64,000 nt of DNA from an uncultured Kordiimonas sp. (GTDB lineage: Bacteria; Pseudomonadota; Alphaproteobacteria; Sphingomonadales; Kordiimonadaceae): contig CANMRM010000001.1 of the NCBI GenBank assembly GCA_947500295.1, forward strand, positions 124,001 to 188,000, given 5' to 3'. Under the pieces are notes generated by a model, which worked only from the letters and a program-made list of their open reading frames with translations, had not been told where the DNA came from and did not search any database. Every line of letters starts with the position of its first letter. The first letter of the stretch is position 1. A program made the translations under genes and the position numbers. Positions 1 through 64,000 of the stretch are shown in pieces.

Positions 1-397
1 GTTCCCATGCGGTATCAGCGATATATTTTTCAACGCTGCCGATGGTGACCGATTCAAAATCCTTTTCGATCACGCAGTTGCCTTCGCAAAGACGGTCCTG
101 CGGGCAAATGCGGCCACAGATTTCAGGCATATTGTTGGTAGACGACGCCATTTCATACGCGTCCTCCAGTCGCCCCTCAGCGGTCAGTTTCAGCCAATCG
201 GGAATATTGTTCCCGAGCGGGCAGTGGATATGACAAAAAGGCACGCCGCACTGGCTGCACCGGCTCGCCTGCTCTTCAGCTGCGACCGGGTCATATTCAG
301 CATAGATCTCACTGAAATCCAATCGACGGTCGTCGGCTTCGCGCTTTGCAGGCAATTTTTGGTCGATGGAGACAAATTTCAACAAGTCATCGGCCAT
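1..397 (-). CDS. gltD: Glutamate synthase small subunit, N-terminal part (cut by window edge)
   Basis: The small subunit of NADPH-dependent glutamate synthase transfers electrons from NADPH to the large subunit GltB during ammonium assimilation. Only the first 132 residues lie in the window; the frame is open to base 1. Two cysteine clusters of the N-terminal Fe-S region are visible: C47, C50, C55, C59 and C94, C98, C104, C108, the typical CxxCxxPFCxxxCP and CGRxCPQxxxCExxC patterns. The start ATG at 397 has an AGAGGA ribosome site a few bases upstream. The gene is divergent from uppP, so its promoter must lie in the 398-750 gap. gltB is not in the window and may follow downstream, beyond the left edge. 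Confidence 0.93.
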   Translation of the reverse strand, partial: MADDLLKFVSIDQKLPAKREADDRRLDFSEIYAEYDPVAAEEQASRCSQCGVPFCHIHCPLGNNIPDWLKLTAEGRLEDAYEMASSTNNMPEICGRICPQDRLCEGNCVIEKDFESVTIGSVEKYIADTAWE

Positions 398-750
398 GAT
401 GTGTCCTCTGGAGTGTGAAGTGACCTGTCCGGCGATCCATCGGTTGACATTCAACCGGGCTCGCCGCCGAGCCATCCTCGAATTCTTGTAATTTTCATGC
501 GCAATATTGCGTTCGGCGCGCAGTATATGTTCAAAGTTTTGAAAAATTAAGCAAAAAATTCCATATATGGCAGTATTTCTGTCCTAATTATCAGAATTCT
601 TCGAGAATCCCACCGTCTAGGCGCTCGAAAATAGAGATTTATAGTACCATTTCGGTATTATCAAGAGGCTCGCCACGACCAAACCCTACTGGTATTGTGC
701 CTATCCAGGGGCGAATCGGGGGCGGCCCTTCAACCACCGAGGAGGGGCGG
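398..750. other. Divergent gltD/uppP intergenic region with two hairpins
   Basis: This 353-bp gap has no convincing ORF. The half near gltD carries two adjacent inverted repeats: 441-457 (7-bp stem, 3-nt loop) and 458-473 (stem GGCTCG/CGAGCC, 4-nt loop). Both would fall in the gltD leader if transcription starts upstream of them. Positions 480-660 are AT-rich and are the likely location of both promoters, but I could not pick a convincing -35/-10 pair. Confidence 0.5.
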
Positions 751-1581
751 GTGACCATTATCCAACTTTTTGTGCTGGCACTTGTGCAGGGCATCACCGA
801 GTTTCTACCCATCAGCTCTTCCGGGCATCTTGTGCTTGTTCCCGTGCTCAGCGGTTGGCCGGACCAGGGCTTGTTGATGGATGTCGCCGTTCATGTCGGC
901 ACGCTTCTCGCCGTGCTTCTCTATTTCTGGCGCGACGCCAAAGGGCTGGCGCTGGCCGGTCTTGGCAGCATCGGCGTCAAAGCGGCGCGGCAACAGGTGG
1001 AGGGCACCGTTTACCTGAAGCTTTTCTGGGCACTGGTTATCGGGACCATCCCGATGGTGATTGTTGGCGGCCTGATGGTGGCCACCGACGCCAACGACGC
1101 GCTTAGAAACGCAGAGGTTATTGCAACGACCTCTATTGTTTTTGGTCTTTTGCTTTATTGGGCTGACAAACGCGGCGACACAAAAAAAACGACAGACGAC
1201 ATGGCCATAAAACCGGCGCTCCTTATTGGCCTCGCCCAGGTGTTGGCGCTCATCCCAGGCACCAGCCGCGCGGGCGTCACCATGACCGCCGCGCGCATGC
1301 TTGGTTTTTCCCGCACCGAATCCGCGCGTTTTTCCATGTTATTGTCGATCCCGGCAATCATCGCCTCCGGCACGGCTACCGGACTGAAGGCTATGGAGCA
1401 GGCGAGTGCCGCCCAAATGAACGATGCGCTCATCGGGGCGCTGCTGTCGTGCCTTGCAGCACTCGGCGCCATCCACTTCCTGATGCGCTGGCTGACACAC
1501 GCCAGCATGACGGTGTTTGTGATCTACCGTGTTGCCCTCGGCCTCTTTTTATTCGCGCTTATTTTCACCGGGACACTTTAG
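751..1581 (+). CDS. uppP: Undecaprenyl-diphosphate phosphatase (UppP/BacA)
   Basis: This integral membrane phosphatase recycles undecaprenyl pyrophosphate to undecaprenyl phosphate, the lipid carrier for peptidoglycan and surface glycans, and can give bacitracin resistance. The N-terminal motif QGITEFLPISSSGH and the later PGTSRAGVTMTAARMLG motif are the two conserved BacA signatures that form the active site. Several hydrophobic helices span the protein. I chose the GTG at 751, preceded by GAGGAGGGG, giving 276 residues, the usual length; the open frame reaches back to a GTG at 697, but that would add a non-conserved tail. The tRNA-Leu gene follows on the same strand. Confidence 0.95.
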   Translation: MTIIQLFVLALVQGITEFLPISSSGHLVLVPVLSGWPDQGLLMDVAVHVGTLLAVLLYFWRDAKGLALAGLGSIGVKAARQQVEGTVYLKLFWALVIGTIPMVIVGGLMVATDANDALRNAEVIATTSIVFGLLLYWADKRGDTKKTTDDMAIKPALLIGLAQVLALIPGTSRAGVTMTAARMLGFSRTESARFSMLLSIPAIIASGTATGLKAMEQASAAQMNDALIGALLSCLAALGAIHFLMRWLTHASMTVFVIYRVALGLFLFALIFTGTL

Positions 1582-1664
1582 GGCAAGAATCTTCACACCC
1601 CCGGCGGATGCCTCTTGACAGGGTAGCGTGCGCAGGCTAAATCCCGCGCACCATTCTTTGAGCT

Positions 1665-1752
1665 GCCCAGATGGCGGAATTGGTAGACGCGCTAGCTTCA
1701 GGTGCTAGTGTCCTTTATGGACGTGGAGGTTCGAGTCCTCTTCTGGGCACCA
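1665..1752 (+). tRNA. tRNA-Leu (anticodon CAG)
   Basis: The 88-nt sequence folds as a class II (long variable arm) tRNA. The 7-bp acceptor stem GCCCAGA/TCTGGGC pairs 1665-1671 with 1742-1748, followed by discriminator A and an encoded CCA (1750-1752). The anticodon stem CTAGC/GCTAG encloses the loop TTCAGGT, placing anticodon CAG at 1699-1701. The T arm contains GGTTCGAGTCC. It reads CUG leucine codons. Confidence 0.97.
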
Positions 1753-1813
1753 TTCATTTCTAGAGATCTGCTCCCCATTGCAGACCAAGCCATTTTTCTA
1801 GTACGATAAAGCG

Positions 1814-2200
1814 ATGATTGACCACATTGCCCTCCAGGTTAGCGACCTTGAAAAAAGCTGGCGTTTTTACGACAGTGCTCTGACCGCTCTTGGGTACAAG
1901 AGGTTTATGGAAGCACCGCAAGAAAATGAACAAGGCGTTCTGATTTTTGGATGGGGCGACTCCCTCGAAACCGATTTCTGGATTAGCGAGGGGGTATGCA
2001 ACAAACCACCCCTGCATATTGCTTTCAGGGCTGAAAATCGTGAGCAAGTCGATGCATTTTACCGGGCGGCTCTTGCTGCTGGAGGCAAAGACAATGGCGA
2101 GCCTGGTCTACGGTCGCAATATCACGAAAACTATTACGGCGCCTTCGTCCTAGACCATGATGGCCACAACATGGAGGCCGTCTGCCACGCCCCCAAGTAG
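1814..2200 (+). CDS. VOC-fold (glyoxalase/bleomycin-resistance/dioxygenase family) protein
   Basis: The 128-residue product has the vicinal-oxygen-chelate fold pattern: an opening MIDHIALQVSDLEKSWRFYD strand-helix, a central strand containing His in PPLHIAFRAENREQVDAFY, and a closing metal-ligand-type strand with NMEAVCH. This matches small single-domain VOC proteins that use a divalent metal and act as dimers. The substrate cannot be read from the sequence. It is convergent with a second VOC gene (2290-2670) that shares the same architecture, with a hairpin terminator between them. Confidence 0.82.
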   Translation: MIDHIALQVSDLEKSWRFYDSALTALGYKRFMEAPQENEQGVLIFGWGDSLETDFWISEGVCNKPPLHIAFRAENREQVDAFYRAALAAGGKDNGEPGLRSQYHENYYGAFVLDHDGHNMEAVCHAPK

Positions 2201-2248
2201 AATAAGTATCGGTTTCAGTTTTTAAGGGAAACGTTTCAGCGTGCTGAT

Positions 2249-2279
2249 GGGCGCCGTTGCAGGCGCCCTATGGTTTTTT
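2249..2279. terminator. Hairpin terminator between the convergent VOC genes
   Basis: A 7-bp GC stem GGGCGCC/GGCGCCC (2249-2255 with 2262-2268) with a 6-nt loop is followed by a T-rich stretch at 2274-2279. It sits between the stop of the plus-strand VOC gene and the stop of the minus-strand one, so it may serve the plus strand. Confidence 0.6.
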
Positions 2280-2289
2280 GTGGCTTGGC

Positions 2290-2670
2290 TTAGCGGATAA
2301 CGTGCATCGCACAGATTTTGTTGCCGGACGGATCGCGCAGGTAGGCCAGATACAGCTTCATGCCGCCGCCTTCTCTGAGGCCGGGCGGATCTTCGATCGC
2401 TTTACCGCCTGCCGCAAGCCCAGCCGCGTGCCATGCGTCCACCAGATCGGTTGTTTTAGCGCGGAAGCCAATGGTGCTGCCGTTGCCACCGGTGGCTGCT
2501 TCACCGTCAATGGGTTTGCTCAAAGAAAAAATACCCGACTTTTCATAGTAAAAGCAGCGGCCTTTTTCGTCGATAACGCCGGGCTTATAGTCAAGAACAC
2601 CCAGAATGGCGTCATAAAATTCCTTGGATTTTTCAATATCGTTGGCGCCAAGCATAATGTGGCTGAACAT
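2290..2670 (-). CDS. VOC-fold (glyoxalase/dioxygenase family) protein
   Basis: The 126-residue single-domain VOC protein starts MFSHIMLGANDIEKSKEFYD, with the N-terminal metal-ligand His at position 4, and ends with DPSGNKICAMHVIR, where the family usually has the final Glu/His ligand strand. A middle strand GSTIGFRAKTTDLVDAWH is also typical. The ATG at 2670 follows a GAGAGGA ribosome site. It is related in fold, not clearly in sequence, to the neighbouring VOC gene. Its substrate is unknown. Confidence 0.82.
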   Translation of the reverse strand: MFSHIMLGANDIEKSKEFYDAILGVLDYKPGVIDEKGRCFYYEKSGIFSLSKPIDGEAATGGNGSTIGFRAKTTDLVDAWHAAGLAAGGKAIEDPPGLREGGGMKLYLAYLRDPSGNKICAMHVIR

Positions 2671-2757
2671 GGGGGGGTTCCTCTCTACTGTGTGAGCCTG
2701 GATTTAATGTAGATCGCGCAAAAAAGTGTCAATGGGCGTCGCTGGCTGCCCGACCAT

Positions 2758-3924
2758 TCACCCGCCGTACGCGTCTCTTGACGCGGCTCGCCTCAGCGGG
2801 TGACGGGTTATGTGACCAAGGGGCTCTCCAGTCTCAAGTGCTATGAGATTTTGCCTTGCATCAAAATAGTCGGGACGACTTTCAAGCGCTTTTTCAAGCT
2901 GCGCCCGGGCCCCATCCTCATCCGCCGTGTGCAACAAGGCGACGGCGAGATTGTTGCACGCGTCGGGCGCACCCAACTCCCCGAGCGGCGCAAGCACCAG
3001 CGCAGCCCAGGCGGCATCCCCGGTCAGAAGCGCCGCAGTGCCTTCATAAAAGCGAGCCACATCCTCTGCTGCGAGGCCGTTTGACGGTACGACAAAACCG
3101 GTGTCCTTTGCGCGGCCAGCCTGCTCGAACACAGCACGCACATCACCTTCAAACATGGCCTTGCTCATCAGGATACTGGCCCGGTCAGCAACCGGGAAAC
3201 CGGCCTGGTCAAGCGCCAATTCAATGTCTTTGTTGCGGTGTTTCAAAAGCGCCGCCGCGGTAAATTCTGCTGTCCGCCCCCTGTTCCGCGAGACGCTGGT
3301 ATCATAGTGATAATAGCGGTAGGTGCAGCCTTCGGCGACGCGCACGCGCGCACCAGCCATCAGGGCACGCAGCAGAAAATCATAATCCTCCGAGCAGGCA
3401 AAGGCGTGGTCATAGTCGATGTCTTTTACAAAGTCGGTGCGGAAAGCCGCCAGGAGTGACGGGTACCAGTTGCGTTCAAACGAGCGCCAGTGGGCGCCTT
3501 CCTGTTTCATGAATTCCGGTACATCCAGATGCTTCAGAACGTCTCCGGACCGGCCATCAACCAGCACGCAGTCGCTGAACACAAGATCAGCTGACCCATC
3601 CACCAGCGGCGCTCGCATTGCTTCAAGATAGCCTTCCGTCATTTCATCGTCAGCATCGAGCCAGGCGGCATAGGGTGTTTTGATTTGTTGAACAGCCAGC
3701 GAGCGAACGTACCCAAGCGACACAGGCTTTTCATTGCGGATCACCGTCAGCGACCCGTCGGCGGCGGCTTGCGCTCTTGTGATGGTGTCATCTTCACTGG
3801 CGTCATCGACGAGCAGGATATTGCGTGCACCAGCCCTGGCCGCAGACCGCACTGCGCGCGCGATGGTGCTGCCGGCATTGCGCGCCACCATGACAACTGT
3901 GATGTCTTCAAGCTCACTCGACAT
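2758..3924 (-). CDS. Family 2 glycosyltransferase with C-terminal helical repeat region
   Basis: The N-terminal 200 residues are a GT-A fold: VVMVARNAGSTIARAVRSA, then NILLVDDASEDDT, and the metal-binding DxD-type motif AAWLDADDEMTEGYLEAM. The C-terminal third (about 250-375) is alanine-rich and helical, ending with a TPR-like segment (DACNNLAVALLH ... RAQLEKALESRPDYFDARQNL). Such proteins move a sugar from a nucleotide donor, usually in the cytoplasm. The acceptor is unknown. The ATG at 3924 is preceded by GAAGAG. It stands alone, divergent from the hydrolase-fold gene, and is some 30 kb from the main glycan locus. Confidence 0.82.
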   Translation of the reverse strand: MSSELEDITVVMVARNAGSTIARAVRSAARAGARNILLVDDASEDDTITRAQAAADGSLTVIRNEKPVSLGYVRSLAVQQIKTPYAAWLDADDEMTEGYLEAMRAPLVDGSADLVFSDCVLVDGRSGDVLKHLDVPEFMKQEGAHWRSFERNWYPSLLAAFRTDFVKDIDYDHAFACSEDYDFLLRALMAGARVRVAEGCTYRYYHYDTSVSRNRGRTAEFTAAALLKHRNKDIELALDQAGFPVADRASILMSKAMFEGDVRAVFEQAGRAKDTGFVVPSNGLAAEDVARFYEGTAALLTGDAAWAALVLAPLGELGAPDACNNLAVALLHTADEDGARAQLEKALESRPDYFDARQNLIALETGEPLGHITRHPLRRAASRDAYGG

Positions 3925-4014
3925 AAGAACTCTTCAATCCGTTAAAATACGCCCTCACACTCCTATAGCAGGCTCAATCGCCGATGCCATCCCGCGACAG
4001 CAAATGCGCCATCA

Positions 4015-4028
4015 TTGACGTACGTCAT
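4015..4028. promoter_or_regulatory. Palindrome between divergent genes, FNR-box-like
   Basis: The sequence TTGACGTACGTCAT contains a perfect 12-bp palindrome TGACGTACGTCA (4016-4027). It also matches the FNR/DNR-type consensus TTGAY-N4-RTCAA at nine of ten half-site positions. It lies 55 bp before the hydrolase-fold start and about 90 bp from the divergent glycosyltransferase start, where an operator could affect either gene. Confidence 0.35.
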
Positions 4029-4082
4029 CACACAGCATTCGGCGACAGGCTAGGCAGATAACCAACACTCAAGGATCATGTC

Positions 4083-5735
4083 ATGCAGAAAGCTTTTGTC
4101 ACATTGCCGTCGGGCCGCCAGGTCCATTATCGCACAGTGGGCACGGGTGCGCCGCTTGTGATGCTGCATCAGTCACCGCAGAACTCCGAGGCGCTAGAGC
4201 CTGCCATGCAGGTTTTCTCGGATGTTTGCGCCTGTTTTGCGCTAGACACACCCGGTTACGGCCTGTCGGACCCGCTTTTTGAGGCGGCGGAAACCATCGG
4301 CGATTACGCGGAAGCCACCATGGAGGCCATCGATGCATTGGGTTTCGACCGCTTCTGTCTTTACGGCGTGGCGACCGGGTCCCAGGTGGGTATTGAAATC
4401 GCCAAGCGATATCCGGACCGCGTTCATTTTCTGCTGCTTGATGCCAATGGTCACTTGTCCGCGGACGAGCGTGAGATCATCCTGGACGGCTATTTCCCCG
4501 ATGTGACGCCCAGAAGAGATGGTGGCCATCTGCTCACCTATTGGGATATGTGCAAGCAGCTTTTTGTGTCCTTTCCCTGGCACTCGGGACGGCAGGAAGA
4601 TCGCCTGCCCCTTGATCAACCACCAGCCGGGGTCATCCATACCATCCTCATGCGGTATCTGGACGCTGGAGAGGGCTACGCTGATGCGTACCGCATCGCG
4701 TTTGACACCGAGGACCGGGCCCATTTGGACGGCCTCGATGTACCAACAACCATGGTGCGCTGGGAAGGCAGTGCCGCCCTGTCGATGACCGACGCATTGC
4801 TGGCGCTGGGGCTGCCTGAGTGTGTGAAAGTGCTGAACGCCGGCCCTTCGATCGAAAAGCGATACGAGATCCAGCTTGATGCGCTCCGGCAAGCCGTTGC
4901 AAACCTGGATACAGCACAGGACACAACAGCCCTGGGCGCGCACAGTGACGGGTTTGAGCGGGCCTATATTGATGCAGGTGGCAAGCAATATCACTGTCGT
5001 ATGTCGCGCACAGGCAGTGGCCGCCCGCTTGTCCTGCTGCATGACCTGGGGCAATCGTCAGCGCAGCTTTTTCCCGCCATTCGGTCAGCTGTGGGTAAAC
5101 GCCCGGTTTTGGCGCTTGACCTGCCCGGCCACGGCGACAGTTCGCATGAGCCAGAGGTGCTGTCTGCCTTCGGCACTATGGCAATTCGCATCGCAGAGTT
5201 GGTGCAGAAGGCCGGGTTCGAAGGCGCCGACATTGTGGGCTATGGGTTTGGCGGCGCGTTGGCGATCAGCGTATCTGAAGGCATCAATGCACAGCGTGTG
5301 GTCGCCATTGACCCCCTTGTGCCGGATGACGCCGTGAAGTCTGCTACCCTGCAGTCAGGCGTGCCGGACCTTGAACCCCACCGCGATGGTCGCCATTTGC
5401 TCGCTGCTTTCACCATGGCGCGGGACGCAGAACTGTTCTGGCCCTGGTTTGACCAGCGAAAAACCTCTATTCGCCACAGGAATGCCAACCTCGATCCCGC
5501 GCACCTGCACCAGAAAACCGTCGACATCCTGAAAGCGGCGGGTTCATTCCAGCGCCTTACGGAGCACGCACTGTCGATCGAATGGAAAGCACTATTTGCT
5601 GAAGCTTCCGCTGACGTCACCGTCGCGGTGACGCAAGAGCATCCATGTCCCGGCTCTCTGAAGCCACTCACGCAGACGGTACAGGTACCGGCAGACCAAC
5701 AAGTGCAGCTTGCCGCGCTTGGACTGGTCGATTAA
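4083..5735 (+). CDS. Tandem alpha/beta-hydrolase-fold protein lacking both nucleophile serines
   Basis: The 550-residue protein contains two alpha/beta-hydrolase domains (about 1-275 and 290-550). Each begins with a strand-HG-like element (PLVMLHQSPQNS; PLVLLHDLGQSS), then a DTPGYGLSDP or DLPGHGDSS loop. Both halves share a PDxxPxRDGxHLL segment (138-151 and 427-440), pointing to an internal duplication. At the nucleophile elbow, where GxSxG is expected, the sequences are GVATG (95-99) and GYGFG (386-390), so the usual serine is Ala97 and Gly388. Classical serine-hydrolase activity is therefore doubtful. Function is unknown. It ends three bases before the convergent thioesterase gene. Confidence 0.8.
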   Translation: MQKAFVTLPSGRQVHYRTVGTGAPLVMLHQSPQNSEALEPAMQVFSDVCACFALDTPGYGLSDPLFEAAETIGDYAEATMEAIDALGFDRFCLYGVATGSQVGIEIAKRYPDRVHFLLLDANGHLSADEREIILDGYFPDVTPRRDGGHLLTYWDMCKQLFVSFPWHSGRQEDRLPLDQPPAGVIHTILMRYLDAGEGYADAYRIAFDTEDRAHLDGLDVPTTMVRWEGSAALSMTDALLALGLPECVKVLNAGPSIEKRYEIQLDALRQAVANLDTAQDTTALGAHSDGFERAYIDAGGKQYHCRMSRTGSGRPLVLLHDLGQSSAQLFPAIRSAVGKRPVLALDLPGHGDSSHEPEVLSAFGTMAIRIAELVQKAGFEGADIVGYGFGGALAISVSEGINAQRVVAIDPLVPDDAVKSATLQSGVPDLEPHRDGRHLLAAFTMARDAELFWPWFDQRKTSIRHRNANLDPAHLHQKTVDILKAAGSFQRLTEHALSIEWKALFAEASADVTVAVTQEHPCPGSLKPLTQTVQVPADQQVQLAALGLVD

Positions 5736-5738
5736 CGC

Positions 5739-6536
5739 CTATTCGAAATACACCATGCACTGGCGTGACATAGCTACCAGTGTGCCATCCTCGGAAAAGA
5801 TGAGCCCCGATTGCTGGGAATACCCGCCCGCGGCGGCATCCAAGGTAAAATCCAGATAAAACCAGTCTGACTTCACCGTCTCAGGCGGCAGCAAAAACTC
5901 CAGCGACCAACTCATGGAGCTTGCACGAACCGGCTTGTCAAAATGGCTCATGATCACAGGTGGCGGCATATCGGCGATACCGACAATCTTTGCAATTGGG
6001 TATGCCGACATGTCAGATCGGTGCCGGACCCACATGCCGGTTTTCCGGTCCTTCGAATTGCTCATGGGCACGCCACCACCGGTCCAGTGGATCTCAAAGT
6101 TATCGAGAAACCCTGGCAATGGCCTCACGCCGGACTGCATGGGTGGCACACTGTTTCTGGGGGCCGGATCAAACGGAAAGTCAGCAGGCACAGCGGTCGC
6201 TGGTCTGTCATCACCAAAGGCGGCACTGGCTGCAAAGCAGACCTGCCCATCGGCCACCACATCCGCGCGCGTCTGCACGACCGCGCGGCCTTCGCGCAAA
6301 ATCTCGGTCCTGACTTCAAGCTCGCCTTCCGGTGCAGGCGCAACAAAGTTGCCGAGGAGCGAGCGGATCGGGCGCGGGTGCTCGAGGGCCATCGCCATCG
6401 GCTCGGCAGCGAGTGCCGCAACAAGCCCGCCATAAAGCGCCCGGCCCTGTGCCCAGCCTGCCGTTATGGCAACCTTCTTGCCGTCGTTGGCAGCAAGCCC
6501 GTCCATAAGATGTTGAAAACTTGCGATTTCAGTCAT
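5739..6536 (-). CDS. Acyl-CoA thioesterase family protein (double hotdog)
   Basis: The 265-residue product has the layout of TesB-like double-hotdog thioesterases, which hydrolyse acyl-CoA in the cytoplasm. The first hotdog includes GWAQGRALYGGLVAALAAEPM and HPRPIRSLLGNFVAPAPEGELEVRTEILREGRAVVQTRADV. The second half includes RASSMSWSLEFLLPPE, WFYLDFTLDAAAGGYSQQSGLIFSEDGTLVAMSRQ. The open frame extends 32 codons upstream, but the ATG at 6536 has an AGGGG ribosome site and matches the family start. Chain-length preference is not visible. Confidence 0.85.
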   Translation of the reverse strand: MTEIASFQHLMDGLAANDGKKVAITAGWAQGRALYGGLVAALAAEPMAMALEHPRPIRSLLGNFVAPAPEGELEVRTEILREGRAVVQTRADVVADGQVCFAASAAFGDDRPATAVPADFPFDPAPRNSVPPMQSGVRPLPGFLDNFEIHWTGGGVPMSNSKDRKTGMWVRHRSDMSAYPIAKIVGIADMPPPVIMSHFDKPVRASSMSWSLEFLLPPETVKSDWFYLDFTLDAAAGGYSQQSGLIFSEDGTLVAMSRQCMVYFE

Positions 6537-6721
6537 AACAGCCCCTGAAAGTGATTGTACCGCGCACAAAACGGCTCTTGTTTTACAGATAGATAGACCG
6601 CATCGGGTGCACGCCAAGCAACAGATTTGCATGCCCCCGATACAAAGACGGAATAACCAACCTTTATTCTGCCATAAGCTTCTCTATAATGGCGGCAAAT
6701 AATCCTGAGGCGACAATATCT

Positions 6722-7333
6722 ATGGCAATCCATTTCCATGAAGGCGACCTGCCGGACGGGCTTTCGTTTGGCGACAGCGTTGCAGTCGACAGCGAAACAA
6801 TGGGGCTGAACCCTCATCGGGACCGACTCTGTATTGTTCAGCTTTCCGCCGGTGACGGCGAGGCACATCTGGTCCGGTTTCAACAAGATGAGTATGCGGC
6901 ACCGAATCTGAAGAAACTGATGACTGATCCAGACGTTCTGAAGATTTTCCATTACGCGCGCTTCGATGTCGCCGTCATGAAACACTATCTGGGCGTCGAC
7001 ACGTTTCCGCTCTACTGTACCAAGATTGCTTCAAAGCTGGTGCGCACCTACACGGACAGGCATGGCCTGAAAGACCTGTGTGCAGAACTTGCTGGTATTG
7101 TTCTGGACAAACAGCAGCAGTCAAGCGACTGGGGTGCTGACGAGATCAGCGAGGCGCAGATGCGCTATGCTGCGTCTGACGTCCTGCATTTGCATGTACT
7201 GAAAGCCCGGCTTGATGACATGCTGGCGCGCGAGGGACGCACCGAAACGGCTGCAGCTGCGTTCCGTTTTCTGCCAACGCGGGCGGATATGGATCTGGCC
7301 GGATTTGACGCCGTCGATATATTTTCTCACTAG
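6722..7333 (+). CDS. RNase D-type 3'-5' exonuclease (DEDDy)
   Basis: The 203-residue protein is the short alphaproteobacterial RNase D form, consisting of the exonuclease domain without HRDC domains. The DEDDy residues are visible: VDSETMG (Exo I, D and E), FHYARFDVAVM (Exo II, D) and YAASDVLHLHVL (Exo III, Y and D). Members trim the 3' ends of structured RNAs with two metal ions. An in-frame ATG 11 codons upstream exists, but the ATG at 6722 (MAIHFHEGDLPD) fits the family. The gene precedes lptC, a common order in Alphaproteobacteria. Confidence 0.9.
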   Translation: MAIHFHEGDLPDGLSFGDSVAVDSETMGLNPHRDRLCIVQLSAGDGEAHLVRFQQDEYAAPNLKKLMTDPDVLKIFHYARFDVAVMKHYLGVDTFPLYCTKIASKLVRTYTDRHGLKDLCAELAGIVLDKQQQSSDWGADEISEAQMRYAASDVLHLHVLKARLDDMLAREGRTETAAAAFRFLPTRADMDLAGFDAVDIFSH

Positions 7334-7363
7334 CCCCAACTGGCTGCAGAAGGACCTCATCGT

Positions 7364-8062
7364 TTGAATACGCCGGTCAAAGATCATTTCCAGAGTCCCG
7401 AGCGTGCAAGGGAAATGGCCATGGAGGCCCTGAAACCGGGGCCGACAGCCACTGCGCCAATGTACTGGGACGGATTCATCCGCTTCATGCAGATTTTTCT
7501 GCCCATCGGGGCGCTTGTTCTGGGCTCTTTGACCATTGGCTGGCCGTTTCTCAACGACGCCGAAGTAAGCTTCACGCTTTCAAAGGACGATGTCGCCCGA
7601 TCCGACGGTGTGATCCGGATGACGAATATGAATTATGTTGGCACAGATGCGAAAGACCGGCTGTTTCGAATTCACGCAACCAGCGGTGAACAGGATAATC
7701 CCAATGCACCGCGAGTGCGCCTTGCCGACATTCATGCCGAAATGGAACTGAACGAGGGCCAAACCGCGACGGTTGATGCCCGGCGCGGGATATACCGCAC
7801 CAGGGACAATAGCCTGTCGCTTGTCGGCGGTGTAAACCTGCAAACCGGCAATGGCTATTTTCTGGAGATGTCAGGAGCAGAAATCGACCTTCGCACACGT
7901 GAAGCCACCGGGCAGGGCGATGTGAAAGGCAGAGCGGATCTGGGCACCCTGGAGGCCGCTCGCATGAGTTTGAATGTCCGGGACAAGGAAGCTGTATTCG
8001 AGGGCGGTGTGAAACTGCATATTGTTCCCCAAAGACCAGCGACGCAGAGCAGGAGCAGATGA
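7364..8062 (+). CDS. lptC: LPS export protein LptC
   Basis: LptC is the single-span periplasmic component that receives lipopolysaccharide from LptB2FG and passes it to LptA. The 232-residue product has a cytosolic N-tail, one membrane helix at about 38-60 (RFMQIFLPIGALVLGSLTIGW) and a beta-rich periplasmic domain ending FEGGVKLHIVP. The start is TTG at 7364 with AAGGA about ten bases upstream. Its stop overlaps the lptA start by four bases (ATGA), so the two are translationally coupled. Confidence 0.9.
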   Translation: MNTPVKDHFQSPERAREMAMEALKPGPTATAPMYWDGFIRFMQIFLPIGALVLGSLTIGWPFLNDAEVSFTLSKDDVARSDGVIRMTNMNYVGTDAKDRLFRIHATSGEQDNPNAPRVRLADIHAEMELNEGQTATVDARRGIYRTRDNSLSLVGGVNLQTGNGYFLEMSGAEIDLRTREATGQGDVKGRADLGTLEAARMSLNVRDKEAVFEGGVKLHIVPQRPATQSRSR

Positions 8063-8619
8063 GCATGCGTTCTTTGAAAAAAATCCCTATCGCCCTGGTG
8101 GCCATGCTGGTTTCCATGATGAGCTCGGCGGCAATCGTCCAGGCGCAGTCGGTTCTGAAAAACCATGACACCTACCAGCCGCTTGATATCTCCGCTGAGC
8201 GGCTGGAGATGCAGCAGCGGCAGGGTCGGGCCATATTTTCCGGCGCGGTTCAGGTGACCCAGGGCAAGCTGGTTTTGCGCTCGGACACCATCACGGTTTT
8301 TTATGACCTGAGCGACACTGACAGCGACCCCACGATTTCCCGCCTTGATGCCCAGGGCAAGTTTGAGCTGCTCTCCGAAAGTGAAACGCTTCTGGGCGAC
8401 TGGGGCATTTATGACGTGGACAGGCAACTTGTCACCGTCGGCGGCAACGTGATTTTCCGGCAGGGTACATCCGAACTCATCGGCTCAAGGCTGGAGTTTG
8501 ATCTGGTGTCCGGTCTGGCAAAGCTTGACGGCGAGGACACACGTGATGCGGACGGGCGCGTTCGCGGCAGTTTCACGGTTCCCAATCAACCCAGAGACGA
8601 TGAACCGAATGGAGGCTAG
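8059..8619 (+). CDS. lptA: LPS transport periplasmic protein LptA
   Basis: LptA forms the periplasmic beta-jellyroll bridge that carries lipopolysaccharide to LptDE. The 186-residue protein has a signal peptide of about 29 residues ending AAIVQAQ, then an OstA domain with the pattern PLDISAERLEMQQRQGRAIFSGAVQVTQGKLVLRSD and a later GGNVIFRQGTSELIGSRLEFD. In most relatives lptB follows at once; here a four-gene catabolic operon intervenes and lptB starts 5.9 kb away. Confidence 0.93.
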   Translation: MSMRSLKKIPIALVAMLVSMMSSAAIVQAQSVLKNHDTYQPLDISAERLEMQQRQGRAIFSGAVQVTQGKLVLRSDTITVFYDLSDTDSDPTISRLDAQGKFELLSESETLLGDWGIYDVDRQLVTVGGNVIFRQGTSELIGSRLEFDLVSGLAKLDGEDTRDADGRVRGSFTVPNQPRDDEPNGG

Positions 8620-8812
8620 CACCTCCTCGGCCCCAGCCAATAAACCACCCACTCCTCCCGGTCGTATCCACCGAGAAGAAAAGTGCTGCATTCTATGATC
8701 GAAATGCGGCAGGATGGATTCGCTGGCACACTGGGGACGGATCACAGGACCTGCACACGGGTCCATGCAGTGAAAAGCGATGTGATCCGGCAATTGCTTG
8801 GGGAGGCTTTGT

Positions 8813-10285
8813 ATGGCGTCAGACAACGGTTCGGTTACCTATAGTGAAACCGAAGATGGATATCTGGAAAAGCGCGGCCTGAAGAGGTACGCAGGTGGAT
8901 GGTCGCTTTGGGCGCTGGGTGTTGGTGCTGTAATCTCCGGCGACTTTTTTGGCTGGAATTTTGGCCTGAGCGTTGGTGGTTTTGGTGGACTGCTCGTTGC
9001 CACCATCATCATTGCCGTGATGTATATTGGCCTGTGTTATTCGATCGCGGAAATGTCGCCCGCGCTGCCACACACCGGCGGCGCTTACTCGTTTGCCCGC
9101 ACCGCAATGGGTCCCTGGGCAGGGTACATCACCGGCCTTGCCGAAAACATGGAATATGTGCTGACACCCGCGGTCATTGTGGTGGGCATCGGCGGTTACA
9201 TGGGGGCAATTTTCAATTCATTGTTTGGCATTGATGTCCCGGCCCCTGTCTGGTGGCTGGTGTCCTACGCCATCTTCGTTGGCATCAACATCATCGGCGT
9301 GGAAGTCACCTTCAAGTTCACCGTGTTCATAACGTTCCTGGCGCTGGCAATCCTTGCCGTTTTCTGGATTGGTGCAATCCCGCATTTTTCCTGGGACCAT
9401 GCGCTTGATATCGCGCCGACACAGGGCAACTCGGTTTGGTTCCCGATGGGCCTGTCGGGCATAGCAGCAGCGCTGCCTTTCGCCATCTGGTTTTATCTGG
9501 CCATCGAGCAATTGCCGCTGGCGGCAGAAGAAGCACATGACCCGGTCAAAGATATGCCGCGTGGTTTGCTGTGGGGCATTCTGACACTGATCATCGCCTC
9601 TTTCCTGACGCTGTTTTTGAATGCAGGCATCGCGCCCGGTGCGGAAGCGGTAGGCCAGTCCGACGAACCTTTGTTCCTTGCGTTCCAGACAATATTTGGT
9701 GACGGCATCGGCACCTCTCTTCTGGCACTGGTGGCTGTTGCGGGTCTGATCGCCAGCTTCCACAGTATTATTTACGCCTACGGACGCAACATCTACTCAC
9801 TGTCCCGTGCGGGCTATTTCCCGAAATGGTTGTCGGTAACCCACTCCACGCGCAAAACACCCCATATTGCCCTCATCGCAGGGGCGGCGCTTGGCTATCT
9901 GGTGGCTCTTGCGATCCAGTACGGCGAAAGCTTCTTCGGCACTGTACCTGTGGGCGCGGTCCTCTTGAACATGGCGGTTTTTGGTGCCGTTATCGCCTAC
10001 ATAATGCAGATGCTGGCCTTCCTTAAACTGCGGACCATCAAGAACATTGACCGACCGTACGTCAGCCCGCTTGGCAACGCAGGAGCATATATCGCCGGGC
10101 TGATCGCACTGGTGACGCTCGTCTTTCTGTTTCTGAACAACGACTATCGGGTCGGCGTTTACGGGTGCGCCATATGGTTTGCAATGGGGCTCGCCTATTT
10201 CGCCTTTTACGCCCGCCACCGTATGATCCTCTCGCCGGAAGAGGAATTTGCCATGTCCCACAAACGTGCGCAGGAGGTCGACTGA
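8813..10285 (+). CDS. APC-family amino-acid/ethanolamine permease
   Basis: The 490-residue membrane protein has about twelve hydrophobic helices of the amino acid-polyamine-organocation superfamily. The opening GGWSLWALGVGAVISGDFFGWNFGLSVGGFGGLL and the GGAYSFARTAMGPWAGYITGLAENMEYVLTPAV segment resemble the ethanolamine permease (Eat/EutP-type) branch. The ATG at 8813 follows GGGGAGG; the frame also allows a TTG five codons earlier. Its stop overlaps the next gene by one base (TGATG). Its place ahead of a glutamine synthetase-like ligase and two dehydrogenases supports uptake of ethanolamine or a similar amino alcohol, as inference. Confidence 0.82.
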   Translation: MASDNGSVTYSETEDGYLEKRGLKRYAGGWSLWALGVGAVISGDFFGWNFGLSVGGFGGLLVATIIIAVMYIGLCYSIAEMSPALPHTGGAYSFARTAMGPWAGYITGLAENMEYVLTPAVIVVGIGGYMGAIFNSLFGIDVPAPVWWLVSYAIFVGINIIGVEVTFKFTVFITFLALAILAVFWIGAIPHFSWDHALDIAPTQGNSVWFPMGLSGIAAALPFAIWFYLAIEQLPLAAEEAHDPVKDMPRGLLWGILTLIIASFLTLFLNAGIAPGAEAVGQSDEPLFLAFQTIFGDGIGTSLLALVAVAGLIASFHSIIYAYGRNIYSLSRAGYFPKWLSVTHSTRKTPHIALIAGAALGYLVALAIQYGESFFGTVPVGAVLLNMAVFGAVIAYIMQMLAFLKLRTIKNIDRPYVSPLGNAGAYIAGLIALVTLVFLFLNNDYRVGVYGCAIWFAMGLAYFAFYARHRMILSPEEEFAMSHKRAQEVD

Positions 10286-11637
10286 TGCAAACCTTTCAGG
10301 ATGTGATCGATCTGATTGAAAACGAACAGATTGACTATGTCAAAGTTGGCGCCTTCGACATCGATGGCATCTTGCGCGGCAAATATATGGGGCGAGACAA
10401 GGTTGTATCCGCTCTTAAAAAAGGCTTCGGGTTTTGTGATGTGGTGCTGGGCTGGGACAGCAATGACCAGCTTTATGACAACGTCGATTTTACCGGCTGG
10501 CACACAGGCTACCCTGACGCCGAAGTACGGCTACTGCCCGAAACCTTTCGGCGCATGCCCTTCGAAGACGGTGTGCCGCTGATCCTCGGGGAATTTACAG
10601 GAAAAGCGGAAGCTGTTTGCCCACGCGGACTGTTGCGCCGTATTGTCGGGAAAGCAAACTCAATGGGCTTCAAACCGCATGCAGGTTGCGAGTTTGAATT
10701 TTTCCTGTTTGAAGAGACACCCCATAGCGTTCGGGAAAAAAAATACCGCGGCATGCAGCCGATAACTCCCGGCTTTTTTGGCTATTCAGGCCTGCGTTCC
10801 GGTGTTCACAACGAATTTTACCGTGAACTGATGGATACCTGCATTGCCATGGACATGCCGCTTGAAGGCTTGCACACGGAAACCGGACCAGGCGTGCTTG
10901 AGGCCGCGATCAAGGTGGATGGTGCGCTTGCCGCAGCTGACAAAGCGTCACTTTTCAAAACAACCACCAAGATCCTGGCACAGCGGCGTGGCTGGATGGC
11001 AACCTTCATGGCCAAATGGTCGGCGGACTGGCCCGGTCAAAGCGGGCACATTCATCTGTCACTGCAAAACGACGCAGGCGAGAATGTGTTTTACGACAAT
11101 AACGCCGAGCACAGCATGAGCGACACCATGCGCCATTTCATTGGCGGGCAACAGGCTTTGATGCCGGAACTTCTGTCGATGGTGGCGCCTACGATCAACA
11201 GCTACCGTCGCCTGATCCCCGGCTTCTGGGCGCCGACAGACGCCAGCTGGGGCGTGGAGAACCGTACGTGCGCCCTGCGCGCAATACCGGGCAGCGCCAG
11301 CGCGCAGCGGGTCGAGTACCGCGTGTCAGCCGCAGACATAAACCCCTATGTCGCCATGGCTGCAGCGCTGGCAAGCGGCCTCTATGGCATCGAAAACCGG
11401 ATTGAACCCGACGCGGCCGTGAACGGCAATGCCTATGACCAGACTTTCCCGGTTGAGCGTATTTTGCCGCGCACATTGCACGAGGCAGCTGCGCGACTGC
11501 GAAAAAGTGAGGCCGCACGCAGCCTGTTCGGCGACCCCTTTGTTGATCATTATTCTGCAACACGGGAATGGGAAGAAAGAGAATTCCGGAAAGCGATCAC
11601 CGACTGGGAAATGGATCGTTATTTCGAAATCATCTGA
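10285..11637 (+). CDS. Glutamine synthetase-family ligase, probable gamma-glutamyl-ethanolamide/amine synthetase
   Basis: The 450-residue protein is a GS-family ATP-dependent ligase: KVGAFDIDGILRGKY near the N-terminus, the metal-ligand Glu region HAGCEFEFFLFEE, the central GHIHLSL motif, and the arginine-containing segment ENRTCALRAIPGSASAQRVEYRVSAADINPYVAMAAAL. The sequence belongs to the branch used for gamma-glutamylation of amines (PuuA, GlnA4, IpuC) more than to housekeeping GlnA, judged by the substituted N-terminus and the context. It would join glutamate to an amine before oxidation. The ATG at 10285 overlaps the permease stop and has AGGAGG upstream; an upstream in-frame extension lies inside the permease. 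Confidence 0.85.
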   Translation: MQTFQDVIDLIENEQIDYVKVGAFDIDGILRGKYMGRDKVVSALKKGFGFCDVVLGWDSNDQLYDNVDFTGWHTGYPDAEVRLLPETFRRMPFEDGVPLILGEFTGKAEAVCPRGLLRRIVGKANSMGFKPHAGCEFEFFLFEETPHSVREKKYRGMQPITPGFFGYSGLRSGVHNEFYRELMDTCIAMDMPLEGLHTETGPGVLEAAIKVDGALAAADKASLFKTTTKILAQRRGWMATFMAKWSADWPGQSGHIHLSLQNDAGENVFYDNNAEHSMSDTMRHFIGGQQALMPELLSMVAPTINSYRRLIPGFWAPTDASWGVENRTCALRAIPGSASAQRVEYRVSAADINPYVAMAAALASGLYGIENRIEPDAAVNGNAYDQTFPVERILPRTLHEAAARLRKSEAARSLFGDPFVDHYSATREWEEREFRKAITDWEMDRYFEII

Positions 11638-11651
11638 GGGAAGCCCACCGC

Positions 11652-13043
11652 ATGGATAATGATCTCGTCAGCCTTTCCCCCATAGATGGCCATGAAGTCG
11701 CGCGCAGGCCTGTCATGCGTGAGGCAGACCTGGCGCTTGCCGTCCATAGAGCAAAGGCTGCACAGCAACTCTGGCAACAGACATCACTGGTCGAGCGGGC
11801 TGAAGTGTGCCGCCGGATGGTGGCGGCCATGCTCGACATGTCGGATGGGATTGCGCCGGAACTGGCACGTTCAATGGGCCGCCCGGTCCGCTACGGTGCC
11901 GGTGAACTCAACGGGTTTCGCGAGCGAGCACATTTTATGGTCGAGGCAGCGGCGGAGGCGCTCAGTCCCCACCAGCCCTCACCAACGCCGGGCTTTACAC
12001 GCTATATCAAACGCGTACCGCTTGGCACGGTGCTCACTGTTGCGCCATGGAATTATCCGTATCTGACAACGGTAAATTCGGTAGTGCCCGCCTTGATGGC
12101 CGGCAATGCCGTTTTGTTGAAACCGGCACAGCAGACCCTGCTGACGGGTGACCGGTTTCAAGCTGCATTTGATGCAGCCGGATTGTCGGAAGGCCTGTTT
12201 CAGACACTGGCCTTGTCGCACCAGCAAACCCACAATCTGATCGCAGGCGGCGACGTGGACATGGTGTGTTTCACGGGGTCTGTCTCAGGCGGACAAGCCA
12301 TGCAAAAAGCAGCCGTGTCAGAGTTTATCCCGGTAGGGCTGGAGCTCGGGGGCAAAGACGCAGCCTATGTGCGGGCGGACGCCAACCTTGATGCGACCGT
12401 TGAAAATCTGATCGATGGCTCTTTTTTCAATTCAGGGCAATCCTGCTGCGGCATTGAGCGCATCTATGTGCAGGATGGTCTCTTTGACGCCTTTGTTGAA
12501 AAATTTGTCGCTGGCACCAGAAACTATGTGCTCGGCGACCCGCTCGATCCCGAAACCACGCTCGGGCCAATGGTCAATGCCAGAGCCGCCAACTTCGCCC
12601 GAGGGCAGATTGCCGCCGCCGTCAAGGAGGGTGCCAAAACACACATAGACCCAGGCCTCTTCCCCATGGATGATGGCGAGGGCGCCTACATGGCACCGCA
12701 GGTTCTGACCCATGTGAACCACAGCATGTCGGTCATGAAGGACGAGAGCTTTGCGCCGGTTGTGGGCATCATGTCGGTGACCAGTGACGCGGAAGCCATC
12801 GAACTGATGAACGATAGCGAATTTGGATTAACCGCCAGCATCTGGACAGCGGACCTCGACAAGGCGCAGGACCTTGGGGACCAGCTTGATGTCGGCACGG
12901 TGTTCATGAACCGCTGCGATTATCTGGACCCGGCGCTTGCCTGGACCGGCGTTAAAAACACCGGGCGCGGTTGCACGCTCTCGGCCCTCGGGTACGAGCA
13001 ACTGACCCGGCCCAAGTCCTACCATTTGCGCGAAACGCTATAG
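11652..13043 (+). CDS. Aldehyde dehydrogenase family protein
   Basis: This 463-residue NAD(P)-dependent enzyme has the ALDH core: APWNYPYLTTVNSVVPALMAGNAVLLKPA, the catalytic Glu motif GLELGGKD and the catalytic Cys in NSGQSCCGIERIYV (Cys265). The C-terminal VGTVFMNRCDYLDPALAWTGVKNTGRG is also typical. In this operon it would oxidise the aldehyde made by the neighbouring alcohol dehydrogenase, for example gamma-glutamylacetaldehyde to gamma-glutamylglycine; this is inferred from context. The ATG at 11652 follows GAGGGAAG, 14 bases after the ligase stop. Confidence 0.92.
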   Translation: MDNDLVSLSPIDGHEVARRPVMREADLALAVHRAKAAQQLWQQTSLVERAEVCRRMVAAMLDMSDGIAPELARSMGRPVRYGAGELNGFRERAHFMVEAAAEALSPHQPSPTPGFTRYIKRVPLGTVLTVAPWNYPYLTTVNSVVPALMAGNAVLLKPAQQTLLTGDRFQAAFDAAGLSEGLFQTLALSHQQTHNLIAGGDVDMVCFTGSVSGGQAMQKAAVSEFIPVGLELGGKDAAYVRADANLDATVENLIDGSFFNSGQSCCGIERIYVQDGLFDAFVEKFVAGTRNYVLGDPLDPETTLGPMVNARAANFARGQIAAAVKEGAKTHIDPGLFPMDDGEGAYMAPQVLTHVNHSMSVMKDESFAPVVGIMSVTSDAEAIELMNDSEFGLTASIWTADLDKAQDLGDQLDVGTVFMNRCDYLDPALAWTGVKNTGRGCTLSALGYEQLTRPKSYHLRETL

Positions 13044-13054
13044 GAATTATGCCC

Positions 13055-14215
13055 ATGGATCTCTCCGGCACCTGGAATTACCCAACCAGCTATCATTTTG
13101 GCGCAGGGCGCATCAACTCCCTGCCTGCTGAGGTCACCGCACGGGGTATGAAACGCCCGCTGCTTGTGACCGACCCCGGCCTTGCTGCGCTGGATATCGT
13201 GACGGACATGGTTTCGGGTCTTGAAGAGGCCGGACTGGACGCCGCGGTTTTTTCCGCCATCAAAGCCAACCCAACAGGCGACAATGTCAGGGACGGCGTC
13301 GCGGCTTTCCGGGCGGGCGGGCATGACGGCGCGATTGTGGTTGGCGGCGGCAGCGCCCTCGACGCCGGCAAGGCAATCGCACTTCTTGCGAACCAGTCGC
13401 TTGATATCTGGGACCTTGTAGACGAGGGCGACAACTGGTTGCGCGTAGACGAAAGCAAGACCGTTCCGGTCATTGCTGTCCCCACCACAGCAGGCACAGG
13501 CTCTGAAGTGGGGCGCGCCTCGGTCATCACAGATGAAGATGCGCATACCAAAAAAATTGTTTTTCATCCGCGTATGATGCCGGATCTCGTGATTGCAGAC
13601 CCCGAGCTGACCATCGGGCTGCCCCCTTCATTGACGGCAGCAACGGGCATGGACGCGCTGTCGCATAATCTGGAAGCATTTTGCGCGCCCGGTTATCACC
13701 CGATGGCCCGCGGCATTGCCGTTGAAGGCATGCGCCTGATCAGGGCCTGGCTACCCGAGGCTTATGCGGATGGGCAGAACATCGAGGCCCGGTCGCACAT
13801 GCTGGTTGCCTCCTCGATGGGGGCAACCGCGTTCCAGCGCGGGCTCGGCGCCATGCATGCACTCGCTCACCCACTGGGCGCCCTCTATGACGCACACCAT
13901 GGTACGCTGAACGCGGTTTTGATGCCCTATGTGCTGGTGGCCAACCACCCGGCAATTGAAGACAATATCGACGAACTCACCCGGTCACTGGGCTTCAAAA
14001 AAACCGGTTTCACCGCGTTTCTGGATTGGGTGCTGGATTTGCGACAGTCGCTTGGCATGCCCCATACCCTCAGCGACATCGGCATCGATGACACCCGGGC
14101 CGACCAAATCGGGGCCATGGCCACCGCAGACCCGACGGCGGGCACCAACCCTATCCTGCATACTGCAGAAGTGTATGCAGACATTTTCAGGCGCAGTGTC
14201 AGCGGACGGTTGTGA
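13055..14215 (+). CDS. Iron-containing (group III) alcohol dehydrogenase
   Basis: The 386-residue enzyme has the Fe-ADH layout: a dinucleotide-binding half with GGGSALDAGKAIAL and PTTAGTGSEVGRASVI, and a helical metal-binding half with DALSHNLEAFCAPGYHPMARGIAVEGM and GLGAMHALAHPLGALYDAHHGTLNAV, whose histidines bind the metal. It would oxidise a primary alcohol to the aldehyde, which the adjacent ALDH could take on. The ATG at 13055 is chosen because AGGAA lies eight bases before it; an ATG two codons earlier is too close to that site. Confidence 0.92.
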   Translation: MDLSGTWNYPTSYHFGAGRINSLPAEVTARGMKRPLLVTDPGLAALDIVTDMVSGLEEAGLDAAVFSAIKANPTGDNVRDGVAAFRAGGHDGAIVVGGGSALDAGKAIALLANQSLDIWDLVDEGDNWLRVDESKTVPVIAVPTTAGTGSEVGRASVITDEDAHTKKIVFHPRMMPDLVIADPELTIGLPPSLTAATGMDALSHNLEAFCAPGYHPMARGIAVEGMRLIRAWLPEAYADGQNIEARSHMLVASSMGATAFQRGLGAMHALAHPLGALYDAHHGTLNAVLMPYVLVANHPAIEDNIDELTRSLGFKKTGFTAFLDWVLDLRQSLGMPHTLSDIGIDDTRADQIGAMATADPTAGTNPILHTAEVYADIFRRSVSGRL

Positions 14216-14516
14216 TGGCTTTTGCCATCCGGTTTAGTCTGGCAACGCCGTTTGAAGCTGTTTGGGTGCGTTTGCTACCTTCCAGCGCCGGACAGCGCAA
14301 AAAGAGGCACCAAAGACCCTGCCCGTTTTCGGGGTCTGTTTGAAATTCAAGGCACAATTTTTCTTTAATTCACTGGATCATGCAGGACGTTCATGATTTA
14401 TTGACATTTGATATGCACAAATTGAGCCAAGATCGACTTTGGGGGCCGGGCGGTGCAATCGCTTTTTCCTTCAGTCGAGACAATAATACCGCAACCGGAA
14501 TGACAAGAGACGCTGT
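14216..14516. other. Intergenic region before lptB
   Basis: These 301 bp hold no ORF I can support. A hairpin lies at 14314-14337 (AGACCCTG paired with CGGGGTCT, one G-T pair), which may end the catabolic operon although no long T tract follows. A TTGACA hexamer at 14401-14406 could be a -35 for lptB, but no good -10 stands at the right distance. The region must include the promoter for lptB-rpoN because the upstream operon is unrelated. Confidence 0.4.
14314..14337 (+). terminator. Possible terminator hairpin after the catabolic operon
   Basis: An eight-pair stem (14314-14321 with 14330-14337, one G-T pair) with an eight-nt loop lies about 100 bases after the alcohol dehydrogenase stop. Only a short GTTTG follows, so Rho-independent function is uncertain. 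Confidence 0.35.
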
Positions 14517-15299
14517 ATGACGGCTGATACACAGGCACCCACGGGTGCCACCACAGCAAATGGATCAGAAGCAGGAACCGAAGGCTTGCATGTGCAGGGT
14601 ATCGGCAAATCCTACAATGGCAGGCCGGTATTGCGCGACATTTCCCTGTCGGTACACCGGGGCGAGGTTGTCGGCCTTCTGGGCCCGAACGGCGCAGGGA
14701 AAACCACCTGTTTTTATTCGATCACCGGCCTGATCGCACCCGACCACGGCCGGGTTGAACTCAACGGTCACGACATCACCCACATGCCCATGTATCGGCG
14801 CGCGCGCCTTGGTATCGGTTACCTGCCACAGGAAACATCGATTTTCCGCGGCATGACAGTCGAGGAAAACATCCGCGCCGTTCTCGAAGTGGTCGAGCCG
14901 GACCGAGCGCTCCGCAACGCCATGCTGGATGAGCTCCTGGAAGAGTTTTCTATCACGCACTTGAGGAACACCCCCGCTCTGGCCCTTTCGGGGGGGGAGC
15001 GGCGACGCTGCGAAATTGCGCGCGCGCTGGCCGCCCGCCCCAACTTCATCCTGCTCGATGAGCCATTTGCCGGTATTGATCCGATTGCAATTGCCGATAT
15101 CCGTGATCTCACCGCCCATCTCAAAGACCGGGGTATCGGTGTGTTGATCACAGATCATAACGTGCGCGAAACGCTCGATATTATCGACCGCGCCTTCATC
15201 ATTTACGACGGCCACGTGCTCTTTGAAGGCAGCGCAGAAGAAGTGCTGCAAAGCGAAGATGTACGCCGGGTCTATCTCGGCGACAGTTTCAGTCTGTAG
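14517..15299 (+). CDS. lptB: LPS export ABC transporter ATP-binding protein LptB
   Basis: LptB is the cytoplasmic ATPase of LptB2FG, which extracts lipopolysaccharide from the inner membrane. The 260-residue protein has Walker A GPNGAGKTTCFYSITG, the Q-loop YLPQETSIFRGMTVEENI, signature LSGGERRRCEIARAL and Walker B FILLDEPFAGIDP, all matching LptB. It has an N-terminal extension of about 25 polar residues before the ABC core. It is followed after 11 bases by rpoN, as in many proteobacteria, but is separated from lptCA by the catabolic operon. Confidence 0.95.
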   Translation: MTADTQAPTGATTANGSEAGTEGLHVQGIGKSYNGRPVLRDISLSVHRGEVVGLLGPNGAGKTTCFYSITGLIAPDHGRVELNGHDITHMPMYRRARLGIGYLPQETSIFRGMTVEENIRAVLEVVEPDRALRNAMLDELLEEFSITHLRNTPALALSGGERRRCEIARALAARPNFILLDEPFAGIDPIAIADIRDLTAHLKDRGIGVLITDHNVRETLDIIDRAFIIYDGHVLFEGSAEEVLQSEDVRRVYLGDSFSL

Positions 15300-15310
15300 G
15301 GGATTGACCA

Positions 15311-16912
15311 GTGGCCCTTTCTCCCAGGTTAGACCTCAGACAAAGCCAGCAGCTGGTAATGACACCGCAGCTGCAGCAGGCCATCAAGCTGTTGCAGCTT
15401 TCCAACCTGGAATTGACGGATTATGTCACCGAGGAGGTGGAACGAAACCCCTTCCTCGAGGTCGGCGAAGCTGACACAGGCGGCCCTCGTGAAGGCGGCG
15501 AGCATGGAGGCACACTGACCGATGAAGGTATTCGCGAGGGCGGCAGCACTGACGAGGCAGGCGGCAGCACCGGCGACACCAACACGGGCGACGGCCTCAT
15601 TGCCGCCGACAAATCCATCGAAAGCGGTCTTGATACATCTTCGAGCAGCGACAGCGCGCTCGACACCAACATGGATACGAACATTTACAACAATGATGCC
15701 GCGCCTGACCGGGCAGACGCCTCCGGCGGCCTCTCGTCCGGCCTGACCTACGAAGGCGGCGGCACCATCAAGGGCAGTGGCGGTACATTTGATGACCGCG
15801 GCCTCGACCAGACACTCGAAGGCGAAGAAAATCTTCATGACTATCTGACCCGCCAGATGGCTGTCTTGTTCGAAGGAGCAGCCGAACGCCTGGTGGCAAC
15901 GCACCTGATCGATGCAGTGGATGAAGCAGGCTATGTTCCCCCATCGATCGTCGAAGATGTTGCGGAGCGGCTGGGAGCCGACGGGGATGCTGTCGAGCAA
16001 ATTCTGCAAGCGCTCCAGTCACTGGAACCATCCGGCATTTTTGCCCGGTCACTTTCCGAATGCCTGGCGATCCAGCTTCGTGATCTGGATCGCTACGATC
16101 CTGCGATGCAGGCACTGGTCGAAAACCTGGAGCTGCTTGCCAAACGCGAGATGACCACGCTGAAGCGCCTGTGCGGCGTGGACCAGGACGACATGGCGGA
16201 CATGATCCGTGAAATCAGGGCACTGAACCCAAAACCCGGCCTTACATTTGGTGGCAGTGATGTGCAGCCGGTGGTGCCGGATATATTCATCCAGAAAAGC
16301 CCGGCAGGTACCTGGGTTGTTGAGCTCAACAGCGACACACTGCCCAGAGTTCTGGTGAATTCGCAGTATGTCAGCGAACTCGGGGAACTCGGCAGTGACA
16401 AGGAAGCCAAGGCTTTTGTGTCTGACTGCATGTCAAACGCCAATTGGCTCGTGAAAGCGCTGGATCAGCGGGCCCGCACCATCCTGAAGGTGTCAACAGC
16501 ACTCGTAAAAAAACAACAGCAGTTTTTCGAGCACGGCGTGCGGTTCCTGAAGCCGCTGACCCTGAAGGATATCGCTGAAGAGATCGACATGCACGAATCA
16601 ACCGTGTCGCGGGTGACCAACAACAAGTTTTTGTCCTGCCCGCGCGGCATGTTCGAGCTGAAGTATTTCTTCACGTCCGCCATCTCTGCGGCGGACGGCG
16701 GTGACGCCCACTCGGCTGAGTCGGTAAAATACCGGTTGAAGGAACTCATCGACGCTGAAGACCCGAAGAAAATCCTGTCTGATGACAAACTGGTTGTCAT
16801 GATGAAAGCCGAAGGCATCGATATCGCGCGCCGTACCGTCGCCAAATATCGGGAGGCCATGAAAATCCCGTCTTCCGTGCAAAGGCGGCGGCAAAAGAAC
16901 ATGGCATCCTGA
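15311..16912 (+). CDS. rpoN: RNA polymerase sigma-54 factor RpoN
   Basis: Sigma-54 directs RNA polymerase to -24/-12 promoters and needs AAA+ activators. The N-terminal activator-interacting region I (about 1-50, LRQSQQLVMTPQLQQAIKLLQLSNLEL) is followed by a long acidic, Gly/Ser-rich region II (about 51-165), then the core-binding domain, a helix-turn-helix (MHESTVSRVTNNKFLSCPRG) and the RpoN box ARRTVAKYREAMKIPSS near the C-terminus. The start is GTG at 15311 with AGGGGA upstream. At 533 residues it is slightly long because of region II. Confidence 0.96.
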   Translation: MALSPRLDLRQSQQLVMTPQLQQAIKLLQLSNLELTDYVTEEVERNPFLEVGEADTGGPREGGEHGGTLTDEGIREGGSTDEAGGSTGDTNTGDGLIAADKSIESGLDTSSSSDSALDTNMDTNIYNNDAAPDRADASGGLSSGLTYEGGGTIKGSGGTFDDRGLDQTLEGEENLHDYLTRQMAVLFEGAAERLVATHLIDAVDEAGYVPPSIVEDVAERLGADGDAVEQILQALQSLEPSGIFARSLSECLAIQLRDLDRYDPAMQALVENLELLAKREMTTLKRLCGVDQDDMADMIREIRALNPKPGLTFGGSDVQPVVPDIFIQKSPAGTWVVELNSDTLPRVLVNSQYVSELGELGSDKEAKAFVSDCMSNANWLVKALDQRARTILKVSTALVKKQQQFFEHGVRFLKPLTLKDIAEEIDMHESTVSRVTNNKFLSCPRGMFELKYFFTSAISAADGGDAHSAESVKYRLKELIDAEDPKKILSDDKLVVMMKAEGIDIARRTVAKYREAMKIPSSVQRRRQKNMAS

Positions 16913-16976
16913 GTCGACCGCTTTTTTTTGATGCACGCAAATTCGCCACAATCAAAAGTGATTGTTTTTCAGCACT

Positions 16977-16990
16977 TTGATGAAAATCAA
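16977..16990. promoter_or_regulatory. FNR/FixK-type box (perfect match) upstream of hpf
   Basis: The sequence TTGAT-GAAA-ATCAA matches the FNR/FixK consensus TTGAT-N4-ATCAA at every defined position. Such sites bind CRP/FNR-family regulators that respond to low oxygen. It is centred about 240 bp before the hpf start. A similar repeat is centred exactly 30 bp downstream. Confidence 0.6.
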
Positions 16991-17006
16991 GACGCGTGTG
17001 ACAGTT

Positions 17007-17020
17007 TTGAGTAAGCTCAA
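17007..17020. promoter_or_regulatory. Second FNR-like inverted repeat upstream of hpf
   Basis: TTGAG-TAAG-CTCAA is a perfect inverted repeat with the FNR spacing of four and matches the consensus TTGAT-N4-ATCAA at eight of ten half-site positions. It lies 30 bp, close to three helical turns, from the perfect box. Confidence 0.45.
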
Positions 17021-17141
17021 TTAACAGGGGACATTCGCTGGCTGCAACAGCCAGACAGATCAGCATACGGGGATAGATAAAACCATGACCCCATGCTGGC
17101 AGGCTTGGCCTTTTCAACGGGCTGACACCTAAATTTCCCCC

Positions 17142-17157
17142 TATTGGCTGGCCAATA
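17142..17157. repeat. Inverted repeat TATTGGC-N2-GCCAATA
   Basis: Two 7-bp arms separated by two bases lie 67 bp before the hpf start. The short centre makes an operator more likely than an RNA hairpin. No binding protein can be named. Confidence 0.35.
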
Positions 17158-17182
17158 AAACGGGTAGGTCAGCCGCGGTTCA

Positions 17183-17199
17183 GCAGCCGCCCGGGCTGC
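17183..17199 (+). promoter_or_regulatory. GC-rich hairpin directly upstream of the hpf ribosome site
   Basis: GCAGCC (17183-17188) pairs with GGCTGC (17194-17199) around a five-base loop. The stem ends a few bases before the AAAGGAAG ribosome site, so in the mRNA it could affect translation or 5' end stability. Confidence 0.4.
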
Positions 17200-17223
17200 C
17201 TGTAGAAAGGAAGATTGGCACAT

Positions 17224-17805
17224 ATGGATATCAATGTTACCGGCCGTAAAATGAATGTTGGCGAAGCCCTCACTGCCCATGTCGAAGACAGACTGGCTCT
17301 CGTATCAGACAAATACTTTAACCGCTCCATTGATGCTTCAACCACTTTTGCCAAAGAAGGACATAGTTACCGTACCGACATATCCCTGCATCCCAATCAG
17401 GGGATTAACCTGCATAGCCGCGCTGAAGCGGAAGACCCTTATGCTGCTTTTGAACTGGCGGCAGAAAAAGTCGAAAAACAGTTGCGTCGATACAAACGAC
17501 GCCTTAAGAACCACCACAACTCGCCGAGCCGCGAAGTTGCCATGGAAATGGCGCGCGATGTGGTTATTGCCCCTGAACCGGACAATGACACCGGCGAACC
17601 CGCTGCAGACAGTGTCGATGATCAACCGATCATCATCGCAGAAAGCAACCGGGAGATACCAACCGTATCCGTGGGAGATGCGGTTATGCTTATGGATTTG
17701 GCGGACTCAAACGCTTTTGTGTTCCGCAACATTAAAACCAACGCCCTAGAGGTGGTTTACAAGCGAACAGATGGCAATATCGGCTGGATATGCCCAGAGG
17801 CCTAG
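17224..17805 (+). CDS. hpf: Ribosome hibernation promoting factor, long form
   Basis: Long HPF binds the ribosomal small subunit and dimerises ribosomes into inactive 100S particles in starved cells. The 193-residue product has the N-terminal S30AE domain (MDINVTGRKMNVGEALTAHVEDRL, then a basic helix EKVEKQLRRYKRRLKNHH), an acidic linker (about 110-130) and the C-terminal dimerisation domain (VGDAVMLMDLADSNAFVFRNIKTNALEVVYKR). The ATG at 17224 has AAAGGAAG upstream; a TTG three codons earlier is less likely. FNR-type boxes upstream point to oxygen control, an inference. Confidence 0.94.
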   Translation: MDINVTGRKMNVGEALTAHVEDRLALVSDKYFNRSIDASTTFAKEGHSYRTDISLHPNQGINLHSRAEAEDPYAAFELAAEKVEKQLRRYKRRLKNHHNSPSREVAMEMARDVVIAPEPDNDTGEPAADSVDDQPIIIAESNREIPTVSVGDAVMLMDLADSNAFVFRNIKTNALEVVYKRTDGNIGWICPEA

Positions 17806-17917
17806 GCCCTGAAGGACACTCCCGGGGATAAACCCCATAGACAAATGTCTATGCTCTGCAGGGATTGTTCTTTCCAGCTCATAAAGTCGAATGACCAATC
17901 ATGAGTTTGTAATGCAT

Positions 17918-17936
17918 GCCGCGGCTTTGCCGCGGC
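17918..17936 (+). promoter_or_regulatory. Perfect 8-bp GC hairpin just before ptsN
   Basis: GCCGCGGC (17918-17925), a TTT loop and GCCGCGGC (17929-17936) form a perfect stem that ends about 18 bases before the ptsN start. No T tract follows, so it is not a standard terminator. It may stabilise or insulate the ptsN message. Confidence 0.5.
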
Positions 17937-17954
17937 AAAGGCAAGAGAGTTGTA

Positions 17955-18416
17955 ATGGATATCGAAGATTTGTTGGTAACCGATCTGGTGTTTGCCGACT
18001 TCAAAGCATCCAGCAAAAAACAGGTTCTTCAGGCACTGTCACGCCGCTGGGCCACAGCCAAAGCTGTCGACGAGCGGCTGGCGTTTGAAAAGCTTCTGGA
18101 CCGTGAGCGCCTGGGCAGTACAGGTGTTGGCAAAGGTGTGGCAATTCCCCACGCCCGTATTGAAGGCCTGGACGAGATAACCGGCGTGTTTGCTCGCCTG
18201 TCGACGCCTGTTGATTTTGATGCGGTGGATGACGTTCCGGTGGATCTGGTGTTTATGTTGTTCGCACCTGAAGACGCTGGCGCCGATCACCTGAAGGCCC
18301 TTGCACGGGTATCAAGGTTGCTGCGTGACAGCACCGTCTGTGACAAATTTCGTCAAACGTCGGATGACGCCGCTCTTTATGCGATGGTGGTACAGCCTTC
18401 TTCGAACGCCGCCTAG
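17955..18416 (+). CDS. ptsN: Nitrogen PTS enzyme IIA (PtsN)
   Basis: PtsN is the terminal phosphate acceptor of the nitrogen-related phosphotransferase system and regulates potassium transport, nitrogen metabolism and other functions by protein contact. The 153-residue protein has the EIIA-Ntr fold with the phosphorylated histidine in [12 protein letters not shown] (His66) and the typical end [15 protein letters not shown]. The ATG at 17955 matches the family start; the frame extends 13 codons into the hairpin region. Its stop overlaps the convergent truA end by four bases. The order rpoN-hpf-ptsN is widely conserved. Confidence 0.95.
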
Positions 18417-19162
18417 GCGTCCGGATACTCGACACTTGAAAAATAGAGACCATCCGGTGGTGCATTAAACCCAAGCGCCGAGCGGTCGCACGCTTCCAGT
18501 GCGGCTTTCAGGTCAGCCTTGCTCCATTTTCCTTCGCCCACCAGTTTGAGCGTACCGGTAATGGACCGGATCTGATGATGCAGAAAAGACCGTGCGCCAG
18601 CACACAGGTGAACTTCGTCGCCTTGTCGCTCAACACTTAGATAGTCCATTGTTTTCACCGGGTCTTTCGCCTGACAATTCACATGACGAAATGTCGTAAA
18701 GTCATGCCGGCCTACCAGCACCTGCGCTGCGCTGTGCATGCCCTCGACATCAAGCGGTGTTTTGACATGCCATTTCAGGCCTCGGTCGAAGGTCAGTGGC
18801 GCTCGGCGGTTGCATATCTTGTAAACATAGTGCCGTTTTTCGGCCGAAAATCGTGCACTGAACTCCTGGCTGACCTTCTCAACGGCAAGAATGGCAACAG
18901 GATGCGGTTTGATATGGTAGTTGATCGCCCCCTGAACCTGATCGGCAGTCATCTCCCTGGCGGTATCGAAATGGGCGACCTGACCAAGTGCATGGACCCC
19001 CGCATCCGTCCGGCCCGAGCCTGTGACCGTGACTTCTTCTTCGGGTACAAAACCCCTGATAGCCTGCTCAATCGCCGCCTGAACGGATGGTCCATTGTCC
19101 TGGCGCTGCCAGCCAACATAGGGGCGACCATCATATTCGATTGTCAGTTTAAAGCGTTGCAT
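18413..19162 (-). CDS. truA: tRNA pseudouridine(38-40) synthase TruA
   Basis: TruA converts uridines 38-40 in the tRNA anticodon arm to pseudouridine. The 249-residue protein has the start [21 protein letters not shown], the catalytic Asp motif [19 protein letters not shown] and the C-terminal [22 protein letters not shown]. It is the last gene of a def-fmt-truA group on the minus strand, 90 bp after fmt. Confidence 0.96.
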
Positions 19163-19252
19163 TGGGGTGCCTGTTACTCGTGTCTGGGCAGAGGATCAGC
19201 GTCTTATTAGTCGTTACCGGGCATGGAATGCAATGATGCACCTTTTGGATGC

Positions 19253-20173
19253 CTATTTGAGCACGGTGCCCGCAGGCACCGCAAAACCACGGAGAAAATC
19301 GGTCAGATCCATTGCGCCTTTCCCGGCGCGCTGCGCCCGGGTTATGCGATAGCGGCCCTGACCACAGGCAATCAAGAGCTCACCATCCAGGGCGGTGCCG
19401 GCATCCCCAAGTGCAGTGGTTTCGAACGCCTCGCCGGCCAGGACTTTCACACGCTCTCCTTTGATCATGGTCCAGGCGCCCGGGAAAGGGGACAGGCCGC
19501 GCACCTGTCGATCGATCTCGGCTGCACTGACCGTCCAGTTTATGCGGGCTTCAGCCTTGTCGATCTTGTGCGCATACGTCACGCCTTCCGCTGGCTGCTC
19601 CAGCGGCGTGACAGCTCCTGAAACATAAGCGTCAAGCGATGGCGCAATAAGACGGGCGCCAAGCTCGGCGAGTTCATCGTGAAGTTCTGCCGTTGTGGCT
19701 TTGGGGCCGATTGGGGTGGCTTCCCGGGCGATCACCGGGCCGGTATCAAGGCCGGCTTCCATTTGCATGATGCACACGCCGGTCTCCGTATCACCGGCCA
19801 TGATCGCACGGTGGATGGGTGCTGCCCCGCGCCAACGTGGCAGTAGCGACGCATGCACATTGACACAGCCAAAACGGGGGGCGTCCAGCACAGGCTGCGG
19901 CAGGATCTGGCCGTAAGCAACAACAACGGCACAATCGGCACCAAGGTCCGCAAAGGCCTGCTGTTCACTTGGGTTTTTCAAGCTTTGTGGTGTGCGAACC
20001 ACAAGGCCGTGGTGGTCCGCTGTTTTGTGCACCGCGCTCTTTTGCTCGCGCTTTCCCCTGCCAGCAGGGCGGGGAGGTTGGGTGTAGACGGCGCAGATGT
20101 CGTGGCCACTTTCCACCAGGGCTTCAAGCGTCGGGACGGCGAACTCGGGCGTGCCCATAAAGATCAGCTTCAT
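19253..20173 (-). CDS. fmt: Methionyl-tRNA formyltransferase
   Basis: Fmt formylates initiator methionyl-tRNA using 10-formyltetrahydrofolate. The 306-residue protein has [21 protein letters not shown], the active-site region [17 protein letters not shown] with the conserved Asn/His, [15 protein letters not shown], and a C-terminal OB-fold domain from about 205. It lies 30 bp downstream of def, which removes the formyl group, forming the usual formylation/deformylation pair. Confidence 0.97.
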
Positions 20174-20203
20174 TCCGTCGCTCCTCTTCGTTTGGGTGGC
20201 AGG

Positions 20204-20722
20204 CTAGAGAATAACCGAATCTTTCTGCGCCTTCTGGACCTTTTTGATGATCATATTACGCTTGAGGCGCGACAGATAGTCGATAAATACGATGCCGTTC
20301 AGGTGATCAATTTCGTGCTGGATGCATGTTGCTGTCAGGCCTTCCATCAGGTCCTCCTGCATCTGGCCATCATAGTCAAGATACTGGACCCGCACGGCGG
20401 CAGGACGCTCCACATCGGCATAATGCTCCGGCACCGACAGACAACCTTCGCTGTATGTATTGCGTTCTTCCGATTCCCATGTCACCTGCGGATTAACAAG
20501 AAAAAGCGGTTGTTTTTCTTCTTCTTCACCGGATGTATCCAGCACAATCACGCGTTTGGCGACAGCCACCTGAATGGCGGCCAAACCGATGCCGGGGGCG
20601 GCATACATGGTCTCAAGCATGTCATCAAGGAGCTTGCGCACATCCGCATCCACCCGGTCAACGGGCGTTGACTTGGTCTTGAGCAGGGGATCGGGCACGT
20701 TGATAATGTCGAGCTTGGCCAT
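20204..20722 (-). CDS. def: Peptide deformylase
   Basis: This metalloenzyme removes the N-formyl group from nascent proteins. The 172-residue protein contains the three family motifs: GIGLAAIQV, EGCLSV (metal-ligand Cys) and QHEIDHLNG (metal-ligand His pair and catalytic Glu). Length and motif spacing are normal for type I deformylases. It heads the def-fmt-truA group. Confidence 0.97.
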   Translation of the reverse strand: MAKLDIINVPDPLLKTKSTPVDRVDADVRKLLDDMLETMYAAPGIGLAAIQVAVAKRVIVLDTSGEEEEKQPLFLVNPQVTWESEERNTYSEGCLSVPEHYADVERPAAVRVQYLDYDGQMQEDLMEGLTATCIQHEIDHLNGIVFIDYLSRLKRNMIIKKVQKAQKDSVIL

Positions 20723-20821
20723 GGTTGCGGGTCCGGTAATCAGAAAACTGCGCCTTACCTATGGTCCGGGAGCCGATCCGTCAAGCCCCGAGGCGGCGCC
20801 GGTGCCCGGACAATGTGATCT

Positions 20822-21157
20822 TCAGTCCTCAAGAACAGGGGCGTCGGGCTCATAAGTCTGTCGCAAGTCTTCGATCTCGACAACCCACAGGTCTTCATCA
20901 AAAGCACGTTTTTTGGCGACCTGTTCGCTGGCCGCACCAGCGTCAGCGCCGACCAGTAACTGCCTCCAGACCCTGTTGCCGTCAAAATCCAGCGTGCGCT
21001 CCAGAAGGGTGATACCGGCATCAAAACCGTCAATTTTCAGGAGAATGCCACCACGGTCAGCGTCACCGCGCGCCAGAACAAATGCCGGCCGGTCGGCGGC
21101 AAAACATGTGCGGATATGGGCTTCGACCCAGAGGGATGTTTTCAGGCGCTCACTCAT
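20822..21157 (-). CDS. DUF1491 family protein
   Basis: The 111-residue protein matches my recollection of the DUF1491 family, found in Alphaproteobacteria: LKTSLWVEAHIRTCFAADRPAFVLARGDADRGGILLKID near the start and RAFDEDLWVVEIEDLRQTYEP near the end. It has no signal peptide or membrane helix and no known function. A probable AAAGG ribosome site precedes the ATG at 21157. It lies 100 bp upstream of def on the same strand and may be co-transcribed. Confidence 0.8.
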   Translation of the reverse strand: MSERLKTSLWVEAHIRTCFAADRPAFVLARGDADRGGILLKIDGFDAGITLLERTLDFDGNRVWRQLLVGADAGAASEQVAKKRAFDEDLWVVEIEDLRQTYEPDAPVLED

Positions 21158-21232
21158 CGGGCCTTTAGGTCATGGAATGATAGCCCGGTCAAGCCTCACT
21201 TTGACGGCCTGCAACCGTTGGCAATTCAGGTA

Positions 21233-21613
21233 TCAAGATGTCGGGGTGTCGAGACCCAAAACCTGCAACCGGTCCATGAACAGCAGCCTCACTTCTTCCG
21301 CGGGCATGATGAATTCAAGACCTGCTGCATTGCTGTCGCTCCAGCGTACCACGGCGGGGATATCCCCCCTGCCGGCAATCACCAGTGTAACACCGGCGCC
21401 TTCCTTGATCGGCATGTCGAGGCGCACACGCGCACCACCAAGGGACATATTCCACACCTGGCAATTAAAGTTGTGCCGCCCAACTTCGATTTTGGCTGGC
21501 CACAACACTGACCTGCGCCGATGGGCGCGGGCATCAGCAGTACCACCAACAAATTCTGCCGGTTTCGCCACCGGCTTTTCAGCATCATGAATATTTTGCT
21601 GCATTTCCGTCAT
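21233..21613 (-). CDS. PilZ-domain protein, probable c-di-GMP binder
   Basis: The 126-residue protein consists of a short polar N-tail and one PilZ domain. The c-di-GMP-binding pieces are visible: an arginine cluster RAHRRRSVLWPAKI and the NMSLGGARV motif that corresponds to (D/N)xSxxG. This suggests that it binds c-di-GMP as a small stand-alone effector. No output domain is present, so the partner is unknown. It is divergent from the sigma-54 activator gene. Confidence 0.88.
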   Translation of the reverse strand: MTEMQQNIHDAEKPVAKPAEFVGGTADARAHRRRSVLWPAKIEVGRHNFNCQVWNMSLGGARVRLDMPIKEGAGVTLVIAGRGDIPAVVRWSDSNAAGLEFIMPAEEVRLLFMDRLQVLGLDTPTS

Positions 21614-21715
21614 TTTTCTGGCCCCGTCCGTGCTTTTTTGATTGCTTGCCGTGCAGAATAACAGGGTGCGGTAAAGCTTTTCTCACCAAGCCGATAAAAT
21701 TTTAGCTGTCCTTTG

Positions 21716-21760
21716 TTGCGATTTGCGACAATATTGCGTGTGGCATTGCCGCAATTTGCG
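21716..21760. repeat. TTGCG repeats upstream of the sigma-54 activator gene
   Basis: TTGCG or TTGCC occurs at 21716, 21723, 21734, 21746 and 21756. The last four are spaced 10-12 bp apart, one DNA turn, on one face of the helix. They lie in the gap between the divergent PilZ and activator genes and could be regulator-binding sites. Confidence 0.35.
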
Positions 21761-21800
21761 TTACACTTGCCTGTAAATGCCGAGAGAGTATCGAGGGGCC

Positions 21801-23261
21801 ATGGCACAAGCTGACCAGAACATCCTGATCGTGGAAGACAGTCCCACGCTTGCGCTTACCTACCGCGAGTATCTGAAACCCCTGGGTATTCCAACACGGA
21901 TCGCCGAGACGGGAGCCGAAGCCCTGCGCTGCCTGGGCCAACAGACACCCACGGTGGTTCTTCTGGACCTCAAGCTGCCGGATATGGACGGCATTGATAT
22001 CCTCAAGCATATCGGCGCCGAGAAACTTCCTTCACGAATTATTGTCATCACCGCCCATGGGTCTGTCACGGTCGCCGTCGAAGCCATGCGGGAAGGCGCC
22101 TCGGATTTTCTTTTGAAACCCTTTACGGCAGAACGACTTACGACAACTGTCAATAACGCTCTCGAGATATCAAGACTGTCCAGCCTGGTTGAACGCTTCA
22201 GCAGCGGCACGCCAAAAAAATTCGACCGTTTTATCGGCGACAGTTCTGTGATGCAGGCGGTTTATCGCATGATCGAAGACAGTGCGCCCTCGAAGGCAAG
22301 CGTTTTCATCATGGGGCCGTCGGGAACCGGTAAGGAGTTATGCGCTGAAGCCATCCATCAGATGGGGCCACGAAAAGACAAACGATTTGTTGCGCTCAAC
22401 TGTGCCGCTATTCCGGAAAACCTGATCGAAAGCGAGATTTTTGGCCACGTCAAAGGCGCGTTCACCGGCGCAGCAAGCGACCGGGAAGGCGCGGCGGTTG
22501 CCGCAGACGGCGGAACCTTGTTCCTCGATGAAATCTGCGAGATGCCACTTGATCTGCAGACCAAGTTGCTGCGCTTTATCCAGACCGGGCAGGTTGTACC
22601 CGTCGGTAGCAATAAACCGGTTAAAGTTGACGTTCGTTTCGTTTGCGCAACGAATAGAATTCCGGCAGAGGAGGTGGCGACCGGCAGATTTCGCGAGGAC
22701 CTTTACTACCGGCTGCATGTTGTTCCGATCCATATGCCGCCGCTCAAAGATCGCGGCCAGGATATGCTCGACATTGCCAAGCATTTGCTGACGCAGTTTT
22801 CTGCTGAGGAGAACAAACACTTTGCCGATTTGTCGGATGATGCCCGCGCACGCCTCCTGGCGCATAGCTGGCCGGGCAACGTGCGGGAACTCGGAAACGT
22901 TATCCAGAGCATAGTTGTCTTAAACGACTCTGACCTACTAACTGCAGATATGCTCAAGCCTATTTTGGGCACAATGCCAACAGAGTCAGCAAATGGCTTA
23001 CATTATTCGGCAGATCAAGACCCGGTTCGGGGCGGTTCGAATACGCCACCATCTGCCGCCCGTGCATCTCACGCTCCCGCGCACAATTCAGCCCCAAACG
23101 CCGGCATTGAGCCACTGGCAATTACGGAACGGCGCGCTATCGAGCAAGCCATTGCCCTGTCTGGTGGTCGGGTTCGCGCCGCAGCAAAAGCGCTTGAGGT
23201 CAACCCGTCAACGCTCTACCGGAAAATCGCCAGTTGGCAGTCCGAAGAAGATCAGCCCTAA
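21801..23261 (+). CDS. LuxO-like sigma-54-dependent response regulator
   Basis: The 486-residue protein has a receiver domain (about 1-125; acidic pocket VEDS, phospho-acceptor Asp56 in LLDLKLPDMDG, conserved Lys in LLKPF), an AAA+ sigma-54 activator domain (Walker A GPSGTGKE, the GAFTGA loop that contacts sigma-54, LFLDEI, and the WPGNVREL motif) and a Fis-type helix-turn-helix (about 440-480, AAKALEVNPSTLYRKIASW). The ending resembles LuxO of vibrios. It needs RpoN, encoded 5 kb upstream. No histidine kinase is adjacent. The start at 21801 is preceded by GAGGGG with short spacing; an ATG at 21777 is an alternative. Confidence 0.9.
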   Translation: MAQADQNILIVEDSPTLALTYREYLKPLGIPTRIAETGAEALRCLGQQTPTVVLLDLKLPDMDGIDILKHIGAEKLPSRIIVITAHGSVTVAVEAMREGASDFLLKPFTAERLTTTVNNALEISRLSSLVERFSSGTPKKFDRFIGDSSVMQAVYRMIEDSAPSKASVFIMGPSGTGKELCAEAIHQMGPRKDKRFVALNCAAIPENLIESEIFGHVKGAFTGAASDREGAAVAADGGTLFLDEICEMPLDLQTKLLRFIQTGQVVPVGSNKPVKVDVRFVCATNRIPAEEVATGRFREDLYYRLHVVPIHMPPLKDRGQDMLDIAKHLLTQFSAEENKHFADLSDDARARLLAHSWPGNVRELGNVIQSIVVLNDSDLLTADMLKPILGTMPTESANGLHYSADQDPVRGGSNTPPSAARASHAPAHNSAPNAGIEPLAITERRAIEQAIALSGGRVRAAAKALEVNPSTLYRKIASWQSEEDQP

Positions 23262-25570
23262 AGCTCCAGCTCTTCCTGTTCCTCGCTTGTCCGGCGTGTT
23301 TGCTCGAGCGCCACTGCATTTGCCGCCGCCAGCGCCGCCATATTGATTAGATCAGTGGCTGTTGACGTCAGCCGCGCAATCTGGATTGCGTGGCTCATGC
23401 CCAGAAGCATCGGGCCAATCACCCGGCCACCGCCAAGTTCGCTCATCAGCTTGTAACTGATGTTTGCCGAGTGCAGCGTCGGCATGATCAGCAGGTTGGC
23501 GGGCCCGGACAGCCGCATGAAGGGATATTTTTCCATCAAGTCACGGTTAAGCGCGACATCCGCCTGCATCTCACCGTCAAATTCAAAGTCCACATCGCGG
23601 TCTTCCAGGATCGAAACCGCATCCTGAATGTGCTTTGTCCGGTCCGATGGCGGATTGCCGAAATTTGAAAACGACAGAAATGCCGCGCGCGGGTCATGAC
23701 CCAATCGTTTGACAAACCCCGCGGCAGCTACAGCAATATCAGCAAGCTCATGTGCCGTCGGCAGCTCGTTCACCGTGGTATCCGCCAGAAAGACAGTGCG
23801 CCCGCGCATCACCATGATCGACAGTCCAAAGGGCCGCTGGCCAGGCAGCGGATCAATCACCCGGCGCACATTTTTAAGCGCGCGCCAATAGTGGCGCGTC
23901 ACGCCGGTAACCATCGCATCAGCGTCACCGCTCGCAACCATCAGCGCAGAAAACACGTTCCGGTCCCGCTTCACGAGGCGGTTAACGTCCCGCAGCAGAA
24001 ACCCACGCCTGTTCAATCGCTCATACAGCATGTCCACATATTGTTTCAGACGCGGGTTGTTAGCCGCATTTGAAATCTCAAAATCATTGTCATCAACACC
24101 CATGTCGCGCAATTTTTCGCGAATTGGTGCTTCATAGCCAACCAACACCGGTATGCCGTAACCTGCAGCCTTGAAGCCAACGGCCGCGCGCAAAACCCTG
24201 TCTTCTTCCGCTTCTGCGAATACCACCCGCCGAAGGGGACGGCGCTTGAGATCTTCAAAAATGGTTGAAAGGGTATCAACCGTCGGGTCAAGCCGTGCCG
24301 AAAGCTCCTGCTCATACGCCTCAAGGTCTTCAATCGGGCGGCGGGCAACGCCGGTGTCCATCGCCGCCTTGGCGACCATTGCCGGGATCTTGCGAATAAG
24401 GCGAGGGTCGAAAGGCGCGGGTATGATGTAGTCAGGCCCGTAATGCGGGTGTTCGCCGCCATAGGCTGCAGCCACTTCATCGGGCACGTCCTCGCGCGCC
24501 AGTTCGGCGAGCGCGTTGGCGGCAGCAATCTTCATTTCCTCATTGATGGTGCGTGCCCGCACATCAAGCGCGCCGCGGAAAATATAAGGAAACCCGAGAA
24601 CATTGTTGACCTGGTTGGGATAATCAGAACGCCCAGTGGCGATGATTGCATCGGGCCGCACCTCGCGCGCATCTTCAGGCAAAATCTCCGGGTCAGGATT
24701 TGCCATGGCAAAAATAATCGGCCTGTCAGCCATCGAAGCGACCATCTCTTTGGTGATAGACCCGGCAGCAGCCAACCCGATGACCGCATCGGCGCCTTTT
24801 ATCGCTTCTTCGAGCGTTCGCGCGTCGGTTTTAACCGCATGCGCAGATTTCCACTGGTTCATGCCTTCGGTTCGACCAGCGTAGATCACACCGGTACGAT
24901 CGATCATGGTCACCTGCTCATGCGGCAGACCCATGGCTTTCAGGAGCTCAATACAGGCAATACACGCCGCACCCGCACCAACGGCAACCACCCGGGTTGT
25001 CGAGATGTCACGCCCCGTCAGGTCAAGCGCATTGATAAAGCCTGCCGCCGTGATGATTGCGGTGCCGTGCTGGTCATCGTGAAACACGGGAATGTCCATC
25101 AGCTCACGCAGGCGTTGCTCTATGATAAAACACTCGGGCGCACGAATGTCTTCCAGGTTGATGCCGCCAAAGCTTGGGCCCAGCAGCTTCACGCAATTCA
25201 CAAACTCGTCGATGTCATCGGTATCAACCTCAAGGTCAATCGAATCAACGTCTGCGAAGCGCTTGAAGAGAACAGATTTTCCCTCCATCACCGGCTTGGA
25301 AGCCTGCGCACCAAGCGCACCAAGCCCCAAAATGGCGGTACCGTTTGAAATCACAGCAACGAGGTTACCCTTGGTCGTATAGTCGTACGCGGTATCGGGA
25401 TCTTCCGCGATCGCCTTGACAGGCACAGCCACACCCGGGCTGTAGGCAAGCGACAGGTCGCGCTGTGTCGCCATTGGCTTTGATGGTATAATTTCGAGCT
25501 TGCCCGGCCTTCCAACCGCATGAAAGCGCAATGCTTCGGCATCTGTAAACTTAGATGACTTCCCTGGCAT
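23258..25570 (-). CDS. maeB: NADP-dependent malic enzyme with phosphotransacetylase-like domain
   Basis: MaeB oxidatively decarboxylates malate to pyruvate, making NADPH. The 770-residue protein has the malic enzyme half (about 1-430; LAYSPGVAVPVKAI, GINLEDIRAPECF, FHDDQHGTAI, VVAVGAGAACIACIELL) and a C-terminal phosphotransacetylase-like half (about 430-770; VVFAEAEEDRVLRAA, RHYWRALKNVRRVIDP) that in this family is regulatory rather than catalytic. The ATG at 25570 has AGGGGA upstream; the frame extends 15 codons further. It is divergent from mutS, as in many Alphaproteobacteria, and overlaps the preceding activator gene tail to tail by four bases. Confidence 0.95.
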   Translation of the reverse strand: MPGKSSKFTDAEALRFHAVGRPGKLEIIPSKPMATQRDLSLAYSPGVAVPVKAIAEDPDTAYDYTTKGNLVAVISNGTAILGLGALGAQASKPVMEGKSVLFKRFADVDSIDLEVDTDDIDEFVNCVKLLGPSFGGINLEDIRAPECFIIEQRLRELMDIPVFHDDQHGTAIITAAGFINALDLTGRDISTTRVVAVGAGAACIACIELLKAMGLPHEQVTMIDRTGVIYAGRTEGMNQWKSAHAVKTDARTLEEAIKGADAVIGLAAAGSITKEMVASMADRPIIFAMANPDPEILPEDAREVRPDAIIATGRSDYPNQVNNVLGFPYIFRGALDVRARTINEEMKIAAANALAELAREDVPDEVAAAYGGEHPHYGPDYIIPAPFDPRLIRKIPAMVAKAAMDTGVARRPIEDLEAYEQELSARLDPTVDTLSTIFEDLKRRPLRRVVFAEAEEDRVLRAAVGFKAAGYGIPVLVGYEAPIREKLRDMGVDDNDFEISNAANNPRLKQYVDMLYERLNRRGFLLRDVNRLVKRDRNVFSALMVASGDADAMVTGVTRHYWRALKNVRRVIDPLPGQRPFGLSIMVMRGRTVFLADTTVNELPTAHELADIAVAAAGFVKRLGHDPRAAFLSFSNFGNPPSDRTKHIQDAVSILEDRDVDFEFDGEMQADVALNRDLMEKYPFMRLSGPANLLIMPTLHSANISYKLMSELGGGRVIGPMLLGMSHAIQIARLTSTATDLINMAALAAANAVALEQTRRTSEEQEELEL

Positions 25571-25737
25571 GTCATTCCCCTGATCAAATGCTTGGCAGTT
25601 CGTGCTGGAATGCACTAAACCTGAAAGCGTCGAGTCAAACCGTAGAAACGGCGCATACTATCGCACAAAGCCACATGCAATCGAAAATGAATTTCTTTTG
25701 TTGCCCGTTACCGGCAATCGTTTGAGGAAACAACGTT

Positions 25738-28503
25738 TTGAACGCCAACGCCCAGAACAAAATTCTTGAAGAGGAAGCCGCAAACGACAGCGGAACGGAC
25801 CTCGCCAACGACACAAATGCCAACAAATGGCAACGTGCGCTCAAGGCTCCCGGCGTGACGCCGATGATGACGCAGTTTCTGGAAATCAAGGCAGAATACC
25901 CGGATTGCCTTTTGTTTTACCGGATGGGCGACTTCTACGAACTGTTTTTTGAGGATGCGGAAAAGGCATCCGCCGCTCTCGATATCACGCTCACCAAACG
26001 TGGCAAACTGTCAGGCGATGACATTCCGATGGCCGGTGTGCCGGTCCACGCCGCCGAAAACTACCTGGCCCGCCTGATCAAACATGGCTTCAAGGTTGCG
26101 GTTTGCGAGCAAACCGAGGACCCGGCAGCGGCCAAGGCACGCGGCTCCAAAGCGGTCGTGCGCCGGGAAGTGGTCCGGCTGGTGACCCCCGGCACATTGA
26201 CGGAAGACACACTCCTGAACCCAAAAAGCCACAACTATCTTGTGGCCCTCGGCCGGGCACAAAAGGACCTTTCACTGGCAGTGGCTGATATGTCGACGGG
26301 CGAGTTTTTCCTCTTGCCCACCAGAGCCGGTAGGCTGGACGCGGACCTTGCGCGCCTGCAACCGGGTGAAATACTGGTGGGCGAAAGCACTCTTGATGAT
26401 GACACCATGTCCGCAGGCCTGTTTGACTGGCGAAATGCCATCAGTTACCTCTCGGACACCTTGTTCGACAGTGGCTCCGGCAAGCGGCGGCTTGAGAGCC
26501 TCTATGACGTGGCAACGCTTGACGGGTTTGGCAATTTTGGCCGGGCAGACCTCGCCGCAGCGGGTGCCCTGATCGACTATCTGGAAGATACCCAGAAAGG
26601 ACAACTGCCAACGCTGGCACCGCCAGCCCGCCTCTCAACAGACGGCACAATGATGATTGATGCGGCCACGCGCCGGAGTCTGGAACTGACCCGCACCCAA
26701 ACCGGAGAGACGCAAGGCAGCCTCCTGTCGGTGATCGATCGTACGGTCACAGGGGCAGGTGCACGCTTGCTGGCCAAGCGTCTGGCCGGGCCTCTTACGG
26801 ACCCGGTTCGCATTGGCGAACGCCTTGACTGTGTCAGCTATTTCCTCGATGACGCCGTGCTGCGCGACGAAGTCCGTGCTGAGCTAAAGTCCGCACCCGA
26901 CATAGAGCGCGCCTGCATGCGCCTGTCGCTTGAGCGCGGTGGGCCGCGGGACCTCGCCGCCATTCAGGCAGGCCTGTTTGTCGGAGGCACCATCAAAACC
27001 CGCCTGATGGTGCAGGCTGGCGCGCTGGATGAAACACCCATGCGGATTGAGGAAGCTGTCAGCGACCTTGGTGACCACCGGTCATTGTGCGGCGAGCTTC
27101 AAAACGCCTTGGTGGACGAACCTCCAATGCTTGTCCGGGACGGTGGCTTCATTCGAGAAGGCTACAACGAAGCCCTTGATGAATTCCGCACGCTGCGCGA
27201 CCAAAGCCGACGGCTGATCGCGGCGCTGGAGCAGGAGTACCAGAAGCTCACGGGCATCAATTCGCTCAAGATCAAGCACAACAATGTGCTCGGCTACCAT
27301 GTCGATGTGACCGCCAAGCATGCTGACGCCATGATGTCCGCGCCGCTGAACGAAACCTTCATTCATCGCCAGACACTCGCCAATGCCGTGCGGTTTTCAT
27401 CCGCCGAGTTATCGCGCCTTGCCGGCAAAATCTCGGAAGCCGGTGATCGGGCCCTTGCTTTGGAGCAGGATCTGTTTGCCAACCTTTCGGCACTGGTACT
27501 GGAAAACACGGGAGCCATTTCGCTCGCAGCCGATGCACTTGCTATGCTGGATGTAAGCAGCTCGCTCGCAACGCTTGCTGTTGAATGCAACCTCGCAAGA
27601 CCCGACGTGGATGACAGCCAGGCATTTGATGTTGTGGGCGGACGACATCTGGTTGTCGAACAGGCGCTTCTCAAGAGCAGCAACGCCAGCTTTGTCGCCA
27701 ACGATTGTTCGCTTGGAACCGAAGATCGATTGTGGCTCCTGACCGGCCCGAACATGGCAGGTAAAAGCACGTTCCTGAGGCAAAACGCCCTGATTGCCGT
27801 TCTGGCGCAGATGGGCAGCTTTGTGCCGGCGGCAAGGTCACACATCGGTATTGTCGACCGGCTCTTCAGCCGCGTAGGCGCGTCGGACGACCTGGCACAC
27901 GGCCGGTCCACTTTCATGGTGGAAATGGTGGAGACGGCAGCTATCCTCAATCAGGCCGGACCGCGTTCCCTGGTGATTTTGGATGAAATCGGTCGCGGGA
28001 CAGCGACCTATGACGGCCTTTCGATTGCCTGGGCTGCCGTTGAACACCTGCATAATATCAACCAGTCACGCGCGCTGTTTGCGACCCACTACCATGAGCT
28101 GACCGCACTCAAGGAAACCCTGGAAGCCGTCTCCTTGCGCTCAATGAAAGTGCGCGAATGGAAAGGCGATGTGGTGTTTTTGCATGAGGTGGCCCCGGGG
28201 GCGGCGGACCGCTCCTACGGCATTCAGGTTGCCAAACTTGCCGGCCTTCCCGCCGCTGTTGTAGCGCGTGCGCGCCAGGTGCTTGATCACCTGGAAACCG
28301 GCGACAAGGCCGGAGGCGGCGCGGAGCGGCTTGTCAGTGATCTGCCGCTCTTTCAATCCACGCCCGTTTCCGCCGCAGAAACGACACCAGGCACTGGTCC
28401 AAACCCGCTTGACGAACGGATGGAGGAGCTCAATCCGGATACATTGTCCCCTAAAGAAGCGCTTGACCTTCTTTATGAGCTGAAAGACCTTCATAGTCAG
28501 TAG
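25738..28503 (+). CDS. mutS: DNA mismatch repair protein MutS
   Basis: MutS recognises mismatches and recruits MutL. The 921-residue protein shows the mismatch-contact motif [15 protein letters not shown], the core clamp domains and the ABC-type ATPase with Walker [17 protein letters not shown], Walker [15 protein letters not shown] and the ATHYHEL switch. The start appears to be TTG at 25738, with GAGGAAA about eight bases upstream; no ATG upstream of the conserved domain has a better site. glnD follows directly. Confidence 0.97.
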
Positions 28504-28548
28504 GAATTGAAGGGACGCGCACCAGCGCTTCCCACAGTCGGAAAACGC

Positions 28549-31323
28549 ATGAAGACGATCCGTAACAAACGCGCGCTTATTAATCGCAAGGACCTGACAG
28601 CGGCCCTTGACGATATCGCCTCAACTGCACCCGAAGGCGACTGGCAACTTCTGCTTGTCAAAACACTGAAGGAAGCACACCAAGCCGGGTGGGATGAAGT
28701 AAAACGGCGCTTCTTTGACGAGGCTGACAAAGGTCTGATGTCCGCGCGTGCGCTTTCGTATGTGATGGATCAGCTGATGCGGGTCCTCTATGACTTTGTT
28801 ACGGAGCATGTTTATCCCGTGGCCAACCCGACAGCAGGCGAAAGATTGTGCCTCGTTGCGACGGGCGGCTACGGTCGCGGTGAGCTTGCACCCTATTCCG
28901 ACGTCGATCTGCTTTTCCTGATTCCCTATAAAGCGACACCCTGGGCGGAGAATGTTGCCGAATACATGCTGTATGTCCTGTGGGACCTGGGTCTCAAAGT
29001 CGGGCACGCAACACGCACACCAGACGATTGTGTACGCCTCGCCAAAGAGGACCTGACAATCCGGACATCCCTTCTTGAGGCCCGATTTATATGGGGTGAG
29101 CAAAAACTTTTCCGCCTGGCGGCGACCCGTTTCGTCAAAAGGGTTGTAAACGGCACCGGACCGGCTTTTGTCGCCCAGAAACTTGAAGAGAGGGACACCC
29201 GACACAAAAAAATGGGTGATAGCCGCTATGTGGTGGAGCCCAACATCAAAGACGGCAAAGGCGGCCTGCGCGATCTGCAGACCATGTGGTGGATCGCACG
29301 CTACCTGTACGGTGTTAACCGGGCAACAGCAGCGGAAGATGATATTCTCACGCCCGCCGAGAACCGGCAGTTTGTCAAGGCAGAGAGCTTCCTGTGGACG
29401 GTGCGGGTTGCGCTGCACTTCCTGTCCGACCGCGCTGAAGAGCGCCTGACATTCGACATGCAGAAACAGCTTTCGGAAGTGTTGCAATATCAGGATCGCG
29501 CTGGCTTGTCCGGCATTGAACGCTTTATGAAGCACTATTTTCTGGTCGCCAAACAAGTCGGGGACCTGACCCGCATTTTCTGTGCGGTGCTCGAAGCGCG
29601 TCAGCAGATCACCTTTTTCTCGCGGCTGCGGCGAACGCGAAAACTGCAGGGTTTTGGTGTGCAGAGCGAGCGGCTCGTTGCCCTTGATGACAAGGATTTT
29701 GAGCGCGACCCGGCGCTGATGGTGAAAATTTTTGCTATAGCGGACAAAAACGGATTGGACATCCATCCCGGCACACTCAGGCTGATCAAGCAAAACCTGA
29801 AGCGCATGACACTGGAGGTGCGCAGAAGCCCGGAGGCCAACAAACATTTTCTGGATGTGCTGACCTCGAAGAATCTGGGTGAAGTAAACCTTCGCCGCAT
29901 GAATGAAGCAGGGGTTTTTGGCAAATTCCTGCCTGATTTCGGGCGTGTGGTAGCCCAGATGCAATACGACATGTACCACCATTATACGGTGGACGAACAC
30001 ACGATCAGGGCGGTTGGACTGGTGGCCAAGATCGAGGCGGGCGAGCTTGAAGGCGATCACCCTTTGTCAACCAGGGTTATCCAGCAGGTGTTATCGCGCA
30101 ATGTCCTGTATGTCGCCGTGCTGCTGCATGACATTGCAAAAGGACGCGGCGGCGACCATTCGGTGATCGGGGCAGAAATTGCGGAACGCGTTTGCCCACG
30201 GCTTGGCCTGACTGCCGCCGAAACCGAAACCGTTGCCTGGCTCGTGCGCTGGCACCTGCTCATGAGCAACACTGCTTTCAAACGGGACCTGGCAGACCCT
30301 AAAACCATTCAGGATTTCTGCGATATCGTCAAAAGTCCGGAACGGCTTCGGCTGTTGGTGGTATTAACGGTTGTTGATATTCGAGCTGTCGGGCCCGGCG
30401 TCTGGAACGGCTGGAAGGGTCAACTGCTGCGCGAGCTTTATTATGCGGCAGAGGAGGTGCTGCTTGCGGGCCATGTTACGGTTGGCAGGAACGAACGCGT
30501 GAAGCGCAAAAAGGAACAGATCGCCACTGCGCTTGACGACTGGTCAGCCACCGCCGCCAAGAAGCATCTGGCACGCATGGTGGATGCTTACTGGCTTGCC
30601 GAAGACGAAGTCACGCTTGTCCAGAACGCGCATCTGATGCGCCGTGTTGACAAATCAGGGGACCTGATCGGTGTCGCGGCGCGCGTGGAAAAATGGCAAG
30701 CGATGACCAGTGTCGCGCTCTATATGCAGGATCACCCCGGTCTTATTGCTCGCATTGTCGGCGCACTGGGTGTTGCCGGCGCTTCAATCCTCGGTGCCAA
30801 AATCCACACATCCAAGGACGGCATGGCGATGGATAACTTCATTGTGCAAGACCTTGAGGGCAATGCTTTCGACAGCCGGCGCCAGCTTGACCGACTTGAG
30901 GAAACCGTTCTGAAAACCCTACAGGGGTCTGTGAGACCCAAAGAGAGGCTGGGGAAAAAACGCTTGTTTGGCAGCAAGGATGCCGCCTTTACTATTGAGC
31001 CCGTTGTCCTGATCGACAACAAGGCCTCAAGTCGCTCCACCGTAATTGAGGTGAATGCCAAGGACCGGCCGGGTCTGCTGTATGACCTGACTTACGCCCT
31101 GTATGGTCTCAAACTTTCGATCACGTCCGCCCATGCCGCAACATACGGTGAGCGCGCGGTAGACGTCTTTTATGTGACCGACCTGACGGGCGGCAAGATC
31201 AGCAACAAGGTGCGCTTGCGCAACGTCGAGGAAAAACTGCTTCGCGCTGCGCGGGGAGAGCCGATCTTCAGCAAGAGAGAAGAAGAAAAGCGCGACATTG
31301 AACGCACGGGTAGCGCCGCGTGA
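28549..31323 (+). CDS. glnD: Bifunctional PII uridylyltransferase/uridylyl-removing enzyme GlnD
   Basis: GlnD senses glutamine and adds or removes UMP on PII proteins. The 924-residue protein has the nucleotidyltransferase motif ATGGYGRGELAPYSDVDLLF, the HD hydrolase domain (VAVLLHDIAKGRGGDHSVIG) and two C-terminal ACT domains (YMQDHPGLIARIVGALGVAGASIL; VNAKDRPGLLYDLTYALYGL). I chose ATG at 28549 because it begins the family-like MKTIRNKRALINRKDL; a TTG 14 codons upstream is possible. Its stop overlaps murJ (GTGA). Confidence 0.96.
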   Translation: MKTIRNKRALINRKDLTAALDDIASTAPEGDWQLLLVKTLKEAHQAGWDEVKRRFFDEADKGLMSARALSYVMDQLMRVLYDFVTEHVYPVANPTAGERLCLVATGGYGRGELAPYSDVDLLFLIPYKATPWAENVAEYMLYVLWDLGLKVGHATRTPDDCVRLAKEDLTIRTSLLEARFIWGEQKLFRLAATRFVKRVVNGTGPAFVAQKLEERDTRHKKMGDSRYVVEPNIKDGKGGLRDLQTMWWIARYLYGVNRATAAEDDILTPAENRQFVKAESFLWTVRVALHFLSDRAEERLTFDMQKQLSEVLQYQDRAGLSGIERFMKHYFLVAKQVGDLTRIFCAVLEARQQITFFSRLRRTRKLQGFGVQSERLVALDDKDFERDPALMVKIFAIADKNGLDIHPGTLRLIKQNLKRMTLEVRRSPEANKHFLDVLTSKNLGEVNLRRMNEAGVFGKFLPDFGRVVAQMQYDMYHHYTVDEHTIRAVGLVAKIEAGELEGDHPLSTRVIQQVLSRNVLYVAVLLHDIAKGRGGDHSVIGAEIAERVCPRLGLTAAETETVAWLVRWHLLMSNTAFKRDLADPKTIQDFCDIVKSPERLRLLVVLTVVDIRAVGPGVWNGWKGQLLRELYYAAEEVLLAGHVTVGRNERVKRKKEQIATALDDWSATAAKKHLARMVDAYWLAEDEVTLVQNAHLMRRVDKSGDLIGVAARVEKWQAMTSVALYMQDHPGLIARIVGALGVAGASILGAKIHTSKDGMAMDNFIVQDLEGNAFDSRRQLDRLEETVLKTLQGSVRPKERLGKKRLFGSKDAAFTIEPVVLIDNKASSRSTVIEVNAKDRPGLLYDLTYALYGLKLSITSAHAATYGERAVDVFYVTDLTGGKISNKVRLRNVEEKLLRAARGEPIFSKREEEKRDIERTGSAA

Positions 31324-32891
31324 GCCTCGTCAAACGCATTTCAACCGTTGGCGGCTTCACCTTGCTCAGCAGGGTATTTGGCCTTGTACGCGACTTTCTT
31401 ATGGCGCGTTACCTGGGTGCCGGCATGGCTGCAGACGCCTTCTTTATTGCTTTCAAACTCCCCAACTTTTTCCGCCGGCTGTTTGCGGAGGGGGCTTTTT
31501 CCGTCGCCTTTGTGCCGCTGTTCTCGCGCGCGCTTGGTAAAGAGATAACGCCTGAAAGCAAAGCTGCTGCGGAAGCCTTTGCCAGTCATGTGCTTGGCTG
31601 GCTACTGCCGGTTCTGGTTGTTTTGCTGATCGTGATGGAAGTGGCCATGGTGCCCGTGATGCTTGGCCTGACCGGCGGTTTTGAAGGGGACACTACATCT
31701 GGTGAAAAGTTTGACCTGGTGGTTGAACTGGGCCGTTATACATTTCCTTATCTTGTGTTGATCTCACTGGTGTCTTTTTATGCTGGCATGCTGAACGCCG
31801 TCGGTCGATTTGCCGCCGCCGCTTTTTCGCCGGTCCTCCTTAACATCCTGATGATCAGCGCACTGCTCACCTTCAATGAAACTGACGTGCAGTCCGCGCG
31901 GTATCTGGCTGGCGCTGTGTCTATTTCTGGTGTGGCTCAGCTGTTGCTGCTTTTTGCTTCGGTCAAGCGAGCTGGCCTCTCGGTCACTCTGCCGCGCCCG
32001 CAGCTTACCGACGACGTGCGCGAGCTGCTGAAGATTATGGCACCCGCAGCCATCGGCGCTGGTGTTATGCAGATCAACCTGCTTGCCGATGTGGTGATCG
32101 CCGCCCGGCTGTTGCCGGAAGGCTCTGTGTCGTGGCTTTTTTATGCGGATAGACTGGCGCAACTACCGCTTGGCGTTATCGGCATTGCCGCAGGTACAGT
32201 GTTATTGCCCGGCATTTCACGCCTGCTGGCAGCGGGCGACAGCGACGGTGCCCAGGCTCAGCAGAACCGGGCACTGGATTTCTCGATGATGTTGACCATT
32301 CCCGCCGCCGCGGCTCTCGCAGCGATCGCAGCGCCCGTCATCGCAACCATTTTCGAACGCGGCGCTTTTGTTGGTGCTGATACGGATGCAACCGCCGCAG
32401 CACTAATTGCCTATGCATTCGGGTTGCCCGCTTATGTGATCCAGAAGACGCTGACTCCAGGCTATTTTGCGCGCAGCGATACACGAACGCCGGTGATTTA
32501 CGCCAGCATTTCACTCGCGGTTAATCTGGTTCTAAACCTGATATTGATCCGCTACATGGCTCACGTCGGCCTTGCGGTCGCCACAGCCATTTCTGCCTGG
32601 CTCAATGTGGCACTTCTGTATCAAGGCCTGCACAAGCGAGGGCACTTCAAGCTGGACCGGCAAGCACTTGCGGGAACCGGCCGCTACATCATCAGCAGTG
32701 CGGTAATGATTTCAGGACTTGTCTGGGCAGCAGATAAATGGGCATCATATTTTGTTCATGATGATCTTTCCCGGGTCGGTTTGCTGACGGCTTTGGTTCT
32801 ATTGGGCGCTGCTCTGTATTTTGCTGCTCTGGCTGCGATGGGTGGCCTCAAAGTCCAGCAGATCCGCGCTTTTCTCTCCCGTCAGCATTGA
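31320..32891 (+). CDS. murJ: Lipid II flippase MurJ
   Basis: MurJ moves lipid II across the inner membrane for peptidoglycan synthesis. The 523-residue polytopic protein has the family start SLVKRISTVGGFTLLSRVFGLVRDFLMARYLGAG followed by DAFFIAFKLPNFFRRLFAEGAFSVAFVPLF, and about fourteen hydrophobic helices. The start is GTG overlapping the glnD stop by four bases. The mutS-glnD-murJ-trpS order is familiar in Alphaproteobacteria. Confidence 0.96.
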   Translation: MSLVKRISTVGGFTLLSRVFGLVRDFLMARYLGAGMAADAFFIAFKLPNFFRRLFAEGAFSVAFVPLFSRALGKEITPESKAAAEAFASHVLGWLLPVLVVLLIVMEVAMVPVMLGLTGGFEGDTTSGEKFDLVVELGRYTFPYLVLISLVSFYAGMLNAVGRFAAAAFSPVLLNILMISALLTFNETDVQSARYLAGAVSISGVAQLLLLFASVKRAGLSVTLPRPQLTDDVRELLKIMAPAAIGAGVMQINLLADVVIAARLLPEGSVSWLFYADRLAQLPLGVIGIAAGTVLLPGISRLLAAGDSDGAQAQQNRALDFSMMLTIPAAAALAAIAAPVIATIFERGAFVGADTDATAAALIAYAFGLPAYVIQKTLTPGYFARSDTRTPVIYASISLAVNLVLNLILIRYMAHVGLAVATAISAWLNVALLYQGLHKRGHFKLDRQALAGTGRYIISSAVMISGLVWAADKWASYFVHDDLSRVGLLTALVLLGAALYFAALAAMGGLKVQQIRAFLSRQH

Positions 32892-32978
32892 TCATCGCTT
32901 GACCATGTGCGGCTTGCTTGCCATAAGGCGGTCGCACTCAATAATCCAGTTGAGCGAGAAAAAACGGAGACACCACCC

Positions 32979-33992
32979 GTGACAGCCCCATCGAAACCTG
33001 CCGGCCGTATTTTTTCCGGTGCGCAGCCTTCAGGCAATATGCACCTTGGCAACTATCTAGGGGCGTTTCGCAACTGGGCACGGCTGCAAGACGACTATGA
33101 AGCGCTCTATTGCGTGGTTGACATGCATGCCATTACGGTATGGCAGGACCCACAGGACCTGCAGGCGCAAATCCGGGAAGCGGCAGCAGCCTATATGGCG
33201 TCCGGCGTCGACCCCGAGCGCTCGATCCTCTATAATCAGAGCAAGGTTGCCGGCCACGCGGAGCTTGCCTGGATTTTCAATTGTGTCTCCCGCCTGGGCT
33301 GGCTGAACCGGATGACCCAGTTTAAGGATAAAGTTGGCAAAAACCGCGAGAAAGCGTCAGTTGGGCTTTATATTTATCCGAACCTGATGGCCGCTGATAT
33401 TCTGCTCTACAAAGCGACCCATGTACCGGTTGGCGCAGACCAGAAACAGCACCTTGAGTTAACCCGGGACATCGCCCAGAAGTTCAACAATGACTATGGC
33501 GAAGATATTTTTCCGCTGACCGAACCTGTTATCCAGGCGGAAGGCGCCCGGATTATGAGCTTGCGGGACGGCAGCAAAAAAATGTCAAAATCCGACCCGT
33601 CTGAAATGACCCGCATCAATCTCAATGATGACGCAGACACGCTGGCCAACAAAATCCGGAAAGCCCGGACCGACGCTGAGCCACTGCCGGGAACAGCGGA
33701 CAAACTGGACGAAAGACCTGAGGCCGCAAACCTTGTTGGCATCTATGCTGCCTTGATGGACGTCAGTCGCGATGCGGTCTGCGCCGAATTCGAAGGCAAG
33801 GGCTTTGGCGATTTCAAAAAAGCCCTCACCGAGGTTGTTGTTACCAAGCTGTCACCAATTACCGAGGAAATGGCGCGTCTGCAAAATGACCCTGCTTACA
33901 TCGATCAGGTATTGAAGGACGGTGCCGAGCGGGCATCCGCTTTGGCGGAACCCGTGCTTGCCGAAGTAAAACGTGCCGTCGGATACCTTTAG
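32979..33992 (+). CDS. trpS: Tryptophanyl-tRNA synthetase
   Basis: This class I synthetase charges tRNA-Trp. The 337-residue protein carries the HIGH-type motif in [19 protein letters not shown], the tryptophan-pocket region [20 protein letters not shown] and the KMSKS motif in [12 protein letters not shown]. The start is most likely GTG at 32979, with CGGAGA upstream; the frame runs back to a GTG at 32907 but that adds a non-conserved tail. It ends the mutS-glnD-murJ-trpS group. Confidence 0.97.
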
Positions 33993-34219
33993 GCTCCTAG
34001 GTTTGTTCAGTTGCGGTTCAGACTTTGACCCGTACAATCGCTGCGAAACTGAGAATCGGTGCCCCGCGCTGGCGCCTGGCTCTTGGTGTTATGACACGGT
34101 GCGTGACGGCGATTGTTTTGTATCGCCAAGAATAAAATAGGGGGTCGCGGAACCGGTTGTTTGTTCTTAAAGTGGGGCGTGGTATTTTTGGCGCGCGCCC
34201 GCAACGCAAGGATTTGAGT

Positions 34220-34870
34220 ATGAACCGACAGTTTTTCCGAATGGCTTCAGTAACACTGATGGCAGTGGCCTTGTCGGCCTGTGCCTCGACTTTCCGAAGT
34301 GATGTAACCAGCTTCCATACCACCATTCCCGCTGCCGGCACGAAAGTTGTGCTGGTGCCCATTGATGAATCGCGTCAGGACAGCCTGGAATACAGGCAAT
34401 ATGCCAGCTCCATTCAAGGTGTTCTTGAGCAAAACGGCTTTGTCGGCGCCCGCGATGATAACCCGGATTACATTATCGGGTTCGATATTTCGGTGAGCGA
34501 CGGCCGTGAAAGAATCAGGTCTTATCCAACAGGTGGCTTCGCCGGAAACTTCTGGTGGCGCCGTGGTTATGCCTGGGGCGGCTGGTGGGACCCCTATTTC
34601 CCCGGCGGCGGTTTTGGCCCTGGTTTCGGTGGCGGTTTTGCCGGCGCCAACATAACCTCCCGAACCGTTTATCTGGCCCAATTACATGTGGAAATCCGCG
34701 AGCCCGACGGCACCATGATTTTTGAAGCCAATGTTGAGTCAGAATCGCGCTCGCGTCGCCTGACCGAATTGGTGCCCCTGCTTGCAGAAGCTTTGTTTGA
34801 AGACTTCCCTGGGGCAAACGGTGTGACACGACGGGTGAAAATTGACCTTGAAGGACGCAAAAGACCCTAA
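34220..34870 (+). CDS. DUF4136-type lipoprotein
   Basis: The 216-residue product has a lipoprotein signal peptide with lipobox LSAC (Cys about 23), so it should be lipidated in the envelope. The mature part opens with STFRSDVTSFHTTIPAAGTKVVLVPID and ends with an alternating strand-like region, the pattern of DUF4136 lipoproteins. An aromatic and glycine-rich segment (about 105-150: WWRRGYAWGGWWDPYFPGGG, then more Gly/Phe) interrupts it. The ATG at 34220 has AAGGA upstream. Function is unknown. A strong terminator follows. Confidence 0.8.
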   Translation: MNRQFFRMASVTLMAVALSACASTFRSDVTSFHTTIPAAGTKVVLVPIDESRQDSLEYRQYASSIQGVLEQNGFVGARDDNPDYIIGFDISVSDGRERIRSYPTGGFAGNFWWRRGYAWGGWWDPYFPGGGFGPGFGGGFAGANITSRTVYLAQLHVEIREPDGTMIFEANVESESRSRRLTELVPLLAEALFEDFPGANGVTRRVKIDLEGRKRP

Positions 34871-34905
34871 GCCGGAATTGACCCTGTCAAATATCTGTTG
34901 AGTTG

Positions 34906-34932
34906 ACGGCCCTGCGGGGCCGTTCTTTTTTT
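34906..34932 (+). terminator. Strong intrinsic terminator after the lipoprotein gene
   Basis: A 7-bp stem ACGGCCC/GGGCCGT (34906-34912 with 34917-34923), a four-base loop and the T tract TCTTTTTTT end the lipoprotein transcript and mark the left border of the glycan locus. Confidence 0.88.
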
Positions 34933-35043
34933 GCTATCGCCCTGCCGGGCCATTGAAAAAACCGGCCCAATAATTGCTTGCATAAATCGGCGAAATGGAC
35001 TCTGGTCCAGTTGAATTTTGGTCAGTCAGATTGGAAACAGGCA

Positions 35044-36006
35044 ATGAAAACTGCTCTTGTCTGCGGTGCAGGCGGTTTTATCGGCAATCATTTGGTTTCA
35101 CGCTTGAAAGCTGAGGGTTTCTGGGTTCGAGGCGTTGACCTCAAGTTCCCCGAATTCTCAGAAACGGCAGCGGACGATTTTTTTATTGGTGACCTAAGGG
35201 ACCTGACCGTGTGTCATCGGGCCCTAGACCGCAACTTTGATGAAGTCTACCAGTTAGCCGCCGACATGGGTGGTGCCGGCTATATTTTTACCGGAGAAAA
35301 CGATGCCAATGTCATGCACAATTCGGCATCGATCAATTTGAATGTCGTTGACACTTGCCACAAACGCAACATCAAGCGTGTATTTTATTCTTCCAGCGCC
35401 TGTATGTATCCGGAATACAACCAACTCAACCCCGATGACCCGAACTGTGCAGAAGACAGCGCCTACCCAGCAGCACCTGACAGCGAATACGGCTGGGAAA
35501 AGCTTTTCAGCGAACGGCTGTATCTCGCTTACAACCGAAATCATGGCATGCAAAACCGCGTTGCGCGCTTCCACAATATATTTGGGCCCCTGGGTACATG
35601 GCAGGGCGGCAAAGAGAAAGCCCCGGCAGCAATTTGTCGAAAAGTCGCAGCAGCCTCAGAGGATGGCAACATCGAGATATGGGGCGACGGCGAGCAGACA
35701 AGGTCTTTCCTCTACATCGATGAATGTATTGAAGGTGTCTTGAGACTGATGCGCTCTGATTTTGAAGGGCCCGTCAACATTGGTTCGGATGAGATGGTCA
35801 CCATCAACCAACTGGTGGATTTGGCATGTGACGTCGCCGGAAAGTCTCTGCAGAAACAACATATCGACGGTCCGCTTGGCGTTCGCGGCCGCAATTCTGA
35901 CAATCGGCTGATCGAGGAAAAGCTGGGCTGGAGTCCGTCGATGCCACTGCGTGACGGGATCCAACGCACGTATGAATGGATTGCGGGCCAAATTCATCAG
36001 CAATGA
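35044..36006 (+). CDS. GDP-mannose 3,5-epimerase
   Basis: This short-chain epimerase turns GDP-D-mannose into GDP-L-galactose (or GDP-L-gulose). The 320-residue protein has the NAD-binding GAGGFIGN motif, QLAADMGGAGYIFTGEN, SSSACMYPEYNQL with the catalytic Cys of the plant enzyme, YGWEKLFSERL with the SDR Tyr/Lys pair, RFHNIFGPLGTWQGGKEKAP and a C-terminal GVRGRNSDNRLIEEKLGW. The match to plant-type GME is unusually close throughout. I use the ATG at 35044; the frame extends 22 codons further. It overlaps the sulfotransferase gene by four bases (ATGA), suggesting linked function. Confidence 0.9.
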   Translation: MKTALVCGAGGFIGNHLVSRLKAEGFWVRGVDLKFPEFSETAADDFFIGDLRDLTVCHRALDRNFDEVYQLAADMGGAGYIFTGENDANVMHNSASINLNVVDTCHKRNIKRVFYSSSACMYPEYNQLNPDDPNCAEDSAYPAAPDSEYGWEKLFSERLYLAYNRNHGMQNRVARFHNIFGPLGTWQGGKEKAPAAICRKVAAASEDGNIEIWGDGEQTRSFLYIDECIEGVLRLMRSDFEGPVNIGSDEMVTINQLVDLACDVAGKSLQKQHIDGPLGVRGRNSDNRLIEEKLGWSPSMPLRDGIQRTYEWIAGQIHQQ

Positions 36007-37082
36007 CAAACGGACTTCATCCCCACCCGTCAAAAACATACATCACGCGGGCTCTTGCGGCATATGCGATTCATTGCCACCCCGTGCTGCCCGTTGTCTA
36101 TATCAATAACCCAAAAGCCGCATGCTCAACCGTCAAAGCCAGTTTGTGGTCCTATTTTGACGAAAAAACAGGTCGGCAAACATATGCGCCGGGTCGCAGC
36201 ATTCATATGAAATCCGGCGAGCCCTTTCTCTCCAACCTGCTTGACGAAGCGAGGCGGGAAAGGAAAAAAATGGTCCAAAAACCGTTTTTCAGTATCGCCA
36301 GAAACCCATACTCCCGCCTTCTATCTGCCTACTATCACAAAATCCTTGCCGGTGACCCGCCGGTTCTGGACTGGTTCTGTGAGCGCTTCTTTATGCGTCG
36401 GGAAAAAATTTCAGGCGAAAACATCCCATTGTCCTTGTTTCTAAAAATGCTCAACTGCGACGACCCGCTCCTTTTGAACGCGCACTTCAGACCCCAGAGT
36501 GTGAACCTCATGCTGCCCTATGCGAACCTGGACTTTCTCGGCCACGTGGAAAACATGACGGCAACAAAAGACTTTCTCTCCGATCATGGCATCACACCTG
36601 TAACAGCGAATGTCAGTGCGCCAAACTATCTGGATGGCGTGATACGGCAAATGGACGCCACATGCGCAAATCTGCTCCGCTCCCTCTACCAATCGGACTT
36701 CACGGGATTGGGTTATGACCCGAATGCTGGAATTTTCGATCCACCATCCGGGAGGCCACTACCCGGCGAAGGCCTCAGAAACATGATTGTAGAAGACCGC
36801 TTCGAAGACCGGCACCTCGCGCCGGAGCTGTCTTTCATACAAAAGCTTCAGGCAACGCCCGACTCCAGGTCCAAACTGGCATTGGCAGTTGGCACAAAGC
36901 ATGCACATAAAAACCGAAATATATTGCGAACGGTTCACGCTCTTTTTGTCCGGGAAGGTGAAGTTGAGCGTGCCAAACAAATCTGGGATTATTATTGTCA
37001 TTGTCTGACTGATCATTTACGGCATGTCGAAGACCCGTCAATCATTGATCGCGATGCCGTTGATAGTGCAACAGCCTGCTAG
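36003..37082 (+). CDS. Carbohydrate sulfotransferase family protein
   Basis: The 359-residue protein has the two PAPS-binding motifs of sulfotransferase family 2: the 5'-phosphosulfate loop VVYINNPKAACSTVKASLW and the 3'-phosphate motif FFSIARNPYSRLLSAYYHKI (Arg-Asn-Pro and following Arg). Such enzymes move sulfate from PAPS to a sugar hydroxyl. No signal peptide or membrane helix is clear. The C-terminal third is extended and of unknown role. It overlaps the GDP-mannose epimerase gene by four bases, so the substrate may contain the epimerised sugar; this is inference. Confidence 0.85.
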   Translation: MTNGLHPHPSKTYITRALAAYAIHCHPVLPVVYINNPKAACSTVKASLWSYFDEKTGRQTYAPGRSIHMKSGEPFLSNLLDEARRERKKMVQKPFFSIARNPYSRLLSAYYHKILAGDPPVLDWFCERFFMRREKISGENIPLSLFLKMLNCDDPLLLNAHFRPQSVNLMLPYANLDFLGHVENMTATKDFLSDHGITPVTANVSAPNYLDGVIRQMDATCANLLRSLYQSDFTGLGYDPNAGIFDPPSGRPLPGEGLRNMIVEDRFEDRHLAPELSFIQKLQATPDSRSKLALAVGTKHAHKNRNILRTVHALFVREGEVERAKQIWDYYCHCLTDHLRHVEDPSIIDRDAVDSATAC

Positions 37083-37123
37083 ATAATCCGTTCAAGACAC
37101 TCATAAATTGAGGAAAGATTTCT

Positions 37124-38692
37124 GTGACCCGAGCTTGCAAAAAGATCCCGGTGAAGGTGGTTCCTGAGGAAGGGTATTCGTTCGACGATTACCGCGACAT
37201 TATTCGCCTTGAATGCGAACGGATGGAGCGGATTGTGCGCACCCATGACTATATCCGTGAAGGCGATAAGTTTCTGGTTCCCGCGACAGAAAAAGCTGTG
37301 CCAAGCCTTGAGCCTGTCTCGCACGGGTCGGGCGCCAAGGTAGACTATTTCGAACGATACGGTGCCAACAATAGTTTTTACGGCGTACCCGTTAGACCAA
37401 ACCATACACCCTCAAAACGCAGTGGTCCGCCGCCGGCTTTTGCCCTAGCGGAATGGCCTGACCTGTCCGAAGAAGACAGGGTGCTCCAATCCAGGTTGGC
37501 GGACTATGATAAAGTTATCTGTCTTTCAGACCGCTTCTGGAGCAACCATCATCATATTTTGAACGCGCACGCCGACCAGACCACGAATGTCCGCTATGGC
37601 TGGGAACCGCAGATAGCGGCGATCCCTCTGGACTTGGCGACGAAAGCATTTCGCCATACAGCCTACACTTTCCAGTCCTGGTTATATTATCGAGCAACCT
37701 GCGAGACCGGGAAAATCCTTATCATTGCCACACCGGAACAAATGGCATGGATTGCGGAACACCATGACGATTTGTTGCCGTCATGCACAGACATTCTGGT
37801 TTCTGGTGCAGAGTTGGAACTGCGACCCTTCATGGACAACAACACAGCATTGCTGACCACCCGGGACGGGCTTTCGGCCTGCGTGGCGCCTGCCAGCAGG
37901 CTGTGCGCCACAAAAGAGCTGCATGCCGACCAGCAATCGCTGCCAAAAATTTCGGTTGTCGTCTGCAGCTACAATCAGGCGGACTATCTCGAACTTTGCC
38001 TGCGGTCGATCCTTGACCAGAAGTATCCAAATCTTGAACTGATCGTGGTGGACGGCAATTCAACCGATCACAGCAAGGAAATTCTCGAGCGATACCGCGG
38101 CCAGTGCACACATCTGTTGATAGAAGACGATGATGGCCAGTCAGATGCACTGAATAAGGGTTTCAGCCTGTCCAGCGGTGACGTCATGACGTGGGTCTGC
38201 AGTGACGATGGACTAGAGCCTGGCGCATTAATGCGGGTGGGGCTGGCCTTTGCAGCACAGCCTGACACCGACGTTTTGGTGGGCGGTTGCCGTCGAATTG
38301 ATGCGGAAGGCAACAATCTTTCCATTCACCACACCCATTTGCCATACCGCCAGCAGGTGCGGTTGAGTTTCGGCGACATGATCAGTTTTGGGCCCACCTG
38401 GTTGCGAAGCTTTTACTTCATTCAGCCAGAACTATTCTGGTCTCGGCGCATATGGGAAAAGTCCGGCGGTTACATCGTCAACCATATGTTCTTTGCGATG
38501 GATTATGAGTTGTTTTTGCGGTTTGCCCTGGCGGGTGCGCGGGCTTACCACATACCGCAATGCCTGGCGTTTGCGCTGGTCCATCAGGCGCAGAAATCTG
38601 CCCATGCCGGACGAAACCTGCCAACCATTCTTCGCATGATGCGCGAATTTGAAACTCTTTTTGCTGAATTGACCGAGGAACCCGGGCATTAA
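37124..38692 (+). CDS. Family 2 glycosyltransferase with N-terminal extension
   Basis: Of 522 residues, the C-terminal half (about 275-500) is a GT-A domain: ISVVVCSYNQADYLELCLRSIL, LELIVVDGNSTDHSKEIL, a DDGQSDALNKGF segment and VCSDDGLEPGAL. The first 270 residues do not match any domain I recognise; they carry His/Trp-rich stretches such as SDRFWSNHHHILNAH. The start is GTG at 37124 with GAGGAAAG upstream. It is followed one base later by the next glycosyltransferase. Confidence 0.82.
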   Translation: MTRACKKIPVKVVPEEGYSFDDYRDIIRLECERMERIVRTHDYIREGDKFLVPATEKAVPSLEPVSHGSGAKVDYFERYGANNSFYGVPVRPNHTPSKRSGPPPAFALAEWPDLSEEDRVLQSRLADYDKVICLSDRFWSNHHHILNAHADQTTNVRYGWEPQIAAIPLDLATKAFRHTAYTFQSWLYYRATCETGKILIIATPEQMAWIAEHHDDLLPSCTDILVSGAELELRPFMDNNTALLTTRDGLSACVAPASRLCATKELHADQQSLPKISVVVCSYNQADYLELCLRSILDQKYPNLELIVVDGNSTDHSKEILERYRGQCTHLLIEDDDGQSDALNKGFSLSSGDVMTWVCSDDGLEPGALMRVGLAFAAQPDTDVLVGGCRRIDAEGNNLSIHHTHLPYRQQVRLSFGDMISFGPTWLRSFYFIQPELFWSRRIWEKSGGYIVNHMFFAMDYELFLRFALAGARAYHIPQCLAFALVHQAQKSAHAGRNLPTILRMMREFETLFAELTEEPGH

Positions 38693-38693
38693 A

Positions 38694-39995
38694 ATGACTT
38701 CGTCCAGCTTCAAAGTTCTGCATGTGACCTTCAACTGGGGCAACGGCGGCGCCGCCATCGGCGCACGCAGGCTTTATGGCGCCATGAAAAAACACGGTGT
38801 TGACTGCGAGATGCTTGTTGTCCGGAACGAGCACCCCGGCAATCCGGAACCGCTTGTCTACGAACGACCGTTATGGCGAGTAAAGCTCGCAAACAAATTT
38901 TATGCCCGCCTCAACCGTTGGCATAAAACCGGCAGCCCTGTTCTGAAATCCTACAATCTAATGCCGACAGGCCTTGATAAGATCATCAACAACAGCAACG
39001 CTGATATCGTCCAGTGCCACTGGCTGGGTGCAAATGCCATATCCATTCCCGAGTTCGGGCGCCTGCGAAAGCCTGTTTTCTGGAAATTGCCGGACATGTG
39101 GGCCATCAGCGGCGCTGAGCACTACAACCTTCCGGAAGACAAACCGCGCCATGCACTCGGGTACAGTCGCGAAACACAGCAAAATCATGAACAGGGGTTT
39201 GACCTGAACAAGTGGGTCTGGCGCCACAAAATGCGACACTGGCGCTCTGAAGACCTTGATCTAAGCATCGTCTGCCCCAGCAACTGGTTGGCTGGATGCG
39301 TCCGCGACAGCAAACTGCTGGGCCAGCGCCCGGTCCGTCAGATTTTCAATCCGATCGACACCGGACTTTTCCAGCCCATGCAGAAACAGGAAGCCCTTGA
39401 TGCGCTTGGGCTCGGACATCTGGCTGGCAAAAAAATCATCTCCTTTGGTGCAGACGGCGCCACTACAGCACGGCGCAAAGGCTATCATCACCTGGTTCAG
39501 TCACTTGAGACCCTTGGCAAAATGCGAGACGATTGTGCCCTGCTGGTTTTCGGAGGCCCAAAACGCGACAAAGAGGACATGCACGGGATCGAGGCCTATT
39601 CGCTGGGTCTCATCGACGATGTGCGGCAAGTCGTCAAACTTTATTGTGCCAGCGATCTTTTTGTCCTGCCCACGGAACGCGATAATCTGCCCAATGTCAT
39701 CAAAGAATCCATGGCTTGCGGCACGCCGTGTGTCGCATTTGATGTCGGAGGCTGCCCGGACATGATCGAACATCAGGTGACCGGATATCTGGCCCGCCCC
39801 TTTGATACCGAGGATCTGGCGACCGGCATGGACTGGGTTTTGGAGAACAGTTCACCTGCCATGCGCGGAAAAGTTCGGGACATTGCTGCAGCTCGGCACG
39901 ACGAGAAAACAGCGGTGGTCAATTATCTCGATTATTACCAAACAGCTCTGCCTGATCATCCTGGATTGAAAAAACTGCGCGAAACCCTGGATTAA
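38694..39995 (+). CDS. Family 4 glycosyltransferase (GT-B)
   Basis: The 433-residue protein is a retaining GT4 enzyme: N-terminal KVLHVTFNWGNGGAAIGARRLYGAM and, in the C-terminal Rossmann half, the Glu-containing donor motif LPTERDNLPNVIKESMACGTPCVAFDVGGCPDMI. The middle region WKLPDMWAISGAEHYNLPEDKPR resembles colanic-acid type WcaC enzymes. The ATG starts one base after the previous stop. It ends 13 bp from the convergent minus-strand block. Confidence 0.88.
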   Translation: MTSSSFKVLHVTFNWGNGGAAIGARRLYGAMKKHGVDCEMLVVRNEHPGNPEPLVYERPLWRVKLANKFYARLNRWHKTGSPVLKSYNLMPTGLDKIINNSNADIVQCHWLGANAISIPEFGRLRKPVFWKLPDMWAISGAEHYNLPEDKPRHALGYSRETQQNHEQGFDLNKWVWRHKMRHWRSEDLDLSIVCPSNWLAGCVRDSKLLGQRPVRQIFNPIDTGLFQPMQKQEALDALGLGHLAGKKIISFGADGATTARRKGYHHLVQSLETLGKMRDDCALLVFGGPKRDKEDMHGIEAYSLGLIDDVRQVVKLYCASDLFVLPTERDNLPNVIKESMACGTPCVAFDVGGCPDMIEHQVTGYLARPFDTEDLATGMDWVLENSSPAMRGKVRDIAAARHDEKTAVVNYLDYYQTALPDHPGLKKLRETLD

Positions 39996-40008
39996 CCTGC
40001 ACCGACTA

Positions 40009-41604
40009 TCAGGAACGGCACTGGGCCTCCAACGCTGTTGTCGCCAAAGACAAAGACAGTGTCACGAGCGCCAGTTCATCCGACCGGCCTGTTGTTTGCC
40101 TTGACGGCAACTCAGCCTGCAGGCGGCGCAGGCAACAGACAAGGTCGGCCAACATATCATGTTCGATCGCTTCCTCAGGTTGTTTGTAGTGGGTGATAGA
40201 GGGGTCCCGGGTACCGGAAAACCGACGGGACCTGTTGGCAACAACCCGGGTCAATTCCTCCAGCGCCGCCGACGGCGTTTCGCCGGCAAGAAATTCCAGA
40301 AGCATAACGGCATGATCCCAGCGTTCATGGTCAACGAGACCGCACAAGATCACAACACAAAAGGTTGCGTAGCGATTGGTCATCTGCTCGGAGAGGTCTG
40401 ACGAACCCGCAATATGACGGGCCAAAGCTTCAAGTGGGTCCGGATCCAACACCCTGAGCGCATGCAATATTTCTGAGGGATAATCCCTGAAGCTGGAAAA
40501 ATGCGCCGCGTTTTTGTCAAGCAATGCATTCACCACCAGCGTCACTTCGTCATCTACTCCGCTGTTGTCTTTGTTGGCGGGTAAATCAGCCACGGTCGGT
40601 CTTTGCGACACGGGTGGCCCAAAGAGTTCTTCATATAGCTCAATGCTGGCTCCGGGCGATTTCGTTTCTTTTTGGGCAACCTCATGTGCAGCAGCAATGA
40701 AAGATGCCCAGTTCGGCGAACGCGGCTCAAGCCCAGCAACATCCGTCATGACGCTGTGGGAAGTCAGCCGCAGGTCGGGAATATTGTCATGATACATCGA
40801 CATGTCGGGACGGTCGGCATTGAAAACAACGTCGGGCGCCACGTTGCGGGGGCCCAGGTTCAAACAGCAAACAAACCGATCCAGACTCAGGTTGGCTATG
40901 CGCCAGGCCATATAGGGTATGATCGGTGGAAACACATCAGGGTTCAGGCGCCCGTCAGACCGGAAGCCGTCAAAAAAGAACCGCATATCCTGGCGCATAT
41001 TGCGATGTTCATAGCAATAAAGGAAAAGCGGCTCGGCCATGACATATTGAAGACCAAACCACCGGAACTCAGGTTCCATTTCAACGGGATTATAGTCGTT
41101 GGTGTAAAATGACTCGCACCAACCGATCAAATTCAGGGACTTTTTTGTTGCCGCGAAGTTGAACTCCTGGACCCTGCCGGGATGCAATACCGATATTTCC
41201 CCGCAAACGATGCGGCCCCGCAGCACATCGGACACTTTTCGGTCAGCGTCGATCAGTCGGTTCAGGTAGGCAACAACCTGTGGCAGAACACGGTTATAAT
41301 CTGTCCTGACCCGCACCAGAACATCATCATCGGAAAAATAGGGCATGGCCGCCAACAGGGACTTATATTGCTGCTCCATGAAACCAAACGATTTTCTTGA
41401 AGGCTGGCGAGTAACAACCAGCTCCACCGGACAACGCTGCAAAGCCTCAAAAATATCGCCGTGGGCTTCATGTTCCCAAACCACCACCACACAGCGCCCA
41501 TAATGACGCGTGGCCAGGGGCAATTGGCGAAGAACCAGCAACGCCTCCAACCCGCGCCCCCCGGCTATACTGCCGGTCATGATGAAGTTCAGCTTGTCAC
41601 CCAA
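40009..41604 (-). CDS. WavE-like LPS/glycan biosynthesis protein (tentative)
   Basis: The first 300 residues of this 531-residue protein resemble the WavE family: FIMTGSIAGGRGLEALLVLRQL, a QQYKSLLAAMPYF stretch followed by DDDVLVRVRTDYNRV with possible metal-binding Asp residues, and a conserved-looking HRNMRQDMRFFFDGFRSDGRLN. WavE proteins are putative glycosyltransferases in LPS core synthesis. The last 200 residues are helical and unassigned. The start is uncertain: TTG at 41604 (AAGG upstream) or ATG at 41580. It follows the methyltransferase by 30 bp. Confidence 0.55.
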   Translation of the reverse strand: MGDKLNFIMTGSIAGGRGLEALLVLRQLPLATRHYGRCVVVVWEHEAHGDIFEALQRCPVELVVTRQPSRKSFGFMEQQYKSLLAAMPYFSDDDVLVRVRTDYNRVLPQVVAYLNRLIDADRKVSDVLRGRIVCGEISVLHPGRVQEFNFAATKKSLNLIGWCESFYTNDYNPVEMEPEFRWFGLQYVMAEPLFLYCYEHRNMRQDMRFFFDGFRSDGRLNPDVFPPIIPYMAWRIANLSLDRFVCCLNLGPRNVAPDVVFNADRPDMSMYHDNIPDLRLTSHSVMTDVAGLEPRSPNWASFIAAAHEVAQKETKSPGASIELYEELFGPPVSQRPTVADLPANKDNSGVDDEVTLVVNALLDKNAAHFSSFRDYPSEILHALRVLDPDPLEALARHIAGSSDLSEQMTNRYATFCVVILCGLVDHERWDHAVMLLEFLAGETPSAALEELTRVVANRSRRFSGTRDPSITHYKQPEEAIEHDMLADLVCCLRRLQAELPSRQTTGRSDELALVTLSLSLATTALEAQCRS

Positions 41605-41633
41605 GGTATTGCCTTTTTTCCAATTCCACCTTG

Positions 41634-42422
41634 CTATTGCCTGCCGGAAATTTTTCGCTGGTCTGCCACTGAGGCGGTGTCTTCCGGAATCGGTCTGGCA
41701 AGCATTGCAAGCCTGCCTACCGGTTTTTGGCCCTTGGCAACAGCAGCGGGGCACGGCGGCTTAACGCGCCACAATTCTTCATGCACCGGCTCAAAGAGGC
41801 TGCGGATCAGCATCTCCTTGAGGCACAGGCGTGTTGGCGCCCAGGTGTCCGAAGGCCCATAAAAGTGATAGTTTCCTTCAAGTCCATTAAACGCCATGTA
41901 GGAGTTTTCATCATCGTCAATGAACGCCGTTTCAAGCAGCATGACGCCATCTTCACTAATCACCTTTCGAGCCTGGGCAAACGACAGCATGGGATCACGC
42001 AGGTGATACAGCAGGCCCAGATGGTGAAGGACATCATATTTTTCAGGCAAGCCGATTGTTGACAGGCGGGTGGTCAGCTCCTGAATGGGGACATTGCACA
42101 TGGGGATAACGTCTGATTCCAGAATTTCCCGGCAGAATAGCAGGTTACGGTAGCCCATCAGCCTCGCGTCCGAGGACACAACCATCGAGGCGCCTTTGCG
42201 CTCCGCACGGAACGCCCAGTAACCGTCCCATGAGGCCAAATCCAGGACCGTCTTGCCCTCATAGGAAATGGAGTCCATAACTGCACGTGTGCCGACCCAT
42301 TGATCATCAAAATCAAAGCCGGGGGTTACAATTCCATGGCCCAGATCAATTTTATGATACCAGGGCTTTAGCTCTTCGACCCGGCGTTCGATATAATCTG
42401 CTCTCGTTTCATCTGGTTTCAT
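41634..42422 (-). CDS. Class I SAM-dependent methyltransferase (DUF1698/CmoB-like)
   Basis: The 262-residue protein has the SAM-binding motif KTVLDLASWDGYWAFRAERKGASMVVSSD and a later LHHLGLLYHLRDPMLSFAQARKVI stretch, as in CmoB-like methyltransferases. Upstream of the SAM domain, WYHKIDLGHGIVTPG is also CmoB-like. Within a glycan locus it more probably methylates a sugar than a tRNA. The ATG at 42422 has GAAGAGA upstream. Confidence 0.85.
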   Translation of the reverse strand: MKPDETRADYIERRVEELKPWYHKIDLGHGIVTPGFDFDDQWVGTRAVMDSISYEGKTVLDLASWDGYWAFRAERKGASMVVSSDARLMGYRNLLFCREILESDVIPMCNVPIQELTTRLSTIGLPEKYDVLHHLGLLYHLRDPMLSFAQARKVISEDGVMLLETAFIDDDENSYMAFNGLEGNYHFYGPSDTWAPTRLCLKEMLIRSLFEPVHEELWRVKPPCPAAVAKGQKPVGRLAMLARPIPEDTASVADQRKISGRQ

Positions 42423-42499
42423 ATTTTATCTCTTCACATTCACAGGGTCAGACACTCCGTTGCCCATTCTCTTTGCTCGGGCTAGCGATCATGTCATGG

Positions 42500-43852
42500 T
42501 CAATAAAGACAGTCGTCGTCGTTCAATCCATATTCAGCCATTTGGCTCAAAACCTGGTCAAAATACATCGTGCCAATCAAAATGAGTGGTGCTCGTTCTT
42601 TCTGAGCCGCCAGTGCCCCTGGTTTTTGCACGGGAACCGGGAAAACCGGATCATGCCGGGGATCATGGTAGCTATCGATGGCACCCGTCAGGGTGATGCC
42701 ATGCCGCTCTAAAAAAATGTACAGCCTGCGGGCATAGGCGCCAGTACCCCACACGAAAAGCGGAAGGCCGTTCTCGAGAGATTGTGAAATGGCGCGACTA
42801 AAATCACGACAGGCGAAATCCTGCACCAAATCAATGGCTTCTTGCCACCTCCCGCTACCGCAAAGGTCCGACGCCTGCACCAGCAGCGACTTCACTGCAG
42901 CTGCGTCGACTTTTGTAAAGTCGCGGACCGGGAAAAACCGCTGCCACCGCCACAGCAACGACCGCAAGTCATCCATTACCTGAGCCGCGCTGGTGTTCTG
43001 ATCACCTTGAGCAAAGTGTAGATAGGCCACGAGTTCTCGACCATTGTCCGGCACAAATCTGCTGTGGTGGCTTTCCGCTGTTTCATCTGCAAGCCTGGCC
43101 ACTCGTTGATCTTCCAGATAGTGAGTGCTGCTGGAGTCGATAGTGCTAACCTCTTCAGGGCCAAGCTTCCTGTTATGCTGAGCAGCTGATCCGTGAGTGA
43201 TTTCTGCCCACTGGCCGCCATAGCCGTGTATCGGATGTAGCGCCGTCCGGGCGGACGATACATCGACTACTGGCACACCCTGAGATCCAGCATACCATAG
43301 CATCCAGTTGTCCCACATAGGCCGGCCAATTGAAAAAGGTGGAATGTCCTGGAACAATCCGCGCGAAAACAAGAACAGGTCGATGGCGTAAGGATAGTCC
43401 CAGCTGCCGGTAACGTCAGCGAGTGAACACAGCGTCTGGCCGATTTGAGGGTCGCTAAAGTCCAGCGCATGATTTAGGGCGACATTGAAGCGGCGTGTGG
43501 TCACGAGAAATGGTTGGCTGGCCATTTTTTCAGCAACAACGGACAGAGCATCAACCATCCCGGGAAGCAGGATAATGTCCGCGTTCAGGTAGGCTAAAAA
43601 ACGTGTCTTTGCCTGCTGCTCCGCGATCTCGAACAGATCACTGACAATCGGTAGACCATCAGGGTTGCGGGCGACATGGGGAACATGAGCAACACCAAGC
43701 TCCGCGGCCAGATCAGCAACGCCTGGCTCATCGCCAATCAGTAATACAGGAACACCAAGACCGTGCCATGAACAAATGGCGTTCCTTTGATGAACGGCAT
43801 TCACACCTTCAAACGGTTTGCAAGTCGTGAAGATCGTCAGCTCCGACATCAT
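42500..43852 (-). CDS. GT-A-like glycosyltransferase with C-terminal Rossmann-like domain
   Basis: The N-terminal part (about 1-230) looks like a GT-A enzyme: LTIFTTCKPFEGVNAVHQRNAICSW, TRFLAYLNADIILLPGMVDAL (DxD-like NAD) and WDNWMLWYAG. After a helical middle, the C-terminal 110 residues form a nucleotide-binding-like domain, LPLFVWGTGAYARRLYIFLERHG ... GAIDS ... PLILIGTMYF, similar to N-terminal domains of PglD-type and related sugar enzymes. The combination is uncommon to me. The ATG overlaps the preceding TPR-protein stop by four bases. Confidence 0.65.
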   Translation of the reverse strand: MMSELTIFTTCKPFEGVNAVHQRNAICSWHGLGVPVLLIGDEPGVADLAAELGVAHVPHVARNPDGLPIVSDLFEIAEQQAKTRFLAYLNADIILLPGMVDALSVVAEKMASQPFLVTTRRFNVALNHALDFSDPQIGQTLCSLADVTGSWDYPYAIDLFLFSRGLFQDIPPFSIGRPMWDNWMLWYAGSQGVPVVDVSSARTALHPIHGYGGQWAEITHGSAAQHNRKLGPEEVSTIDSSSTHYLEDQRVARLADETAESHHSRFVPDNGRELVAYLHFAQGDQNTSAAQVMDDLRSLLWRWQRFFPVRDFTKVDAAAVKSLLVQASDLCGSGRWQEAIDLVQDFACRDFSRAISQSLENGLPLFVWGTGAYARRLYIFLERHGITLTGAIDSYHDPRHDPVFPVPVQKPGALAAQKERAPLILIGTMYFDQVLSQMAEYGLNDDDCLY

Positions 43853-45624
43853 GACGCAACCGCTTTTTTCTGCAGGGTTTCATGTATGATTGCCCGAACC
43901 TGGGTTTCCGCGTCCTGCCAGAAATCAAAAGCCTCGCGCTCTTTTGAACCATAGGCAAACTGGTGAATACGGTTGTCGATCCAGCGCAAATTCGGTGCAT
44001 AAAAAAGCCGTTCTTCGTCGCGAGACGTACCGAAGTGCCACCATGGCCTGCCCCGGGCTAACAGCAACGTCTGCGGTCCAAGCGCCATGGAAAACATCTG
44101 GGTTGCGGTTGCCGGGCCGACAACAAAGTCCAGATTGTCCATGATCGCCAGATTGGCTTCAATATCCTGCTTCAGGTCAACGTCGTCCCAGCTATGAATG
44201 CGGCGTCCTGTGGCTGCATGAAACTCTTTCAGCTGCGAACCCACGTCGCCGTATTGCAGACAGATCAGGTCAACACCTTCCAATGCGGCAATGTCCCGCC
44301 AGAATGATACATCCGTATAGCCGCCAACCCGGTCATTGGCCTTGTTGCTCGATTCCCAGGAAACACCAATCTTGAGGCTACCCGGCAGCTGACCAAGTCT
44401 TTGCTGCCACTTGGCCTTCAAAGCAGGATCGGAGTGCAAATAGCCGCCTTCGTCCACCGGGATATCAAATCTGCGCGGACCCCAGGTGTATGGCCAGGTG
44501 GACGCAAGCGGACAGAAAAAATCAATCTCGATCGAGCCCTCTTCAACCATGCGGTCGATCGCAGAACATTTGCGATATGTGTGGCCATACAGGGTTTGCG
44601 TTTCGTACGCTTCGACGATTGCCTCCGGCATCAACCGTTTGAAAACGCTGACCAGTCGGGGCTCACAGGCCAGCACAAGCTGTTTTGCCTGCTGGTAAAT
44701 TTTTGGCAGGCTCTTGGCGAAAAAGACCTCATCACCGATGCCTTGTTCTCCGCAAACCAGCAGGGTTTTGTCGGACACGTCCTCACCTTGCCAGCTTGGA
44801 AAATCAAAGGCGAACTGGGTGTTCTGGCCACGCGCGCGCTCCGCCGACATGCGGCGTTCCCAATGAGGCCAGGCCAGCGCCACAAAGCCTTGCTCGAAAT
44901 GCAGGTTTGCGAGGCCGAGGTGGGTTTCCGTGCAGTCAGGATTGAGCGCCAGCGCCTTGTTCGAAAAGCTCAGGACAGTATCCCTGTCACTCTCGACCGA
45001 TGCAAGGTTGGACCAGAAGCGATAGTCAGATTCGTCGAGGCTGATAGCCTGCCGGAAAAAAGCACGCGCTTCGCCGAACATCTGCTTGGCCTTGGCGACC
45101 ACACCAAGGCTGTTCCAAAGCGGTGGATAGGATGGAAACAGGGCGACAGTGTCATTGAGCATGGCAAGCGCGTCGTCGTATTTTTCCTGGGCAATCTGTG
45201 CTGCGCCCAGATTGACATAGTAACTTGGCTCGGAGGGGTTAAGTGACAAAACCGTCCGCCATACTTTTTCGGCCACGTCATGCAGTGACATGTTCACCGC
45301 CATTTCCCCCATGATAGCCAGTAGCGTCTCATTGGGGCCATGGATGGCAAGCGCTTCTTCCAGCAGCTCGATCGCTTTGGGGCGTTCTCCGAGTTCGGTC
45401 AGCGTTTTCGACAACGCCACCATAATACCAAAACTTTTGGGTGCCAGCAGCCAGGCACGCCTTAACTCTGCTTCGGCCGACAGCCAGTCGGCGCGGTTGA
45501 AATGCTCCATGCCTGACTTGAGATGGACCCGGGCAGCGGACGAGAGTTTTTCCGTCGCGAACTCTTTTCCAACAAAGTTTCTTTTCGACAATGAACCGGG
45601 TTTCGAGGACGCGCCTGTCTTCAT
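43849..45624 (-). CDS. TPR protein with C-terminal GT-B-like glycosyltransferase domain
   Basis: The 591-residue protein begins with about seven TPR-type helix pairs (residues 35-265, for example YYVNLGAAQIAQEKYDDALAMLNDTVALFPSYPPLWNSLG), then a GT-B-like domain (LLVCGEQGIGDEVFFAKSLPKIYQQ, KIGVSWESS, DLICLQYGD, FVVGPATATQMFSMALG). This layout is shared with OGT-like and FlmG-type protein glycosyltransferases, in which TPRs bind the protein acceptor. The ATG at 45624 has GGAGG upstream and overlaps the previous stop by four bases. The acceptor is not known. Confidence 0.75.
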   Translation of the reverse strand: MKTGASSKPGSLSKRNFVGKEFATEKLSSAARVHLKSGMEHFNRADWLSAEAELRRAWLLAPKSFGIMVALSKTLTELGERPKAIELLEEALAIHGPNETLLAIMGEMAVNMSLHDVAEKVWRTVLSLNPSEPSYYVNLGAAQIAQEKYDDALAMLNDTVALFPSYPPLWNSLGVVAKAKQMFGEARAFFRQAISLDESDYRFWSNLASVESDRDTVLSFSNKALALNPDCTETHLGLANLHFEQGFVALAWPHWERRMSAERARGQNTQFAFDFPSWQGEDVSDKTLLVCGEQGIGDEVFFAKSLPKIYQQAKQLVLACEPRLVSVFKRLMPEAIVEAYETQTLYGHTYRKCSAIDRMVEEGSIEIDFFCPLASTWPYTWGPRRFDIPVDEGGYLHSDPALKAKWQQRLGQLPGSLKIGVSWESSNKANDRVGGYTDVSFWRDIAALEGVDLICLQYGDVGSQLKEFHAATGRRIHSWDDVDLKQDIEANLAIMDNLDFVVGPATATQMFSMALGPQTLLLARGRPWWHFGTSRDEERLFYAPNLRWIDNRIHQFAYGSKEREAFDFWQDAETQVRAIIHETLQKKAVAS

Positions 45625-46556
45625 TGCCGCTCGGCCTCCAAAAACCATTGCCATGTCTGCTGCAATCCCTCACGCAGGGCGGTCTGAGGTGCATAGTTGA
45701 GTTCACGCCCTGCTTTAGAAATATCACAGCAGGACCGGTAGATTTCACCGCGGCGACGGTCGCGGTACTCTACGCGCACAGGATAATCGGAGCCGACCGT
45801 TTCGCGGATCAGGTCGATCAGTGCATTGATTGATGTCTCAACACCGGTACCAAGCTGTAAGACGCCGGAAACGGCGGGGTCGGCAACGGCATCGTGAATG
45901 GCCTTTGCAATGTCGAACGAATAAACATAATCGCGGGTCTGGGTACCATCTCCGTATACGACCAGTGTTTCCCCGCGCATGATCTGTCGCATGAATGCAG
46001 CGACCACGCTGCCTTTATGGAAACTATACGGTCCGTACACATTGGAGAACCGGAGCGCCAGACACGACATGTCATATGATTGGGAGAAGGCCGAGCAATA
46101 GGCTTCGAGTGCCAGTTTGGACGCACCGTAGGGGCTGGCGGGGCGCGGCACCATATTTTCATGAACCGGCGGTTCCACGTCACCGATAATGGCGCCGCCT
46201 GTCGACGCACACACGAGACGCCCAACATTGCGGGATCTCATCTTGCTCAACAGCTTGTAGCTGCCCATCACGTTGATATCAAAATTCTTTTTCGGATCTT
46301 CGATGGACTCAATGACGCGGGTATCTGCCGCAAGATGAATAACGGCATCAATGCCGTCCAGAGCCCGGTCCAGGGCATTATCGTCCAATATATCACCATG
46401 CACAAATTCGCATGTCAGTGAGGCAAGATGGCTGCGATGACCTACCGACTCGTTGTCCAAAACGCGTAGGAAGTAATCAGTATGTTGATTGAGATAGGCA
46501 ATCAGGTTTGTGCCGATAAACCCTGCGCCGCCGGTAATTAACAGTTTCATCGACAT
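45621..46556 (-). CDS. NAD-dependent sugar-nucleotide epimerase/dehydratase (extended SDR)
   Basis: The 311-residue protein has the extended SDR signature GGAGFIGTNL, VIHLAADTRV, the active-site pair in SPYGASKLALEAY (YxxxK), LRFSNVYGP and GDGTQTRDYVYSFDIAKAI. It resembles UDP-glucose 4-epimerase and related enzymes; the exact reaction is not readable. The start may be ATG at 46556 or the next ATG at 46550. The gene overlaps the following TPR-glycosyltransferase gene by four bases. Confidence 0.87.
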   Translation of the reverse strand: MSMKLLITGGAGFIGTNLIAYLNQHTDYFLRVLDNESVGHRSHLASLTCEFVHGDILDDNALDRALDGIDAVIHLAADTRVIESIEDPKKNFDINVMGSYKLLSKMRSRNVGRLVCASTGGAIIGDVEPPVHENMVPRPASPYGASKLALEAYCSAFSQSYDMSCLALRFSNVYGPYSFHKGSVVAAFMRQIMRGETLVVYGDGTQTRDYVYSFDIAKAIHDAVADPAVSGVLQLGTGVETSINALIDLIRETVGSDYPVRVEYRDRRRGEIYRSCCDISKAGRELNYAPQTALREGLQQTWQWFLEAERQ

Positions 46557-46593
46557 ATCTTTCAACCCCGCCTGGAATAATCCGGGCCGACCT

Positions 46594-47748
46594 TTACCAT
46601 TTCGACACGCATGGAATTTTACTCAGATCACATCGATCTTTGTATTTGGCGGCAATATCGGTCACCTCGGACAACAGCCCCGCCTCCAACGTAATCGGAT
46701 CGAGACCCAGACCCAGAAACTGTTCATTTTTGACGTGAAGGTCGTTTTCGGCTGCTTCGTTTCTGGGATTTTCCACAAAATCAACGTCCGCGCCGGTCAT
46801 GCCTGAAATCAGATTGGCCAAGTCAACGACACGGTGCGTCTCTGTCATCTGGTTCAGGATCTGGACGCGGTCTCCGCGGGCCGGCGGATTTTCAACCGCA
46901 AGCTCAATACAACGACAGGTGTCCTGTATGTGAATGAAGGCTCTGGTTTGACCGCCGGTACCATGCACTGTCAGTGGATGGCCAACGGCCGCCTGCATCA
47001 GGAAACGGTTCAAAACCGTACCATAGTCGCCATCATAGTCGAACCTGTTGATCAGACGTTCGTCCTGCCGGGTCTCCGCGGTCTGTGTGCCCCAAACAAT
47101 GCCCTGATGGAGGTCCGTGATACGCACCCCATCATTCTTGTTGTAGAAAAAGAAGAAAAGCTGATCCTGGGTCTTGGTCATATGATAGATCGACCCCGGG
47201 TTGGCCGGATACAGGATTTCCTGCCGGTGCGGGCCAAAATCGGTATCGACCGAGACTTCCAGATAACCTTCCGGAATTTTCATGCCGGCAGAGCCATACC
47301 CGTAAACTCCCATTGTACCCAGATGCACCAGATGAATATCGAGGCCGGAGTCAGCGATGGCGCATAAAACATCATTCGTCGAATTCAGGTTGTTGTTAAC
47401 GGTGTAGCGCTTGTGATACGGCGACTTCATCGAATAGGGGGCCGCCCGTTGCTCGGCAAAATGGATGATTGTATCCGGTTTCTCGGCTACGATCAGGTCA
47501 TAGAGCTGGCGGTAGTTTTTCCCGACTGTGAAGTCGTAAAAACTGATGGTTTTACCGCTGACTTCCTGCCATGCGCGCAATCTTTCGCCAATCGGCCGAA
47601 TGGGTGTCAGCGAATCTACCTCAAGTTCCACATCGATCTTGCGACGGGTCAGGTTGTCTACGATGATCACTTCGTGGCCGGCATTTGATAAATGCAGTGC
47701 CGACGGCCATCCGCAGAAACCGTCTCCGCCAAGAACAAGAATCTTCAT
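46594..47748 (-). CDS. UDP-sulfoquinovose synthase homologue (SqdB/SQD1/Agl3 type)
   Basis: The 384-residue extended SDR closely follows SQD1: [34 protein letters not shown]-like [49 protein letters not shown] (catalytic Tyr/Lys), [52 protein letters not shown] and an IPCVSKW ending. The family builds UDP-sulfoquinovose from UDP-glucose and sulfite. No sqdX/sqdD-type sulfolipid transferase is nearby, so use in a glycan is likelier than in sulfolipid. AAGGA precedes the ATG at 47748. Confidence 0.85.
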
Positions 47749-47826
47749 ACGTGCTGTCCTTTATGGATTATTCTACCTACACACTGAAAACCGAAGGGGC
47801 CTGTGACTGATACCGGCCCGCGCCGA

Positions 47827-48570
47827 TCATTTGATGTTTTCCAACACGATAACATCCTGTCGGCCGGACCCCGCTTCAACGATATCGACAATGCGGAAAT
47901 ACTTGCTCCAGGTGTTGCGGATATAGTCATGGGAATGCCGGGTCAGCCCGTATTCATGGGTAACACCGGGCCAGCGTTCTGGGTTGTTTTTGTCGTGCGC
48001 CATATTTTCAATGAAAATGAACCCTTTTTCCTCAAGCAAATCGAGGGTCACGCCGTCGTCCAGACCGCGCGCCTGATGGGCTTTCAACGTCTCCCGGGCA
48101 GCTACAGACAGAAACAGCCTGGCGCCCGGCTTTGTGATCCGCCGCATCTCTTTCAGCCACATGGTTTCCGCGTCCTGCGGAAAATGTGTCCAGACTGAAT
48201 TCGCGTAGACAACGTCCAGTGTACTGTCCTCGAACGGAAGCGGCGGGTCATAGTTGGAAACAAAAGCCTCGATCCTGTCAGAGTTCTCCTGAACATATTT
48301 GATCGCAGTCGGATCCACGTCACACGCGAAGATCTTTGCGCCATAGGTTTCCGCCACCGGAAATGTCACCCGGCCAATGCCACATCCAAAATCAAGAACC
48401 TGCATGCCCTTTTGTGGCACGCTGTCGAACCGCGCAAAAATCTCATGCAGCTGATCCTTCAGTATTTCGCCTAGTTTGACATAGCTTTCAAAGTCGGTAG
48501 CACCGATACGCGTGAGATTTTCCTGCGGCGGCACTGCCCGCTGTTTTTGTTCGACTTGCCCCATGGCCAT
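47827..48570 (-). CDS. SAM-dependent methyltransferase (paralogue of 49674-50402)
   Basis: The 247-residue protein has SAM motif I MQVLDFGCGIGRVTFPVAE, CDVDPTAIKYV, DPPLPFEDSTLDVVYANSVWTHFPQD and RITKPGARLFLSV. It is clearly related to the methyltransferase at 49674-50402, sharing these blocks and the end PGVTHEYGLTRHSHDYI. A sugar O- or N-methyltransferase role fits the locus but is not shown. The start is uncertain: ATG at 48570 (GGACGGGG upstream), with open frame to 48648. Confidence 0.85.
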   Translation of the reverse strand: MAMGQVEQKQRAVPPQENLTRIGATDFESYVKLGEILKDQLHEIFARFDSVPQKGMQVLDFGCGIGRVTFPVAETYGAKIFACDVDPTAIKYVQENSDRIEAFVSNYDPPLPFEDSTLDVVYANSVWTHFPQDAETMWLKEMRRITKPGARLFLSVAARETLKAHQARGLDDGVTLDLLEEKGFIFIENMAHDKNNPERWPGVTHEYGLTRHSHDYIRNTWSKYFRIVDIVEAGSGRQDVIVLENIK

Positions 48571-48737
48571 ATCTACCCCGTCCATTCCTAATTTATCCGC
48601 ATGATTTGTTGTGACGCCATGCGTTTCCCCGGCACACTTTGCCGTCAAAGAAGTTATTCAAGCAAGAAAAATGCCGACTTTCCCTTTGAATTTATTGTAG
48701 CTGTGGGCAATTCCGGAATCCGGGCAATATGAATATG

Positions 48738-49472
48738 TTAGTGATCCGGAAAAGGCGTCTTGGTTTCCTCAATCCTGTGGGTAAATTCGACAATGTTGGG
48801 CCAGACGCCCAAGTCTTTGTATTCCTGCACGGGAAATGCGGTTGCTCCCCCTGCCAGAGACCCAATATCAACAGGGTTTCTTTGAATAGACCGGGTCATC
48901 ATCTCGAGAACCGGCCGGCCCATGTCACCCGAAAACCCGAAAGTCGTCCAGAAGGCATTGAAGGCGCGTGTGTCATGGTCGTCAGGCTTGTCGCAAAAGT
49001 CTGTGACAGCATCGCCTTCGACCCTGAGAGCGCCCAGCGACCGCAAAATCGAGCGGTCTTCACAAGGCAGATAGCCAAAACAGACGGGGCTGGCGCCAAG
49101 GTGCTGCTTCATCGTCGGCAGCACCGGCAGGTCGGGCCGGCCCACCAGAAAAGAGTCCGGCAGGAACACAACGTTTTGTTCGTCAAACTCCCGTTCGGCG
49201 GAGAGGATGCTGCCGGCCCACTCATAGTTCCGGTCATCAAAATACAGGAATTTCAGATAGAACGTATCTTTCCACTTCTGCAGATAATCGACAATCTGCG
49301 CCTTGCCGGAAGTTATGATGATGATCACTTCGGAAATGAGCGAAGCATGATTTTGCAGCCGCATAAAGGTCAGGTCGATGAGAGCCGTTTGCTCGGCTAT
49401 CAGATGGATTTCCTTCGGATAGGGCAACCCCAGCCGTGTTCCCATTCCCGCGCAGGGCAGAATAATTTTCAT
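48738..49472 (-). CDS. Sugar-1-phosphate nucleotidyltransferase-like protein
   Basis: The 244-residue GT-A-fold protein starts MKIILPCAGMGTRLGLPYPKEIHLI, the nucleotide-binding GxGTRLG with the following Lys-Glu pair, and contains VVFLPDSFLV in place of the usual nucleotide-metal Asp region. The family makes NDP-sugars from NTP and sugar 1-phosphate, for example dTDP- or UDP-glucose. The exact nucleotide and sugar are unknown. It is the first gene of the minus-strand block, divergent from the paralogous methyltransferase. Confidence 0.82.
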   Translation of the reverse strand: MKIILPCAGMGTRLGLPYPKEIHLIAEQTALIDLTFMRLQNHASLISEVIIIITSGKAQIVDYLQKWKDTFYLKFLYFDDRNYEWAGSILSAEREFDEQNVVFLPDSFLVGRPDLPVLPTMKQHLGASPVCFGYLPCEDRSILRSLGALRVEGDAVTDFCDKPDDHDTRAFNAFWTTFGFSGDMGRPVLEMMTRSIQRNPVDIGSLAGGATAFPVQEYKDLGVWPNIVEFTHRIEETKTPFPDH

Positions 49473-49673
49473 CCACGACCTCCTTTTTCAGGCACTGTGC
49501 TGACATTGGCACGAAAGATGTAACCAGATGTTTCGACAATCGGCAATGCGAAACACGGGCCAACCGTTGCTGCTCTTGATTGGAGCGGTAATTTTACTGG
49601 CTTGTGGATAATCGATTGCATTTTGATGGCGATATCGTCTTGTATTGTAACAGGAAATTTCGAGGAAGTGTCT

Positions 49674-50402
49674 ATGAGCTGGTATGCAGACTATTCAAAA
49701 CCCGACGCCTTTCAGATGAAAAATGTCGGATCCTCCAGCTGGGAAGAATTTGTTTTTCACAGTGAACAAATTACCCAGGAGGTCCAGGAAACACTACTTG
49801 AATTCCTGCCGACACCTCTGTCCGATCACCGGATTCTCGACTTTGGCTGCGGCATAGGACGCGTAGCGCTGAAACTGTGGAAAGACGTTGGTGCCCCAAG
49901 CCACGGGTGCGACATCAACCCGGACGCAATAAAATACCTGGGCCAACAATTGCCCGATGTTGACCTTATGGTCAGCACTTATGAGCCCCCCCTGACATAC
50001 GAAGCCGGATTTTTCGACCTCATTTTTTCCATTTCCATCTGGACACACTTGCCGCCCGAGCTGCAAATGCCATGGCTCGAGGAAATCCACAGGATTTTGA
50101 AGCCGGGCGGTACTGCGCTGATCTCTATTTCCAGTGCCTCATCGATGCCGATCCGGAAAAGACGCCTTGAGCTGTGGGAGAAATATGACGAAGAGGACCT
50201 GGAGCGGGAAGGCATCCTGTTTGTCGAGTATCGCTACCTGCAGAAAACACCTGAAGCATACCCCGGCGTTACCAGCAGTTACGGCTCGACCATGCATAAC
50301 TTTGATTTCGTAAAGCGTGAATGGGGCAAGCTGTTCTCCAGTGTGGAGATCCGCCCCAAAGCAATTGCCAAGTCGCAGGACCTTGTGATCCTGCGAAAAT
50401 AG
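49674..50402 (+). CDS. SAM-dependent methyltransferase (paralogue of 47827-48570)
   Basis: The 242-residue protein has HRILDFGCGIGRVALKLWKDVG (SAM motif I), CDINPDAIKYLGQQ, STYEPPLTYEAGFFDLIFSISIWTHLPPE and RILKPGGTALISIS. It shares layout with the methyltransferase two genes away on the other strand, including the YPGVTSSYGSTMHNFDF ending. The ATG at 49674 follows GAGGAAG; the frame extends 24 codons upstream. It opens the last plus-strand block of the glycan locus. Confidence 0.86.
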   Translation: MSWYADYSKPDAFQMKNVGSSSWEEFVFHSEQITQEVQETLLEFLPTPLSDHRILDFGCGIGRVALKLWKDVGAPSHGCDINPDAIKYLGQQLPDVDLMVSTYEPPLTYEAGFFDLIFSISIWTHLPPELQMPWLEEIHRILKPGGTALISISSASSMPIRKRRLELWEKYDEEDLEREGILFVEYRYLQKTPEAYPGVTSSYGSTMHNFDFVKREWGKLFSSVEIRPKAIAKSQDLVILRK

Positions 50403-50433
50403 GAACGGAAAGCCGGATTTGCAGGGCACAGAC

Positions 50434-52044
50434 ATGGGGAAAGCCGACACAGGAGTTAATCAAACGGGGACCGCCCTCGGTCGACTGGCTGTTATTGCCG
50501 CCGGAAACACCGCCGGAAACCGTCCCCGTGTGCTTGCGGACAGCTGGGCCGCCCTGACGGGGCTGCCCGGCCACCATATCTTTGAGGTTGAATGTGAAAC
50601 CGGAGGGCATGCCTCCGCCTATGCTCAGGCCTTGGAGACTGTCACAGCAACAGGTGAATTTGATTTCATACTATGCACAACACTGCCAGCAATCCCGGAA
50701 CAGGCCTCCCGGGCGCATCTTGAGATACTGCTACAGGCATTGGCCCTGCATCCACGAACGGCGGCCATAGAGCTTGTTCGCGAAAATGCTCCAGAGGGTG
50801 AACGCGATCAAACCGCCTTTCACCACCGGAGCGCTGTTGACATACGGTGTTTTATTGTTTCGCTTGCTGCCACAAAAAAGGCAGGCTTTCTGTCACACAT
50901 TTTCCCTTTCTCGGTAGGCGCGGCAGAAGAGTGGAGCTTCCGGCTGCTCAAAAAGGGCTTGCTGACAGGCATGTCTTCCAGGGCCATAGCTGACGCTGGC
51001 GCCAACTGTGGCCCGGCAACCCAAACAGACCAGAAACTCTGTCACGAGTTTTGTGCCCGCTATTTCGTAGAGCACCATGGCCGCGACTGGGATACTGTCG
51101 CAGCCAGCTATCTGCCTTATGACCTGCAAAAGGAAAATGGTTTCGTGCAGGCGCGAAACCGCTGGCAAACGGACATTTCGGATCACGAACAGGCCTTGTA
51201 TTCCCCAACCTTGGCTGTACCTGAAGCGGCCACTGGGGGCACCCTGGGGCAGGACTATTTTGCCAGCCGGATATTCGACATCGTAAGGCTGGTGACAGCA
51301 GAGCAGGCCTGTGAGCTGCTGCATCCCTGGTATTATCCGGTCACCGTTGGATCCATTGAAGTTGACCCGGGCGTCGGCAGCAGGGAGAGTTCTCAAACCC
51401 TGATCGCCAGACGGAGCTTCATGGATCATATTCTGATCGATACCGTCCCGGCGTTGTATGACTTCAAGGGTAAACATGTTCTGGATCTGGGATCAAACTG
51501 CGGATACTTCAGCGCCGTCTATGCCAAGGAGGGTGCTGCCAGGGTGACAGCCGTTGAAGGCAGATTGCAGCATATCCACCAAGGCCAGCTTTATTGGGGC
51601 GCCAACAAATTGTTGGCCGGTAGCCACTATGAATTCCTGCATGCCAATGTGGATTCCGATCGGGACTGGCAGGCTGTTTCGGTCAGGGGGCCCTATGACA
51701 TCGTCCTGTGCGCCGGCCTTCTATATCATCTGCCGGACCCCTATACGGTGCTTGAGCGCATGGCAGCATGTGCAAAAGAGGCGATCATTCTCGATACCCG
51801 AATTTCCCAAACACCCCATGGTTTCAAGGAACCCGGCGGTTTCAGTTTCGATGCCATTGTCGAAACAAGAGATAAAATTGTTCCACAAAGGGAAGAGCTT
51901 GAGAAAATCCTGACGTCAGCTGGCTTTTTGGTTGCCGAGATTACATCGGACAATCCGATGCCGCCCGGGGTGCCGGATGTGGACGACTATTCCAAAGGCA
52001 ACCGCATTACGTTGCTGGCGCAACGAAAGGGGGGCCAGTCCTGA
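50434..52044 (+). CDS. Glycosyltransferase-like and methyltransferase fusion
   Basis: The C-terminal 220 residues of this 536-residue protein are a SAM methyltransferase (KHVLDLGSNCGYFSAVYAKEGAARVTAVEG; IVLCAGLLYHLPDPYTVLERMAAC; LDTRISQTPHG) of DUF1698-like type. The first 260 residues look like a divergent GT-A domain (DFILCTTLPAIPEQASRAHLEILLQAL; GAAEEWSFRLLKKGLLTGM, in the place of the usual ExD acceptor-site motif) but lack a clear DxD. The start is ATG at 50434 with CAGGG upstream; a TTG lies five codons earlier. The stop overlaps the radical SAM start (TGATG). Confidence 0.75.
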   Translation: MGKADTGVNQTGTALGRLAVIAAGNTAGNRPRVLADSWAALTGLPGHHIFEVECETGGHASAYAQALETVTATGEFDFILCTTLPAIPEQASRAHLEILLQALALHPRTAAIELVRENAPEGERDQTAFHHRSAVDIRCFIVSLAATKKAGFLSHIFPFSVGAAEEWSFRLLKKGLLTGMSSRAIADAGANCGPATQTDQKLCHEFCARYFVEHHGRDWDTVAASYLPYDLQKENGFVQARNRWQTDISDHEQALYSPTLAVPEAATGGTLGQDYFASRIFDIVRLVTAEQACELLHPWYYPVTVGSIEVDPGVGSRESSQTLIARRSFMDHILIDTVPALYDFKGKHVLDLGSNCGYFSAVYAKEGAARVTAVEGRLQHIHQGQLYWGANKLLAGSHYEFLHANVDSDRDWQAVSVRGPYDIVLCAGLLYHLPDPYTVLERMAACAKEAIILDTRISQTPHGFKEPGGFSFDAIVETRDKIVPQREELEKILTSAGFLVAEITSDNPMPPGVPDVDDYSKGNRITLLAQRKGGQS

Positions 52045-53003
52045 TGCAAAAACCCGTTCGTACCGTCCTTGTAGAGCTGACCAACAATTGCAACTATCGC
52101 TGCCCTTCTTGCCCTCAGTCCATTTGGCAGAAAACCGACTTCCTGCATTCGCCTTTCGATCGCCCTCGCGGCTTTATGACATTTGATCTGTTTCGGAAAA
52201 TCGTAGACCAGGCCTTTGATTGCGCCGAGGAAATCAATTTCAGCTATTTCGGCGAACCAATGATGCATCCGGACTTTATTCCGATGATGAATTACCTGAA
52301 AAAACGCCCACCTGGATTGCGCGTCGTTATGAATACAAACCTGTCCTATGCAACGGCCGAGGTTTTTCAGACGTTGATCGACATTGAATTGGATGATCTG
52401 CGCATCAGCCTGGATGCTGCGGACCGGCAAACATATGAAACGGTTAGGCCAGGGCACTATTTTGTCGATCTTGACGGCGCGTCAAAGAAGGGAAACCGAT
52501 ATGATACGATCGTCGATAAAGCCGCATATTGGCACAGTCTGGAAGATCATAGCCCGACCCGCCATGTATTTACGGTGAGCAGCCTCAACAAGCATCACCT
52601 TCTACCCTATGCAGAGCTGTGGCAGCCTCATTTGGGCATGCGCGATGTCATCCTTTTCAAAAATGTCCTGACGTATGGTGGAAAAATGGGGGACCCCCTG
52701 GTCAAGACAGGCCCTTGCAACAACTGGCGCTGGCGGTCCCTGACCATTGACTGGTCTGGTCGGATTTCCGCCTGTCATCTGGATACCAATATGGAGTTGG
52801 AAGTGGCGCGGGTGAACGATGTCGCCCTTAAAGATGTTTTCCAGTCCAGCGCCTATCAGGCGATAAAGAAAGGTTCCCTGGAGCGAACGGTTACACCGTG
52901 CGATACCTGTGTCGATTCAAACTATTGGGACAACACGGTCAGGGTTTTTCACGATACGCTGCTGGACCACCAGATGCCGGAAAACTTTGTTGGCGCTTCT
53001 TGA
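52044..53003 (+). CDS. Radical SAM protein with SPASM-like C-terminal domain
   Basis: The 319-residue protein has the [4Fe-4S] motif CNYRCPSC (Cys16, Cys20, Cys23) and the usual fold markers FSYFGEPMMHPDF and LDDLRISLDAADRQTYE. The C-terminal part has CNNWRWRSLTIDWSGRISACHLDTN and CDTC, typical of a SPASM/twitch region holding an additional cluster. Within sugar clusters such enzymes may alter sugars by radical chemistry, but the substrate is not readable. One-base overlaps link it to the genes on both sides. Confidence 0.88.
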   Translation: MQKPVRTVLVELTNNCNYRCPSCPQSIWQKTDFLHSPFDRPRGFMTFDLFRKIVDQAFDCAEEINFSYFGEPMMHPDFIPMMNYLKKRPPGLRVVMNTNLSYATAEVFQTLIDIELDDLRISLDAADRQTYETVRPGHYFVDLDGASKKGNRYDTIVDKAAYWHSLEDHSPTRHVFTVSSLNKHHLLPYAELWQPHLGMRDVILFKNVLTYGGKMGDPLVKTGPCNNWRWRSLTIDWSGRISACHLDTNMELEVARVNDVALKDVFQSSAYQAIKKGSLERTVTPCDTCVDSNYWDNTVRVFHDTLLDHQMPENFVGAS

Positions 53004-53791
53004 TGACGGCTGGCCCAACAACAGCATGCATCATTCAGGCACGCCGGACATCGGAACGGCTTCCTGACAAGGTTCTGCTGCCTTTGGCGGGGAAACCCGT
53101 TGTCTCCCATGTGATTAGCAGATGCCTGGAAATACCTGGAGTGGAACATGTTGTGTTGGCCACACCGGATGATCCCTTTGAAGACCCGCTGGCATCGGCA
53201 GCCCGAGAAGCAGGAGCGCTCAGCCACCGAGGACCGCTTGATGATGTTCTTTCCCGTTTCTGGGGCGCATACCAGTTGTGCCAAACCGACTATGTGATGC
53301 GCGTCACTGCTGACTGCCCCTTGATTGATCCTGATCTGTGCCAGCAGCTGATCGATAAAACAATCTCCAAAAAGGCGCAATATGGTGCTCTGGTGAACTG
53401 GCCACATGGTCTCGATTGTGAAATATTCTCGGCAACGCTTTTGAAAAAGACGCATGAGTTCGCCAGCGAGGCGGTGGATCGCGAACATGTAACACTCTGG
53501 ATGAAAAAACAGCCGGACCTCAACAGAGTGTTTGTAACGCCAGACCAGCCTGAAACCATGAAGGGTAATCGCTGGGTTCTGGACTATCCCGAAGATTATG
53601 ACTTCCTGAAGCAAGTGTTTGAAAAGCTGCCCAAAGGCTCCGGATATCCGGGCTGGCGCGATGTTATCGGGGTTCTGGAGGCTTTTCCGGAGCTTCACGA
53701 GATAAACGACAGGTGTGAGCAGATTTGGGCAGAAAAAAACCAACAGATATACCGACAGTCAGGCCAGACCTGGCGCCCGCCTGGAACATAG
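53003..53791 (+). CDS. SpsF-type cytidylyltransferase-family protein
   Basis: The 262-residue protein begins MTAGPTTACIIQARRTSERLPDKVLLPLAGKPVVSHVISR, the family signature of SpsF and acylneuraminate cytidylyltransferase-like proteins, with RVTADCPLIDP as the metal-binding part. Relatives supply activated acidic sugars or take part in spore-coat and flagellar glycan synthesis. The start overlaps the radical SAM stop (TGATG); the ORF also reads upstream in another gene. It closes the glycan locus. Confidence 0.85.
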   Translation: MTAGPTTACIIQARRTSERLPDKVLLPLAGKPVVSHVISRCLEIPGVEHVVLATPDDPFEDPLASAAREAGALSHRGPLDDVLSRFWGAYQLCQTDYVMRVTADCPLIDPDLCQQLIDKTISKKAQYGALVNWPHGLDCEIFSATLLKKTHEFASEAVDREHVTLWMKKQPDLNRVFVTPDQPETMKGNRWVLDYPEDYDFLKQVFEKLPKGSGYPGWRDVIGVLEAFPELHEINDRCEQIWAEKNQQIYRQSGQTWRPPGT

Positions 53792-53877
53792 CCCGAGTTT
53801 TGACATCGACCCAGCCACGCCCGCCGCGTTGATGGAAAACCATAGCTGACAAAGCTTCCGTCAGTTACCAGCTCCTA

Positions 53878-53906
53878 TTGACAGTTTCTGTGCTCGTTAG
53901 TACTTT
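53878..53906 (+). promoter_or_regulatory. Sigma-70-type promoter for the membrane protein/regulator pair
   Basis: A perfect -35 TTGACA (53878-53883), a 17-bp spacer and a -10-like TACTTT (53901-53906, matching the first, second and last positions of TATAAT) stand 43 bp before the membrane protein start. The -10 falls inside the 23-bp palindrome. Confidence 0.5.
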
Positions 53907-53921
53907 GTAATACAAAGTACT
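53899..53921. promoter_or_regulatory. 23-bp perfect palindrome, probable operator
   Basis: AGTACTTTGTA, a central A and TACAAAGTACT form a perfect 11+1+11 inverted repeat. It covers the -10 region of the promoter just upstream. The winged-helix protein encoded by the second gene of the operon is the natural candidate to bind here and repress its own transcription. Confidence 0.65.
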
Positions 53922-53948
53922 TTGCAAGAAACAACAAAAGGCTGATTG

Positions 53949-54569
53949 ATGGAAACTCCACAAGACCGAAGCGCCGCTGAAGATTTGGCCTTAATTCGGC
54001 GCATGATGGCCGCAGGGCGCCGAAAAGCCGCTTTCGACGGCGCGCACCTCATCATCTGGGGGGCGGTGCTGATGCTGTCCTATCTTGCGCAATATATGCA
54101 GGTTTATGGCTATATTCCCGGTAGTTCCCTCTGGATTTGGCTGCCCGCGCTTGCCGTAGGATGGGCCAGCTCTTTCCTGTATGGGCGCAAGGAATGCGCG
54201 TCTACAGGCCGAGCCAACATTGCGGTCACTGCGTACAACGGTGCCTGGCTGGCAGTTGGCATCACCATGCTGTTGCACTTCGGCGCCGCTGTAGCATCCG
54301 GCGTTTTTGATTCCAGAGCAATAACCGTGCTCGCCTGTGGTCTGATCGCCAGCGCATTTTACGTCATTTCACTTGTCACCGAACTGCGGGCCCTCAGGGC
54401 CGTATCTGCCGGTTGGTGGCTGATCCTGATCTATGCAACGGTTACACCAAGCTATGACGCCGAAATGCTCTTGGTACTTGCCGGCGCAAGCGCTCTGCTG
54501 ATCCTGCTTCCGGGACAGTTGATGCGGCGACTGGCTCAAAACGACGAGAGCACAGAAGAGACGTCATGA
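53949..54569 (+). CDS. Multi-pass membrane protein
   Basis: The 206-residue protein has a polar N-tail (METPQDRSAAEDLALIRRMM) and about six hydrophobic segments (for example HLIIWGAVLMLSYLAQYM, ILACGLIASAFYVISLV and MLLVLAGASALLILLPG). No enzyme motif is visible. Its stop overlaps the winged-helix gene by four bases (ATGA), suggesting that the membrane protein and regulator form a functional pair; a sensing role is only a guess. Confidence 0.75.
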   Translation: METPQDRSAAEDLALIRRMMAAGRRKAAFDGAHLIIWGAVLMLSYLAQYMQVYGYIPGSSLWIWLPALAVGWASSFLYGRKECASTGRANIAVTAYNGAWLAVGITMLLHFGAAVASGVFDSRAITVLACGLIASAFYVISLVTELRALRAVSAGWWLILIYATVTPSYDAEMLLVLAGASALLILLPGQLMRRLAQNDESTEETS

Positions 54570-54880
54570 GTTTCGACTATCGCATCATCGACGATGTCAT
54601 CCATTCCCGCGTGCGGCTGGCGATCATGTCTTATCTCGCCACCGCGCATAGCGCAGAATTTGTGGAACTCAAAAAAGCGCTCAAGGTGTCAGACGGCAAC
54701 CTGAGTACTCACCTGAAAAAACTGGAAGACACGGGTTATGTGATTGTCAGCAAGCAGTTTGTCGACAACAAACCCTTGACCCGCATAGAAATTTCGCGTG
54801 AAGGCGAGACCGCCTTCCGCACGTATGTTGACGGGCTGGCGGCCATGCTGGGCCCGGCAACCAACACAAAAAAAACCTGA
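54566..54880 (+). CDS. Winged-helix transcriptional regulator (HTH_27-like)
   Basis: The 104-residue protein is a single winged-helix domain: VIHSRVRLAIMSYLATAHSAEFVELKKALKVSDGNLSTHLKKLEDTGYVIVSKQFVDNKPLTRIEISREGETAF has a clear recognition helix (DGNLSTHLKKLED) and wing. This matches the small MarR/ArsR-like HTH_27 group often found next to a membrane protein. It probably binds the palindrome at 53899-53921 as a dimer; no effector-binding domain is present. Confidence 0.85.
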   Translation: MSFDYRIIDDVIHSRVRLAIMSYLATAHSAEFVELKKALKVSDGNLSTHLKKLEDTGYVIVSKQFVDNKPLTRIEISREGETAFRTYVDGLAAMLGPATNTKKT

Positions 54881-54910
54881 TCAAACCGAGTTACGACAGC
54901 GAGAAGACCC

Positions 54911-55405
54911 ATGCATGAAACGTTTGCAGCCTTTCATATTGCCGGCGCACTATCCGCCTATGCGACCGCATTCCTTATTTTCACCCAGCAGGTAGGCAGC
55001 CGCCGCCACAGGCTGGTCGGCATTGGTTACGCCCTGGCCATGCTGACAACCGCTCTTTCCGGTTTTGGCCTCTACAACTGGGGACACCCGAGCATTTTCC
55101 ATATCTTTTCCGTGATCACCGTCCTGACAATCAGCCGGGGCTGGTACGCAATTTATCAGTACCGTGCAACGGGTGAGCGTGGTCATCTGGCAAACCATTA
55201 TTTCAACATGGCCTATAGCTTTATGGGCCTGAACCTGGCGGCAATTGCCCAAGCGCTGCGTTTCTTTTCCTACGACAGCGTGCTGCATTATCTGGCGGCA
55301 ATCGGCGTGATCTATTTCTTTGCGATAATGCTCGCAAACCGCCTGATCCAGCAGGTTTTCTTCCAGCGTTTTGCCCATTGGTTTGCGGCCAAACCTGCCG
55401 AGTAG
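54911..55405 (+). CDS. DUF2306-like membrane protein
   Basis: The 164-residue protein has about four hydrophobic segments and the family-like pieces HIAGALSAYATAFLIFTQQ, RHRLVGIGYALAML and HLANHYFNMAYSFMGLNLAAIAQ. The function of the family is unknown. It follows the regulator by 30 bp on the same strand and may belong to the same operon. Confidence 0.65.
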   Translation: MHETFAAFHIAGALSAYATAFLIFTQQVGSRRHRLVGIGYALAMLTTALSGFGLYNWGHPSIFHIFSVITVLTISRGWYAIYQYRATGERGHLANHYFNMAYSFMGLNLAAIAQALRFFSYDSVLHYLAAIGVIYFFAIMLANRLIQQVFFQRFAHWFAAKPAE

Positions 55406-55423
55406 CCCGGGCGTACCGCTGTC

Positions 55424-56062
55424 TCATTCCTGACAGGAACGAAGAGCGTCCTGGACAAGAGCGTCATCGACCTGGGTAAAATCCCGATACCACGCACCCA
55501 CACTATAGAACGGATGTGGTTCGAACGGACAGACAAGCCGATCCGCCATGGGTCGGAGTTCAGCGCATGCATCGCTGCTGCCAACAGGCACAGCAACAAT
55601 TGTTTGTGCCGCGCCCTGTTTCTGTGCCAACAAAAGCGCAACTTTCATGGTAGCGCCGGTGGCGAGCCCGTCATCCACTAGTATAACCTTTTTGTTTTCC
55701 AGCAATGGTGCCGGTCGGCTGCCGCGATACTGCCTGTTTTTTTCCACCAGAACTCCAAGCTTTTCTTTTTTTGCCTGCTCCATCACTGGTTTTTTCAGCT
55801 GCTTGTATTGGACAATCTGGTGATTGAGCACAGAAGTACCATCGAGGGCGACAGCACCAAAAGCGAGCTCCTCCTGAGACGGCACACTAAGCTTGCCCAC
55901 AATCATTAGATCAAGAGGCCACGCAAGCTGTCGGGCAACGGGAACCGCAACCGGCACACCGCCGCGCGGCAAAGCCAGTACAATGCCTTCGGACCCCAGA
56001 CCCAGATCTGCGAGTTCCAAAGCCAGCCGCTTGCCGGCCTCTGTTCTGTTTTCGAATTCCAT
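55424..56062 (-). CDS. Phosphoribosyltransferase-fold protein
   Basis: The 212-residue protein carries the PRPP-binding motif KVILVDDGLATGATMKVALL and an N-terminal FENRTEAGKRLALELADLG segment followed by GIVLALPRGGVPVAVPVARQL. It belongs to the group of predicted phosphoribosyltransferases in which no substrate is known. I use the ATG at 56062 (MEFENRTEAG); the frame is open for 37 more codons upstream, through the terminator of the next gene. Confidence 0.85.
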   Translation of the reverse strand: MEFENRTEAGKRLALELADLGLGSEGIVLALPRGGVPVAVPVARQLAWPLDLMIVGKLSVPSQEELAFGAVALDGTSVLNHQIVQYKQLKKPVMEQAKKEKLGVLVEKNRQYRGSRPAPLLENKKVILVDDGLATGATMKVALLLAQKQGAAQTIVAVPVGSSDACAELRPMADRLVCPFEPHPFYSVGAWYRDFTQVDDALVQDALRSCQE

Positions 56063-56100
56063 GGGCGGTTTCCCGTCGGCATTATACACGCAGGCAGGAC

Positions 56101-56130
56101 AATAAAAAAGGAGGGCATCAGGCCCTCCTT
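56101..56130 (-). terminator. Intrinsic terminator of the metallo-beta-lactamase-fold gene
   Basis: On the minus strand a 9-bp stem AAGGAGGGC/GCCCTCCTT (56122-56130 with 56108-56116, five-base loop) runs into a T tract (A-rich 56101-56109 on the plus strand). It lies just after the stop at 56154. Confidence 0.85.
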
Positions 56131-56153
56131 GATCACCGGTGCGGCTCCGGACC

Positions 56154-57068
56154 TTAAAGGCTGTTGTAAACAAAGCTCAGGAAAGCCGCCGGCCAGTCAC
56201 CCCCGCCAGCGCCAAAGCTTTCCATAAAGTCATCAAGCACGCCCGCGCCCTGCACATCTTCAAGGCTGCTGCCACCAGCTTTCAGGTCCGCGACCCGGCC
56301 CCGCACCGTCACCAGCATGTCGCGGTAACGCATCAGCCCCTCACGGTCGGTCACGCGGCCATGGCCCGGGATGATCAGCGACGCGTCATCCACCATGCCC
56401 AGCACCTTGTTTGCGGTCGCAATCACACCGTCCACAGACCCGCCGTTGTCAACATCGATGAAAGGAAAACGGCCATTGAAGAAAGTGTCACCCATATGGA
56501 AGACGTTTGAGCCTTCAAAATGCACAATACTGTCCCCGTCCGTGTGCGCATTCGAGACATGGTGCATGCGCGTCTGCTCTCCGTTCAGGTGCAGCGCCGC
56601 TTCGTCATTGAACGTGACCACGGGCAGGGCATGGCCCTCTTGTGGTGGCGTCGTATTGTTGAACGCCTTGATCACAGACCCTGCCGCCATGCGAATGCGC
56701 ACATTGTCGTGCGCCACGATCACGGTGCCTTCCCGGCCAAGGTTTTCGTTCCCGCCGGTGTGGTCGCCGTGATAGTGCGTGTTGATGGCAAATCGTATCG
56801 GTTTGTCGGACAGTTCGGCAATCGCAGCCCTTATCTTGTCGGTAAGCGGCGCGAACTGGTCATCCACGATAAACACACCGTCGTCACCGACAGACACGCC
56901 TATGTTGCCGCCAGCGCCGTAGAGCACATGAATGTTGCCACGAACGGGCTCGCTGTTCACTTCAACAGCGTCCCAGTCCTGGGCTAAAACAGCCTGCGCA
57001 GATAAAACAGGCAGCAGCAAAGCGCCGGCTGCCACAGCAGCGGCAGTCTTCAGTTTTGTGATGGTCAC
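56154..57068 (-). CDS. Exported metallo-beta-lactamase-fold hydrolase
   Basis: The 304-residue protein has a signal peptide ending around AQAVLAQ, then an MBL domain with the zinc motif THYHGDHTGG, a second His in HTDGDSIVHF, MGDTFFNG and PGHG. Periplasmic subclass B3-like or related hydrolases have this form, but many such proteins are not beta-lactamases. The start is GTG at 57068 with a strong TAGGAGAG site; the frame extends 22 codons upstream. It is divergent from the ligase operon at 57326. Confidence 0.88.
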   Translation of the reverse strand: MTITKLKTAAAVAAGALLLPVLSAQAVLAQDWDAVEVNSEPVRGNIHVLYGAGGNIGVSVGDDGVFIVDDQFAPLTDKIRAAIAELSDKPIRFAINTHYHGDHTGGNENLGREGTVIVAHDNVRIRMAAGSVIKAFNNTTPPQEGHALPVVTFNDEAALHLNGEQTRMHHVSNAHTDGDSIVHFEGSNVFHMGDTFFNGRFPFIDVDNGGSVDGVIATANKVLGMVDDASLIIPGHGRVTDREGLMRYRDMLVTVRGRVADLKAGGSSLEDVQGAGVLDDFMESFGAGGGDWPAAFLSFVYNSL

Positions 57069-57325
57069 GATTACTCTCCTAGACCCGATTGTCACACCCA
57101 GCCGCCATCTTAGCGACCGGCGGGTGTACGTCAATCTTGCTCACGGTCAGTTGATCCTCGTGTTTGGTCCTGGTATCCCCATTGCCATTAAGCCGCCACG
57201 CTTGTGGTTTTTCATGATTTCGCTTTGCGGACGCGACTCTTTTTAGCTACACCGGAACCGGGTGTGCGCTTGGGGCCGGTTCGCTCCAATCGGGTACGCC
57301 GCCCTGAAGTCATAAAGAGGTTTCC

Positions 57326-58549
57326 ATGACCGACAAGAAAGTGATCGCCGTTGCCTTCGGCGGACGCAGCGTAGAACATGACGTAAGCATCCTGACGGGC
57401 CTGCAGTTCCTGGAAGCCCTCGACCCAACCCTTTATATGGGGTTGCCGCTATATGTAGACGCCCTCGGTCAATGGTGGACCGGAGAGGCTCTCAAAAGCC
57501 GGAGTGCCTACCCGGTGTCCGGCGCCGCCGCCGGCTTGACACAGGTTTCACTTGATCTCGCAGCGCCGGCAACAGGCCGACCCCGGCTCGCCTTTCAGAA
57601 AAAAGGGTTGATGGGAGAGAAAACCGATCATCTGGAATTCGACCTCATGGTCCCCGCGATCCATGGCTCCAACGGCGAAGACGGCACCCTGCAGGGTCTT
57701 CTGGAATTCGCAGGCATTCCCTTCGCGGGCTGCCGCACACTGGGCGCCGCCGCAACCATGAACAAGGAGTTTGCAAAAGCTGTCGCTCGGCTTGAAAATC
57801 TTTCTGTTCTGCCGGAGCTGACCGTTACCAAGCCCAAAAAAGGCAGTTTCCTGGATCCGGGAGTACTCAAGCAGGATCTAACGACTGCTCTCGGCGACGA
57901 TGCTTTCCCGGTAATCGCCAAACCCAGCAATCTGGGCTCCAGCGTTGGTGTTTCCAAAGCTGACGATATGGACGGCCTCATTGCCGCCCTTATGGCGATC
58001 TTCAGGCTCGATAGCTCGGCAATTGTCGAGCCGTTTGTCCAGAACCTCGTGGAGTATAATGTTGCGGTACGCCGCAACAGTGCGCTGGAAATTGAAACAT
58101 CCGCGGTCGAACGGCCCCTGAGTAAAACCGAAGTCCTCGACTTCAAAAACAAATATCTTGCGGGCGGCGAGCCGGGCGGCCCCAAGCTTGACACGGGCCC
58201 AAGCGAAGGCATGGCATCGCTCAATCGCGTGCTCAGCCCCGATGAGCTGACTGCCACGCAGGCGGCGCAGATTCACACGACATCGGCGAAACTGTTTGAT
58301 GCCCTGTCGCTTGCCGGCAGTGTGCGCATCGATTTTCTCTGCAACAGCGAAACCGGGGAAATCTGGTTCAATGAAGCCAATACCATTCCCGGTTCCTTTG
58401 CCTATTTCCTCTGGGAAGCGGCAGAAAAAAAAGTCAGCTTTCTGTCGCTCACGAGCGACATGATAGAAGAAGGGTTCCGACTGTCGGCAGAAAGACTTGG
58501 CGCAACGGATGCCGCCAGTGGCGGCGCAACCATTTTCAGCAAGGACTGA
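57326..58549 (+). CDS. D-alanine-D-alanine ligase-family ATP-grasp protein
   Basis: The 407-residue protein is a Ddl homologue: FGGRSVEHDVSILTG (catalytic Glu17), HGSNGEDGTLQGLLE (113-127), VIAKPSNLGSSVGVSK, a DFKNKYL omega-loop segment with Tyr277 corresponding to the Tyr of DdlB, and NEANTIPGSFAYFLWE (349-364) near the C-terminus. The family couples ATP to join two D-amino acids or D-Ala with D-lactate. It is longer than common Ddl (300-370), with an insertion around 170-190. It heads a coupled operon with a hydrolase and a membrane MurF-like ligase, so it may not be the housekeeping enzyme. Confidence 0.85.
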   Translation: MTDKKVIAVAFGGRSVEHDVSILTGLQFLEALDPTLYMGLPLYVDALGQWWTGEALKSRSAYPVSGAAAGLTQVSLDLAAPATGRPRLAFQKKGLMGEKTDHLEFDLMVPAIHGSNGEDGTLQGLLEFAGIPFAGCRTLGAAATMNKEFAKAVARLENLSVLPELTVTKPKKGSFLDPGVLKQDLTTALGDDAFPVIAKPSNLGSSVGVSKADDMDGLIAALMAIFRLDSSAIVEPFVQNLVEYNVAVRRNSALEIETSAVERPLSKTEVLDFKNKYLAGGEPGGPKLDTGPSEGMASLNRVLSPDELTATQAAQIHTTSAKLFDALSLAGSVRIDFLCNSETGEIWFNEANTIPGSFAYFLWEAAEKKVSFLSLTSDMIEEGFRLSAERLGATDAASGGATIFSKD

Positions 58550-58552
58550 GCC

Positions 58553-59320
58553 TTGGCCGGAACGGGCGACATGACATCCTGGCACGCCGTCACCAAAGGG
58601 AGTGGCTGCATCAGCTTTATCTGGCTGCACGGCTGGGGGCAGGACCTGACCGCCTTTGAGCGACTCTCTGACCTCATGGTCGCAGAAGGCCGTCACCAGC
58701 TTTTTGACCAGCCCGGTTTTGGCAAAACACCTATTGTCAGCCCGGGTGACGGCACCCGCGACTATGCGGACAAACTCGCGGCCATCCTCAGGGGTACGGG
58801 CCCCCATGTATTTGTCGGGCACAGTTTTGGCGTTCGGGTTTCGATCCAGCTTGCGGCTTACCACCCGGAACTTGTGTCCGCCATCATCGGGATATCCGGG
58901 GCAGGCCTGCAGCGCAAGCGCTCGCTCGCTTTCAAGGTGAGGGCCCGGCTGCTGCGTACCTGGGGGCAGCTTGTGCGGGTGATCGACAGATTTGCCGGAA
59001 CAGGCTTGCGGCAGCAGTTTGAAACCCGTTTTGGCAGCGTCGACTATAGAAACGCCGGGGATTTACGCTCCACCTTTGTCAAGGTTGTCAATGAAGACCT
59101 GAGCTCCGAGGCATCAAGGGTCAATTGCCCGGTTTGTCTGCTGTACGGCGAGAAGGACACCGAAACACCACCCGAATTTGGTGCCCGTTATCAGCGTTTG
59201 ATGAAGCAGGCAGAGTTTCATGAACTGCCGGGCTATGATCACTGGGATATCTTGACGCGCGGCGCCTATCAGTGCGAAGCGGTAATGAAGCGGTTTTTGG
59301 AGAAAACGAAGCAGCCATGA
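58553..59320 (+). CDS. Alpha/beta hydrolase
   Basis: The 255-residue protein has a complete catalytic set: oxyanion-region LHGWGQDL, nucleophile elbow VGHSFGVRV, acid region LLYGEKDTETP and base GYDHWDIL. No signal peptide is visible, so it is probably cytoplasmic. The substrate is unknown; between a Ddl-like and a MurF-like ligase it might hydrolyse a peptide, ester or thioester. The start appears to be TTG at 58553, seven bases after AAGGA; ATG at 58571 is an alternative. It overlaps the MurF-like gene by four bases. Confidence 0.85.
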   Translation: MAGTGDMTSWHAVTKGSGCISFIWLHGWGQDLTAFERLSDLMVAEGRHQLFDQPGFGKTPIVSPGDGTRDYADKLAAILRGTGPHVFVGHSFGVRVSIQLAAYHPELVSAIIGISGAGLQRKRSLAFKVRARLLRTWGQLVRVIDRFAGTGLRQQFETRFGSVDYRNAGDLRSTFVKVVNEDLSSEASRVNCPVCLLYGEKDTETPPEFGARYQRLMKQAEFHELPGYDHWDILTRGAYQCEAVMKRFLEKTKQP

Positions 59321-61077
59321 CTGATATTGCCGAGCTTGATCCCATTGTTGCAACCATCGCAGTCGTAATCGGGCTTGGCCTGTTGTGGTTTTCTTCCGCT
59401 CGCGGCGCGGCACTGATGATGTTCTTCCAGCAGGAAGAATATGACAACACACGCTTTGTTGTCTGGCTCAGGGACAAGCGGGCGTGGGACAAAACGGCCA
59501 GCATCTGGTTTCTGGCGGCAGCAACCCTGTCCGCTCTCCTGCAAAGTGATCTGGCGGGGGGGGTGCTGAATGCTGTGCCACAAATTGCCTTTCTGCCGCT
59601 TCTTGCCTTGCTTGCGGGCTGCGCCCTGGGCGTAATGCGATCAGCGTCGATGTTGCGCGACAACAAGAAACCGCTTGTGCGCACAGACCGCGTGAAACGC
59701 ATTCTTCGCATCTACTATGTCTTTGTTCTCGCCCTTGTTGGGCTGGCCTTTTTCATGGCGTCATGGGCTCCGGTCGGTGCCACTTACAGCGTGTCTTATA
59801 ATGAAGCGGCCGCAAGCTGGATGGACCGGCTTGAATTTTTGAGTCAAAGCCACGACTGGCGCTTTCCCGTGCTCGCCGCTCTTGCGTTTGGTATTGCTCA
59901 GGCTCTGCCGTTCCTGATCATAGCCGCCAACAAATTTCTCGAGCCTGTTGAAGAGCGTATCAAAGCGGGTTTTCGAAACGAAGCGGTCGAGAAACTCGCA
60001 AAACTATCTCCCAAGGTGGTGGCAATCACTGGTTCCTTTGGCAAAACCTCCACCAAACACATTCTGGCTCACATCCTTCAGTCAGCGGCCCCCACACTTG
60101 CCACACCCGGCAGCGTCAATACGGAAATGGGCATTACCCGTGTGATCCGCGAGCAGCTGACACCGGAACACCAGTTTTTCATTGTGGAAATGGGGGCTTA
60201 TGGCCCGGGCTCCATCGCACGGCTTTGCCGGTTGACGCCGCCTGACGTGGCACTTGTGACCGCCGTGGGCGCCGCACACTATGAACGCTTCAAAACGCTG
60301 GAAACCGTTGCCAAGGCCAAATTTGAAATCGCCGAAGCCGTTTTTGACAATGGCGGGCGCGCGGTTGTCAGCACCGATGGCATACCGTCACAATTGCGGG
60401 AAGAGCGCATGTCGGTGGTCACTGGTGATTATTTGCTGGCGGGCACGACGGGTGATATCCGGCAAAAACACTATGCGCTCACACCTGAAGGGTTGAAGAT
60501 AACTGTTGAGGAACTGGGCGAAGAACAAGTTCTGACCGTGCCGCTTTATGGCCAGCATCAGGCCGGCAATATTGTTATGGCTGCGGCAACTGCACGCGCG
60601 CTCGGCCTGCCATGGGCAGCCATAAAAGGGGCGCTTGCGACCATGCCGCAAATTCGGCACCGCCTTGAGGTGACCCGCTCAACTGACGCGCCCACCATCA
60701 TCAATGATGCCTACAATTCAAACCCTGTCGGGTTTGCCGCGGCGCTCGAATGCCTTGATGTGCTCGTCGAGGAAGGTGGGCGGCGCATCCTGATCACGCC
60801 GGGCATGGTAGAGCTCGGCGACCTGCATGAGGCTGAGCACGAGCGACTTGGAAAGCTGACGGTCAAACATGCTGACATCGTGTGTGTCGTGACACCTGAT
60901 CGCATCCCAAGCTACGTAGGCGGCCTCGAGGCCGAAAATGATGGAACCGTCACCGTGATGACGTTTGCAACGCAGGAAGCCGCGGAAACCTGGGTCAAAA
61001 ACAACTGGAAAGCGCCCGACGCTGTCTTGTTCGAAAACAACCTGCCGGACCTTTACGAAGCGCAAGTTCGCTTCTAG
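59317..61077 (+). CDS. Membrane-anchored MurF-like Mur ligase
   Basis: The 586-residue protein has an N-terminal membrane domain of about 210 residues with some five hydrophobic helices (about 8-28, 61-80, 88-108, 130-152, 184-204), then a Mur ligase: P-loop VVAITGSFGKTSTK (239-247), FIVEMGAYGPGSI, NIVMAAATARALG and INDAYNSNPVGF, equivalent to the MurF DxYNANP motif. MurF normally adds D-Ala-D-Ala to UDP-MurNAc-tripeptide and is soluble, about 450 residues. The membrane domain is therefore unusual. The ATG overlaps the hydrolase stop by four bases. It may use the product of the Ddl-like gene. Confidence 0.85.
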   Translation: MTDIAELDPIVATIAVVIGLGLLWFSSARGAALMMFFQQEEYDNTRFVVWLRDKRAWDKTASIWFLAAATLSALLQSDLAGGVLNAVPQIAFLPLLALLAGCALGVMRSASMLRDNKKPLVRTDRVKRILRIYYVFVLALVGLAFFMASWAPVGATYSVSYNEAAASWMDRLEFLSQSHDWRFPVLAALAFGIAQALPFLIIAANKFLEPVEERIKAGFRNEAVEKLAKLSPKVVAITGSFGKTSTKHILAHILQSAAPTLATPGSVNTEMGITRVIREQLTPEHQFFIVEMGAYGPGSIARLCRLTPPDVALVTAVGAAHYERFKTLETVAKAKFEIAEAVFDNGGRAVVSTDGIPSQLREERMSVVTGDYLLAGTTGDIRQKHYALTPEGLKITVEELGEEQVLTVPLYGQHQAGNIVMAAATARALGLPWAAIKGALATMPQIRHRLEVTRSTDAPTIINDAYNSNPVGFAAALECLDVLVEEGGRRILITPGMVELGDLHEAEHERLGKLTVKHADIVCVVTPDRIPSYVGGLEAENDGTVTVMTFATQEAAETWVKNNWKAPDAVLFENNLPDLYEAQVRF

Positions 61078-61087
61078 TCAGCACACG

Positions 61088-61921
61088 CTATTCTTTGGAA
61101 ACGTCGATGCGCTCCAGGTTAACGCGGGCAGCATCTGCATCCGGGCCCACCTCGCCAAGTGACAAAACTTTCAACCATGCTTGCCGGGCAGCAGGCTGGT
61201 CACCCTGCGCATCTTTCAGGTTCCCAAGCTCCAGATAGGCGGAGGCGTCTTCCGGATAAACCTCCAGATACTGGTCAAGCGCCACCTCTGCCCGCTCATA
61301 GTCTTCAAGCGCCCGGGCCGCAGACGCAATGAAAAGCAAAAGATCCGTCCGGTCGCGGTTTGATCGATAGACAAAATCGAGTTCCTCAAGCGCAAGGGTA
61401 AAATCACCTTCTGCGGCAGCAATGTAGGCGCGGTCTTCACGGATTGAATGCTCCAGTGCCGTGTTTTCAGGTACGATGGCGAGGGCCTGTCCAATCGCAG
61501 CCTCTGCCCGCTCGAACTCCCGGCCCCTCAGCCAGGCATTGGCCGCCTGCCGGAATGTGTCGGCCAGCATACCCGCACTTGCTGTTGTGCGTTCATCGCC
61601 GCGCACGGGCATACCACGTCCGATGCGCATGTCCTCTGCAATGCCCTCCAGCCGAATGGCTGCTTCAGCAAATTCACCCGCGAAAAAAAGCCCCAGGGCC
61701 TCGCAGTGGCGAGCCGGCACACCACCACCCTGCAGTTGCCACTCCAGTGCCTTGTTGATCCCTCGGTCTGGAGCCTGCTCGGCTACCCGGATGCAGGCTT
61801 CATAGCGGTCTTCTTCACCTGATGTTGATTGCGCCCGCACGCCAACGGGGCTGGCGAACAGCGGCAAAATGGCTATGGTGGCCGCAGGCAATAGCCTGAT
61901 ATGTCTGAGGCGGGCTTTCAT
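61088..61921 (-). CDS. Exported TPR-repeat protein
   Basis: The 277-residue product starts with a probable signal peptide (MKARLRHIRLLPAATIAILPLF ... VRAQS) and is otherwise alpha-helical repeats. At least three TPR-like units are visible, for example NAWLRGREFERAEAAIGQALAIVPENTAL and EDYERAEVALDQYLEVYPEDASAYLELGNLKDAQGDQPAARQAW. Such proteins commonly scaffold envelope complexes; the partner is unknown. The start is uncertain: the frame extends another 20 codons. It is convergent with the MurF-like gene, ten bases apart. Confidence 0.75.
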   Translation of the reverse strand: MKARLRHIRLLPAATIAILPLFASPVGVRAQSTSGEEDRYEACIRVAEQAPDRGINKALEWQLQGGGVPARHCEALGLFFAGEFAEAAIRLEGIAEDMRIGRGMPVRGDERTTASAGMLADTFRQAANAWLRGREFERAEAAIGQALAIVPENTALEHSIREDRAYIAAAEGDFTLALEELDFVYRSNRDRTDLLLFIASAARALEDYERAEVALDQYLEVYPEDASAYLELGNLKDAQGDQPAARQAWLKVLSLGEVGPDADAARVNLERIDVSKE

Positions 61922-61970
61922 GCGGCGGACAGTGCGCAAAAGCAATGGCAATTTCAAGGCGGAAAATGAA

Positions 61971-62849
61971 ATGGAACACAAGATGCCGGAGCAACCTCAT
62001 CTGTTGGTGTTTGGGCCCGGCTACAGTGCCGAGCCCTTTATGCAGCGGGCGCTTGAAAGCGGCTGGAAGGTTTCTGCGACCTGGCGGCGCCCGGAAGCGA
62101 AAGCGGAATTGCGGGCGCACGGCATTACACCCGTGGAATTTGACACCGGCGCTAACCTGCCGGGCGACACAACGCATTGCCTGGTCTCCATCGCACCGCG
62201 CCCCGAAGGCGATCCCGTGCTCAATGCCTTCGGTCTGCAACTAAGAAGCCAGCGGGCGCTGCGCTGGGTTGGCTATCTCTCGAGCACCAATGTGTACGGC
62301 GATCATGAAGGGGCATGGGTTGATGAGACGTCGCTGACGCAGCCAAGTCTCGACCGCGGCAAAAGGCGGCTTTTGGCGGAAGACGCCTGGACGGAATTGG
62401 GGTTCGCTGTCGGCGCTGCTGTGCATATCTTCAGGCTCGCGGGCATATATGGGCCCGGGAAAAATGCGATCCGGTCCGTATTGGACGGCAAGGCACGCAG
62501 GGTGATCAAGCCGGGGCAGGTATTTGGCCGCATTCACCGGGACGACATCGCGGACGCTCTTTGGCGGGCGGCGCAATCAGGCCTGCCCAGCAACGTGTTC
62601 AACCTTGCGGACGACCTGCCATCACCGCCGCAGGATGTGATAGAAGCGGCCTCAAGGCTTTTGGGCGTTGACCCGCCACCCGCGGTATCGCTTGATGATG
62701 CAGACCTGAGCCCGATGGGGCGCAGTTTTTACGCAGAAAACAAAAGGGTCAGCAACCAGAAAGCTAAGGACCTGCTCGGGTGGGACCCCGCATGGCCTGA
62801 CTATCACCAGGCGTTAGCAAAACTGCTCAAGGAAGAAACCGGCGGATAA
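61971..62849 (+). CDS. SDR-family NAD(P)-binding protein (YeeZ-like)
   Basis: The 292-residue protein has a degenerate Rossmann start LLVFGPGYSAEPFMQRALESGW, WRRPEAKAELRAHGI, then VGYLSSTNVYGDHEGAWVDET and RLAGIYGPGKNAI, as in extended SDR proteins of the YeeZ type. The substrate is unknown. ATG at 61971 has AAGGCGGA upstream; the frame runs a further 34 codons into the divergent TPR gene. Confidence 0.85.
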   Translation: MEHKMPEQPHLLVFGPGYSAEPFMQRALESGWKVSATWRRPEAKAELRAHGITPVEFDTGANLPGDTTHCLVSIAPRPEGDPVLNAFGLQLRSQRALRWVGYLSSTNVYGDHEGAWVDETSLTQPSLDRGKRRLLAEDAWTELGFAVGAAVHIFRLAGIYGPGKNAIRSVLDGKARRVIKPGQVFGRIHRDDIADALWRAAQSGLPSNVFNLADDLPSPPQDVIEAASRLLGVDPPPAVSLDDADLSPMGRSFYAENKRVSNQKAKDLLGWDPAWPDYHQALAKLLKEETGG

Positions 62850-62866
62850 CACCGGCGCCCTGATGC

Positions 62867-63370
62867 TCAGGCCATTTCATCCACCTGATCATAGGTCATG
62901 GTGCCGGGAATGATGAACACCGGGCAAGGCAGGTGACTGATTGCGGTGCCAGTGAAGTAGTCCACGAGCGGGCCGGGGCCGCCGTCGTCGCCAGCCCCCA
63001 GAACCAGGCCAAAAATATCGTCACGTGATTCCAGGTATTTGACCATCGCTTCCTGCGGATCACCCTCAACTACGGCCATTTCCGGCTCAACGCCACAATA
63101 GTCATGCAACTGTTGCGCGACACCGGACAGGAGTTCTTCCGCTTCTTCGAACGCTTCTTCCCGCATGCGATCAGCAACAGCCATCCAGTGCTGAAACTCG
63201 CCCGGGCGGATACAATGGAAAAGGATGAGGCCACCGCCTGTGATATGCACGGCGCGCGCGGCGGCAAAACGAATTGCCACCTTGCTTTCCGGCGAATCGT
63301 CAACCACCACCACAAGTTTGCGATGGCGTTTGGCCACTGGCCGGATCGGACCGTGAATATCTTCAACCAA
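62867..63370 (-). CDS. Universal stress protein family protein
   Basis: The 167-residue protein has one USP domain after an N-tail of about 20 residues: RKLVVVVDDSPESKVAIRFAAARAVHI, VVEGDPQEAMVKYLESRDDIFGLVLGAG and HLPCPVFIIPG. The GxxGxxxxG-like ATP loop is altered to VLGAGDDGGPGPLVDYFTG. The start is uncertain: TTG at 63370 has GAAGGGGA upstream, while the frame opens at a TTG at 63421 without such a site. Confidence 0.82.
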   Translation of the reverse strand: MVEDIHGPIRPVAKRHRKLVVVVDDSPESKVAIRFAAARAVHITGGGLILFHCIRPGEFQHWMAVADRMREEAFEEAEELLSGVAQQLHDYCGVEPEMAVVEGDPQEAMVKYLESRDDIFGLVLGAGDDGGPGPLVDYFTGTAISHLPCPVFIIPGTMTYDQVDEMA

Positions 63371-63451
63371 GCCTTTGTCCCCTTCAGTGCCTAGCTTGGC
63401 AGGCAAATGCGCTGCTTGCAAGCCGCGAAAGCACCGACAATGCCTAGCGGG

Positions 63452-64000
63452 TTACTTCAGCAGGATATTGCTGACCTCACGCAACTGAGTGCGTGCTCTC
63501 AACAGGTAAAAGCCTTGCATCGACAGATGATTGGCCAGAATACCGTCCACTGCGCCATTGGCGACAATCAGGGGGTCCAGCGTTGCAGCTGAGCTCATTG
63601 ACTTCAGAAGGTCGTCATAAAGCGCGGCAATTTCGCGGTTTTCGATCACATCCGCAAAATCCTTGCGAATCGCCTTCAGAAGGATCGTGTAGGCATAGAC
63701 CTGCCCCTTCACCTGATAAAAAAGGTCGTCCGCGCCAAAGTCCGGCACAATGCCGCCGGCGTGATCACCAATATAGGTATCAAGCGATGCAGAGGATGCA
63801 CCGAGGTCCAGCGCGATCCGGTCAAGGGTCGCAAGCAGATTGTCCGACCGGCGGTCAAACACCGACTGGCCTGTGCCCAGCTGCGCGTTGTAGCTTTCCA
63901 GCTGACCCAGAGCTTCCATATAATACTGGTCCGAAGGCTTGGTTGGCAGAAGGCTGGTGGACATGTCGATGATCCAGCGCTCAGGCTCGATCGAGAGGTT
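63452..64000 (-). CDS. DUF2333 family protein, C-terminal part (cut by window edge)
   Basis: The frame is open across the right edge, so the true start lies outside. The visible 182 residues begin NLSIEPERWIIDMSTSLLPTKPSDQYY and continue GTGQSVFDRRSDNLLATLDRIALDLGASSASL, ending with QGFYLLRARTQLREVSNILLK. This matches my recollection of the C-terminal half of DUF2333 proteins, in which a single membrane span sits near the N-terminus. Function is unknown. Confidence 0.75.
   Translation of the reverse strand, partial: NLSIEPERWIIDMSTSLLPTKPSDQYYMEALGQLESYNAQLGTGQSVFDRRSDNLLATLDRIALDLGASSASLDTYIGDHAGGIVPDFGADDLFYQVKGQVYAYTILLKAIRKDFADVIENREIAALYDDLLKSMSSAATLDPLIVANGAVDGILANHLSMQGFYLLRARTQLREVSNILLK

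Follow-up and report, generated by a model that had tools for sequence, protein, structure and literature searches.

The 64-kb stretch of DNA analyzed here (the window) carries a tight operon of three genes, all on the + strand: ddl (57326..58549; 407 aa), an alpha/beta hydrolase gene (58553..59320; 255 aa), and a gene for a membrane MurF-type ligase, TM-MurF (59317..61077; 586 aa). Inspection of the open reading frames and the junction DNA confirmed the gene coupling given in the preliminary description. The ddl stop is separated from the hydrolase start by 3 bp if the hydrolase begins at TTG; an ATG at 58571 is an alternative start. The ATGA of the ligase overlaps the hydrolase stop by 4 nt. 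Pfam assigned Abhydrolase_6 and Abhydrolase_1 to the hydrolase, and Mur_ligase_M and Mur_ligase_C to the ligase. The earlier reading of the locus held up in that Ddl and MurF-type functions are coupled in one route, the ligase having a predicted membrane domain. No glutamine amidotransferase domain was found by Pfam among the ten proteins scanned (the trio and its neighbors).

The Ddl of the trio represents a distinct long subfamily and is the only Ddl found in the source genome. Both PF01820 (Dala_Dala_lig_N) and PF07478 (Dala_Dala_lig_C) scored over their cut-offs, and the Glu, Ser, and Lys–Tyr residues of canonical Ddl are retained. Against TIGR01205, the protein reached 201.8 bits, which is under the cut-off of 245.65. 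Its length exceeds that of the dcw Ddls in relatives without the trio (307–333 aa for most open frames) by ~100 residues, and, unlike canonical Ddl, it has an insertion in the omega loop and a rebuilt acceptor loop. The omega-loop Lys–Tyr pair (K276–Y277; 58151..58156, + strand) aligned with the KY of canonical Ddls, and we take it to be associated with D-Ala-D-Ala ligases. It was found in 26 of the 26 rows of alignment A3, which contains 25 of 37 extracted Ddl homologues and the window's own row. Of 65 additional Ddls, 61 also have it, and the search pattern gave no match in the remaining 4. Alignments A1 and A2 held 29 of 39 and 27 of 37 extracted homologues, respectively, each with the window's own row. 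The acceptor-side loop reads PGSFAYFLW (58388..58414, + strand), as opposed to PGxTxxS or PGFSxxS in canonical Ddls; it was rebuilt in all 13 trio Ddls when compared with 18 canonical-type Ddls.

The AlphaFold2 model of the hydrolase (pLDDT 94) showed an alpha/beta hydrolase fold. The catalytic triad noted earlier stood up to alignment: the putative residues Ser91, Asp202, and His230, assigned by motif, are invariant in 28 aligned rows. The top 50 matches of a fold search were generic esterases, lipases, and similar proteins, with no substrate-specific match among them. The hydrolase gene is coupled to the ligase gene more tightly than ddl is. It lies on the same strand, at most 0.4 kb upstream of the ligase, in 75 of the 77 outside loci with upstream room (80 loci in total); 74 of these were counted by script, and the last is L218, where the hydrolase and ligase frames overlap. 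The exceptions were L212, with the hydrolase 2.7 kb away, and L239, without a hydrolase; G261, from another sample, also has none near the ligase. Such linkage is more than a coincidence, and the trio is conserved across genomes.

The best NCBIfam match of the ligase was murF (228 bits), followed by murC (78), murD (73), and the murE models (58–71). The score falls under the murF cut-off of 288.6, as do those of the relatives' ligase copies compared. The Mur ligase middle domain (PF08245; 60025..60594, + strand) contains the P-loop G239–S245 together with E291, H321, and K335, and the C-terminal domain (PF02875; 60658..61032, + strand) contains the MurF-type motif DAYNSNP (464–470). These motifs, including DxYNxNP, were assigned by alignment to E. 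coli MurF 1gg4 and are conserved in 86 sequences; we take their residues to have the catalytic roles of the family. MurF was the closest fold to the ligase model in a whole-ligase search, which barely tests the membrane domain itself.

The membrane domain spans approximately residues 1–218 (59317..59970, + strand), with five membrane helices predicted from hydropathy and the model. The model consists mostly of helices, plus two strands at 153–161 and 172–180. Residues 1–218 gave no Pfam match at E 0.1 and no PDB sequence match at E 1. Two loops are cytoplasmic according to the predicted topology. Loop 1 extends from R29 to D58 (FFQQEEYDxxRFxxW; 59401..59490, + strand); R29, Q38, Q39, Y42, and D58 are present in 85 of 86 sequences, and the remaining row is gapped. 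Loop 2 (KKPLVxTxRxxR; 59665..59700, + strand) has K118, T123, and R125 in all 86 sequences and K117 in 85. With some ten near-invariant residues and no family match, the membrane domain is a new protein part.

The source assembly comprises 13 contigs and is estimated to be 100% complete. In its dcw cluster, murE is followed by mraY, without murF and without ddl. Family searches of the whole genome found neither a second MurF nor a second Ddl. The two next-best Ddl-family matches, C1:810779 and C1:772789, scored weakly (81.6 and 68 bits); both were judged by eye to be ATP-grasp proteins of another kind, in which the Ddl N-terminal motif was not seen. The other Mur-family matches were MurE, MurD, MurC, a cyanophycin-type pair, and a presumably FolC-like frame of 456 aa. 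The preliminary description had tentatively placed the trio on a second route beside housekeeping copies. This had to be abandoned for this genome: the refuting condition named there, the lack of any further ddl or murF, came out positive, so the housekeeping enzymes are the Ddl and ligase of the trio. Cyanophycin or another polymer, also suggested as the role of the trio, was rejected; the cyanophycin genes form a separate locus in the same genome.

Across 59 genomes from the order, a canonical Ddl over the cut-off was found in none of the trio carriers. Of the 39 scorable carriers, 15 either lacked canonical murF or had a catalytically decayed copy, against 0 of 17 non-carriers, with G009, G040, and G056 (not seen or incomplete) excluded from scoring. 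These events were placed at six or seven points on the tree of the order. Intact canonical MurF was retained in the other 24 of the 39 carriers, where the ligase must therefore be redundant or have an added role. G017, taken as Kordiimonas aquimaris, is a carrier in which no murF was found. A MurF was counted as intact when it scored over the family cut-off and kept the P-loop, NNxxG, Glu, His, and Lys; G019 was included despite a Lys replacing the first Asn of DxYNxNP.

Of the 80 outside loci, 23 were annotated for neighbors, and 18 of those genomes were searched for MurF. Canonical MurF over the cut-off was missing in 17 of these 18 distant carriers (Labrys, Azospirillum, Blastochloris, Desulfovibrio sp. 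A2, and others); in G069, G070, G071, and G072, murE and mraY were not in one stretch. The MurF of G076 (labelled Opitutales) was considered as a counterexample and set aside, the genome being treated as a probable mixed bin: this MurF lies on a contig with a dcw unlike the alphaproteobacterial one, and the trio lies on another contig. In the class sample, where the best five candidates per genome were scored, G173 and G240 also keep intact canonical MurF, and G261 is ambiguous. A second Ddl over the cut-off was found in 2 of 31 carriers outside the order (G063 and G274); G076 has one just below the cut-off, and G115 and G071 have weaker extra matches. The samples overlap, in that G074 and G304 match at one place and L222, L223, and L202 are loci of G122, G274, and G115. 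Incomplete assemblies could mimic murF loss, although murE–mraY junctions were read in long contigs. A small-ORF check of the murE–mraY gap, made in G061 and G063, turned up two ~160-aa ORFs, neither with a significant MurF match; the gaps of G060, G064, and G066 measure 283–500 bp. The trio appears to have moved as a cassette between lineages and, seemingly, across phyla. As with G076, the taxonomy given for the MAGs labelled Acidobacteria, Bryobacterales, and Deltaproteobacteria is doubtful.

We consider it probable that the operon is a self-contained, transferable module for D-Ala-D-Ala synthesis and addition, in which the membrane ligase replaces MurF. Judging from its family and sole-copy status, the trio Ddl would form the dipeptide. 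The ligase, with ATP, would then activate the meso-DAP carboxyl of the muramoyl-tripeptide and add the dipeptide in place of MurF. This step is suggested by the conserved catalytic residues and by the finding that, within the order, canonical murF has been lost or has decayed in carriers alone; from this replacement in the genomes, we infer D-Ala-D-Ala addition to the muramoyl-tripeptide. The most likely acceptor, with about an even chance of being the right one, is a lipid-linked tripeptide (lipid I or II), which would form when MraY uses UDP-MurNAc-tripeptide. A lipid-linked acceptor is suggested because the UDP-binding domain has given way to a membrane domain, whose Arg, Lys, and Gln residues on the predicted cytoplasmic side are near-invariant. 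The whole scheme, in which a membrane-embedded ligase of new domain architecture would complete lipid I or II to the pentapeptide, the last two stem residues would be added after lipid loading, reversing the pathway order, and the Ddl–hydrolase–ligase cassette would displace ddl and murF, falls just short of an even chance. An older study cited in PMC4987650 counts against the lipid step: the nucleotide without D-Ala-D-Ala served MraY far less well as a substrate. The hydrolase would most likely edit or clear a product or precursor, which is speculative; ester editing is a rather unlikely form of this role.

Tentatively, the ligase may instead use soluble UDP-MurNAc-tripeptide at the membrane and pass UDP-MurNAc-pentapeptide to MraY, its membrane domain serving to dock onto MraY or MurG, with loops that bind nucleotide or pyrophosphate. 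The step order would then be unchanged, and the pyrophosphate is common to both carriers. In 8 of the 23 annotated loci, the trio is found within dcw, close to murB and murC, which also fits a soluble substrate; several alphaproteobacteria have the trio inside dcw. However, PF01225, the N-terminal UDP-MurNAc-binding domain, found no match in the ligase, whereas it matched the control MurF of G010 and the genome's own MurE; nor do residues 1–218, modeled as mostly helical, match any family.

It is unlikely that the product which the module forms and attaches is D-Ala-D-X, with X a residue other than D-Ala, as in van clusters. With such a product, the native Ddl and MurF would have had to be lost jointly, and in Desulfovibrio sp. 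A2 the trio Ddl and ligase were the only ones found. The rebuilt acceptor-side loop also favors an altered terminus, as does a PF01427-like (VanX-like) dipeptidase gene adjoining the cluster in seven relatives: Labrys (three loci), L213, L236, Blastochloris, and L207 (called by Pfam for the L226 copy and by tblastn for the others). This gene also made the earlier comparison with VanX an apt one. The depsipeptide raised in the preliminary description may still apply, the Lys–Tyr being kept but the acceptor-side loop altered. On the other hand, the omega-loop Lys–Tyr is retained as counted above, no VanX-like gene lies within the window, and 24 genomes of the order have canonical MurF together with a trio Ddl. 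The last argument is weakened by the tolerance of MurF for other C-terminal residues.

An accessory role, with the dipeptide added to another carrier or a recycled peptide and no pentapeptide made in murF-less carriers, is very improbable. The 24 carriers of the order with both ligases would suit it, but murF loss tracks trio carriage, and murF-less carriers with the dcw read retain ftsI, murE, mraY, and murD; the FtsI transpeptidase requires pentapeptide donors. A special-purpose pathway next to housekeeping ddl and murF, which relatives carrying both MurF types could suggest (such as G010, taken as Kordiimonas gwangyangensis), is refuted here by the failure to find housekeeping copies in the source genome, unless the assembly misses both genes.

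Walled bacteria are considered unable to do without MurF, which is also a candidate drug target. Bacteria without detected MurF, several of them cultured, apparently rely on a membrane enzyme of other architecture, which suggests an unrecognized route through one of the best-studied bacterial pathways. If the module's ligase does act on a lipid-linked tripeptide, the order of MurF before MraY is not fixed. Carrier groups will be misjudged by gene-content methods, whether these call murF absent or, going by its name, present. No description of a membrane MurF or of the trio was found in the literature searched, which covered titles and abstract openings, with subscription papers mostly outside its scope.

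Among known systems, MurF shares with the trio ligase the middle and C-terminal domains, the P-loop, the catalytic Glu/His/Lys positions, and the DxYNxNP motif. The trio ligase differs in having a predicted five-helix membrane domain in place of the UDP-MurNAc-binding domain, in scoring under the family cut-off, and in being encoded in one operon together with a dedicated Ddl and a hydrolase. The van clusters likewise combine a Ddl-type ligase with a VanX-like dipeptidase gene, as in the seven relatives, but the usual partners in the trio are a Mur ligase and an alpha/beta hydrolase. The omega-loop Tyr of the trio Ddl is invariant in A3, without the VanA-type His or Phe that presumably marks D-Lac/D-Ser ligases. 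Cyanophycin synthetase unites ATP-grasp and Mur ligase domains in one chain, whereas the trio has separate genes. An alternative lipid II synthase can substitute for MurG, according to PMC8092295; it resembles the trio as an alternative enzyme for an essential wall step, but at a different step. MurT of MurT/GatD is, like the trio ligase, a Mur ligase without the UDP domain, the resemblance being weak (32 bits). It amidates D-Glu with its partner GatD, whereas the trio ligase matched Mur_ligase_M and Mur_ligase_C only. According to PMC6085368, MurT/GatD acts on lipid I and II, not on UDP precursors. By analogy with MurT and lipid II, the substrate of the trio ligase may be a lipid-linked tripeptide.

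Three coupled plus-strand genes occupy 57326–61077 of the window, as the preliminary description stated, and Pfam and NCBIfam agreed on their families. The first encodes a Ddl of 407 aa. The second, an alpha/beta hydrolase of 255 aa, starts with a TTG 3 bp past the ddl stop (an alternative ATG lies 18 bp further), and the third overlaps the hydrolase stop in an ATGA. It encodes a 586-aa Mur ligase with a predicted membrane domain in place of the UDP-binding domain (TM-MurF), whose best named match was from an uncultured Kordiimonas (76%); 68–77% was shared with the six closest genomes. By these matches, Kordiimonadaceae is the most probable family of origin for the window. The flanks (56154–57134 and 61088–63964) encode a metallo-beta-lactamase-fold protein, a TPR protein, an epimerase-like protein, Usp and DUF2333. 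These genes keep their places in most family-f1 loci examined; synteny therefore extends beyond the trio.

The trio had been proposed as a second route beside housekeeping ddl and murF, and the test set beforehand was a search for other copies. In the window's own genome (G000), the Ddl and MurF family searches returned the trio as the top match. No other ddl or murF was found, either elsewhere or in the division/cell-wall (dcw) cluster, so the trio represents the housekeeping enzymes. The dcw cluster (L017), named by eye on translations, reads mraZ, mraW, ftsI, murE, mraY, murD, ftsW, murG, murC, murB, ftsQ, ftsA, ftsZ. There, murE ends at 7596 and mraY starts at 7601, leaving no space for murF, and there is none for ddl between murB and ftsQ. 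The other family matches were weaker ATP-grasp proteins, MurE, MurD, MurC, a FolC-like frame and a cyanophycin-type locus. The latter (L020:2319–8708; G000:C1, ~1.31 Mb) encodes, by eye, cyanophycinase-like, cyanophycin synthetase-like, second Mur-type ligase and isoaspartyl-peptidase-like proteins.

Within the order, 42 of 59 genomes carry TM-MurF (carriers) and 17 do not. A Ddl over the family cut-off was found in 14/17 non-carriers and 0/42 carriers; G030, a non-carrier, has one just under the cut-off, and the non-carriers G048 and G058 have none at E 1e-20. The long Ddl was seen in all carriers (partial only in G009, G042 and G056), and the gene order is ddl, hydrolase, ligase wherever Ddl and ligase share a contig; the contigs of G029, G036 and G042 are short, and there the two genes lie on separate ones. 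Two carriers have side-by-side pairs of further Ddl-like ATP-grasp frames (G033:C1:2731979–2733741 and G034:C27:86576–88458).

Among the carriers, 24 have a canonical MurF over the cut-off, as do 14 of the non-carriers; the remaining three non-carriers hold MurF fragments cut at contig ends. Scoring the murE–mraY gap and catalytic motifs, which left 3/42 carriers unscored, gave an intact MurF in 24/42, none at all in eight (G000, G003, G013, G014, G015, G017, G018, G033) and a decayed frame in seven. The decayed frames are shortened to ~330 aa (G001, G011), have lost the P-loop, NNxxG, Lys and DxYNxNP (G021, G028), or lack NNxxG with His changed to Arg (G004) or Glu to Lys (G008, G026). The motifs are kept in 8/8 non-carrier MurFs tabulated. 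On the murE+mraY tree, dead or absent MurF falls at seven places (G021/G028, G026, G001/G011, G004, G008, the G000 clade and G033). Several deep nodes of this tree are weak; support is 0.97–0.99 for the close pairs G004–G002, G008–G007 and G033–G045/G050. The ligase tree groups G026 with G021/G028, which would reduce the seven places to six. Decayed murF genes remain open reading frames without catalytic motifs in the murE–mraY gaps of L112, L114, L120, L121, L123, L124, L125 and L268. Several retain a CTCLxADIxGxxVTYK-like stretch, hinting at a leftover non-catalytic role.

Beyond the order, a species-genome collection scan gave 461 relatives. The best 80 of these 461, which were fetched, include Kordiimonas, Iodidimonas, Rhodothalassium, Labrys, Azospirillum halopraeferens, Blastochloris sulfoviridis, Micavibrio and Rickettsiales MAGs, and Desulfovibrio sp. 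A2. The trio copies from MAGs with Opitutales, Acidobacteriaceae and Bryobacterales labels (L213/L265, L228, L247) nest among alphaproteobacterial ones and probably reflect mixed bins or transfers. The trio lies inside dcw in 8 of 23 annotated loci, and in G343 as a further case; its Ddl takes the ddl position ahead of ftsQ, and hydrolase and ligase lie in the opposite orientation between this Ddl and murB.

Canonical MurF over the cut-off was absent from 17 of the 18 distant carrier genomes searched. In twelve of these genomes (G059–G068, G073, G074), a set that includes two Labrys, Azospirillum, Blastochloris and Desulfovibrio A2, murE and mraY share a single stretch, and no frame matching MurF separates them. 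The gap in G075 contains a dead remnant of 375 aa; G076, probably a mixed bin, has an intact MurF (396 bits) that served as positive control. In two carriers without murF, the gap holds ~160-aa ORFs (L261:4623–5096, L260:10826–11308), which are alike by eye and gave no significant match to MurF.

TM-MurF occurs in 14 of 289 sampled alphaproteobacteria. At E 1e-45, 11 of these have a single MurF-family match, of TM-MurF strength (positions given for part), G173 and G240 an additional stronger one (intact in G173), and G261 an unclear MurF state; a match is missing in 5/275 non-carriers (Fisher's p = 6e-14, carriers vs non-carriers, ancestry ignored). In a phylum sample, TM-MurF was present in 6/397, all alphaproteobacteria. 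Of the 31 carriers from beyond the order, most have no Ddl match at E 1e-25 except that of the trio; a second is over the cut-off in G063 and G274 and just under it in G076, and G115 and G071 show weaker extra matches.

Desulfovibrio sp. A2 offers a probable case of natural replacement. In its family (59 genomes), a MurF match at E 1e-35 was found in 54 of the 58 other members, exceeding the cut-off in 50, whereas four have none. Desulfovibrio sp. A2 has only TM-MurF and only the trio Ddl, with no murF between murE and mraY, and its TM-MurF nests among alphaproteobacterial ones in the ligase tree. The simplest account is that the cassette was transferred in and the native genes were then lost.

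The trio Ddl keeps the Glu, Ser and omega-loop Lys-Tyr, invariant in alignment A3; the Lys-Tyr recurs in 61 of 65 further copies, four being unmatched by the pattern used. This pair, by the usual residue rules, points to D-Ala-D-Ala. In each of the 13 trio Ddls compared, however, a PGSxxxxLW loop replaces the longer PGxTxxS or PGFSxxS of 18 canonical-type Ddls, and the omega loop is longer. A VanX-like D-Ala-D-Ala dipeptidase gene adjoins the hydrolase–ligase pair or the trio Ddl in seven loci (L226:4305–5168, L218, L210, L213, L236, L241, L207), the L226 copy matching PF01427. Owing to the changed loops and this neighbor, an altered dipeptide is possible. The hydrolase has a generic, confidently predicted fold and an invariant putative triad. 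Hydrolase and ligase are kept together in 75 of 77 loci having room, and also in Labrys loci without a nearby Ddl; in L239 and G261, no hydrolase was found close to the ligase.

By genome evidence, replacement of Ddl and MurF by the trio in G000 is well supported. The MurF step is still needed by genomes in which no other MurF was found, and the ligase keeps the residues predicted to be required for carboxyl activation and acceptance of a D-Ala-D-Ala-type dipeptide. In one possible order, MraY would act first, and the membrane ligase would then add the dipeptide to the lipid-linked substrate. This order is feasible, because B. subtilis MraY used the nucleotide lacking D-Ala-D-Ala with only 17% less activity (PMC4987650), although an older study cited there found this nucleotide a much weaker substrate. 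We give it about an even chance. Our literature search found no description of a membrane MurF substitute or of the trio. We have filed TM-MurF as a membrane-embedded putative MurF substitute, part of a transferable Ddl–hydrolase–ligase cassette. It is predicted to work like MurF, yet it fails the domain test for MurF membership, and we therefore regard it as a MurF variant rather than a member.
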